From positions 1 to 39,050 of the IMG/VR virus record IMGVR_UViG_3300046837_000067: a stretch of DNA of 39,050 nucleotides. One strand, 5' to 3'. Shown here in pieces: positions 1-39,050 of the stretch. Under the pieces are notes generated by a model. That model saw nothing but the letters and a program-made list of their open reading frames with translations. It searched no databases and had not been told where the DNA came from. This DNA is from a virus. The translations under genes were made by a program, and so were the position numbers. Numbering within the stretch: position 1 is the stretch's first letter; the number at the start of each line of letters is the position of its first letter.

Positions 1-174
1 CCCGGCCGTCACGAGACGGCATGGCACACCGCGACGAAGCTCAAGGAGTGTGGCATCGAGCGTGCGCAGGCGAGGGCCGCGATCGGTTACGCCAACGGCA
101 TCCTTGGGCCTGACCACGCCATGACACCACCCGAACTCGACCACGTCATCGACACGTCGTACGGAAAGGCTTGA
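1..174 (+). CDS. C-terminal end of a probable phage primase (partial)
   Basis: Frame 1 is open from the window edge and stops with TGA at 172-174, giving the last 57 residues of a gene that begins upstream. The tail ends in a segment (PPELDHVIDTSYGKA) of the kind that closes phage bifunctional primase-polymerase or primase-helicase proteins, where an acidic-hydrophobic segment ending in S-x-Y is common. That match is to a weak C-terminal pattern only, since no catalytic motif is inside the window. Its place just before a recombination ATPase and a DNA polymerase fits a replication role. The stop codon lies inside the -35 box of the next promoter. Confidence 0.5.
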   Translation, partial: PGRHETAWHTATKLKECGIERAQARAAIGYANGILGPDHAMTPPELDHVIDTSYGKA

Positions 175-199
175 CAACCCGCGTGTTGTTCGATAGGGT
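171..199 (+). promoter_or_regulatory. Sigma70-type promoter for the replication operon
   Basis: A perfect -35 box TTGACA (171-176) is followed by exactly 17 bp and TAGGGT (194-199) as the -10 box. The TAnnnT form with G-rich centre is common in high-GC Gram-positive bacteria. It sits about 30 bp ahead of the TTG start at 230 and overlaps the stop codon of the preceding gene. It is the best consensus promoter I saw in the window. Confidence 0.65.
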
Positions 200-229
200 T
201 GTTGTACACCCCAACCAGAAGGAGGTCCC

Positions 230-1075
230 TTGGGACTTCGCATCCTGAAGGACGCCGCTCCTGCAACCAAGGAGCGCATCATCATCTACGGCCGCGCAGG
301 CATCGGGAAATCCCGGCTCGCGCTGTCTGTCCCCCCGTCGTGGGGCAAGATCGCGTACTACTGCGCGGACACCAACTCGGAGACGCTGTCGTCTACCGGG
401 TTCGCCAAGCGTGGGCGCGTGATCCCTGTCATCCCCGAGGGCGACGATCCGACCGTCAACTTCATGCAGTTCTGCATGCAGGACTGGAAGGCGATCGACC
501 CCACCATCGGCGTCCTCATCGTGGACACCTACACCAAGGTGGCCCTCGATACGATCAGCTACGCGGCCAACGCGCAGACCATGGATCGTGAGAAGCACTA
601 CGTGATCGGAGACCCGAAGAAGGGCGGTCAGGCGATCCCCAACCGTGGTGACTATCAGGCCATCGAGTCACTGTCGCGCGGGTACCTTGACATGCTCTTC
701 AAGAACCAGCGCAGTATGCACATCATCTTCGTCATGCACGAGGATGTGAAGATCGTGGAGAACGTCCACTCGGTTGGCGGCCCGGCACACCCGGGGCGTG
801 CGATGACCGAGTACATCCCCGCGCAGTTCAACACCGTCATCCGCCTGATCCGCGAGACGATCCTCGTGCCGGGCGATGATGCCCCGTCCGATGTGGTCGT
901 GGCGATCACGGAGAACGATGGAAAGTTCATCAGCAAGATCAGAACGTCGGACGAGACGGGCGTGAACAAACTCGCCAAGGTCTACCTCGACCGCGATCCT
1001 TCGAGTTACTGGGTGAAGTACGAAACGGAAGTGAACAAGGCGCCCGAGGCGCAGGAGGTTACCACCAATGGCTGA
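230..1075 (+). CDS. Sak4-like P-loop ATPase (single-strand annealing/recombination)
   Basis: A 281-residue protein with a clear Walker A motif GRAGIGKS (residues 21-28) and a Walker B strand ending VLIVDT (aspartate about residue 99). It is short, with one RecA-like core and few extras, as in the AAA_24/Sak4 group of phage recombination ATPases. Those proteins pair with an ssDNA-binding protein for homologous recombination or replication restart. The start is TTG, chosen because AAGGAGGT ends 4 nt upstream and no ATG or GTG is better placed. The next gene overlaps it by 8 nt and is a plausible ssDNA-binding partner. The ATPase fold is secure; the Sak4 role is inferred from family and neighbours. 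Confidence 0.8.
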   Translation: MGLRILKDAAPATKERIIIYGRAGIGKSRLALSVPPSWGKIAYYCADTNSETLSSTGFAKRGRVIPVIPEGDDPTVNFMQFCMQDWKAIDPTIGVLIVDTYTKVALDTISYAANAQTMDREKHYVIGDPKKGGQAIPNRGDYQAIESLSRGYLDMLFKNQRSMHIIFVMHEDVKIVENVHSVGGPAHPGRAMTEYIPAQFNTVIRLIRETILVPGDDAPSDVVVAITENDGKFISKIRTSDETGVNKLAKVYLDRDPSSYWVKYETEVNKAPEAQEVTTNG

Positions 1076-1685
1076 CCAGAACATTCCCACCCCTGACTTC
1101 GTTGATGTCTCTGATGGTGCGCAGAAGGCTGCGGCGGCTGCTCTCGATCAGGGCTCACCGTTCGTCGTGCCCGAGGATGCCACGAAGAGCGTCAACAAGA
1201 AGAACGGCGACGAGTTCTTCGAGTGGTCTGAGGGTGCTGTGATCGAGGCTGCGTGGCGTGAGGGCGCTGGTGAAGACACCAACAAGATCAACGCCGTTGT
1301 GCAGGTCAAGGTCCGTGCTGGCTATCCCAACGAGGAGAAGCGTACGTGGGCGCGTCACACGCTCAACATCCGCCTGCTCCTCGGACAGGGCACGGCCGAA
1401 GACTCGGCGATGAAGGCTGCGTTCCCGCACAACCTCGCGGTCAATGCCCTCACCTCCCTGTTCGCGGCGACGGGCTTCACGCCGAAGAACTCGAAGGGCC
1501 TGAAGGCCAGTCTGCTCAACACCGTGTTCCCGCCCAAGGGTCCGCTGAACGGTACCGACTCGCCGCTGACTGGCAAGTCCGTGTTCCTGAACCTGAAGGA
1601 CGCGCCGAACAAGAGTGAGAAGCGCAAGCACGACCGTCGCACGAACGTCGAGAGCTACCTGCCCGACGCGCCTGCGGCTCAGTAA
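1068..1685 (+). CDS. Probable ssDNA-binding partner protein (function inferred)
   Basis: A 205-residue protein that starts with ATG inside the end of the ATPase gene after a GAGG-like site. It has an acidic, alanine-rich N-terminus, a central part rich in beta-strand-forming residues, and a basic tail (residues about 170-195, with the run KSEKRKHDRR). No named motif is visible. Phage Sak4-type ATPases are usually followed by an ssDNA-binding protein, and the C-terminal pattern (G-K-S-V-F-L-N-L-K... then a basic stretch and Y-L-P-D) recalls DUF669-type proteins. The call rests on context; it could be another replication accessory protein. Confidence 0.45.
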   Translation: MADQNIPTPDFVDVSDGAQKAAAAALDQGSPFVVPEDATKSVNKKNGDEFFEWSEGAVIEAAWREGAGEDTNKINAVVQVKVRAGYPNEEKRTWARHTLNIRLLLGQGTAEDSAMKAAFPHNLAVNALTSLFAATGFTPKNSKGLKASLLNTVFPPKGPLNGTDSPLTGKSVFLNLKDAPNKSEKRKHDRRTNVESYLPDAPAAQ

Positions 1686-1693
1686 GGAGCCCC

Positions 1694-2482
1694 ATGCCCA
1701 GCCCAGCGTACGAGAAGAACAACCCGTTGACTCAGGTGATCCGTCGTGCACAGGAGATCAACGCGGCTGCTGGGATGCCTGCCGGACGAAGCCTCTCGGA
1801 CCAACCCAACACGGTTGGTCCGGGGACTTCGGTGCGATCGGCGGCCATGAACAATCCCCCGCCTCTGTCCGAGGCTGAGGTCGCAGCGAGGGACGCAGCG
1901 GCCCGGCAACTGGGGATCATCCCACCCGACGATGAGGCTGGCCCATACGGGTCCCTCGCGGCGGCTCAGGAAGCCGGGATGCCCGTGGAACAGGAGCGTC
2001 GTTCTTCAGCGGGGGAAGGGACACTCGCCCATGAGCAACAAGCTCTCCGTGGAGCGGGGATGTCTTCCCGTCAGACGGCCCGGGAGTTCCTTGCGAGTCG
2101 GGGTACTGATGTTGTTACCCCGATCGTGAAGCTCCCTGACTTCCGTAAGATCGAGGGCTTCGACTTCTTCCGCAATGTCCTGTACATCGATGGTCTGGAG
2201 TTTGAGATTCCAGCCGAGGATGTGCTTGCCATGAAGCGTTACGCGGTGGACATCGCGCTCGACCATGTGGTCAAGCAACTCGCCGAAGCCCTCATCGTGT
2301 TCGGCGTACCACCAGCACTGGCGCAGGCGACGGCAGATTCTGTCAAGGAGAGTGCGGCGAATGCGCAAGCGACCACCGAGGGAAGCGGAACGACTGCGGA
2401 TGCTGGCACGGAACGCCTCCTTGAAGGGCACCATGAAACGGCTTCGGGAGCACCATCGGATGGAGTCAGCCGAAGCGACTAA
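1694..2482 (+). CDS. Hypothetical protein with disordered ends
   Basis: A 262-residue protein I do not recognise. ATG follows AAGGAGC at a normal distance, 8 nt after the previous stop. The first 130 residues are rich in A, P, G, S and E and look disordered. Residues about 140-205 look folded (an aromatic stretch DFRKIEGFDFFRNVLYIDG, then helices). The last 45 are again low-complexity. Its last 122 nt overlap the HNH gene in another frame. The position between recombination genes and a nuclease suggests a DNA-metabolism accessory role, but nothing in the sequence shows one. Confidence 0.6.
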   Translation: MPSPAYEKNNPLTQVIRRAQEINAAAGMPAGRSLSDQPNTVGPGTSVRSAAMNNPPPLSEAEVAARDAAARQLGIIPPDDEAGPYGSLAAAQEAGMPVEQERRSSAGEGTLAHEQQALRGAGMSSRQTAREFLASRGTDVVTPIVKLPDFRKIEGFDFFRNVLYIDGLEFEIPAEDVLAMKRYAVDIALDHVVKQLAEALIVFGVPPALAQATADSVKESAANAQATTEGSGTTADAGTERLLEGHHETASGAPSDGVSRSD

Positions 2483-2948
2483 GTGGGGACACGTCCTTAT
2501 GGATGAGGAGACGCGGTGTGCGATCTGTGGGATACCGAACTACGTCCTGCGGAAGTATCAGCGTGACGGCCCGTGGTTCAAGTTCCTCGGACCACGAAAG
2601 AGCGGACGACGCCTCCAGCTTGATCACATCACTCCCGGGGTGAATGACGGCCAGTACCGGCCGCTGTGCCCCGGGTGCAACGCGAAGCGCGGTGCGGCTG
2701 TGTTCAGCGATGAGGACGTGCTGCTGTGGGTGCGTGACATGTGGAGGTTCATCCTCCCGTTACGCTTCCTGTGGTGGCTCAATAGCACACCCGGTAAGGG
2801 AGGTAGGACATGGAGGAGCGACAGGGTAGCGCGACGGTATGCCAAACTTGTGGGGATGCACTCTGGTACAGCGGTGCCACCTCCCACGTCGGAGACGGCT
2901 ACACCGTCCTCTTCCACGACATCTGCCCCAGATGTCGGGCAGTCCTGA
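2361..2948 (+). CDS. HNH endonuclease
   Basis: A 195-residue protein with the layout of a zinc-bound HNH nuclease: C53-A-I-C56, then L-D-H-I with H89 as the probable general base, an asparagine in the following loop (N94-D), and a second C103-x2-C106-N with K nearby. The N-terminus is very basic (MRKRPPREAERLR). The ATG at 2361 is preferred because AAGGAG lies 10 nt upstream; a longer open frame from 2265 has no such site. Such enzymes in phages act in homing, recombination or DNA packaging. It overlaps the previous gene by 122 nt and the next by 139 nt, which is unusually deep. The final 60 residues are low-complexity S/T/P, so the functional protein may end earlier. Confidence 0.7.
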   Translation: MRKRPPREAERLRMLARNASLKGTMKRLREHHRMESAEATKWGHVLMDEETRCAICGIPNYVLRKYQRDGPWFKFLGPRKSGRRLQLDHITPGVNDGQYRPLCPGCNAKRGAAVFSDEDVLLWVRDMWRFILPLRFLWWLNSTPGKGGRTWRSDRVARRYAKLVGMHSGTAVPPPTSETATPSSSTTSAPDVGQS

Positions 2949-3115
2949 TCAAAGCATTCGCGGGTGTCGCCCGAGCTTGGAGTAACGAGCACGGCACCGC
3001 AAAGGAAAGGTTCTTCGAGGCTCTAACAGACCGACTCAGAGAGAACGGATTCGATCCCGTTGAACCTTTCCGCCCGCGTCCTTCAGGAGGCCAGCATGGC
3101 AACAGCCCGAGGTAG
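2810..3115 (+). CDS. Small zinc-ribbon-like protein
   Basis: A 101-residue protein with two CxxC knuckles (C11-x2-C14 and a later ICPRC) separated by about 25 residues, typical of a treble-clef or zinc-ribbon fold. The helical C-terminal half is mixed in charge. ATG follows AAGGGAGG at a good distance. It starts inside the HNH gene and ends 20 nt inside the polymerase gene, so it is translationally nested in the operon. No function can be assigned; small zinc proteins of this type in phages often modify host transcription or replication. Confidence 0.55.
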   Translation: MEERQGSATVCQTCGDALWYSGATSHVGDGYTVLFHDICPRCRAVLIKAFAGVARAWSNEHGTAKERFFEALTDRLRENGFDPVEPFRPRPSGGQHGNSPR

Positions 3116-5597
3116 AGTGGACGCACCGATCCTCGTCACCATGATCTCCGAGCCCAGCGAGGGCATGGAGGCATGGTTCTGGAAGGTCGTACAGGACGAG
3201 TGCAAGATACAGAAGACAGACGTGCGCATCGTGTTCCTCATCGATGAGGCCCCCGCCAACTCTGGTGGGCGACCCTCGAAGGCACAGGTCAGGGCGGCGT
3301 GGCCCCGGTTCTCACAGGAAGTGCGGGAGTCGAAGCCCAAGGCTGTGCTCGCCATGCAAGGCGACACCCTCTTCCCTCTGACCGGCATCACACAGACCAT
3401 CCTTGACGCGCGTGGCTACGTGCTCGACAAGGACTTCTTCCACGCTGTCCCAGACGAGCAGTGGGAGCAGATCGGTGAGTACAAGAACAAGAGCAACGGC
3501 CACCAGAAGGGTGACCCGAAGTACGGCTGGGTGAAGCGTGCGATCCCCGGTGGGCTCCTCGGTCCTGACTTCGGGGGCAAGGTGATCCCTACCTTCGGCC
3601 TCGATCACATCCGGCTGGAGCAGTTCTGCGTCAAGCCCGCCTTCAAAGAGGATGTCAAGCGTTGTGGTCGTGCTGCTAACGATGGTCTCTACATGCTGGA
3701 CGATCGGCTGGAACGCGATGGCTTCTTCACGGACTTCACCAAGAAGCGGTTCGGCCGGGACCTCGTTGAGCACAGTGTCGGTGCACTCACCAATGTCGAG
3801 TGGGGCGACTTGATCGCTGTGGACATCGAGACGCACGGTGTGGACAACGAGGTGATCGACCTCGTGAGCTTCAGCGATGGCAAGACGACTGCTGTGCTGG
3901 AGTGGAGCAGTGACGCCCGTGGCTACATGGACTACCTGTTCTCCCTCCCCGGGAGGTACTATGCTGTTCATAACAGCCCCTTTGACATCCCTCGTCTTAG
4001 AGGGAATGGCGTTCAGATTTCTGACGACGTACTCAAACACCGACTCGTTGATACGATGTTCGGTGCAGTTGTCCTTCAACCTGATCTCCATAAGTCCCTT
4101 GCCCGTGCAATCACTGTCTACCACGACCTGAAGCCATGGAAGGGCTCGCGCGGTTCGATGTGGTCTGAGTTGAGCAAGAAGGACCCAGTGTTCTACTCGG
4201 CCAAAGACGCCTTCGTCACCGCGTGGCTGGCGATCAGCATCATAAAGGTCATGAAGGAACTCGGCTGCTGGAACCTGTTCATGGGTGAAGGCGGACATCC
4301 CGGCCCCGGCGTCTGTGCTACGATCCCGGAACTGTCGCAGATGAACCGCGACGGGATGAAGACCGACCGTGAGTTCGCGGAGGTGTTCGTCAAGCGGCTG
4401 GAGAAGAAGGAACGGAAGCTCGAACAGATATGGGGCAAGCACTTCCCGGGGACGAACCCCGCCTCGAACCCGCAGCTTCAGGACCTGATGTACGGGCTCT
4501 GGGGTCTGCCGATTCAGCGGACCAAGTCGAAGGAAGCAGGGGCGACGACGAACGAACTTGCCCTCGTGCGGCTCCAGCATTACGTCGGCAGCGACTACGC
4601 CCGGACGAACCAGCCCGGGGCGTGGACTGAAGACAGCCGGTGTACTCCACGCTTCTTCGATCTCGTGCTGCGCCTGCGAGGGTGCAGCAAGCTGATCTCC
4701 ACATACGTTCAGCCCGTGGCGATGAATGAGACGTTGTGGATTCACCCGTCGTACATGCCAGTGTCGAAGGACGAAGAGCACGTCAAGAAGGACACGGGCC
4801 TCGGGCTGGAGACGGCCAAGGGCACGACGTGCACTGGGCGACTCGCGACCTACGGACCGAACATCCAGAATCAGCCGAAGAAGGTGCGTAAGCTGTACGT
4901 ACCTGACACGTTCGACATGACGTTCATTCAGGCCGACTACAAGTCTGCCGAGTTGTACGTGATGGCCTACATGGCTGATGACGATCGGCTTCTCGCGGAC
5001 TTGCGGTCAGGAGACATGCACTCGCGCAACGCGGTGCGGTTCAACACGACACGTAAGACGGCGAAGAACATCACCTACGCCGGTCAGTACCTCGCGGGTG
5101 CAGCCAAGGTCAGTGAGATGCTGCTGGAACAGGAGCACCAGTATGTACCGGTGGAGGAATGTAAGCGAATCCTCAGTGAGCTTGCGAAGTACTACTACAA
5201 GACTCACGCCTACAAGATGCACCTCGTTCAGATGTGCGAGTCCAAGAAGCACATCAAGAACGCCTTCGGACGCATCCGGTTCTTCCATGCCGGTAACGCT
5301 CCAGCGGCTGTGGACTTTATACCGCAGTCAACAGTTGCTGATGTTCTCTGGTGTGTCTTGGCCCGCGTGGCACAGATGGCTCGATCGTTTGGCGGGCGAA
5401 TGACCACGACGGTGCACGACTCGATCCTGATTCAGGTGCCCTCGGCGCGTGTTGCCGAGGCTGCGGCCGAGATGAAGGCGATCATGGAGACGCGGTTCGA
5501 CATTGTGAAGCCCGGGTTCTACATTCCGGTCGAGGTGGAGATGGCGGCTCCCGGGAAGTCGTGGGGCCACGTTGAGCCGTACGCGATGGCGGCCTGA
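3096..5597 (+). CDS. Family A DNA polymerase with UDG-like N-terminal domain and 3'-5' exonuclease
   Basis: An 833-residue replicative polymerase. Residues about 8-175 follow the layout of family 4/5 uracil-DNA glycosylases, but the catalytic motifs are changed (SEPSEG in place of GEAPG, and GLDH in place of the HPS motif), so this domain is probably non-catalytic. A DEDDy exonuclease follows: D243-I-E245, H-N-S-P-F-D, and Y-S-A-K-D. The polymerase core has motif A D614-Y-K-S-A-E-L, motif B R653-x3-K657-x3-Y661, and motif C H774-D775-S. The ATG at 3096 is chosen for its AGGAGG site 6 nt upstream; a start at 3060 lacks one. It overlaps the gene before by 20 nt and the next by 1 nt (TGATG). No separate 5' nuclease domain is present, as in other phage PolA enzymes. 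Confidence 0.93.
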   Translation: MATARGRVDAPILVTMISEPSEGMEAWFWKVVQDECKIQKTDVRIVFLIDEAPANSGGRPSKAQVRAAWPRFSQEVRESKPKAVLAMQGDTLFPLTGITQTILDARGYVLDKDFFHAVPDEQWEQIGEYKNKSNGHQKGDPKYGWVKRAIPGGLLGPDFGGKVIPTFGLDHIRLEQFCVKPAFKEDVKRCGRAANDGLYMLDDRLERDGFFTDFTKKRFGRDLVEHSVGALTNVEWGDLIAVDIETHGVDNEVIDLVSFSDGKTTAVLEWSSDARGYMDYLFSLPGRYYAVHNSPFDIPRLRGNGVQISDDVLKHRLVDTMFGAVVLQPDLHKSLARAITVYHDLKPWKGSRGSMWSELSKKDPVFYSAKDAFVTAWLAISIIKVMKELGCWNLFMGEGGHPGPGVCATIPELSQMNRDGMKTDREFAEVFVKRLEKKERKLEQIWGKHFPGTNPASNPQLQDLMYGLWGLPIQRTKSKEAGATTNELALVRLQHYVGSDYARTNQPGAWTEDSRCTPRFFDLVLRLRGCSKLISTYVQPVAMNETLWIHPSYMPVSKDEEHVKKDTGLGLETAKGTTCTGRLATYGPNIQNQPKKVRKLYVPDTFDMTFIQADYKSAELYVMAYMADDDRLLADLRSGDMHSRNAVRFNTTRKTAKNITYAGQYLAGAAKVSEMLLEQEHQYVPVEECKRILSELAKYYYKTHAYKMHLVQMCESKKHIKNAFGRIRFFHAGNAPAAVDFIPQSTVADVLWCVLARVAQMARSFGGRMTTTVHDSILIQVPSARVAEAAAEMKAIMETRFDIVKPGFYIPVEVEMAAPGKSWGHVEPYAMAA

Positions 5598-6535
5598 TGG
5601 GTCTCCGGAAGAAATACGTGGCACCTCCGAGTCGGCTGTACGCTCCACTCGGAGGTATCTTCGGGACATTCTGGTTAGACGACGTGAAAAAGATCAGCTT
5701 CAATCGTGAACCAGTGCTCATCGATCTGGCCCATCAGCCTCAGTACAACCTGTGGCGGGGACACTTCGCTGAACGATTCACTACGTACAAGGAGCCAATC
5801 ATGGGTGACGTGACAAGAGCACAGCAGGACCCGAAGCCGGGAAAGACTTCAGTGACGGACCTCGTCATGATCGACATCGTGGACCGCCGTGCACAGGGCG
5901 TCGAGAAGTACGGCATGGAACTGAAGACTGACAATGGGCGTGATGCACTCGTGGACGCCTATCAGGAGGCGCTCGATCTCGTGATGTACCTGCGTCAGGC
6001 GATCGAGGAGCGGAAGGAACGGGAAGTCAAGCGGAAGGAAGCGATCGTCTCTGCTCAGATGAAGGACGTGCCGTTGGAGCAGTTGGACTTGTTCGTGGGG
6101 GAGATCAGTCCGATCTACCGGGTCTCGAAGGTGGACCCTCCACTCAAGGGTGACTACACGCGGCCCGGCCGTTTCATCCCGGTCCGTGAGTTCATTCCCA
6201 CACCGGACCCGCATCCTACGGTGGATGAGACGATCCTCGAAGAGGCCCAGCGGCTCGTGCACGGGAACCGTGGTGATGACTACGGTCATCCGATCTTCGA
6301 CATGACGCGCTCTGCGGACATGCTGACTGCCCTTCTGCGGGACAAGCTCCGCGTGGGTGTTCGGCTCGAAGCGGAAGACATCGGGCAGTGCATGGTTGCG
6401 GTGAAGCAGTCGCGTCACCGGAACAAGCCGAAACGGGACAACCTCACCGACACGGCCGGGTACGCCGAGACCTTGAACATGATCAAGGAGTGGCGCGAGG
6501 CGAATCCCGGGGTGGACCCCCGTGACCGCTTCTAA
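5597..6535 (+). CDS. MazG-like nucleotide pyrophosphohydrolase fused to a DUF6378-like domain
   Basis: A 312-residue open frame with two recognisable parts. Residues about 80-145 resemble all-alpha MazG/dUTPase-like NTP pyrophosphohydrolases: R-R-A-Q-G-x2-K-Y-G, then N-G-R-D-A-L-x-D-A-Y-x-E-A-L-D with the spaced acidic residues that bind metal. Residues about 210-300 match the phage DUF6378 pattern (GNRGDDYGHP, then K-x-S-R-H). It probably cleans or reshapes the dNTP pool for replication. The start is unsure: ATG at 5597 overlaps the polymerase stop (TGATG), while ATG at 5801 has AAGGAG 6 nt upstream and would give 244 residues that begin just before the first domain. GC at third positions in 5597-5800 still looks coding, so I keep the longer form. 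Confidence 0.72.
   Translation: MGLRKKYVAPPSRLYAPLGGIFGTFWLDDVKKISFNREPVLIDLAHQPQYNLWRGHFAERFTTYKEPIMGDVTRAQQDPKPGKTSVTDLVMIDIVDRRAQGVEKYGMELKTDNGRDALVDAYQEALDLVMYLRQAIEERKEREVKRKEAIVSAQMKDVPLEQLDLFVGEISPIYRVSKVDPPLKGDYTRPGRFIPVREFIPTPDPHPTVDETILEEAQRLVHGNRGDDYGHPIFDMTRSADMLTALLRDKLRVGVRLEAEDIGQCMVAVKQSRHRNKPKRDNLTDTAGYAETLNMIKEWREANPGVDPRDRF
5623..5656 (+). repeat. 9-bp perfect inverted repeat (possible regulatory hairpin)
   Basis: ACCTCCGAG (5623-5631) and CTCGGAGGT (5648-5656) are exact reverse complements around a 16-nt loop. It lies just after the polymerase stop. No T-run follows, so it is not a classic terminator. It may be a leader hairpin if the next gene starts at 5801 rather than 5597. 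Confidence 0.45.
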
Positions 6536-6923
6536 CACCTGTCAGTCCTGCAAGCAGCATGAAGCCCAACTCGGGGGCCGCTGTGTCTCGTGTTACGTGC
6601 GTCGTAAGGCGGGACGGATCGCTGTCCCCCAGCAGGCGCCCACCTACCTTCGCTCGCGCAAGTGGTGGCAGACACACGAAGACGCGTTCATAGCGGCCCT
6701 CTCCGGGAGGGCGTTGGCGATCAAGGCGGGGCTCGAACCCGGGCCTGCTGAAGACCTGATCGAGAAGTTCTACCATGGGAAGTACACACCGTTCCGCATG
6801 CCGTACGCCAGCCGATGGGCTGACAAGGTGGTCATGCGGATGATCCGTGAGGCTGATGCCCTCGCGAGAGGAGAGCAAGATGACGAATCAGCAACTGACG
6901 ATCGCAGCCCGTCTGACGGGTGA
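6522..6923 (+). CDS. Zinc-finger-like small protein, unknown function
   Basis: A 133-residue protein that starts with GTG inside the end of the previous gene. The N-terminus has two CxxC pairs (C7-x2-C10 and C21-x2-C24), a compact zinc knuckle, followed by a basic helical middle. The last 20 residues are acidic and disordered (GEQDDESATDD). It could bind DNA or RNA or a host protein. Its end overlaps the next gene by 44 nt. I do not recognise a family. Confidence 0.55.
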   Translation: MTASNTCQSCKQHEAQLGGRCVSCYVRRKAGRIAVPQQAPTYLRSRKWWQTHEDAFIAALSGRALAIKAGLEPGPAEDLIEKFYHGKYTPFRMPYASRWADKVVMRMIREADALARGEQDDESATDDRSPSDG

Positions 6924-7101
6924 GCGGTGGGAAGCCGCCCTCGTGGCAGATGGTAAGTTCCAGAAGGCGTTCGTGGGCGAGCGTGGCGAGACTCTCGGTC
7001 AGGTGGTCGGCACTGTGCTGACGGCCCTGCTCGCAGTCCAGCGCAACGAGGGCACCGAGTTGGGGATCAGCCTCTCGATCAACGAGCCTGATAGTGAATG
7101 A
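6880..7101 (+). CDS. Small hypothetical protein
   Basis: A 73-residue protein starting at ATG 6880, with GAGGAG 7 nt upstream inside the preceding gene. It is soluble, has no cysteines or membrane segment, and has alternating strands and one helix (residues about 40-55). The last residues overlap the GTG start of the lysozyme gene by 8 nt, so the two are probably co-translated. No family is recognised. Confidence 0.55.
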   Translation: MTNQQLTIAARLTGERWEAALVADGKFQKAFVGERGETLGQVVGTVLTALLAVQRNEGTELGISLSINEPDSE

Positions 7102-7543
7102 CCTGAAGGACGACCTCATGCGTGACGAGGGTGTGCGATTCGTCGCATACCTCGACACGACAGGGAACTGGACGATCGGCTGTGGTCACAACCTCGGCCA
7201 AGGGACGGTTCCCCGTATGAGCCTCATCACTCACGACGAGATGACGGCCTTGCTGGAGTACGACATCATGCTCGCAGAGATGCGGTGTGAGACGTACTTC
7301 CCGAAGTGGTCTGAACTCAACAGTGTGCGGCGGGATGCGCTGATCAACATGGCGTTCAACCTCGGGAACAGAATCGGGGCGTTCACGCACATGATCGATG
7401 ACATCAACCGCGCCACCGACACGAACAGCGATCACGACTGGCTTCTGGCCGGTGGTGAGATGCGCAGTAGCCTCTGGGCGAAACAGGTCGGCGATCGTGC
7501 TGTGCGGTTGCAGCAGATGATCGAGACGGGAGCGAGACGATGA
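7094..7543 (+). CDS. T4-type lysozyme (endolysin, GH24)
   Basis: A 149-residue muramidase that cuts the glycan strand of peptidoglycan at the end of infection. The T4 lysozyme signature is intact: E12 in R-D-E-G, D21 in Y-L-D-T, and T27 in W-T-I-G-x-G-H. The length is usual for the family. There is no signal peptide or SAR segment, so it should need a holin to reach the wall. The GTG start overlaps the previous gene. Its site in the early plus-strand operon is odd, because the holin is on the opposite strand near 9800. An alternative start is unlikely because E12 lies so close to the N-terminus. Confidence 0.88.
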   Translation: MNDLKDDLMRDEGVRFVAYLDTTGNWTIGCGHNLGQGTVPRMSLITHDEMTALLEYDIMLAEMRCETYFPKWSELNSVRRDALINMAFNLGNRIGAFTHMIDDINRATDTNSDHDWLLAGGEMRSSLWAKQVGDRAVRLQQMIETGARR

Positions 7544-8115
7544 GAATCGGTCTGGACATCGATGGAGTTATGTACAAGTGGGATAAGACGGCCCGCTACA
7601 TGCTCCGTGAAGTGCTGCCCAACAGTCCCTACAAGGATACCCTCCATGGGGTCTCGACGTACTGGAACTGGATTCCCGACCAGATCGCACCGGAACACTG
7701 GAAGTGGCTCTGGGACGAGGGCGTGAAACTTGGACTCTTCCGGTACGGACACCTGTATCCCGGCACGATCCAAGCTGTGCGTCGGTTGGCCGAACTTGGT
7801 GATGTGGTTCTCATCACACACCGCCCGAAGGCATCGGTCGGGGACACACTCGCGTGGCTCAGTCTGCTCAACCTGCCCATCGCTGGTCTGCACCTGTTGA
7901 CGAACTCGGAGCCGAAGTCTCTGGTGCTGCCACAGTGTGACATCTACCTCGATGACAAGCCTGAGAACATCACCGACCTGCACAACAACACGAAGGGACT
8001 TGCTGTCCTGCGACGCCAACCGTGGAATCAGCACTACATCACGAGGGCCGTTGTCGAGGACTGGTCTCAGTTCGTTGCTGAGGTTGAACACCTCAAAGCC
8101 ACGCAGGGGCACTGA
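7540..8115 (+). CDS. HAD-type 5'(3')-deoxyribonucleotidase-like protein
   Basis: A 191-residue protein of the HAD superfamily, most like the NT5C deoxyribonucleotidases. Motif I is L-D6-I-D8-G-V at the very N-terminus. Motif II is the V-V-L-I-T-H strand, and the C-terminal metal site is Y-L-D138-D139-K-P. These enzymes remove the 5' phosphate from dNMPs. Next to the MazG-like gene and the polymerase it would help tune the nucleotide pool. ATG overlaps the lysozyme stop by 4 nt. A polynucleotide phosphatase role is also possible. Confidence 0.75.
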   Translation: MRIGLDIDGVMYKWDKTARYMLREVLPNSPYKDTLHGVSTYWNWIPDQIAPEHWKWLWDEGVKLGLFRYGHLYPGTIQAVRRLAELGDVVLITHRPKASVGDTLAWLSLLNLPIAGLHLLTNSEPKSLVLPQCDIYLDDKPENITDLHNNTKGLAVLRRQPWNQHYITRAVVEDWSQFVAEVEHLKATQGH

Positions 8116-8324
8116 TGGGTTCGATCCGCTATGGGACCAAAGGTCTGAACCCTGATGGATCACTCCACGAGTTCACGTCTTTTCAGGATGACATGGGGAA
8201 GACCACGCACTACTTCGACGGTGATGAGTACCTCATCATGATTACACGGAAGTTGAATGGGGAAGACGTTCTCCCCCTTCTCGAAGCCGCGAGAGTGAGG
8301 GCCGATGAGCAAGGTCAAACGTAA
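8115..8324 (+). CDS. Small hypothetical protein
   Basis: A 69-residue acidic protein whose ATG overlaps the previous stop (TGATG) and whose end overlaps the next gene by 20 nt. It looks globular, with an aromatic middle (HYFDGDEYLIM) followed by a helix. No family, cysteines or membrane segment are visible. The coupled spacing supports it as a real gene. Confidence 0.5.
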   Translation: MGSIRYGTKGLNPDGSLHEFTSFQDDMGKTTHYFDGDEYLIMITRKLNGEDVLPLLEAARVRADEQGQT

Positions 8325-8808
8325 CTGGTGGACACCAGAGGTTCGGTTCGCCAAGGTCCACCGGGACCTGCGAGCGAACTACGACATGAACCTCAAGAAG
8401 GCGCAGGAGAAATACGATGACGATCTCCGAGATGCTCAACTCGCCTACGAGAAGAAGCTGGTCGCGGTGCAGATGGCCTTCACCCGTGAGCGTGACAATC
8501 TGGCCGAGCGTTGTGCGAAGGTTGCTTCCGAGATCGCGCGCATCCGACTGGAGTATGGGCCTACACAGTACGGTGGACGGTTTCAACTATGGGTGTCGTT
8601 CGAGGAAACCATGATCCGGCAGATCAGGGACATCAAGGAATACGGTCCCCTGATCATCGAGATGCTCTGTGCGAAGATCAAGAGAGAGTTCAACACGATC
8701 GACTTCGCTCGCATCCGCCCCATCATGCCTTCATGGTCTGAGCGACACGACATGCCCCGCTTCACGCTGTTCTCTGACCCTGACAAGCTGCCGGAGGTGA
8801 AACCTTGA
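8305..8808 (+). CDS. Hypothetical coiled-coil protein
   Basis: A 167-residue protein. Residues about 25-85 are a long charged helix with heptad-like spacing, so a coiled coil is likely. The C-terminal half is mixed and aromatic (R-F-Q-L-W-V-S-F). The N-terminus is basic (MSKVKRNWW). It overlaps the previous gene by 20 nt and shares TTGA with the exonuclease gene. I do not recognise the family; a structural or scaffold role in a replication complex is only a guess. Confidence 0.55.
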   Translation: MSKVKRNWWTPEVRFAKVHRDLRANYDMNLKKAQEKYDDDLRDAQLAYEKKLVAVQMAFTRERDNLAERCAKVASEIARIRLEYGPTQYGGRFQLWVSFEETMIRQIRDIKEYGPLIIEMLCAKIKREFNTIDFARIRPIMPSWSERHDMPRFTLFSDPDKLPEVKP

Positions 8809-9434
8809 CGAACCGCAAGCTGATCGTATGGGATACCGAGACTGGTGGTCTCGACCCGAACAAGCAGTCCATCCTGACGCTGGGGGTCGTGGCGTGGCAG
8901 GATGGCTCGATCGCCGATGAGATGCTGTTGGAGATCGCCGAGCCTGAGATCATCGCCGAAGAGCGTGCTTTGAAGATCAACGGGATCAGCGTCGCACACC
9001 TCGCGACCGTTGGTGACACTCCCCTCGCGGCGGTCATGAAGATCAAGAACTTCCTCCTGAAGAATGGCTTCTTCAAGACGGTCTACGTGGCCGGTCACAA
9101 CGTCCCGTTCGACGTGGGTTTCATCAAGCGGCTGTACACGCTGGCTGGTGAGGACTATGACAAGACGTTCAGTTACCGTGTGCTCGACACGATGACCCTA
9201 GCCCTCGCGCTCGATCAGGTGGGGCGGTTGCCGGGTCTCCGCAGCACTGGGCTCGATGGATTGTGCTCACGCTTCGGCATCAACATCCGTGGTAGTGCAG
9301 CCCGACACAATGCGCTCGAAGACGCGAGGGCGACAGCGAAGCTGCTGACGAAGTTGCTGGACATGGTGCGTGATCCGCACATCGTGCCAGCCGTGAGTCC
9401 CGGGTCATTCCCGGGTGAGGGGACCAACGGGTAG
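8805..9434 (+). CDS. DEDDh 3'-5' exonuclease (DnaQ/RNase T-like)
   Basis: A 209-residue exonuclease with all four acidic residues and the histidine of the DEDDh group: D10-T-E12, G-H-N-x-P-F-D103, and H168-x4-D173. The TTG start is supported by GGAGGTGAAA just upstream and overlaps the previous stop. Such enzymes trim DNA or RNA 3' ends. The polymerase already has its own proofreading domain, so this one may act in repair, host DNA breakdown or RNA turnover. It is the last gene of the plus-strand operon. Confidence 0.85.
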   Translation: MTNRKLIVWDTETGGLDPNKQSILTLGVVAWQDGSIADEMLLEIAEPEIIAEERALKINGISVAHLATVGDTPLAAVMKIKNFLLKNGFFKTVYVAGHNVPFDVGFIKRLYTLAGEDYDKTFSYRVLDTMTLALALDQVGRLPGLRSTGLDGLCSRFGINIRGSAARHNALEDARATAKLLTKLLDMVRDPHIVPAVSPGSFPGEGTNG

Positions 9435-9754
9435 GGAAGGTAGGATTAGCCCGCTGCCGAAGGTAGTAGCCCGAGGTGGCCCCAGCAAGGGGCCGAAAGC
9501 CGGAGGTGAACGCTAGGTGAGACGCGAACTCTGAGAACTTCCCACCCGCCCCAAAGTGTGGGGGTGGTGACAGCAACCGTGCAGGCATGACCGGCCTCCG
9601 GAAATCGGTCCAACGCCACCCCCTAAAATGTAGTAGGTAGAGGTGTGGGTTCGAGTCCCACCACTGGGGCTATCCAGTGACATCGGACGCGCCAGTGTAG
9701 TGTTTCCCCAGCAGTTGCTGGGGTAATAACGGATAGCACACTACCTCAAAACAA
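9435..9754 (+). other. Structured non-coding gap between convergent arms
   Basis: No convincing gene lies here. The stretch is rich in paired segments. GGCCCC-AGCAA-GGGGCC is a perfect hairpin (9478-9494), GACCG...CGGTC pair around 9588-9610, and CCCCAGCA-gt-TGCTGGGG (9706-9723) lies inside an outer stem GTAGTGT (9697-9703) with ACACTAC (9738-9744). A tRNA-like 3' end is at 9645-9672. Together these suggest a transcribed structured RNA or a phage attachment site. I find no match to a named RNA family. Confidence 0.5.
9645..9672 (+). ncRNA. tRNA-like T-arm and acceptor 3' strand (tRNA fragment, attP or tRNA-like RNA)
   Basis: GTGGG-TTCGAGT-CCCAC forms a perfect 5-bp T-stem with a canonical 7-nt T-loop. 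It is followed by CACTGGGGCTA, the form of an acceptor 3' strand. The run TAGGTAGAG just before looks like a D-loop fragment, but no anticodon arm or matching tRNA 5' half lies at tRNA distance, so this is not a complete tRNA. GCCCCAG at 9479-9485 can pair with CTGGGGC at 9664-9670, closing a 192-nt RNA, but with 2 extra nucleotides next to the T-stem. Confidence 0.45.
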
Positions 9755-9788
9755 AAAGCCCGGCCCCCAGTGATGGGAGTCGGGCTTT
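9755..9788. terminator. Bidirectional intrinsic terminator between convergent operons
   Basis: AAAGCCCG (9755-9762) pairs exactly with CGGGCTTT (9781-9788). An inner CCC/GGG can extend the stem. The plus strand runs into TTTCGTTGTTT. On the minus strand the stem ends in CTTTTTGTTTT. It lies exactly where both operons meet, so it can stop transcription from both sides. Confidence 0.8.
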
Positions 9789-9796
9789 CGTTGTTT

Positions 9797-10204
9797 CTAG
9801 TGGTTGCCTTGCGCGTTGTTGAGCTTCTCGACCGTTCGCATACCGCCGAGGCCGAGCATACCGATGAGGATCGTCATCAGTCCCTCAGTGGGAATGGCTG
9901 GCACCACAACCGGGTGACCAGCAAGGGCTGCACCCCACGAGAGCAGCGGGGCGAAGCACATGACTGCGAAGCCGAAGACGCAGACCCACCCTACGGCGGG
10001 ACGCCAGCCAGCCACGAACAGGTTCGGGTTGGCCGCCTCGATCTCGTTGATGTGCGACTGTGCGGCGATGACCGCGAGGTCACCGTTCTGCTGCATCTCC
10101 AACAGCTTCTGCGTGGCCGCTGCCTTGGCCTGCGGGTCGGGGATCAGCTTGTCGATGAGGGCCTTGCCCACATCGAGCAGGGAACTCAGTGGATCGAAGC
10201 CCAT
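9797..10204 (-). CDS. Holin of the 3-TM type (GTA_holin_3TM-like)
   Basis: A 135-residue protein. An amphipathic N-terminal half (residues 1-60) leads into A-G-W-R-P-A-V-G-W-V, the hallmark of 3-TM holins related to the gene transfer agent holin. Two clear hydrophobic spans follow (about 66-85 and 100-122). Holins make lesions in the inner membrane that release endolysin. The last gene of the late operon is a usual place for it. The partner endolysin is on the other strand at 7094. Confidence 0.8.
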   Translation of the reverse strand: MGFDPLSSLLDVGKALIDKLIPDPQAKAAATQKLLEMQQNGDLAVIAAQSHINEIEAANPNLFVAGWRPAVGWVCVFGFAVMCFAPLLSWGAALAGHPVVVPAIPTEGLMTILIGMLGLGGMRTVEKLNNAQGNH

Positions 10205-10426
10205 TTACTCCTCCTTCTTGAGCAGGTGATCGACCAACCTGTCGATCTTCCCGTCCATCTTGTCGATTGTCGTCCCGAGACTTTCGAGACGGACTTCAAC
10301 TACGTCAAGCCGTCCCTTGTTCCCGAACGTCTGCCGAGTCACCATCGCAACCCACGCGACCACACCACTAGCGACCGTGCCGATGACACCATTGATCCAA
10401 CTGTTCCCATTACTTTGCAGGCTCAT
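10205..10426 (-). CDS. Small membrane protein with coiled coil (lysis accessory)
   Basis: A 73-residue protein with one N-terminal membrane span (residues about 10-28, ending in Q-T-F-G-N-K) and a C-terminal amphipathic helix with heptad spacing that ends in KKEE. This shape recalls DUF2746-like or spanin/holin accessory proteins of phages. It lies directly next to the holin and overlaps the previous gene by 17 nt, which supports a lysis role. No exact family can be assigned from the sequence. Confidence 0.6.
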   Translation of the reverse strand: MSLQSNGNSWINGVIGTVASGVVAWVAMVTRQTFGNKGRLDVVEVRLESLGTTIDKMDGKIDRLVDHLLKKEE

Positions 10427-12971
10427 CGAGCCCCCCTGTCTCGGTCGTGGTCGCTGCTACCTCAGCAGGGTTCAATGCCCGCTGTTGTGTGGTAGCCTTG
10501 ACATACCGGCGTAGTTCGTTCGCTGAATCTGTCAGCTTCTGCTTCCACTTCGCTACTTCAGTCGGTGACTTGGAGTTCGCGATCGCTGATCGGTAACTAG
10601 CCTTCGCAGTCCGCAAGTCCTGAATGTGCTCCATCAACGTGGCGTCGAGTGTATGGCTGCCCTTGCGGGTCACACCCGCGAAGCTCGCACCTGCCATCTC
10701 TTCTGCCACACGCTGGGCGCCAGCCACAGGACCGTAGTCCTTGGTGTTCGTCCAGCCCTCGTTGATGATCTTCGCCAACGGGATCGTGCGCATGAGCTTC
10801 TCGCCGATGTCCCGGTGCTTGCCCATCCGGTCCGTGTCACTCAGTGCGTCGAGCGCCAGCGAGGGCATCGTGATCATCGATCCGATGTTCCCCACAGCCG
10901 TCTTCGCTGTCTGAGCTACGAACTGTCCCGGAGTGTCCTGACCCGAAGCAAGACGACCAAGCCGGGACGGTAGATTGCCGAGCCCCGCTTGCTTCATCAT
11001 CTCTTCCGTGATCAGATACCGGAAGCGGAGCACAACAGGCTTGCCCTGTCGGTCCACCAACGGTTCATCCGGGTTGGCTGGGTTGTGCATGATGATGTGC
11101 ATTCCGGTGCGCTCGTAGTCGGGGAGAGCATCCTCGACCGCCTTGAACGCATCGTTGTGCGTGTTCCACATCGCAGCAGCGAACGGCACACCAACAACTG
11201 CGGCGAGCGTGCGTCCTCGTGAGCCGGGGGTCATCGCAAGATTCGCGAATCGCCGGGTCGCGAGACCCGTGTACTTGATGAAGGGCGCGAGGAGTTTCCA
11301 CAGCGGCATACGTGATGCCATTGGGGCGCCACCACCATAGTTCAACGTGATCTCACGACCCACGCGGCCAAACTCTGACATGTCACCAGTGCGGTCCAAC
11401 GCCTCCAGCCCGGCCGCAATACGCGGGGCAAGCTCGAAGCCTTGTCGGACGTTGCCAGCGAACTCAGTGAGCGGGTTGTGATGCACCGTCCCCTCGGGGA
11501 GCAGGTGTTCCAGTTCCGGGGCGACCGATCCCCCTCCCTGCACCTGACTCATGAACGTGGTGCCCATGAGTCCATGCTCCCTCGCGAGGGCCATGACATC
11601 CTGCAACTTGTCACCGACCTTCACCATGTACGGCTCACCCTTGACGGCAGCCTTGACGACGCCCCGGGCGGTCTGCCCATACCAGCGGAGAATACCCAGA
11701 GGTTGGGCCTTCTCCCCCGGCATGCCCATGAGGGCAGTCGCGAGGTCTGAGCCGATGTTGAGCGAGAGGTTCTTCGGGTTGTAGACCGTGAGCCAGCGTG
11801 CAGCCCTGCGGCCAGCGTCCCGCCACACGTCCTCAGCCTGTGAGTCCTGCGGTGAGAGATTCTCCAGCGCCGTCTTCAACGCCTTCGGGATCACGAATCC
11901 ACCGCTCGCGTACCTGTCCTTGTGCAGTACGTCGGCCGCACCGGACAGGAAGTCCATGTCGGCTGGACGCTTCATGTACCCGATCTGCCCGGGTCCCGGG
12001 TCGAACCGAACGAGGTTCGCCGGGAGGGGCTCGCCGTACTTGAACTTATCGGTGAGGTTCAGCGTCTTGTCAGCCATCAGGCCGGTGAAGAGTTGCCGAT
12101 CCGCCTTCCACTTCAAGTACCGCCTGAGCACGTCGTGCTCCAGCATCGCGAGGTTGGTTTCGCGGGTGCCGCCAGCTATCCCACGGCTCTGGACGGCAGA
12201 GAGACGACGCACGAGCGTCTCGTCTCCAGTTGCAGTAGCAAGACCACGCGCGATCCCCGTGAGGTGCCGCATGGGGGTATAGTCCTGCAACTCCCGCTCA
12301 GGCACGATCGCTCCCTCTCCGACCATGTCTTGGAACACGCCCTTCCACAGGGCTGTACGCTTCGCGAGGGCATCCGTGATCTGCGGGTCGCTGTTCACGA
12401 AGTCCTGCAACTTCTGCGTGTGGGCTTCCCACTTGGCGACCGGGACGTGCAGCACGTTGCCCTGATCGTCGGCCTTCATGATTGAGTCGTAGCCCTCGCG
12501 CTTCGCCTGCGCAAGATCATCAGCGGACACAGCGTAGTCCCACATGCCCGCTGCCTGTTCGATCGGCGATCGAGTCAGCCCGCTGTACACGGGCTGGAGC
12601 GCCTTCGAGGCGAGGTAGTTCGTTTCGTCCACGTTCTGCCGATAGTCCACAAGCTGACGCGCGATGTCCTTCGGCATATCAGGATCGGACTGGACGAATG
12701 CCAGTGCCGCCTGCTTCTTCTGTCGCACCCAGTCACCCACGTCCTGTGGCATGGCCGCCGTCGAGCGCGTTGCAGCCTGAAGAGTGGGGTCCCCGTGGAA
12801 GGGAACCCCCTCATGGCGTTGCGCGATCTGCGAAGGCAGCGCCTTGCCAGCCTCGATCAGGGAGGTTGGGGTACGCTCTGCGAGTTCAGGGATAGCAGGC
12901 GTGGTCAACGCCTCCCCGATCTTCGGAAGTGTCTCACCCAGCCCTTCGAGGAATGATCCAAAGCCCGGCAT
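10410..12971 (-). CDS. Large internal virion protein, polyvalent-protein-like (LPD38-like C-terminus)
   Basis: An 853-residue protein. The N-terminus is amphipathic, the middle is mainly helical (residues about 90-330), and the region around 500-720 resembles the LPD38-type domain of large polyvalent phage proteins (S-R-M-P-L-W-K-L-L-A-P-F, then a hydrophobic span, then L-R-F-R-Y). These proteins are thought to be carried in the capsid and ejected with DNA. ATG follows AGGAGG, and the stop of the previous gene is part of that site. It follows the larger 1458-residue gene and probably acts with it. I infer the ejection role from T7-like order. Confidence 0.6.
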   Translation of the reverse strand: MPGFGSFLEGLGETLPKIGEALTTPAIPELAERTPTSLIEAGKALPSQIAQRHEGVPFHGDPTLQAATRSTAAMPQDVGDWVRQKKQAALAFVQSDPDMPKDIARQLVDYRQNVDETNYLASKALQPVYSGLTRSPIEQAAGMWDYAVSADDLAQAKREGYDSIMKADDQGNVLHVPVAKWEAHTQKLQDFVNSDPQITDALAKRTALWKGVFQDMVGEGAIVPERELQDYTPMRHLTGIARGLATATGDETLVRRLSAVQSRGIAGGTRETNLAMLEHDVLRRYLKWKADRQLFTGLMADKTLNLTDKFKYGEPLPANLVRFDPGPGQIGYMKRPADMDFLSGAADVLHKDRYASGGFVIPKALKTALENLSPQDSQAEDVWRDAGRRAARWLTVYNPKNLSLNIGSDLATALMGMPGEKAQPLGILRWYGQTARGVVKAAVKGEPYMVKVGDKLQDVMALAREHGLMGTTFMSQVQGGGSVAPELEHLLPEGTVHHNPLTEFAGNVRQGFELAPRIAAGLEALDRTGDMSEFGRVGREITLNYGGGAPMASRMPLWKLLAPFIKYTGLATRRFANLAMTPGSRGRTLAAVVGVPFAAAMWNTHNDAFKAVEDALPDYERTGMHIIMHNPANPDEPLVDRQGKPVVLRFRYLITEEMMKQAGLGNLPSRLGRLASGQDTPGQFVAQTAKTAVGNIGSMITMPSLALDALSDTDRMGKHRDIGEKLMRTIPLAKIINEGWTNTKDYGPVAGAQRVAEEMAGASFAGVTRKGSHTLDATLMEHIQDLRTAKASYRSAIANSKSPTEVAKWKQKLTDSANELRRYVKATTQQRALNPAEVAATTTETGGLDEPAK

Positions 12972-12979
12972 GCTGCCTC

Positions 12980-15900
12980 CTACTGGTTAGTTGCTGCGAG
13001 GAAGTGGTGAATCTTGTCGCTGTTGGAACTGAAGTGGCTCACGAGCTTGCCCTTCTCGTCCGTGATCTGTCCGGCCCACCAATCCTTGCCCTCGCTGGCG
13101 CGCTTGATGATTGCTCTCTGTGCATCGGTCAGTTGTGCCGTCGCGTCAAACGCAATCACCTTACCACCACCCTGCACACGAACGATCCCCATGTTGAGCA
13201 GCCGCTGTATACGACCACCTGCACCGTCACCAGCGTAACCGCCGATTGGGGGAATCTTCATTGCCATGGTGTGCCCAACGTGTGTGTACGTAGACCGCAC
13301 GACACGACCACTCGGGAAGAGCCAGAAGCTGTTCATGAATCCCTTCATGTGCGGGGAGTCGCTGTCGAGCGCCGAAGCGGGGACGACCTGTCCACCTGTG
13401 TTCATCATCTTTGTGAAGACCTTACCGGTCTCCGCATCGGGAGATGGAGCAGGTGCACTGAGACGGACGAAGCCAGCTTGGTTCTTGTATTGCTGGACGA
13501 TGTCGGAGCCGGAGATGATCTCCCGGCCGCCGAGCTTGTCGAGGGTCTGCACCATGTTCTTGCCCCGGAGTGACCCGAGCACCTTCATGGTGTTGTAGGA
13601 GGGCGCCACTGGGTCCGTGTACTCCCAGCAGATACCGTCCTTGCCGACTTTGACAGCACCAACGAGCCCCGCTTGGGACATTGGCTTGAAGTGTCCCGCG
13701 TCTACCAGCGCCTTCATCTCCTCTGGTGACTTGCCGAGTGACTCGCCCGCGAGGGACATAGCCATCTCCGGCCGTTGCGCCATCTGATCGAGAAGCTGGG
13801 GTGGCAGGTGCAGTGGACCTTGAGTCGGTGTGACGGGGAACAGGTCAGTCTGTTGAGCGTCCCGAGAAGGAGCACCCAGCCGACCAAGCATGTTGTCCAC
13901 GCGATCACTCTCTCGTGCCCACCACGCTCCACGTACGTCACTCTCAGGTGCCGGTGTGGAGTAGTCGAACTGCCCACCATTGAGACCTTCCGGCAGCATG
14001 ACGTTCAGCTTGATCGCTGTCTTGTCACCGACCGGATCGAGGGTGAGGTGGACATTCGGGTATCGCTCAACGATGCTGCTGAACTTGGAGCGGAAGTCAC
14101 GCACGTCAACGGACGTGAGTTCCTTCGTCGGCACCTCGATCTTCGCCATGGTTGTTGGCTTGCCCGTCTTGTCATACGCGGTGTAGTCGTAAGGGTCGAA
14201 GGAGTACGTAGCCCCACCATTGCGGGCTTGGATGATACCATCGGAGATGCTGCGCAGTTGGCCCAGCCGCACCCGGTTCTTCTCCACCCAGTCTGCGGGT
14301 GTGAGTCCACCCAGTCGTTGGCTGAGAAGGTCTTCCATCGGACGGAACGAACCTGTCGTCGTGGAGACTTCACCCCGCTTCTCCAGTTGCATGATCTTCC
14401 GTTGCTTCCCGCCAGTCCACACAGCCGCTTGGAACTCACGAGGGGTCATGTCCTTCTGTGCGGCCAAGTCCTCGGTGATGTACTTGAACAGATCGTACTG
14501 GCGTGAAGTCAGTGCCGACTTGCCCGTCGCGTTCCCCGCCTCTTTGAACCCGATCGCACGCATCCACCAGCGATCGAAGGCCACAGCCTTCGGGTCACCG
14601 AGCAATGCGCCGAGGTAACCCTGAACCTTACCGTTGCCGAAGACTTCACCTCGGGTGGCCTTCGTCAGAGACTGCTGGATGTTCTTGTCGTAGCCATCGA
14701 ACGGCAGCCCGAGCTTCCACTGGCCGTATGCCTTCAGGGCGAGAGTCGCGTTTGCATCGGTGGCCTTTGCGGTGCTGGTGGCTGCAATGAAGCGTGCCAC
14801 CATTTCGTGATCTTCACCGAAGGTCTTTCTCAGCCACGGGCCGGTCTTGTTGTACCAGTCCATGCCAGTCCGTCCCTCTTCCGAGAGGCGGAGCAACCCG
14901 TGCATCTGCTTGCCCACCGAGACGTTTTCGCCCAGTGACCGCATCAGGAACTTGTTCGCCTTGTCGCGGATCGTGTCGAGGTGAGGCTTGATCTCCTCGC
15001 CGTAGATGCGCTGCATTTCGGCGCCCCACAGGCGTGACGCCCGCAGGCCCATCGTGTACATCTTCGAGGCTCCAACGATCACGGCATCGCTGATCATCGA
15101 GGGGTCAAACCCGACGTTCAGCTTGCCCATCTTGGCCTTGAGACGTGCCTCAGCCGCCTTGCTCATGGCAGCCAGTTGCGAGTCGATCGAGTCCGCGAGC
15201 GTGCTCTTGCCCGCGATCATGGGTTTGCCTTCTGTGACGTTGCCCGCTGCCATCTGCGCGCGGTCATCGGTGAGACCCTTGACTCGGTCAGGGATTCCCT
15301 CACCCATCTCCTTGAAGTTGGCGATCGCGGTGGGTGTGATCGCATTGGGGTTGGTTGGCTCACGCCGGAGCTTCGCCCAACCCTCACCGGAATCGACCAC
15401 GTTGAAGCCATGCTTCTCGTAGAACTCCGTCAGCTTGTCGATCGGGATACGGCCCTTGCCGTTCCCTCGCGGGAGCGGGAGAGCGTTCACGGTCATCGGC
15501 ACCTGATGGTCGTCAGCCACCTTCGTGAGCTTCTTGAGGACAGCCCCTCCAGCGCCCTTCTCCTCCCCGAGGTTTTCGAGGTAGTTCAGTTCGACGCCCT
15601 TGTCATAGATCATCGGCTCAGTGCGATAGGCCACGTTGCCGATCGACTGGTAGCCCGGCTGGCCCGTGGTCTTGCCGAGGCTGTTCATCGCGAACGATGC
15701 CTCTGTGCCTGAGAACGTCGGCTCGATCTTCGGCTTCGACAGCGTTGGTCCACCCAACTCGTTCATCTGCATCCGCAGACCACCGGGCGCCGGGGTCACC
15801 GGGCCGGTCGGTTCGAGTGCCTTTCTGTTGGGCTCCAGTGCCCCAGTTGGCTGGGTCGGGGCCGACTCAGCGGCTTGACCGGGACCTGACAGGGCTCCCG

Positions 15901-17356
15901 GCTGGGTCATCGCCGGGGCCGGGGGGATCATGGCGTTCTGCTCTTCTGGTGAAACCCCTGTTGGAGTGATCGTCGTAGAAGGCCCTGTGAGCCCCGTAGA
16001 CGGCCCTTCCAGCCCCTCCATCTGTGCAGACGGGTTCTGAGGCTGGTATCCAACTGGGTATGTACCGGCAACAGGCTGGGCCAGTGGAGAGCCCGCCGTG
16101 GGTTCCGCAACAGCCGGAGGCGTCTGCTCCGGCGCCGCCCCACCAGCCGGTTCAAGATCGGGGGACAGCGGCACGCGAGGGCCAGCCCCACCCGCAGGCA
16201 GGTCCACCTCGGGATACATGGACGCACCGATCCCGTTGGTGGCGACTTTCTCCATGTCACGGAACTGGCCGATCTTCTTCACCATGACCGCGACGAGGTC
16301 AGGGTCAAGCTGTTCGGTTGTGGTGTTCAGGAGTTTCGTGAGGATGTTCGTCGCAAGCTGCGCGTCGGGGAGCTTATCCGTCGCGGCCTGTGCAAGGTCA
16401 GCGCGGAACCGCTCACCGATGAACGACGGATGGAATGACTTCTGGAACTGCGCGACCGCAGCGGCCTTCGTCGCTGACGCCTGTGCAGCCGCTTGAGCAG
16501 CCGCCTTCCCGGTGAGCAGTTGCGTCCCGCCCTCGATCGCACCACCAACGACACCGCCGAGCACGGCACCAGCAGCCGCGTTGACAAGACCATCGTGGAT
16601 AGCGCCGTGAGTCATCGCGCCCATGATCTGTCCGGCGCCTTGGCCCTCGGCGGCGGCCTTGGCCCCAGCCTCAAGCCCACCCTTGACCACACCGTAGCCT
16701 CCGCCGAAGGCTGCACCTGTGAGAGCGTGTCCAAGCACCTTCGCACCGAGGGACTTCGCGACTGTGACTGCACCCTTCTCCGCACCGCCGAAGGGCAACG
16801 TGCCGTAGGTTGCTGCTGCTTCCGCCGTAGAGGAGACGCCCTTCTTTCCCATCTCCTCGACATCGCTCATCAGGGATTTCTGTGTGTCCGTGTAACCCTT
16901 GACGACATTGTGAATCTGCTCGTCAGAGTACCCCTTGGCACGAAGAGCCCCGATGTCCGGTGCGGGCATCTCACGGGCCGTCTTCTCCAGTGCCCCGCCC
17001 TGAAGTCCAGCCTGTACAGCCGTCACCGGGGACGCGAGACTCTCGGAGAGTCCTGCCGCAATCCGCCCGGGGAGATGCTGGACAGCGTGAGCCACGGGAC
17101 CCACGGTCTCGCCGAGGGTCTTCTTCGGAGCCACATACGACGGCCGGTACACGTCATCGATCGCCTTGTTGTACTCTTCCGAGGTCAGATCGGGTGTCTG
17201 GTGCTTCATCAGATCGAAGTGTGCTTGCAGCACCTCGTCATCCGAGGCATCCTCGGGGATGTCTGGTGTCTCCTTACGCATCTGCTCCGCGACATGCTTC
17301 GTGTACGCAGCAGTATTGCGCTCAGGGTACTGTTCATCAGGCGGAAAGAAGGGCAT
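12980..17356 (-). CDS. Giant internal virion protein with an embedded GNAT-like domain
   Basis: A 1458-residue protein, the largest in the window. Residues 1-100 are charged and helical. Residues about 165-290 are Gly/Ala-rich and hydrophobic (membrane-active-looking), and 370-520 are a Pro/Gly-rich linker. Residues about 570-670 match a GNAT acetyltransferase fold: E-K-G-A-G-G-A-V-L for the acetyl-CoA loop, and F-Y-E-K-H-G-F near the end. Residues about 700-1000 resemble DUF7178-like regions of phage virion proteins. The ATG is preceded by GAGGTG. By position it is the T7 gp16-like ejection protein, but there is no transglycosylase motif that I can see. It may modify a host target as it enters with the DNA. 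Confidence 0.62.
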   Translation of the reverse strand: MPFFPPDEQYPERNTAAYTKHVAEQMRKETPDIPEDASDDEVLQAHFDLMKHQTPDLTSEEYNKAIDDVYRPSYVAPKKTLGETVGPVAHAVQHLPGRIAAGLSESLASPVTAVQAGLQGGALEKTAREMPAPDIGALRAKGYSDEQIHNVVKGYTDTQKSLMSDVEEMGKKGVSSTAEAAATYGTLPFGGAEKGAVTVAKSLGAKVLGHALTGAAFGGGYGVVKGGLEAGAKAAAEGQGAGQIMGAMTHGAIHDGLVNAAAGAVLGGVVGGAIEGGTQLLTGKAAAQAAAQASATKAAAVAQFQKSFHPSFIGERFRADLAQAATDKLPDAQLATNILTKLLNTTTEQLDPDLVAVMVKKIGQFRDMEKVATNGIGASMYPEVDLPAGGAGPRVPLSPDLEPAGGAAPEQTPPAVAEPTAGSPLAQPVAGTYPVGYQPQNPSAQMEGLEGPSTGLTGPSTTITPTGVSPEEQNAMIPPAPAMTQPGALSGPGQAAESAPTQPTGALEPNRKALEPTGPVTPAPGGLRMQMNELGGPTLSKPKIEPTFSGTEASFAMNSLGKTTGQPGYQSIGNVAYRTEPMIYDKGVELNYLENLGEEKGAGGAVLKKLTKVADDHQVPMTVNALPLPRGNGKGRIPIDKLTEFYEKHGFNVVDSGEGWAKLRREPTNPNAITPTAIANFKEMGEGIPDRVKGLTDDRAQMAAGNVTEGKPMIAGKSTLADSIDSQLAAMSKAAEARLKAKMGKLNVGFDPSMISDAVIVGASKMYTMGLRASRLWGAEMQRIYGEEIKPHLDTIRDKANKFLMRSLGENVSVGKQMHGLLRLSEEGRTGMDWYNKTGPWLRKTFGEDHEMVARFIAATSTAKATDANATLALKAYGQWKLGLPFDGYDKNIQQSLTKATRGEVFGNGKVQGYLGALLGDPKAVAFDRWWMRAIGFKEAGNATGKSALTSRQYDLFKYITEDLAAQKDMTPREFQAAVWTGGKQRKIMQLEKRGEVSTTTGSFRPMEDLLSQRLGGLTPADWVEKNRVRLGQLRSISDGIIQARNGGATYSFDPYDYTAYDKTGKPTTMAKIEVPTKELTSVDVRDFRSKFSSIVERYPNVHLTLDPVGDKTAIKLNVMLPEGLNGGQFDYSTPAPESDVRGAWWARESDRVDNMLGRLGAPSRDAQQTDLFPVTPTQGPLHLPPQLLDQMAQRPEMAMSLAGESLGKSPEEMKALVDAGHFKPMSQAGLVGAVKVGKDGICWEYTDPVAPSYNTMKVLGSLRGKNMVQTLDKLGGREIISGSDIVQQYKNQAGFVRLSAPAPSPDAETGKVFTKMMNTGGQVVPASALDSDSPHMKGFMNSFWLFPSGRVVRSTYTHVGHTMAMKIPPIGGYAGDGAGGRIQRLLNMGIVRVQGGGKVIAFDATAQLTDAQRAIIKRASEGKDWWAGQITDEKGKLVSHFSSNSDKIHHFLAATNQ

Positions 17357-17370
17357 GGATCACCTCGTGG

Positions 17371-18426
17371 TTACTTCTTCTGAGCCTCGCGGTTCAGCCT
17401 GATCTGCCGAGCGAGCGGGGTCTCTTGTGCACTACCTGCCGGAGGGGTCGTGGCGACTTCACCAGTGCCTCCGACACGACCCGGTGAACCGGGGGCGCGT
17501 TCCCCTTGTGCGAATGACTTGTCGGTGGACTGACGAGCCATCTCTTGGGCCTGCTCGTCCGTGTATGTCGGTGTCCCATCGACGTTCTTCTGGCTCTTGA
17601 TCGTCCGGTACGTGGTCGAGTACTCGTGAGCGTACATGTCCTGCTGCTTGACGGACATCGCCTTGAGGTCTGCACGCCCGGCGATGATCGCCTTGGCACG
17701 GGCCATCGCAGCATCGTTTCGCAGGTTATCGAGTTCAACACGATTTCCCTGAAGCACGTCCTGCTGGTTCTTGAACATGGTGAAGTTCTGCTCACGGGCG
17801 AGACGCTCCTGATGTGCGTGGAGCTTCTCAAGTTCCTCACTCTGTGCGAGGGCACGTTTGAAGTCACCCTTCGCCATCGCCTGCTGGATGTCCCCATGAA
17901 TGATGGCTTCCTTCAGGGACTGAATGCGCTGGAACTTCTGGTCCTGTGCAGCATGCTGCATCTGTGTGGCCTGCGACAGCATGCCCGGGGCGTTCTGCGG
18001 CGAGCCCAACGCGGCTGCGAAAGACTGGAGCTTGCCCGGTGCCTGCGGCGTGGGCTGCTGCTGCGCAGCTTGAACGGCCGCGTGGTACTTACCCTCGTAA
18101 TCGATGTCGGGGACACTGTTGAGAATCTCACTCAGGCGCTTGTGCGCTGCCGAGATCATCTGGTCGGACTGCTCGTCCACGGGGTTCGGGGCCGGTGTGC
18201 CCGTTGCACCGGCAGGTGCCATCGCACTCGCAGGCAATGGAGCCGCTTGTGCATTGGCCGCTGCATCTACGGGTGTCGGGGGAGCGATTGTACTCGTCCC
18301 GGACATCGTATTGCCGAGGCCCTTGTTCACGACATCTGAGGCGCTCTGTGCAACGGTCTGACCCAGACCAAGGCGCTTCGCCCTCGCGGGGTCGTTCTTG
18401 AGAATGTCAGCGAGCTTAGTACCCAT
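17371..18426 (-). CDS. Internal virion protein (gp15-like by position)
   Basis: A 351-residue protein rich in Ala, Gln and charged residues. The middle (residues about 110-230) is long helix or coiled coil; the ends are low-complexity. The start is set at ATG 18426 (MGTKLADIL). It has GAGGTT 7 nt upstream and lies inside the end of the previous gene (11-nt overlap). A GTG 24 nt further up gives MARSRGST and lacks a good site. Its place between a small and a giant virion protein suggests the T7 gp15-like role in the internal core, but I see no direct homology. Confidence 0.5.
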   Translation of the reverse strand: MGTKLADILKNDPARAKRLGLGQTVAQSASDVVNKGLGNTMSGTSTIAPPTPVDAAANAQAAPLPASAMAPAGATGTPAPNPVDEQSDQMISAAHKRLSEILNSVPDIDYEGKYHAAVQAAQQQPTPQAPGKLQSFAAALGSPQNAPGMLSQATQMQHAAQDQKFQRIQSLKEAIIHGDIQQAMAKGDFKRALAQSEELEKLHAHQERLAREQNFTMFKNQQDVLQGNRVELDNLRNDAAMARAKAIIAGRADLKAMSVKQQDMYAHEYSTTYRTIKSQKNVDGTPTYTDEQAQEMARQSTDKSFAQGERAPGSPGRVGGTGEVATTPPAGSAQETPLARQIRLNREAQKK

Positions 18427-19168
18427 AGTTGAACCTCGGCTGCGAGCCACCCCGAAGGGCCTGCGCGAAGCGGCTGGTTGTACCAGAGAGCATCCGTCCG
18501 GCCTTCTGCATGAATCCCATCTGTGGCTGATTCATCGCAACGGAGCGCATGCCCGCAGCCTGCGGAGGAGGGCTCGCCATTGCAGCGAGGCCACTGGTGA
18601 CCGGCGTGATCGGAGCACCAGTGGTCATGTTCGACCCTCCCGTGGGAGCGATGGCTGGCTTCGACATACCGGGTGCCGCGAGGGCCACACCGGCTGCGTT
18701 CCCGACGCCCTGCCAGATACGGCTGGCGTCAGTGGGTGCACCATTGCTGTAGAAATCGTTCAGGTAGTCCTGCTTCCTGTCAGCGACCATCTGTTGTGCA
18801 ACAGGGAGGACAGCTTGGTACATACTCCCCTGCGCTTGTGAGTTGAGAGCGTTGGCTGCGCCCTCGCCCGCGCCCGTGGCGAAGATGCCCGTGCCCGTGG
18901 CCGCGCCACTCATCGGGGTCATACCAGCCGCAGCAGCCTGTGCCTGTGTGGAGCGGCCGAACTGCTGGCCTGCCTCGCTGGCACTGTTCGTGATTGACTG
19001 CCCGAGAGGGCTGTGGATCATCTGGCTGAAGAGCGCCTGTGCCTCGGCTGTGACAGCATGCGCACCGTAGTTGGCCTTGAGCCACTCTGGATCGATGTGT
19101 TTGCGTGCCCCGCCCTTGATCGCCCCAGCGACGGCTGCGGCAGAGAGGATAGCTGTGATTGGGTCCAT
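18416..19168 (-). CDS. Internal virion protein (gp14-like by position)
   Basis: A 250-residue Ala/Gly-rich protein. Residues 5-20 are hydrophobic (AILSAAAVAGAI), followed by a helical stretch with Gln/Ala repeats (50-130). The C-terminus ends in a Gly-Arg-rich tail (RGGSQPRFNYGY). Small, hydrophobic, Ala-rich proteins upstream of the giant virion genes occupy the T7 gp14 position and go into the host envelope. ATG follows GAGGAACCC. The function is inferred from position and composition only. Confidence 0.5.
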   Translation of the reverse strand: MDPITAILSAAAVAGAIKGGARKHIDPEWLKANYGAHAVTAEAQALFSQMIHSPLGQSITNSASEAGQQFGRSTQAQAAAAGMTPMSGAATGTGIFATGAGEGAANALNSQAQGSMYQAVLPVAQQMVADRKQDYLNDFYSNGAPTDASRIWQGVGNAAGVALAAPGMSKPAIAPTGGSNMTTGAPITPVTSGLAAMASPPPQAAGMRSVAMNQPQMGFMQKAGRMLSGTTSRFAQALRGGSQPRFNYGY

Positions 19169-19177
19169 GGGTTCCTC

Positions 19178-19564
19178 TTAGGTCGTCAGGTAGCCGAATA
19201 CGTCGATGCCACAAGTGACACCAGCCGCGCCGGTCGTGATCGTGAGTACAACATTGACACCGCTTGCAACTTCGATCCCCTGAGTGGGTGCCGCAGGGGC
19301 ACCGGCCGCAGGAGCCGCCTCGAACACAACGAAGCCTGTGTTCGCGGTGACCAGATTCACGAGAGACATCGTTCCCGGGAATCCGTTCACACTCATGTTG
19401 ACTGCGGCAGCCGCGCTTGCCGAGGGGTCTCGAAAGATGATCTGCATGATACGGGCGACTCGACCGACTGGGACGGTGAAAAGTGTCGGGTTCGCACCCG
19501 TCGCGACCGACTGCGCGGTAAGCTGCCCGAGCAGGCAGATGGACTTGTCTTTCAATGAGGCCAT
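19178..19564 (-). CDS. Small virion-associated protein (unrecognised)
   Basis: A 128-residue mostly beta-looking protein with many V, T, A and few charged residues, as in fibre-tip, head-decoration or tail accessory proteins. There are no cysteine pairs. ATG follows TAGGAG, where the TAG is the stop of the fibre gene above it. It lies between the fibre-like gene and the internal virion genes, so a structural role is probable. I do not recognise a family. Confidence 0.5.
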   Translation of the reverse strand: MASLKDKSICLLGQLTAQSVATGANPTLFTVPVGRVARIMQIIFRDPSASAAAAVNMSVNGFPGTMSLVNLVTANTGFVVFEAAPAAGAPAAPTQGIEVASGVNVVLTITTGAAGVTCGIDVFGYLTT

Positions 19565-19573
19565 GAGGTTCTC

Positions 19574-21493
19574 CTAGTGAATGGCGCTGTAGTAGACGTT
19601 CTCATCTTCAAAGGCGATGTTGTCATCCTCCCAGAAGACATCTGCGGTGGTCGAGGCGAGTATACCATCTGGTGTGATGCTCGTCGTGATATAACCCGTC
19701 GAGGTAAGGACATTGAACATGTCCCCCGCCTGTACTCCCACAGCTTTTGCAGTCGAGAGCCGCATGATGACGGCACTGTTCAGTCCACTCGCGGCATTGT
19801 GAACACGAAGGACTGAGGTAGCACCCTCGGGGGCGAGGAAGTCGGATGATGCCGCTTGTGCAGATGTGATGAGGGTGTAGGTGGAACTGATTCCGAAGCG
19901 GGTCATCACACCGTGACCAGCCGAGGCGACGAACATCGCACGATGTGCGTTGTTCAGATCACCCAAGTTCAGTGCGAAACTGTTCGCGATCACCAAACTG
20001 TCGGACCATGCTTGCACCCGGAGAATACGCAGCATGTTGAGGTCGTTCGATCGTTGGAAGACGTTTATCTGGTCATCCGTGCCAGTGATGTAGAAGCCCT
20101 GATTTCCAGCGTTCTCGAAGTGCGCACGCCCATTCGCGGTCGTGACCGAGAAGTACGTGCCCCCGATGGTCTTGTTGGGAGCCGTTCCGGTTGGAGAGGA
20201 TGCGATGACAAAGTCTGCGCCACTGATTGACAGGGGTTCGTTGAAGTACCAGCCCGTCCAACCGCTAACGAAGTCCTTTGGATTCGCGTTGAACCCCACG
20301 CCGACCTGCATGGCTCCAGCCGCAGATTGTCGGCTGAACCAGCCCCTGTTCGACAGGAAGTGGAAGAAAGCAAGTTCCCCTCGGCCGGGACCACCGATCT
20401 GGAGGTTCGCGCCGATTGCATTTCCCAACGACAGGATACCAACTTCAACCACTGAGACGTTGTTCTGCCGTTTGAACGTCATCACTTGAGTCGTGATCAG
20501 TGGCAGGGTGTTCGAGAGCGTCAACTGCCCACTCGTGACTTTCGTCACAACGTACGTGCCGGTTGGGATACCTGAACCAGTGACAATGTCACCTGCTGCA
20601 TATCCGTTGGACACAGCGCCTGCGTTGTCAAGTACGTTGGTGAATGGATTGCCCGTCCCCGTAAGGGTGCGCGTACCTGCAACTGCGGAACAGACAGCAC
20701 CTGTGACGAGCCCAATAGTGCTATCATCAAGCTGGTCTGAAAGGATGCGCATCGGGGCTGAGACACCGGCCGTGATCCGAAGGGCACCCTGAATGAAGAG
20801 ATCGATGTCCGTGCCCGACTCATCAGCGGTGCGCCGGAAGAGTCCTGAGTCGGTGAACGTAACAGTCCCGCCTGTGATCGTCTGCGTGAGCGCCTGCGTG
20901 AGGGACAAGTCCGTGTTGCCGTTGACATGTCGAACGAAGGTGTTCGCGGCGACGCCTGTCCCTGTGACGAGCATCCCTGCTGTAACCGCCGACGTAGTGC
21001 CCGAGGCTTGGAAGCCTGAGTCAGTAGCTGCGAGCTTCATATCCCCCGAGGTCCCGTTCACCGTGTGGGTGACACCGGTCGCCTCAAGCTGGATCATGCT
21101 CGTTGCATTTTTGATGTGCAGGGGGGCAGTCGGAACATCTTGATCGATGCCGAGGAAGGCATTGGTCTCATCATAGGCGATGCGGGCGTTAGCCACACCA
21201 CCAATGTAGAGGAAGCCCTTCGTGGCATGGGACGTGGACCCCAGAGTCAGAGTCCCCGCTGAATCGATTGAACCATACGCAACCTGCCCGGGAGACCGCC
21301 CGATCAGTTTGAAGTAGCCGGACAGATCGGTCGGGGGCACAAGTGTGTTCCCCGACCCATCTGGCACTTGGTTGCGGATGACTGCGTTAAGCCCGGCTTG
21401 CGATTGCGCCACCCCCTGCTGAAGATGGCGCAGAGTTTCGTAGAGCCACCGTTCGGCCCCTTTCTTGGGGACGATCGAAGAGAGTGGACGCAT
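19574..21493 (-). CDS. Tail fibre or spike protein
   Basis: A 639-residue protein. The N-terminus is helical (residues 1-45, ending in the run GVAQSQAGLNAVIRNQ), as in the attachment domain of fibres. The rest is beta-rich, with low charge and many T, S, G. Two copies of a G-M/D-x-V-T-G-x-G-I/V-x-x-x-T-x-V motif are visible (about residues 170 and 300), also found in the next gene. The C-terminus has acidic, aromatic residues (WEDDNIAFEDENVYY). It lies beside the nozzle-like gene. Receptor binding is inferred. Confidence 0.6.
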   Translation of the reverse strand: MRPLSSIVPKKGAERWLYETLRHLQQGVAQSQAGLNAVIRNQVPDGSGNTLVPPTDLSGYFKLIGRSPGQVAYGSIDSAGTLTLGSTSHATKGFLYIGGVANARIAYDETNAFLGIDQDVPTAPLHIKNATSMIQLEATGVTHTVNGTSGDMKLAATDSGFQASGTTSAVTAGMLVTGTGVAANTFVRHVNGNTDLSLTQALTQTITGGTVTFTDSGLFRRTADESGTDIDLFIQGALRITAGVSAPMRILSDQLDDSTIGLVTGAVCSAVAGTRTLTGTGNPFTNVLDNAGAVSNGYAAGDIVTGSGIPTGTYVVTKVTSGQLTLSNTLPLITTQVMTFKRQNNVSVVEVGILSLGNAIGANLQIGGPGRGELAFFHFLSNRGWFSRQSAAGAMQVGVGFNANPKDFVSGWTGWYFNEPLSISGADFVIASSPTGTAPNKTIGGTYFSVTTANGRAHFENAGNQGFYITGTDDQINVFQRSNDLNMLRILRVQAWSDSLVIANSFALNLGDLNNAHRAMFVASAGHGVMTRFGISSTYTLITSAQAASSDFLAPEGATSVLRVHNAASGLNSAVIMRLSTAKAVGVQAGDMFNVLTSTGYITTSITPDGILASTTADVFWEDDNIAFEDENVYYSAIH

Positions 21494-21502
21494 CTGTTCT
21501 CC

Positions 21503-24500
21503 TTACCCGCCCGCTGACCGGTTCTGCTCCAGCCCCAGATCATTGACAAGCTGCGTCATGCTGTGGAGTTTGAACAACACGCCGAGGTCAGCGTGGCTCG
21601 CATCCGGCATGAGCACCTTCTCGAACTGGTACTCCAGAGCCTGCTTGGCGTTGTCGTTGTGCACCATCAGCAGGTCCCCAGTCAGGGTTGAGGTATATGA
21701 GGTGTCGAGGACGTACGCATCCTCGTCAATGTTCGCACCACGGACAGTGATCGAAACCGTACCTGTGTCGAAGGTCAGCGTACCCGATCCGCTCGCGAGA
21801 GCCACTTGCGAGATCGTGATGCTGCTCGATGAGGCCACGTTTGTGACGATCGTGCCGGGCTTGATGTTCGTCCCTCGCACGCGCATGCCTTTCACGACAC
21901 TGCCGAATGCGGCAGACGAGGTGACGGTCTGAGTGGCGACGGTTGTGGTGCCTGTTGCAGTGAGCGAGGCGCCCGCCTTGTCGTGGAGGATGTACACCTT
22001 CTCCTCCCTCGCGAGATGGGCATGCCCTGCCGCGAACCCACGCCGGGTAAGCACACGAGGGCAGTTCTGCACCACCGCAGGCGTTCCGGATGAATCCGCT
22101 ACTGTTGCACCTGCCGGGATCGCGAAGCTCTGATCCTCGACATAGATGTTGAAGTCGTTCTCGTTCGCTGTCAGGAACAACGGGGTACCGGCAAGGTTGG
22201 CCTCACAGGTTGCGCGTCCAGAGACAGTAATCGGACCGGTACAAACAAGCTGCCCATCCTTGATCTTGTCGGCGGCGTAGTGGAAGATCAGCGCCTTCGT
22301 GTTCTTTCCGTGCGTGGTGCCAGCGGGTGAGTAGTACACGACGATCCACTGTTCCCGACTGTACACGCGAACTTGAGCATTCGCGAGGAAGTCGAGGTTC
22401 ACAGTGTTGCGCCAGTCAAGGTCCGTATTCGCCGGACGATCGGTGATCCCATCAGTGAAGCGGGGACCAGCCGTCGAGACGTAGAAGAGCAGTGATCCCG
22501 CCCCGGGCATATCGAAGAGAACGCCCGCCTGCGGACCCGGGATGCCATGGTCCTCACAGAGTGGCTCCTGCGCGGTGCCCGAAATGCCGAAGTCCGTATC
22601 AGTTTCGGTTGGAAGGTAGTTGACGCGCTTGATGTTGTCTCGGAGCCCCACGACCAGTACCTGTCCCACAGGTCGAAGGAAGGTTATGATGTCCTTGCGA
22701 CGCGTGATCAACTTCATGAAGTACGGTTTGGGGAAGTACTCAGGGAAGTTCGGCAGGGAATACCGGAGTGTACTGGCGGATGAGATGTCATTCGTGACCA
22801 GCATCCCTTGGAAAACGGCCGCCATTGTGAACTGCGGAGGTGGCAGGTCTGCCGGATCACTGACAGTCGTACCGATCTGGCTGCGATAGGTCACGACACG
22901 GTACGGAGGTCCATCAAGGTTGATCGTGCCACCAGAGAAATAGACAGTGAGCACGACGGCATCGAGTCCGAGTGTCTGGTCACTGTTGGACCCACTCTTG
23001 CAGACCGTGACGGTCAGTGTCGAGAGGTCTCCGGGAATCCACGAAGCACCCTGTGTGTCCTGCGGGCCACCCTGTGAGATCACACCGTAAGCACCAAAGA
23101 CAATCTGATCAGAGGGGACACCATGCTTCGCCCCCGTATCGAGGTGCGTGATGCACCCGCTTTTCCCTCCGTGGCTGGAGTTGGATGCCACCGCCCATAC
23201 GTCGATCTGGATACCAGTGATCACAGCAGTGGCGTAACCACCGCTGACATCGAAGCCCCAGCCGCCGAGGGCGATACATGCTGGGTTAGGGAAACTTGCA
23301 CCAGAGTTGGCTGTGGCAAGAGTCTTGTTCGGTTCACCCTGCGCGTTCGTCGGGTTCGTGAAGTTGGAGCGGGTCGTACCACCACTGTCCTTGCCTGCCG
23401 CGTTGGTCGTCGCAGTCTTGCGTTGCGGTGAGAGTGTCGGCTCAGTGATCGTGATCGTAGCACCCGCTGCATACGTGGTGATTGTCACTGACCGGATGCG
23501 CCGGAAGGAAGCATTCGAGGGCTGAGAGCGCCCATCGAGAGTCGGTCCAGCCATGTAGACGTTCCAACTGGTTGCGAGCCGCCCGTCCACACCAGTGTTC
23601 GTCACGGCAGGAAGAGTGAGGATCACTCCCTGTGAAGTTACGTCCGTGATCTGGATCGCGATCGGCCGCCCCTTGTTCGAGACAGGGTCTGCGTTCGGGA
23701 TGTTGGCGTTGACTGATGTGCCAAGGTAGATGCTCTCGATGATTTCGTTGACGAGGTTCTCATCTTTCTCAGCGGTACTCACATCACCACCCGGGGCATA
23801 CGCCTCCGTGATGATGAACCAGTAGAAACCGTTGCCAAAGGCCGTCGAAGCATTCCACTTGCCAGCGGTTATTGCAAGCGAGAACGGTTGCGTTACAGGG
23901 TTGAGACCCATCGGGCGCATCGTGACCGTGGGCGGAAGAAGTCCCCGGTGATCACGCCATGACAGACGCTGAGGCACACCACTCGTACCGACGTAGTAGT
24001 TAGCACCGACGTTGACGTTCTCCAACACCTCAGTACCCACGTCGGGCAATGCCCCAACGATACCGTAGTCGAAGGCGAGGGTCGTGGCGCCGTTACCGAG
24101 AGCAACGCTCAGAGTAAGTGTGCTGTAGTGCCCGGTCGAGCCACTCTGGTTTGAGACAGCCAGAACGACACAGTTCACGGGGATAGCGACGGAAGCCGCA
24201 TCGAGTCCGTAGACGCGCGAGCCAACGATGTCTGCAAGGAACGGGAAACCCGTAGTTGCCGTGTAGGTCGTAGTCGCGGAGACGGTGCCCGCCACTTGCC
24301 CGGCGACGGACACCTCGGTGAAAGCACTCCCTGCTGTAAGGGCCGTGAAGTCGTGCCGGAAGATGGCCGTGCCCACGTACGCGATGACCTGATCCGTCTG
24401 GTCATCGAAGGTGAAGTGCGCGATGCCCTTGGGCTTCGAGCCGAAGGGTGCGAATGTATACGCACTGCGGCCCGGTGCACCCTCGATGCTGGGGTCGTTG

Positions 24501-24610
24501 ACACGGTAGATGCACTCGTCCGCAAGCTGAAGCTCTCCGTCCGTGAGGAGGGAAGGATGCCGAGCAGTGACGAGGCCACCGTTGAACAGTTCTGGCAGCG
24601 AGATAGGCAT
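21503..24610 (-). CDS. Tail tubular/nozzle-like protein (T7 gp12-like)
   Basis: A 1035-residue protein, longer than T7 gp12 (794). The N-terminal LFNGGLVTARHPSLL and G-E-L-Q-L-A-D-E-C motifs followed by G-A-P-G-R-S match the start of many phage nozzle and stabilisation proteins. The rest is beta-rich. A G-M-x-V-x-G-T-x-I-x-x-G-T motif near residue 930 is shared with the fibre gene. It follows the adaptor-like gene, as gp12 follows gp11. The start ATG has AGGAG, whose bases include the previous stop. Confidence 0.7.
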   Translation of the reverse strand: MPISLPELFNGGLVTARHPSLLTDGELQLADECIYRVNDPSIEGAPGRSAYTFAPFGSKPKGIAHFTFDDQTDQVIAYVGTAIFRHDFTALTAGSAFTEVSVAGQVAGTVSATTTYTATTGFPFLADIVGSRVYGLDAASVAIPVNCVVLAVSNQSGSTGHYSTLTLSVALGNGATTLAFDYGIVGALPDVGTEVLENVNVGANYYVGTSGVPQRLSWRDHRGLLPPTVTMRPMGLNPVTQPFSLAITAGKWNASTAFGNGFYWFIITEAYAPGGDVSTAEKDENLVNEIIESIYLGTSVNANIPNADPVSNKGRPIAIQITDVTSQGVILTLPAVTNTGVDGRLATSWNVYMAGPTLDGRSQPSNASFRRIRSVTITTYAAGATITITEPTLSPQRKTATTNAAGKDSGGTTRSNFTNPTNAQGEPNKTLATANSGASFPNPACIALGGWGFDVSGGYATAVITGIQIDVWAVASNSSHGGKSGCITHLDTGAKHGVPSDQIVFGAYGVISQGGPQDTQGASWIPGDLSTLTVTVCKSGSNSDQTLGLDAVVLTVYFSGGTINLDGPPYRVVTYRSQIGTTVSDPADLPPPQFTMAAVFQGMLVTNDISSASTLRYSLPNFPEYFPKPYFMKLITRRKDIITFLRPVGQVLVVGLRDNIKRVNYLPTETDTDFGISGTAQEPLCEDHGIPGPQAGVLFDMPGAGSLLFYVSTAGPRFTDGITDRPANTDLDWRNTVNLDFLANAQVRVYSREQWIVVYYSPAGTTHGKNTKALIFHYAADKIKDGQLVCTGPITVSGRATCEANLAGTPLFLTANENDFNIYVEDQSFAIPAGATVADSSGTPAVVQNCPRVLTRRGFAAGHAHLAREEKVYILHDKAGASLTATGTTTVATQTVTSSAAFGSVVKGMRVRGTNIKPGTIVTNVASSSSITISQVALASGSGTLTFDTGTVSITVRGANIDEDAYVLDTSYTSTLTGDLLMVHNDNAKQALEYQFEKVLMPDASHADLGVLFKLHSMTQLVNDLGLEQNRSAGG

Positions 24611-24619
24611 GGGGACTCC

Positions 24620-25585
24620 TTAGAAGCCGTAGTCGGGATTGAACGGACCGTTCGTCCACAGCGGACGCTGTGCGTCACCGACCTCCATCTGAGAGATCAG
24701 GCGCTTGTCCTCGTCCTCGGAGATTTCCTCGTCGGACACCATCGCGTTCTCCATCCCTGCACCTGCTTCCTTGACATAAGCATCAGGAGCGTCCTGTGCA
24801 CGTTTGGTGCGGAGCAGGATCGAGCGGCAGAGGTCGAGAAACTTGTACAGGTACATGTCGTTCATGTCGAGCGGATCGCTCAGGGCATTCAGCTTGCGGT
24901 AGTACGTGACTTGCAACACGTCATTCGCCGAGGGAATGCGGTACACACGGAGCCGCTTGGTTCCGAAGTTCTCAGTGTTCGGACTCACCGTATTGAAGAT
25001 TGTGTACGCCTCAACAAGGCCCTGCACCGTGCTCGACAGTGTGCGTCGGTTCCAGAAGCGGGGACGAATGAACTCGATCGGCCATTGGGCCTTTGAGGTG
25101 AGACGCGCCATGTAAGGCTTCCACAGATCGAGCGGGAGGTTGTAATCCTGCACACCGACGAGGAGTGGGATGTCCGTGCTGGTCATCGTCATCGTGATGT
25201 TGCCTGTGCTCGTACCGTTCTGATCCACCGTGAAGCTATTGACGTTTCCGTTCACGTCTCGTGTGTAACTAAGCACCGTGAGCGTCCCAGTGAAGTTCGC
25301 TGAGGCAGTCATCGTCATACCGACGTTGATGAAGTTCAAAGACCCTGACGCAACTGCCGGATCACTGGGTTCGTGAACGAGCCCGTTGCCGTTGTGAACA
25401 TGCGCCGAGAACGAAGGTTGGGCCACGGATGTGTCCTTGAGCGTATCCTCCCAGTCCTTGGCAGTCTGCCAGTCTGAGAAACCACGGATCAGCGCCTCTT
25501 CAGCAAGGTCCTGCACCTTCGGGTCGTTGGCACCGCCGATGATGCGGGAGATGTAGGTGCGGGCGTCAACTCTGCTGATACTCAT
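24620..25585 (-). CDS. Tail adaptor/tubular protein (T7 gp11-like)
   Basis: A 321-residue protein with a helical N-terminus (V-D-A-R-T-Y-I-S-R-I-I-G-G) and W-Q-T-A-K-D-W-E-D as in phage head-tail connector or tail-tube A proteins. A segment at about 75-135 is beta-rich, low-charge and looks like an inserted Ig-like domain (S-L-N-F-I-N-V-G-M-T-M). After it come Y-N-L-P and long helices. T7 gp11 is about 196 residues, so this is longer by roughly that insert. It precedes the nozzle-like gene, as in T7. ATG follows TAGGAG. Confidence 0.65.
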   Translation of the reverse strand: MSISRVDARTYISRIIGGANDPKVQDLAEEALIRGFSDWQTAKDWEDTLKDTSVAQPSFSAHVHNGNGLVHEPSDPAVASGSLNFINVGMTMTASANFTGTLTVLSYTRDVNGNVNSFTVDQNGTSTGNITMTMTSTDIPLLVGVQDYNLPLDLWKPYMARLTSKAQWPIEFIRPRFWNRRTLSSTVQGLVEAYTIFNTVSPNTENFGTKRLRVYRIPSANDVLQVTYYRKLNALSDPLDMNDMYLYKFLDLCRSILLRTKRAQDAPDAYVKEAGAGMENAMVSDEEISEDEDKRLISQMEVGDAQRPLWTNGPFNPDYGF

Positions 25586-25594
25586 TGAACTCTC

Positions 25595-26893
25595 CTAGCG
25601 TGCCCTCGCGAGCCGCTTGATCTCTTGTGCAGTCGGAGCGACGATCTTCGGCTTGGTGTCCGTGCGTTCGCGCTTCTGACGTGCCCGCGTGTCCTCGTAG
25701 AACTCCGCGAGACCGGGCGTTGTGTGCTCTGGCTGCCTGTTCTCCAGCACCCACTTCTTGGCTCCAGCACCGAGGCGCTGGCGAAGTTGGGCATCCTCGA
25801 TCAAGAGGGACAGCTTCTGGACGAACTCAGCAGGGGTGTCGAAGAGGAGACCAGAAACACCATCCTTGATCTCTTTGTACGGTTCGGTGTTCTGTGCGAG
25901 TGTGGCTTCGGGTCGGGGCATGATCGACGCCTCGTACCACTTGATCGCTGACTTGCATCGGTTGAATGCGTTGTCCACGAGCGGGCAGAGGTTGATGTCT
26001 GCATTCAACAGGGTGCGGTAGAGCTTGTACGCCGGGTAGTCCACCCAGCTATGGTGCTCAACCTGTGCATCCGGGATCGCCTCGTGGATGAAGGGGAACC
26101 ACTCACCGAAGATGACCCACTTGACCTTCGGATACTTCATGGCAACTTCGTGGATCGCTGAACGGAGTGGGTACCAGTCCACGATGTGGGACGCGGAGCC
26201 CTGCCAGATGATTCGGACTTCATCGGGGTCATCACGCTGGACCTTGAATGGACAAGCGTAGTCCTTCAGCACAATCGTGTTCGGGTAGACGTGGACGTTC
26301 TTCTGACCGATCACGTCCCGGAAGTACGACGCGAGGGCCGGAGTTGAGACCGTGGCGCCATGGCAAGCCCGGATGATCTCGTGACGCACCTTCATCTGAT
26401 GGAGGTTGCGTGCGATGTCAAAGACGAACGGACCAGAGGTAGTCTCCAAGTCCGACCAGCAGCCATGCTTCTCACCCGTGTGGTCTGCCCACTCAAGCTG
26501 CATCCCGGGGACCAAGAGCTTCGCGTCAGGGTAGCCCCGGACACCAAGGTGGACGAAGGTGCTGTTGAACGGGTGAACGAAGTCGGTGTTGTCGTCCGTG
26601 TCGTAGATGAAAGCCGGAGGGACACGAAGCTCCCCATCCTTCATCGCCGGAGCCATGGCATTGATCGACTTGATCTTGTGCAGCGTGGCCTCACCCGCAA
26701 GGGAGTAGTACTGAATCACGTCGGCATGGAACATCGTCGCCATAGCCTCACGCTGGTTCTCACCCTTGTCCTCGTAGCTCTGGATACCGAAGAGGTCGAA
26801 GAGCGTGTTGAGAGGTGTGTTGATTCGGTAGTACTGACAGGCACCGGGGTTCTTCGCCTCGTTGCTCGTCCATACCCACAGTTTCTTGTCCAT
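25595..26893 (-). CDS. GT-B glycosyltransferase
   Basis: A 432-residue GT-B glycosyltransferase (group 1/GT4-like). The C-terminal part (residues about 310-365) carries the conserved K-W-Y-E-A-S, then E-P-Y-K-E-I-K-D-G-V-x-G-L-L-F-D-T-P, which is the nucleotide-sugar site of this class. The N-terminus has a YYRINTPL pattern, as in phage and host GTs that act on an unknown acceptor. It sits in the tail module after a small-protein cluster and before the tail adaptor, and its start site TAAGAAAGG includes the previous stop. It may glycosylate virion proteins, modified DNA or the cell surface. Confidence 0.85.
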   Translation of the reverse strand: MDKKLWVWTSNEAKNPGACQYYRINTPLNTLFDLFGIQSYEDKGENQREAMATMFHADVIQYYSLAGEATLHKIKSINAMAPAMKDGELRVPPAFIYDTDDNTDFVHPFNSTFVHLGVRGYPDAKLLVPGMQLEWADHTGEKHGCWSDLETTSGPFVFDIARNLHQMKVRHEIIRACHGATVSTPALASYFRDVIGQKNVHVYPNTIVLKDYACPFKVQRDDPDEVRIIWQGSASHIVDWYPLRSAIHEVAMKYPKVKWVIFGEWFPFIHEAIPDAQVEHHSWVDYPAYKLYRTLLNADINLCPLVDNAFNRCKSAIKWYEASIMPRPEATLAQNTEPYKEIKDGVSGLLFDTPAEFVQKLSLLIEDAQLRQRLGAGAKKWVLENRQPEHTTPGLAEFYEDTRARQKRERTDTKPKIVAPTAQEIKRLARAR

Positions 26894-26907
26894 TGGTTCG
26901 TCCTTTC

Positions 26908-27330
26908 TTAGACGAGACGCCGCTTGGTCCGCATGTCACACTCATAGCCATGTGCTTGCAGATACTCAACGAGGGTGTAGAAGAAGGGACGGTTGAGGAT
27001 GATGTTCCCACGCTCGTCCTCTTTGTAGAGAAGACCGTCGTGCATCGGGTCCCCGGTCTCCGGGTCGATCTTGGCGAACACTTCAAGGATCGCGGACCAG
27101 ACTGACGGGTCGATCTGTGCGACGTGCTGGAACTGGGTCCCGGGCGCGAAGTCCCTGAAGGCGTTCATCTGCCGTTCGATGTTGCGCTGTGCTACACGCG
27201 CCTCCTGCACGTCCATCAGACGTGGGACGTGCTGCGTGAGCACCTCCGGCTGGAGGATGCTGGCGAGCACTTTCAACTCGGCAGCATTCTCCCTGCGGAT
27301 GTAGGACATCTTGATGTCAGCGTTTGACAT
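26908..27330 (-). CDS. Hypothetical protein (late operon)
   Basis: A 140-residue protein that starts at ATG 27330 (MSNADIKMSY); a longer open frame upstream is an Arg-rich read-through of the preceding gene. The middle is helical and charged (MDVQEARVAQRNIERQM), and the C-terminus ends in R-T-K-R-R-L-V. Its start overlaps the previous gene by 14 nt. Its end is joined to the glycosyltransferase start. I do not recognise the family. Confidence 0.55.
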   Translation of the reverse strand: MSNADIKMSYIRRENAAELKVLASILQPEVLTQHVPRLMDVQEARVAQRNIERQMNAFRDFAPGTQFQHVAQIDPSVWSAILEVFAKIDPETGDPMHDGLLYKEDERGNIILNRPFFYTLVEYLQAHGYECDMRTKRRLV

Positions 27331-27490
27331 TGGGCTTTCTCGCTTTCTTGGGCGGTCCCATCTCCGGGTTCTGGAGGTCCGTATTCTCGGTGAGTTCCCG
27401 ACGCTTCGAGGGGGCCTTGCGACCCCCACGAAGGTCTTCTTTGTTGGCTCCCTTCCCGGGAGTCACACCATAGCTGTAACTGGTGTCCAT
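27317..27490 (-). CDS. Small basic protein (cluster member)
   Basis: A 57-residue protein starting MDTSYSYGVT and rich in Lys/Arg (about a quarter of residues), ending in K-P-N-V-K-R. It has Gly-Gly and Arg-rich patches (R-G-G-R-K) but no membrane segment or cysteines. It starts 3 nt after the stop of the next upstream gene and overlaps the 140-residue gene. It is likely translated with its neighbours. A role in binding DNA or RNA is only inferred from charge. Confidence 0.5.
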   Translation of the reverse strand: MDTSYSYGVTPGKGANKEDLRGGRKAPSKRRELTENTDLQNPEMGPPKKARKPNVKR

Positions 27491-27493
27491 CGG

Positions 27494-27712
27494 TTAGTCC
27501 GTGTCGCTCGCAGGCGGCTGCTTGTTGGCCTTGCGAGCCTTCTGCACAGCCTGTGCGGCGGTAGACTTGTTCTTGGCCTGCGCGACGTACGCACTCTCCG
27601 TCTTGTCCATCTTCGTGCCCGTGAGTGTGTTACTCAGGGCCGTGTCATCGACGGGCTCGATCGGAGCAGAGTAGTTGCCAGCACGAGCAGTCGCGAGATT
27701 CTTGCGTGCCAT
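27494..27712 (-). CDS. Small basic MARK-type protein
   Basis: A 72-residue protein beginning MARKNLATARAGNYS. It shares the M-A-R-K start with its neighbours. The rest is polar, Ala/Lys-rich (residues 45-65 form a basic helix). There is a 2-nt gap from the upstream gene. Its site is weak (GAAGGGG), so coupling to upstream translation is likely. Function unknown. Confidence 0.55.
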   Translation of the reverse strand: MARKNLATARAGNYSAPIEPVDDTALSNTLTGTKMDKTESAYVAQAKNKSTAAQAVQKARKANKQPPASDTD

Positions 27713-27714
27713 GG

Positions 27715-27891
27715 TTACCCCTTCACGCGCTTCAGGTGTGAGTTGGCTTTCTTCGCAGACGCTGAAGCCTTACGGGTGGACGCAGCGATCATCGCCTTGC
27801 CTGCTTCGAGGCTTTCGCCCTCGCCCGCTGCGGCCTGTTCTGCTGCCTTCTCGAAGCCAATGTGGCGCTTCGCTGGGTTGTGACGAGCCAT
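27715..27891 (-). CDS. Small basic MARH-type protein
   Basis: A 58-residue protein beginning MARHNPAKRHIGF. It is basic, and its Ala-rich middle ends in a Lys-rich tail (S-H-L-K-R-V-K-G). It starts 1 nt after the stop of the next gene upstream, after GGGAG. It is too small for strong family assignment. Together with the similar neighbours it looks like a run of one family or of proteins with a shared N-terminal feature. Confidence 0.5.
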   Translation of the reverse strand: MARHNPAKRHIGFEKAAEQAAAGEGESLEAGKAMIAASTRKASASAKKANSHLKRVKG

Positions 27892-27892
27892 G

Positions 27893-28042
27893 TTACTTGG
27901 CTCCCTTGCGGAGCTTGGACTTGGCGTTGTCAGCTTTCGTGGCCTTCAACTCCTGTTCGCGTTCCGCGATGGGCTCACCAGCCTCTTCGGCTGCGGAGTC
28001 CGGCGTCACTTCTCCACGTTCTTTGATCTTCTTGCGTGCCAC
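27893..28042 (-). CDS. Small basic MARK-type protein with GTG start
   Basis: A 49-residue protein beginning MARKKIKERGEV. The start is GTG, which overlaps the upstream TAG by one base (TAGTG), and GGAGGTG lies upstream. It is highly charged, with a Lys/Glu-rich helix and K-L-R-K-G-A-K tail. Function unknown. Confidence 0.48.
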   Translation of the reverse strand: MARKKIKERGEVTPDSAAEEAGEPIAEREQELKATKADNAKSKLRKGAK

Positions 28043-28248
28043 TAGACACCTCCCTTACTCGGCTTCATCACCGGTACGGTATTGATCTTCGGGGCTTTCG
28101 GCACTGCACGAGCATTCGTAGAGACGAACGAGTTCGCAGCACGGCGGCCCAACATTGCTCCCGCATCAGCGAGAGGCTTTCCAGCCGGGGTCTTCATGAC
28201 CGGCGCGATGAGTGGCCGCTGTTTCGCGGCGTTCTTACGGGCAGCCAT
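28042..28248 (-). CDS. Small basic MAARK-type protein
   Basis: A 68-residue protein beginning MAARKNAAKQRPL, basic throughout and rich in Pro, Ala and Lys (for example K-P-S-K-G-G-V at the end). It begins 1 nt after the upstream stop. No cysteines or membrane span. Its N-terminal MAARKN matches the MARKN of the gene at 27712, which suggests a common signal or shared ancestry. Function unknown. Confidence 0.5.
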   Translation of the reverse strand: MAARKNAAKQRPLIAPVMKTPAGKPLADAGAMLGRRAANSFVSTNARAVPKAPKINTVPVMKPSKGGV

Positions 28249-28249
28249 C

Positions 28250-28510
28250 TTACTTCTTCCCCTTGCTCGCTGCCTTGAAGTGGGCATGCAGAGCATCGAC
28301 GTGAGCCTTGGCCGCTGCCACTTCAGGCGATTCCTGTTGCTGGAGTTCAGCAGGCAGGAGGTTCTCGCCCTCGCTGGGCATCGGCTTCCGCACCTTGTTG
28401 CCGAGAGCGTAGAGCGCACTGTGCATCTCGCTCAACTTCTTCTCATGTGGGCTCTGCTCCGGCACAGAGATCATGCCTCGGGAAACCGAGGCTCTCTTCC
28501 GGCCAGCCAT
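28250..28510 (-). CDS. Small basic MAGRK-type protein
   Basis: An 86-residue protein beginning MAGRKRASVSRG. A helical middle (residues 22-42) is followed by an acidic Gln/Glu part and a Lys-rich end (A-S-K-G-K-K). ATG overlaps the upstream stop by one base (TAATG). It shares the N-terminus with MAGRRSP at 31670. Function unknown; it is likely a minor virion protein. Confidence 0.52.
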   Translation of the reverse strand: MAGRKRASVSRGMISVPEQSPHEKKLSEMHSALYALGNKVRKPMPSEGENLLPAELQQQESPEVAAAKAHVDALHAHFKAASKGKK

Positions 28511-28809
28511 TAGCGTGCGCCGGGCTTCGCCGGATACGGGTCGGCACCACCACCGGACGCCTTGTTGCGCCGGTCTCCCATGTCAGGGAGCGTGATGGGC
28601 TGCTTGCCATAGGACCCGGGCATCGACGGGTTGTCCCCGCAGGGCCACTTGTCCTCGTCCTCGACAGTGCCGAGAACCGGCTCGATGTGATCGTGCGTCG
28701 GCGAGGGCAGAGACTCCTTCCCACTCATGTCCGGCACGCTGCCCTCGCTGCCGGGCATATGGGGCTCAACAGGCTTGTCCCAGTTCGGGATCGGTTGAAG
28801 CAAACTCAT
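28510..28809 (-). CDS. Hypothetical Pro/Gly-rich small protein
   Basis: A 99-residue protein beginning MSLLQPIPNWDKP. The ATG is set at 28809 because AAGGAG lies 6 nt upstream; a TTG two codons further up has no better site. It is rich in Pro, Gly, Asp and has no cysteine pairs or membrane segment. It lies just downstream of the capsid gene block, so it may be a minor head protein. No family is recognised. Confidence 0.5.
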   Translation of the reverse strand: MSLLQPIPNWDKPVEPHMPGSEGSVPDMSGKESLPSPTHDHIEPVLGTVEDEDKWPCGDNPSMPGSYGKQPITLPDMGDRRNKASGGGADPYPAKPGAR

Positions 28810-28827
28810 GTGCAACTCCTTCGCGAC

Positions 28828-29043
28828 TTAGCCGCGATTTCTGAGGTCTTTCCCGTCAGCGAACGGAGGCATCGAGAACGCGGGAGCGTCACCCTGCGAC
28901 TGCCCGTTGTTCTCCGCGTCCTTCGTATCGAAGTTCAGCGCATCGATGAACTCGGGAGGATTGCTGCTGATTGCGAAGCCGTCGATCGGGGGGACTGGAC
29001 CGTTCCCGTCGTGGCTCTTCTTGACGTACCCACCACTTCCCAT
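28828..29043 (-). CDS. Small hypothetical protein
   Basis: A 71-residue Gly/Asn/Asp-rich protein beginning MGSGGYVKKSHDG. GGAGG lies 4 nt before this ATG. A longer form from 29061 would start with TTG inside the hairpin region. It is probably disordered and may be a head-associated protein. It is the first gene after the hairpin that follows the capsid gene. Confidence 0.48.
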   Translation of the reverse strand: MGSGGYVKKSHDGNGPVPPIDGFAISSNPPEFIDALNFDTKDAENNGQSQGDAPAFSMPPFADGKDLRNRG

Positions 29044-29057
29044 ATTGCCTCCGTGGT

Positions 29058-29086
29058 ACAAAGAGGGGAGCCCGAAGGCCCCCCTC
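29058..29086 (-). terminator. Stable cUUCGg hairpin after the capsid gene (attenuator or weak terminator)
   Basis: On the minus strand GAGGGGGGCC pairs with GGCTCCCCTC over 10 bp (one G-T pair) around a TTCG loop closed by C-G, one of the most stable tetraloops. It is followed by TTTGT, which is a weak U-tract. It sits 25 nt after the capsid stop, so it may cut transcript level for later genes or protect the capsid mRNA. Confidence 0.68.
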
Positions 29087-29110
29087 CCGTTACCGCAGTT
29101 ACGTCACTGT

Positions 29111-30142
29111 TTAGGTGACGGAACTCTTGTTGTTCACAGCCAGCATGCGGCCGTTCGCCTTCTCGTTGAGGACTTCGAGGGTGACCTCGCCGACCACGAT
29201 ACCGGCAACCGAGTCGCCACGCTTCCCGACAAGCTGGTGCGTCATCGGACGCAGCCACGCGAGGCGGTTCATGTTGCGCTGGAGGAAGAACATCTGGCCG
29301 CCCGTCGCCGTTGCACTGGCCGTAGCAGTCGTGAGGTTCGTGGACTCCGGCACCCAACGATCGAGGACAACCTGAATCAGACCGAAGTCCGAGTCATAGA
29401 AGTCGATCGCCGACACCAGCTTCTTGTCCACCGCCGCGATGTTGCGCGCGTGAGGCTGACCAGCCGCCGCACCGGGAACGGTGAACGCGCTGACCTGACG
29501 CTTGATCTTCGGGGACACATAGACCTGCTCCGGATTACCGCCAGAGCGGTAAATCTGTTCGAGCATGTCGTTGAAGTCGCCCGCCGAAAGCTGACCATCC
29601 GCCGCCGTGGTACCAACCGTGGTGCCGCCCGCGTTGGTACCCGCGAGGCCCGTGTTGGTCACGATGAACGACTGGAAGCTCTTGAACACACGCTGGGTGG
29701 CAGAAGCGCCCGTCGCGGTCGTGAGAGCCGCGAAGACCATCTTCTCCAGCTTGATCGCGAGTCGCTTCGTCGCCTTCTGGATTTCGTAGGCATAGGCATC
29801 CTTGAAGCCAGCAGAATCGACAGCGCGCTGGGTCTCGGAAACACCGATGTCCTGACGGAGGATCGCAGTGACGTTGAACTCACGGTTCGGCGTGGTGCTG
29901 GTGTCGTATGCGTAATCCGCACCTTCAACAGCACTCGACGTGTCCACGGTACCGAGGGTATCCTGAAGCCACTGGTGGTAGACGTGCTGGCACGCCACCT
30001 TCGGGGCCTGAGAAACCCACGGGGTATCCCAAGGATCGACATTCACGATCTGATCGAGAAGGTCTTCCTTGTTGACGCCTGAGCCCGGCGAGATGCCGAA
30101 CTTATAGACGCCCGCATTTCCAATAGGAGTCGAACCCGGCAT
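29111..30142 (-). CDS. Major capsid protein (SU10/DUF5309-like)
   Basis: A 343-residue protein. The N-terminal stretch (residues about 30-70: V-N-V-D-P-W-D-T-P-W-V-S, then a W-Q-D-T segment) and the middle helix R-Q-D-I-G-V-S-E-T-Q match the SU10-type HK97-fold capsid family (DUF5309). The C-terminus has L-A-W-L-R-P and G-E-V-T-L-E-V-L-N. It builds the icosahedral shell. ATG follows TAGGAGGTC. It lies after the scaffold-like gene and is followed by a stable hairpin. Confidence 0.85.
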   Translation of the reverse strand: MPGSTPIGNAGVYKFGISPGSGVNKEDLLDQIVNVDPWDTPWVSQAPKVACQHVYHQWLQDTLGTVDTSSAVEGADYAYDTSTTPNREFNVTAILRQDIGVSETQRAVDSAGFKDAYAYEIQKATKRLAIKLEKMVFAALTTATGASATQRVFKSFQSFIVTNTGLAGTNAGGTTVGTTAADGQLSAGDFNDMLEQIYRSGGNPEQVYVSPKIKRQVSAFTVPGAAAGQPHARNIAAVDKKLVSAIDFYDSDFGLIQVVLDRWVPESTNLTTATASATATGGQMFFLQRNMNRLAWLRPMTHQLVGKRGDSVAGIVVGEVTLEVLNEKANGRMLAVNNKSSVT

Positions 30143-30257
30143 GGGTATTGACCTCCTACCGATCTCTGGTTATGTACGGCTGCCTGCGCGGGCAGGGCTC
30201 CAGACGTAGACATAAGAGCAGAGGGGTATGTAAGGGTGGAACTTGTGATCCGCCTTT
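30143..30257 (-). promoter_or_regulatory. Capsid gene leader with hairpin
   Basis: A 115-nt gap holds no gene. On the minus strand CTGCC-cgcgca-GGCAG forms a hairpin about 50-70 nt before the capsid start, and TAGGAGGTC follows close to the ATG. The scaffold stop TAG fuses with AAAGG, but no start codon sits in range. I see no convincing -35/-10 pair, so this is a leader or processing region, possibly with a non-consensus promoter. Confidence 0.4.
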
Positions 30258-31415
30258 CTAGTCGAACAGCGGACCGGTGAGGTCCTTACCGATCGTCAGA
30301 GCCCGCCACCGGACACCAAGACCCGTGGCATTCATCTCACGGGCTGCGGAGGCGATTTCGCCCTCGCTGGGGCCGACGTTGGGTGACTCATGAGTACCGG
30401 TAACGGAAGTGGCCGAGACGCCCGCTTGCTTTCGCGCGGCATCGACAGCCTCTCTGCGAACTTGCTCCTGTGCTGCACCTTCGATTTCCCTCTTCTGTGC
30501 AGCAGCCTGCTCTTCGGTTGTCAGCGGCACCTCCGGGGGCAGGGTTCTCTCGAACGCCTCCCACGCGAGGGACGTGGCACCGATATGATCCCCCTGAGCA
30601 GACAAGGCGTGAACCGCCTTCGCGAGCACGGGATGGCTCTTAACGTACAAGCCCATCTCGTCAACGAAATCAACAGAGCGCGGGTAGGTAACAGCCATGT
30701 GCCTGTCAACCGCATTCCATAGTTCGTTCTGCTCCTGCGACGCTCTCTCGCGCGCATTGAGCTTTGCATCCACAAGCAGGTTGGCTTCGAGTCTGGACTG
30801 GTCGCTAATCCCGTCCATCAAAGCCACCATGTTCTCCGCGTCGAGCATTCCACCTTCCTCGGCGATCTTCGCGAGCACCTTCGCGAGTTTCTCACTCTTC
30901 ACGGGAGCCGCAGCCAGCGAAGCCGCAACCTCCGTGAGTGTGGTCGGAGCCGCAGCGGGGGCTGCTGCGGGTGATGTGACGACGGCTGCGGTACCCGCGC
31001 GGAGGTCCGAGAGTTCCTTCTCCAGAGCCGCATTGCGCGTGAACGCTTCCTTCGCCATGTTGACGACGTTGCCGACACCCTTGACCAGTTCGGACTTGGA
31101 CGTATACTTGCCCGCGTACTTGCCGGTTGCAGGATCACGAAGCGACTCCCAGTCGATCGTGTCTGCGGGTGCTTTCGCAACTTCCTCACCCTTCGGAGCA
31201 GATGCGGGATCGGGGGTAGTCCCCTTCGCAACGACTGCCTCGGGAGTTGGTGCCTCGCCCGGCGCCGGGTTGTCCGTCTTCGGGGCGAGAGGGGGTGGAG
31301 TCCCCTGCTGCCAGCCATGGGCTTCCATGACCTCCACAACTTCAGGTCCAACGATGTTGTCTGCGATGCTACGCAGGAGCTTCTGGTCAGCTTCGGTGTT
31401 GCCGTAGGCACTCAT
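30258..31415 (-). CDS. Scaffold-like protein
   Basis: A 385-residue protein immediately before the capsid gene in transcription order. Its N-terminal third is Pro/Ala/Glu-rich and disordered (residues 40-85), followed by charged helices and a Glu/Gln-rich coiled part (about 280-340), like phage scaffolding proteins. It has no enzyme motif (no serine protease triad seen). The ATG lies 60 nt after the DUF6496-like gene starts its reading in the other direction of the operon order. Role inferred from position and composition. Confidence 0.55.
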   Translation of the reverse strand: MSAYGNTEADQKLLRSIADNIVGPEVVEVMEAHGWQQGTPPPLAPKTDNPAPGEAPTPEAVVAKGTTPDPASAPKGEEVAKAPADTIDWESLRDPATGKYAGKYTSKSELVKGVGNVVNMAKEAFTRNAALEKELSDLRAGTAAVVTSPAAAPAAAPTTLTEVAASLAAAPVKSEKLAKVLAKIAEEGGMLDAENMVALMDGISDQSRLEANLLVDAKLNARERASQEQNELWNAVDRHMAVTYPRSVDFVDEMGLYVKSHPVLAKAVHALSAQGDHIGATSLAWEAFERTLPPEVPLTTEEQAAAQKREIEGAAQEQVRREAVDAARKQAGVSATSVTGTHESPNVGPSEGEIASAAREMNATGLGVRWRALTIGKDLTGPLFD

Positions 31416-31475
31416 GTGATACCCTTTTGCCCTCGCGGGCGCTCGCTGTGGGTTGTCCAGTCAACGAGGTTGGTG

Positions 31476-31670
31476 CTACTTGTCGTAACCTCCGGCGTTC
31501 TCCTTCTTCTGTTCGGAGATGCCAATCGCGACCGCCTGCTTGGGGTTCGTGACGAGCTTGCCAGTCTTGCTCCCTGAGTGGAGTTCCTTATGCTTGAACT
31601 CGTGCATAGCTTTCTCCACCTTGTTCACTCGGCCCTCAGCAACCTTGACCGGTGACCTGCGTCCAGCCAT
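31476..31670 (-). CDS. Small basic DUF6496-like protein
   Basis: A 64-residue protein beginning MAGRRSPVKVAEG. The segment V-M/A-M-H-E-F-K-H-K-E-L-H-S-G-S-K-x-G, then T-N-P-K-Q-A-V-A-I, matches the widespread phage DUF6496 pattern. Its function is not known. It lies between a 134-residue gene and the scaffold-like gene. Its start shares MA-x-R with the cluster at 27494-28510. ATG is 1 nt after the upstream stop, so it is coupled. Confidence 0.7.
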   Translation of the reverse strand: MAGRRSPVKVAEGRVNKVEKAMHEFKHKELHSGSKTGKLVTNPKQAVAIGISEQKKENAGGYDK

Positions 31671-31671
31671 C

Positions 31672-32076
31672 TTAGTAGTCCTCAGCCGGGTCATAGATGC
31701 CCGGCTCTGCGGGTTGAACGGTCTGGCCGGAATGTCTCACCAGTCCCTCTTCCCGCATCTGCTGGTACTGCTCGTTCGGCGTCCGCTCCACTTGTGAGCG
31801 TGCCATCCTCTCGATGCGCGTCTCATGGATCAGCTTCTCGAAGAGTTCGAGGAGCCCGTCGATCATGATGATGCCACCGCGAAGGAAATCCGAGGGGTAG
31901 CGTGTTTCGCGCTCCCCCGAGGGATCGAGCAGCAGTTTGTTGAGCGTGTCCCGTTGTCGCTTCAGGTACGGGGCGAAGTGATCACCGTACGCTGGTGAGT
32001 TCAGGACGAACTCGATGTGCCCGATCTCGTGGTCATCGAGTGACGCGAGATCGAGGATGTCCTTGAAGTCAGCCAT
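31672..32076 (-). CDS. Hypothetical late protein
   Basis: A 134-residue protein with a helical N-terminus (DILDLASLDDHEIGHIEF), then charged helices and a Pro/Glu-rich tail. It lies between the portal and the DUF6496-like gene. Its start follows TAGAAAGG, where TAG is the portal stop. No family is recognised. It might be a head-tail adaptor or scaffold accessory by position only. Confidence 0.55.
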   Translation of the reverse strand: MADFKDILDLASLDDHEIGHIEFVLNSPAYGDHFAPYLKRQRDTLNKLLLDPSGERETRYPSDFLRGGIIMIDGLLELFEKLIHETRIERMARSQVERTPNEQYQQMREEGLVRHSGQTVQPAEPGIYDPAEDY

Positions 32077-32088
32077 GGCACAGCCTTT

Positions 32089-34068
32089 CTACGCCGCCTG
32101 TACTGGAGGAAGCGTGTTCTGGATACTGCCCGGTCCACCCGTGCCCGGTGAACGGGGAAGCGGGAGGGCGGCAGCGCCTTGCTCTACGACCTGTCCGGAT
32201 GTCGGGACGTTCTGGAGCCCGCCCTGTCCACCGGTTGCTTGGTTGATGAGTTGCCCGAACTGCGTGCCCGCACCACCCGTCTGGCCGTTGAAGATTTCGT
32301 TCATGTTCGGGACCTCGAACGCACGGAAGATCGAGCGCCAGAAGTTGGTGGCATTGATCGCCCCCATCACTGACTGTCCGACCGGCGTGCCGAGAGCCTG
32401 AAGCAGGCCCATCAGGTTCTGCTGCATCGTGCCCTTGGACAACTGCATTGACGCACCCATCGCGCGAGCCGCGTAGTTCATCAACATGTCCTGCTCGTTG
32501 ACGATCTCACGCGTACCGTTGATAGGGTTGCCCGTCACCGGATCGATGCGGGCACCGTCACCGAGAATCTTGATCTCGGCGGGGGTATCAAGGAACTGCT
32601 TGTCCATGGCGACCATCATGTTCGCCTGCACTTCGAGCGACATCTCTTCGTAGATACGCGCTTCGAGCGAGAGGCGGTTACCGGCTGCCTCACGGCGGCC
32701 GATGAACTCTCGGGCAGTCTGACGACTGTCACCTCCGAGCCCCTGAACGGCATCATCAACGATGCCTGTGCCCTGCTGCGCGTACTGGTTGACCATCGCG
32801 ATCCGCTGATCTGCAACGGTAAGACCGTTGAGGTCTTTCTGCATCGTCGCAATGACCTGTCCCGGGTTGCCATCCACCGGAATGAAGCGGCCGGGTCGGG
32901 CGTACAGGGACTTCGTGTTGAGGTTGGCCCCGCGATCGTAGAACCACATCGGATCGATCAGCAAGTCGGCCGAGTCGAGTGACTGGTTCAGGTAGCGGTT
33001 GCCGATGATCTGGAGCTTCTCGATGATCTCACCCTTGCCCGGCGCGTAGAAGTAGTGCGGGTCGGGAGTCGGAGAGAACGACGTGAAGGGGAGCTTCTTG
33101 TGCCAGAACGGATTCGGCTTGTTCCGGAGCATGTAGCGGCGGTTGGCAACCGTGATGACACGCTTCAGTTCCCCATCAGGGGTGAGTTCGGAAGGCACCT
33201 CGCCCCAGAACTCAAGGATTTCGATCGGGCGCGAGTACTTGTCCATCCAGCGAATCGACTCATCATCCATGCCAGCGCGGGTAGCGAAGCGCCGGATCAT
33301 GGACTGCTGGTCCGCGATCTGGGAGTTGACCCCACCCTCACGGCCGATGCGAGCGACTTCGCGGGCGTCGTAGATGCCCTGTTTCGCCATGTACTGCACG
33401 TCGTCCCAGTCGAGGAAGAAGCGACGGACGACCCACTTCATGTCCTTCAGGCGCTTGACGCCGGGCTGCGGGAAGAAGTCGAGGAGGTCCACCTGCTCAG
33501 TGACAGGGCCGTCGTAGGTGATGACGTTGCCCTTCTTGATTGAGCGGATGATCTTGCCCGAGATGGGCATGCGATCGATGGACTCCAGAATCTGGAACTC
33601 TTCCTTGCGGCACCAACCGTGTTGCTGGATGCCAACGCCATAGAGGTCAGCCGAGACGATGTGATCGACCTGCTTCATGAAGCAGTCGTCATCCTTCATC
33701 TGGGCGGCAATCAGGCCCTCCCACTTGCGACAGACGGACGAGTCATCAGGACCGTAGCCCACAAAAGCCATGATGGGATAGGTCGAGAGGGAGGTCGCAG
33801 CCTTACGGGCTGCGTCGGACCAGATCGCAGAGTAGATGAGCGGGATGTGGGCGTTGTTCTTGTGCGGGTGGAAGCGGCCAGTCCATGTGCCACGCCAGAG
33901 ATCGTACAGCCGGGGGAACCGTTGACGGACACCCGTGAAGTACATCTCGGAGAGCTTCATCCGCGACACGACCACGTCGCACATCTGGGCGCGGTATGCT
34001 TCCTCGCCCTGTGCCTTCTCGATTGCGATCGAGGAGTGGCTTGTCAGTGGATCGTTCATCAGGGGCAT
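32089..34068 (-). CDS. Portal protein
   Basis: A 659-residue protein. The N-terminal R-L-Y-D-L-W-R-G-T-W-T-G and R-F-H-P-H-K-N-N-A-H-I-P-L-I-Y motifs, followed by a long helical and beta core, fit podovirus-type portal proteins (600-750 residues). The C-terminus is Gly/Gln/Pro-rich, as in many portals. It forms the ring through which DNA is packaged. ATG is at 34068, with AAGGAG just upstream formed from the last codons of the exonuclease gene. It lies near terminase, scaffold and capsid genes, as expected. Confidence 0.78.
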   Translation of the reverse strand: MPLMNDPLTSHSSIAIEKAQGEEAYRAQMCDVVVSRMKLSEMYFTGVRQRFPRLYDLWRGTWTGRFHPHKNNAHIPLIYSAIWSDAARKAATSLSTYPIMAFVGYGPDDSSVCRKWEGLIAAQMKDDDCFMKQVDHIVSADLYGVGIQQHGWCRKEEFQILESIDRMPISGKIIRSIKKGNVITYDGPVTEQVDLLDFFPQPGVKRLKDMKWVVRRFFLDWDDVQYMAKQGIYDAREVARIGREGGVNSQIADQQSMIRRFATRAGMDDESIRWMDKYSRPIEILEFWGEVPSELTPDGELKRVITVANRRYMLRNKPNPFWHKKLPFTSFSPTPDPHYFYAPGKGEIIEKLQIIGNRYLNQSLDSADLLIDPMWFYDRGANLNTKSLYARPGRFIPVDGNPGQVIATMQKDLNGLTVADQRIAMVNQYAQQGTGIVDDAVQGLGGDSRQTAREFIGRREAAGNRLSLEARIYEEMSLEVQANMMVAMDKQFLDTPAEIKILGDGARIDPVTGNPINGTREIVNEQDMLMNYAARAMGASMQLSKGTMQQNLMGLLQALGTPVGQSVMGAINATNFWRSIFRAFEVPNMNEIFNGQTGGAGTQFGQLINQATGGQGGLQNVPTSGQVVEQGAAALPLPRSPGTGGPGSIQNTLPPVQAA

Positions 34069-34071
34069 CAG

Positions 34072-34665
34072 TTACTCCTTTACCCATCCGGGTAAAGTGA
34101 TAGGAACCCAGCCATGTCCGTTGAGGTGGACGCCGCCGTGCTCACAGATGTAGCGGAAGAGATCGTGCGTCAACTGCACATCGGAGCAGCAGTAGTTGAA
34201 GAGTTCACCCCAGCGCCCCTCGGCTGCGAGGGCCTTAGCGTGGGAGCCATGCTCGATCTTCCCCCGGCCGATGTTCTTCCGGCAGAGTGTGTCGAGCTTG
34301 AGGTCTCCAACTGAGGTCTTGATCCCACGTTCGGCGCATGTGCGACTGATCTCTGCGTAGAGATCAATGTGGCACCGGAGCGAGAGGTTCCTTCCGAGAA
34401 GGCCCTCGATGACAGGTACGTCGAATCGTGCAGAGCAATACCCAACGACTACGTCCACCGCTTCGAGGTGCTTGGCGGCGGTGAGGAGGGAGCTACGGTT
34501 GTCGTCGTAGATGTGCATCCACTTCGTCTTCGTGTCGTGGATACAGATCGCCGATGCTCCGCCCTCGCCTGCGCGTAGGGCATCCCACCCCGCCTGCTCA
34601 TCGTCGGGACGAAGATCGATGGCATGGCGCCGGGTCTCAAGGTCGAAGAAAGCGATACGGGGCAT
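34072..34665 (-). CDS. DEDDy 3'-5' exonuclease (RNase H-fold)
   Basis: A 197-residue nuclease. F-D8-L-E10-T is the first acidic pair, R-F-D82 the second motif, and Y158-x3-D162 the third, which places it in the DEDDy group (polymerase-like or RNase_H_2 type). The usual Asn before the second motif is replaced (G-Y-C-S). It stands between tail genes and the portal, unlike the two other DEDD exonuclease domains in the left arm. It may trim packaged ends, degrade host DNA or act on nucleic acid in the late phase. Start supported by TAGAAAGG. Confidence 0.75.
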   Translation of the reverse strand: MPRIAFFDLETRRHAIDLRPDDEQAGWDALRAGEGGASAICIHDTKTKWMHIYDDNRSSLLTAAKHLEAVDVVVGYCSARFDVPVIEGLLGRNLSLRCHIDLYAEISRTCAERGIKTSVGDLKLDTLCRKNIGRGKIEHGSHAKALAAEGRWGELFNYCCSDVQLTHDLFRYICEHGGVHLNGHGWVPITLPGWVKE

Positions 34666-34677
34666 GTCGTGCCCTTT

Positions 34678-34890
34678 CTACCCCGATGTGGGTGGAACGA
34701 CGCCTGACGGAGTGATCAGGACTTGGTGGATTCCGAAGTCGTTGATGAGGAGGACGACGCCGTTCACGAACGTGATCTTGTGGTAGGTGCCACCCTTGAG
34801 GTCGAGGATGTCATGTCCTACGACGCCGAGGTAGTTGTAGTTCGCGTGGTTCGCCGAGATGTAGATGTCGTACAGTCCACTCTTTGCCAT
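34678..34890 (-). CDS. Small hypothetical protein
   Basis: A 70-residue protein beginning MAKSGLYDIYIS, with alternating hydrophobic strands (about residues 15-60) and a Pro-rich end. It looks globular and beta-rich. ATG overlaps the stop of the tail gene by one base (TAATG). It may be a tail or fibre accessory (for example a tip or chaperone), but I see no family signature. Confidence 0.52.
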   Translation of the reverse strand: MAKSGLYDIYISANHANYNYLGVVGHDILDLKGGTYHKITFVNGVVLLINDFGIHQVLITPSGVVPPTSG

Positions 34891-36242
34891 TAGCTCTCCC
34901 TGCCGAAGCGGCGGTCGCGAGACCATGCCCTCGCTGCGGCGGCCGGATCGATCTTGGTTTCGACCTTCTCATGGATGAGGAAGGAGTAGTCGTAGGAGGT
35001 AGCGCCAGTGATCTTGACGACTGGTCCCGGGGCGGCTCCATTGAACTGCACGTAGATGACGGTACGGTGCTTCGGGAGTGCGTCACCCGAGGTGATGTTG
35101 TCGATGGTTACTGTTGTGGATTGGTTCGTTGCCACATCAGAGGTGACATTCCACGCGTGCGTGTGTGGATTCGCGGCGAAGTTACCGGTGCTCCCCGATG
35201 TGGCATTCTTCGAGCCGACGTTCCCGGGATTGTTCGTCACATGCGTGTGCGCATTCTGGATAGGTTGGCAGGCCACAGCCGTATGGTTGTGGATGAGACC
35301 ACCACCAGTTGTTCCAACTTGGCCGTCAGCCGATGCACCCTTCGCCCAAACGGCGTCGAGAGCAGTGAAGCGGGACCAACTTGCTGGAATGCCGAGGTTC
35401 GTACCGAGCCACAAGCAGATGATGTTCGTGGGAAGATCAGGAGAACTTGACTTCACGACATTGATCTTCGAGAACGGAGGCTCCTGACTCGCTGCGTTGA
35501 TCACCGTTGTCACAGACTGATTCGAGGGCGTCTGTGTTACAAGACTCACGGAGTGCGTGTGACCAGTCGTTGCAATGGGATCGGTGCCTGCTGGACCCGT
35601 ACCCGCAAGAGCCGCATTACCCGAAGTGGAGGTAACCGCTCCGTGGGTATGTGCCCCTTGTGTATGCGTATGTGCGGGTGAAGTATGCGTATGGGTGTTG
35701 CTTCCCCCCGAGGCGGCCGGGTCTGAACCCGCAACTGCACCCTTGAGGTATTGATCTGCATTCACGCGAGACCACCCAGCAGGGAGAATGTCAGTGCCGA
35801 AGAAGGCAATACAGCCGTTCGGCAGAGTTGTCGGAGAACCATCACTCTTGATCCAGATTACTTCAACGAAAGCTAAGTCGTTACTCGCTGTGTTGACTGT
35901 AATCGCTACCCCGGTGTTTGTTCCTGTTGCACTCGCCGAAGCGAAGGCATCATGGCCGTGGAGATCATCAGAACCCGTACTTGCAATCGTACCCGTGAGG
36001 ACGCTAATGGCATCACCACCCGGAGCGTTGATCGTGTGTGTGTGGGCGTTCTGGATCGGAGTATGCGACGGTGACGTGTGCGTGTGCGTCAGGAACCCGC
36101 GATCAGTGACGAGGTCAGTGTCGGCTCCGGGAGCCGCACCCAAGATGTACCGGGCGTCGAGAGTCGTCTCGCGTGTCCATCCCGGAGGAATCGAGGACGC
36201 GCCCGAGGGCCATGCGACGCAGATGTTAGCTGGAACCGCCAT
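34890..36242 (-). CDS. Tail collar/fibre protein with three histidine-rich repeats
   Basis: A 450-residue protein made of three tandem modules of about 120-150 residues. Each begins with a strand such as I-C-V-A-W, I-A-F-F or I-C-L-W, then I/L-P-x-x-W-x-R, a Gly/Ala loop, and histidine-rich motifs (HTHTSP, QNAHTH). These match phage tail-collar/gp12-type domains in which histidine pairs bind metal. The C-terminal 25 residues are basic (ARAWSRDRRFGRES). It probably binds host receptors or seals the tail. The gene lies between the terminase block and the portal. Confidence 0.7.
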   Translation of the reverse strand: MAVPANICVAWPSGASSIPPGWTRETTLDARYILGAAPGADTDLVTDRGFLTHTHTSPSHTPIQNAHTHTINAPGGDAISVLTGTIASTGSDDLHGHDAFASASATGTNTGVAITVNTASNDLAFVEVIWIKSDGSPTTLPNGCIAFFGTDILPAGWSRVNADQYLKGAVAGSDPAASGGSNTHTHTSPAHTHTQGAHTHGAVTSTSGNAALAGTGPAGTDPIATTGHTHSVSLVTQTPSNQSVTTVINAASQEPPFSKINVVKSSSPDLPTNIICLWLGTNLGIPASWSRFTALDAVWAKGASADGQVGTTGGGLIHNHTAVACQPIQNAHTHVTNNPGNVGSKNATSGSTGNFAANPHTHAWNVTSDVATNQSTTVTIDNITSGDALPKHRTVIYVQFNGAAPGPVVKITGATSYDYSFLIHEKVETKIDPAAAARAWSRDRRFGRES

Positions 36243-36471
36243 TGCGTTGTCCTCTCAGGAAGTCCTGAAGCTCGACCAACGACTGCTGGAGTTCCTTGAC
36301 GAGTTCACGGACGTTGGGTCCCCACGAGTGTGAGGTCAGCTTGGGGTAGGGATGGAGTTTCCGCGTCCCCGCCTCAGCCATGTAGTCCTCCTGCCGCACC
36401 GCAATGTAGAGGTCGGTGATGCGGTCGAAGGCTTCCTGCTTGCCGTCGTCATGCGTGATGAGCAACTTCAT
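36226..36471 (-). CDS. Small hypothetical protein
   Basis: An 81-residue protein beginning MKLLITHDDGKQ. It is a mixed alpha/beta protein with a helical C-terminal half (L-V-K-E-L-Q-Q-S-L-V-E-L-Q-D-F). Its end overlaps the tail gene start by 17 nt, and its start follows TAGAAAGG made from the upstream stop. No family is recognised. Confidence 0.55.
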   Translation of the reverse strand: MKLLITHDDGKQEAFDRITDLYIAVRQEDYMAEAGTRKLHPYPKLTSHSWGPNVRELVKELQQSLVELQDFLRGQRNGGSS

Positions 36472-36483
36472 GGTACTTCCTTT

Positions 36484-36717
36484 CTACATTGCTTGGAGGG
36501 CGGTGACAACCGCTGCGATGCTGGCTGAGGCAGAAGACATGTCGTTCGTGATCGCTGTCTTTGCTGCCTGCTGGTTTGCAGGCGAGAGCAACGAGTAGGG
36601 TGAAGCCCCGAGACCGTCATCAAAGATGCTATTGATGCGGTCCCGGTCAGTGATCAGTTTGTTCACGGCGGCGTTGAGCGCAGTCATCTGCGTCTGTACG
36701 GCTGCTGGCAGTGCCAT
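36484..36717 (-). CDS. Small hypothetical helical protein
   Basis: A 77-residue, Ala/Thr-rich, mostly helical protein (for example TQMTALNAAVNKLI near the N-terminus). ATG overlaps the terminase stop by one base (TAATG). Its position just after the terminase is usual for head or tail accessory genes. No motif assigns a role. Confidence 0.52.
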   Translation of the reverse strand: MALPAAVQTQMTALNAAVNKLITDRDRINSIFDDGLGASPYSLLSPANQQAAKTAITNDMSSASASIAAVVTALQAM

Positions 36718-38594
36718 TAGTACCCTCCGACTGGATTGACAGGATCATCGAGATACCCATCATCCGGCCCGTGCATCGGACCGTAACCATCGTTGAACTC
36801 CTTCTGGGCGTCGATCATGGCGAACACTTCAGCGTTCGTCAGGGGACGAGAGAAGGAACGGAGGTCATTGTCTCCCGGGTAACGGGGGATGTCGCCCTCG
36901 TCGGTGTCGGGTGTGCGCACGTCAGGACGCCGCCAGATGCCCTTGGCGAAGCCGTCAGTGATCGCGTCAGCAATGTCCTCGTGCGTGACTACGTCGATGC
37001 GGAGAATCTGGTTGAAGAGCTTGCGAACGACGGGTGGCAGAATCCACTGCCCGTTCTTGTCCTTGTGCAGAAGGATGCGTACGTAGCCCTCGGCCCAGTT
37101 ACCCGTGCCGGTGCGGATGCGCGCCTTCTTGTCCATCGTACGATTGAACTGAATGAAGTCGTCTTCTTTGAGGCGAAGGCCAGCGGCCTTTATGACTCCG
37201 AGCAATCGGTTCTTGTAGGAGCCAGCCTTCCCTCCGGGTTCCACCTCGTCCGTGAGGCACTTGACGCGAATCTGGCGTTTGCGCAGGTTGAGGAGAACCT
37301 TGATCAGTTCATCGTTAAAGTCTTCTTCACGCCACTCATTGGAGGCGCGGAGCAGATCGGTGTCGAGGTACATAAGACCATTGCGGCGGGCGTCGTGCAG
37401 CCAGACGCCGATCGCATTATCATCACCCTTACCAATCGTCTCCTTACGTTTGAACGCGGTGTCGATGTGGACTGAGGCAGCCTCGATGTGTCCGAGGGTC
37501 TGCATCTGGAAGTAGAAGTCCGTGTAATCGATGAAGAGGTCAGGAAGTTGGGACTCGATCAGTGGTGACAGATTCGAGGTGCCGGGATTGTTCTGCTGCT
37601 GACAGGCAAAGTCCTCAGCATTACGGCGCTTGGCTTCCTTGATCTTCTCCTTCGTCCAAAGGTGTGGGTGCGTCGGCTCGCCCGTCAGTTCGTCTTCGGT
37701 CTGCCAGAAGAAGACGTGCCACGAGCCCTTGCCGAAGGGCACCTTGTCGAACTGCATTGTGTTGGGGCAGGCCATGCCATTCCATGTGGCAATGCCTTCG
37801 TCCCGGAAGTGGCGTCCGGCCACGTCGTCATCGAGGTAGCGGGTGAGGACGAACATGAGGAGGCCGTTCTTCTGGAGGGCGTGGAAGGAGGCATTGACAG
37901 CCTCGTGCACGCCGATCATGTAGTTGCCGCCTTCACGGAGCTTGTTGATGATGATGGGGTCATCCCAGACGTGCACACGGTGGTGATAGCCGGTCATACC
38001 GGCACCGACGCCAGTGCTGCCGAAGGACTCCTCGGAGAGCGCGCCCTCGCGGCGGTAGCCGTGGGTGATCGAGTCGTCGGCCCACGACTTGGCGCCCTTC
38101 CGCCAGTTGCCGTAGAGCCAGATGAACCATGAGGCACCCCGATCGTCGCCGGTCGTGGACTTGATCGCCTTGACACAATCGACGGCAAGGGGAGCCGTGG
38201 CCGAACAGATCATCGTGCTCATGTCCGGCTCATCGAGGTGGTTCCACAGCATGGCCGCCTTCGTAGCGGTCAGGGACTTGCCGAAGTCACGGGGAAGAAT
38301 CACCGCGATGTAGTACTGTTCGGCAGCCACGTTCTTCATCCGCGAAAGGGCCTTCCAGCGGAGGATGTGATTCTGGAGCCACGAGAGGTAGGGTCCGTGG
38401 ATCGGCTCGTACAACCACAGGGGCTGCTCTGGGTGGGCGGCGAAGTAGAACTTCGTGCCCCAGCAGAGGTCGATGAAGTTGTGGAGCGATCGCGGATGCG
38501 TAGCCGGAGTCACTTTGTCAGGACCGAACCACTTGTTCGGGGCACAGATGGCTCGCCAGAGAATGCGTTCGGATTCTGTGTCCCAGCCGATCAT
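36717..38594 (-). CDS. terL: Large terminase subunit
   Basis: A 625-residue protein. The ATPase has I-L-P-R-D-F-G-K-S (Walker A type, near residue 100) and V-H-V-W-D-D-P (Walker B, near 207). The nuclease domain has I-D-T-A-F (near 376), and H-E-D-I-A-D-A-I-T-D-G near 540 is the last metal-binding segment. It drives DNA into the capsid and cuts it. ATG follows TAAGGAG, where TAA is the previous stop. It begins the run of recognised late genes. The family is secure; the exact packaging type is not. Confidence 0.88.
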   Translation of the reverse strand: MIGWDTESERILWRAICAPNKWFGPDKVTPATHPRSLHNFIDLCWGTKFYFAAHPEQPLWLYEPIHGPYLSWLQNHILRWKALSRMKNVAAEQYYIAVILPRDFGKSLTATKAAMLWNHLDEPDMSTMICSATAPLAVDCVKAIKSTTGDDRGASWFIWLYGNWRKGAKSWADDSITHGYRREGALSEESFGSTGVGAGMTGYHHRVHVWDDPIIINKLREGGNYMIGVHEAVNASFHALQKNGLLMFVLTRYLDDDVAGRHFRDEGIATWNGMACPNTMQFDKVPFGKGSWHVFFWQTEDELTGEPTHPHLWTKEKIKEAKRRNAEDFACQQQNNPGTSNLSPLIESQLPDLFIDYTDFYFQMQTLGHIEAASVHIDTAFKRKETIGKGDDNAIGVWLHDARRNGLMYLDTDLLRASNEWREEDFNDELIKVLLNLRKRQIRVKCLTDEVEPGGKAGSYKNRLLGVIKAAGLRLKEDDFIQFNRTMDKKARIRTGTGNWAEGYVRILLHKDKNGQWILPPVVRKLFNQILRIDVVTHEDIADAITDGFAKGIWRRPDVRTPDTDEGDIPRYPGDNDLRSFSRPLTNAEVFAMIDAQKEFNDGYGPMHGPDDGYLDDPVNPVGGY

Positions 38595-38603
38595 AACGGC
38601 TCC

Positions 38604-38846
38604 TTACTTGCGGTTGTAGTGGTTCTCAACGATGTCGCCATCGAAGATGTGATCCGTCAGTGTCTCTTTGATCTTACTGCGTGACGCCGACGCGCGAGGG
38701 CCTCGGAGTGTCGATGGGACGAACGAGTGTGATCCACCACCCCGCACCCCGTGAGCGCCAGCATGAGCGCCAGCAGTATGTGCCTTACCCTTCCCGTCAC
38801 TGTCCGTGTCGGGGCCGTTCTCGTCGTCTTCTTGACGCTCATCCAT
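38604..38846 (-). CDS. Small hypothetical protein before terminase
   Basis: An 80-residue protein beginning MDERQEDDENGPD. The first half is acidic and Gly/His/Ala-rich (disordered), the second half has a short basic stretch and S-K-I-K-E-T-L. It sits directly before the large terminase gene. A small terminase role is possible by position, but 80 residues and no HTH motif make that weak. Confidence 0.5.
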   Translation of the reverse strand: MDERQEDDENGPDTDSDGKGKAHTAGAHAGAHGVRGGGSHSFVPSTLRGPRASASRSKIKETLTDHIFDGDIVENHYNRK

Positions 38847-38847
38847 A

Positions 38848-39050
38848 TTACCTCTTGCGGCGTCTCGCCGCTTTTACCCTCGCTGCGGCCTTGGGCTTCG
38901 CGAAGACATTCACTGTCCGATACGTCGGTTCCGGGTGCATCAGCTTGTCCACTTCCTCAGCGATCTGCGCCGGGAGCGTACACGGGGTGGCAACGCGAGT
39001 CATGATGTCGATGTGCCCGGGACGCGGGCGAAGGTATCGACCTGAGTCGT
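38848..39050 (-). CDS. C-terminal end of an unknown protein (partial)
   Basis: The frame is open to the window edge and ends with TAA at 38848-38850, giving about 67 residues. The end is very basic (A-A-R-V-K-A-A-R-R-R-K-R). The middle has D-I-M-T-R-V-A-T-P-C-T-L-P. It is joined to the next gene by a 1-nt gap. The partial length prevents assignment. Confidence 0.5.
   Translation of the reverse strand, partial: DSGRYLRPRPGHIDIMTRVATPCTLPAQIAEEVDKLMHPEPTYRTVNVFAKPKAAARVKAARRRKR

Follow-up and report, generated by a model that had tools for sequence, protein, structure and literature searches.

Capsid-targeting termini are already known, and the motif described here would be a further version of them if the mechanism proposed below holds. 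In phage T4, a short conserved N-terminal sequence (CTS) encapsidates diverse small internal proteins into the scaffolding core (PMC3012670). The present case resembles it in that a short conserved terminus was found on several otherwise different small proteins; it differs in the phage type and major capsid protein (MCP) family, in the R-x-x-P motif itself and in the possibility of C-terminal placement, and while the CTS packages proteins, packaging is a proposal here. No prohead-protease hit was obtained among the head genes scanned, and several head genes had no family hit. In phage P1, DarB is directed to the capsid by its N-terminal residues, which do the same for a fused reporter (PMC9024508), but DarB is one large protein and the authors found no Dar consensus, in contrast to the shared motif here. 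The small T7 core protein gp6.7 has an N-terminal loop (residues 2-15) that was resolved by portal-focused reconstruction (PMC11784390). Unlike the tagged proteins here, gp6.7 is a single protein; the location of its loop near the portal makes the portal barrel a possible tag site. Outside phages, encapsulin cargo (for example the SrpI cargo CyD) carries a terminal disordered targeting sequence that is read by an HK97-fold shell (PMC8049743), although encapsulins differ in being a cellular compartment with enzyme cargo, a longer targeting region and other motifs. The literature searched mentions neither the exact N-terminal strings reported below nor their motif, the spread of that motif over many families or its C-terminal form, and it yielded nothing on DUF6496.

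Cultured SU10-type phages (LUZ24-like tf, phiM5, Venkman, RHph_Y25) have the same MCP family and portal-scaffold-MCP order as the locus studied here, but in them few short genes follow the MCP, and the tag is missing. Among 115 head-region genes from seven records of cultured SU10-type phages, none carried an R-x-x-P tag, and no comparable cluster of tagged genes was seen in the cultured relatives L133-L138 and L174.

Short tagged genes in the head module of the window

The window, a virus record of 39,050 bases, carries SU10-type capsid and portal genes (Table 1). It has no near DNA match among known phages, and its MCP is about 30% identical to those of cultured phages. On the minus strand the genes run from terminase, portal, a 134-aa gene, DUF6496 and probable scaffold to the MCP, followed by two acidic short genes, a cluster of five short genes, another short basic gene, a 140-aa gene, a glycosyltransferase and tail-like genes. 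The glycosyltransferase-like gene (25595-26893, PHROG 7162) separates the head genes from the tail genes, and most relatives have a long gene like it in this position. The position of the probable scaffold matches that of the annotated scaffolds of phiM5, tf and Venkman.

Table 1. Head-module features of the window (start, up to the first ten residues of each tagged product).
Feature	Position	Strand	Start	Remarks
VGNY-family short gene	27494-27712	-	MARKNLATAR	72 aa, pI 9.6; MARKNL at 27695-27712, P lost
HIGF-family short gene	27715-27891	-	MARHNPAKR	58 aa, pI 10.4; canonical MARHNP at 27874-27891
Short gene	27893-28042	-	MARKKIKER	49 aa, GTG start; MARKKI at 28025-28042, P lost
Short gene	28042-28248	-	MAARKNAAK	68 aa, pI 12.0; MAARKNA at 28228-28248, A replaces P
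DEMH-family short gene	28250-28510	-	MAGRKRASV	86 aa, helical body; MAGRKRA at 28490-28510, A replaces P
Acidic gene, MCP-to-cluster interval	28510-28809	-		Untagged
ACID-family gene, first after MCP	28828-29043	-		pI 4.5; untagged in the window
Major capsid protein	29111-30142	-		SU10_MCP PF17236, E 2.5e-67; PHROG 1328; candidate receptor
Probable scaffolding protein	30258-31415	-		From position and composition; no PHROG hit; candidate receptor
DUF6496 gene, portal-scaffold gap	31476-31670	-	MAGRRSPVK	64 aa; canonical MAGRRSP at 31650-31670
Portal protein	32089-34068	-		Pfam PF23899 SU10_portal, E 3.4e-23; candidate receptor

A preliminary description had listed five consecutive genes and a sixth at 31670 with similar N-termini, and all six exist as described, on the minus strand. 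Their starts are backed by Shine-Dalgarno sites or stop/start overlaps with the upstream gene (TAATG at 28510 and TAGTG at 28042) and by orthologues in relatives; for gene 28250-28510 the gene caller picked an internal start, and the aligned orthologues favour the MAGRKR start. The genes had been placed beside the capsid, and they do lie near the MCP gene, but the two acidic untagged genes intervene. Many of the short genes of 27494-28510 and their relatives have K/G-rich ends (KGKK, GGK), whose codons serve also as the Shine-Dalgarno sequence of the next gene, directly before TAAC-ATG.

Among the six copies, only the HIGF and DUF6496 proteins keep the proline of the motif defined below; it is replaced by L, I, A and A in the other four, with similar erosion in the sister phages L002 and L003. 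The window is a poor illustration of the tag. The relatives of the same genes are more regular. VGNY proteins related to gene 27494-27712 start with MARRNP, MASKRGNP, MARKDP or MARKMP, those related to the DEMH gene start with MARKAP, MARSNP, MAKSRKNP or MAKRKSP, and the tag is present in 19 of 21 HIGF members. Gene 27893-28042 has a close orthologue in L002 and a related gene in L003. The ACID gene also has tagged orthologues (MARKNPTISG, MRKNPTMSK). The sixth tagged gene was identified as DUF6496 by Pfam PF20106 (E 1.9e-9, 38.2 bits against a curated cut-off of 24).

A terminal R-x-x-P motif in related phages

Relatives were collected as contigs encoding the same MCP (67 loci, then 75, in overlapping sets; 51-93% identical for the main set), and genes were called by a codon-plus-Shine-Dalgarno method blind to the tag. 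Homologues that keep the genes and lose the motif had been named as counter-evidence in the preliminary description; the check in relatives found the opposite, with a pattern that is sharper in about 55 related IMG/VR contigs than in the window. Its consensus is M-A-x(0-3)-R-x-[N/S/M/A/D/T]-P. The shared basic N-terminus reported earlier does recur, but its core is R-x-x-P and not basic residues alone. Scored within the first nine or ten residues of distinct gene starts, R-x-x-P occurred in 89 of 193 (46%) short genes downstream of the MCP, up to the tail genes, against 20 of 550 (3.6%) others (Fisher p = 5e-41), and most of these 20 were short genes of the portal-scaffold gap. No other R-to-P spacing was enriched (46% against at most 6%), and internal R-x-x-P occupied only 1.9% of sequence windows in the same proteins. 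Chance or composition is ruled out by this spacing specificity and the background rates. Of 487 distinct other gene starts in related contigs, one matched MA.?R[KRH], which makes five consecutive occurrences too many for chance.

Up to eight tagged proteins were found per genome. In L044, six consecutive genes start with MAKRPNP, MARGNP, MAKSRKNP, MASKRGNP, MARKNP and MAGKRGNP, and more divergent clades have other flavours, as in L037 (MARKMP, MDRALP, MRRMP) and L085 (MARRKAP, MARQAP, MARQSP, MRKSP). The tagged proteins are basic (median pI 10.3, 89% above 9), with mostly R and K in the first tag positions.

The tag is carried by at least eight groups: ACID, LSQ, DUF6496, KEAK, VGNY, DEMH, HIGF and TETGA. 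In profile comparison with hhalign, no pair of distinct families reached a probability of 1% after correction of the KEAK set, which had wrongly included some DUF6496 members; these members had produced the apparent KEAK-DUF6496 link (97%), which fell to 0.4% on their removal. Body homology of the kind expected for one paralogous family was thus not detected among the distinct families, in agreement with the earlier impression that the bodies are unrelated beyond the shared start, and plain paralogy was rejected. In the first gene after the MCP, the tagged and untagged forms are orthologous (hhalign 95.8%, E 6.6e-9), so a gene already in place has acquired or lost the tag. Structure prediction gave helical bodies and a low-confidence tag in weak models (pTM 0.28 and 0.42), which is compatible with a flexible tag and no proof of one. 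A second motif, G-[NT]-Y-[ST]-A-x(2,3)-T-G, is present in VGNY and TETGA proteins (for example window gene 27494-27712, L126 and L121) and recurs in several paralogues per genome; profile comparison gave no link between the two families. The LSQ genes of L020 and L022, about 0.8-1.1 kb after the MCP end, contain repeated S-Q-x-V-x-N-P units with G-N-P between them.

The motif can stand at either end of a protein. DUF6496 proteins of the clade carry N-terminal tags such as MSKRRSP, MASRKMP and MGRTKPT, and the orthologues with an N-terminal tag have no tail. Conversely, tails of the R-x-N-P-L-x-G-T-R-x-R type were found on DUF6496 of L013, L015, L020, L022, L023, L030, L044, L046 and L099, encoded about 2.5 kb upstream of the MCP end. 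In L013, L023, L030, L046 and L099 the start is bare and the protein ends in ER-x-NPLxGTRxR; L020, L022 and L044 have a short variant, RNPL. This C-terminal version (R-x-N-P-L-x-G-[TK]-R-[KR]; tag sequence ERKNPLKGTRKR) occurs in genomes whose remaining tags are R-x-N-P. An unrelated MPYKS protein occupies the DUF6496 slot in L042 and has the C-terminus ERKNPLKGSRKRR. DUF6496 of L117 and L119 has RSRP near the C-terminus, and that of L050 is apparently truncated and untagged. The tag was absent from five DUF6496 proteins of other phages. C-terminal R-x-x-P is no broad feature, the convincing cases being the DUF6496 and MPYKS proteins.

The flavour of the tag (NP, MP or SP/AP) agrees within a genome across unrelated families. 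The residue before P was the same in 63% of within-genome pairs of unrelated tagged genes, against 34-39% when residues were permuted within families (p < 1/2000), and the agreement persisted among genomes with MCPs less than 80% or less than 75% identical (p = 0.003 and 0.007). Such covariation is what a common receptor would produce, with shared ancestry incompletely removed from the comparison.

Explanations for the shared terminus

The best explanation, which we hold with roughly even confidence, may be a docking peptide at the protein terminus that is recognised by one virion component common to all carriers, be it capsid, scaffold or portal, much as the CTS acts in T4; we consider it most likely because it accounts for a tag shared by unrelated bodies as well as for the operon, the coordinated flavours and the placement at either end. 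The terminus would be a short linear docking motif on many unrelated small proteins of the late head operon, and one phage-encoded partner in the assembling head, possibly the capsid inner face, the scaffold or the portal barrel, would read all copies of a phage and load the tagged proteins into the procapsid. Inside the head, the varied basic bodies could do different jobs, such as packing next to DNA, stabilising the core or portal, or ejection into the host. Both the virion nature of the partner and packaging as the outcome are our inference. The three readings in the preliminary description (capsid targeting, nucleic-acid binding and an initiation-region constraint) are borne out in part; that of capsid targeting gains indirectly from the head-operon restriction, unrelated bodies, genome-specific flavour and either-end placement, with virion location being the inferred element. 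Against docking stand the basic character of the tags, which makes DNA contact possible, the loss of P from four of six window copies and from L002 and L003, and the fact that cultured SU10-type phages build heads without such a tag. A wider proposal is more tentative: the peptide may be a clade-wide cargo address, usable at either end, recruited by unrelated small genes entering the late operon and co-evolving with one head receptor, that packages a changing set of small proteins into the head for delivery to the host.

The nearest rival, though an unlikely one, is a basic terminus that holds the small proteins on nucleic acid, either packaged or replicating DNA or else RNA, and does without a protein receptor. 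The basic tags and bodies agree with the earlier suggestion of nucleic-acid binding, but electrostatic binding would not be expected to impose a strict R-x-x-P spacing, one preferred residue before P in each genome, or D or N beside P, and an acidic family, the first gene after the MCP, is tagged too in relatives. Alternatively, the small proteins could share, through the tag, one site on the mature outer capsid, as decoration or cement. Terminal arms of small proteins are able to bind capsids, the tagged genes adjoin the MCP gene, and genome-wise coordination fits a capsid site. We still regard outer decoration as rather improbable, since a phage with as many as eight different basic decoration proteins would be unusual, as would DUF6496-like proteins in this role, and SU10 heads showed no density for minor capsid proteins (PMC9509320). 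Reading of the tag by a host enzyme or by a phage protein outside the particle seems more doubtful still: the coordination would follow from any partner in trans that the tags have in common, but the tag is mainly restricted to the late/head operon and its flavour tracks the phage genome. The tandem arrangement, and the several copies of some true paralogues (TETGA family), recall an ancient duplication of one gene of which only the start is still recognisable. This origin is very unlikely given bodies without profile similarity, a flavour that shifts jointly within a genome, and a tag that is C-terminal on DUF6496 and MPYKS proteins.

A constraint at the DNA level, whether a shared start region for translation initiation or a recombination site, can be addressed from the codons. 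Tags within one genome had 71% amino-acid identity over four core positions (R and P being fixed by the search pattern), and shared residues had identical codons in 38.1% of cases, where codon usage in the bodies predicts 39.1%; as codon identity equals expectation, the conservation lies in the peptide. Between orthologues, dN/dS was 0.20 for the tag and 0.19 for the body, with a looser stretch just after the tag (0.30); purifying selection on the tag equals that on the bodies. The codon comparison and these dN/dS values rule out initiation-region or recombination-site effects as the main cause. Codons 2-6 are slightly A/T-richer (GCA, AGA, AAT), as is common after start codons, but the identical motif at the C-termini of DUF6496 proteins, together with the codon comparison, refutes the earlier suggestion of an initiation constraint as main cause and leaves it hardly credible.

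Should the tag serve for head loading, the cargo proteins of uncultured phages could be predicted by a sequence rule, and a minimal targeting peptide of about six residues would be available that occurs naturally at either the N- or the C-terminus. It would also open up a pool of small, rapidly changing phage proteins with a possible action on the host upon infection. The shift of the motif genome by genome offers natural paired variants for locating a receptor.

Distribution and neighbouring observations

The tag carriers form a group of uncultured soil-type phages. No MCP relative was found in GTDB genomes, and a comparison with 50,697 phage records gave no match at E < 1 for three tagged families. 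Distant MCP relatives (L059-L068) had no comparable tagged cluster, with isolated matches only in L059, L064 and L065. The VGNY family was found almost exclusively in this MCP clade; it also occurs in L198, where the capsid gene is less similar and the VGNY start, MTKRAVKV, lacks R-x-x-P. Tagged genes lie mainly in the late/head operon, where they occupy the gaps from MCP to tail and from portal to scaffold. In five larger genomes, further tagged short genes lie downstream of the large internal-protein-like genes and adjoin holin-like membrane proteins (neighbours named by eye, without a family hit).

The MCP gene is apparently split in L050, L111 and L126, possibly by an intron or insertion. 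L050 and L126 have a 36-aa N-terminal MCP piece about 1.6 kb before the MCP end, and the MCP match in L111 is about 1.5 kb long. In L002, a homing-endonuclease-like sequence (by eye) seems to be fused in frame ahead of the ACID-family gene, the first after the MCP (184 aa), and the intervening ORF in the split MCP of L126 likewise resembles a homing endonuclease by eye.
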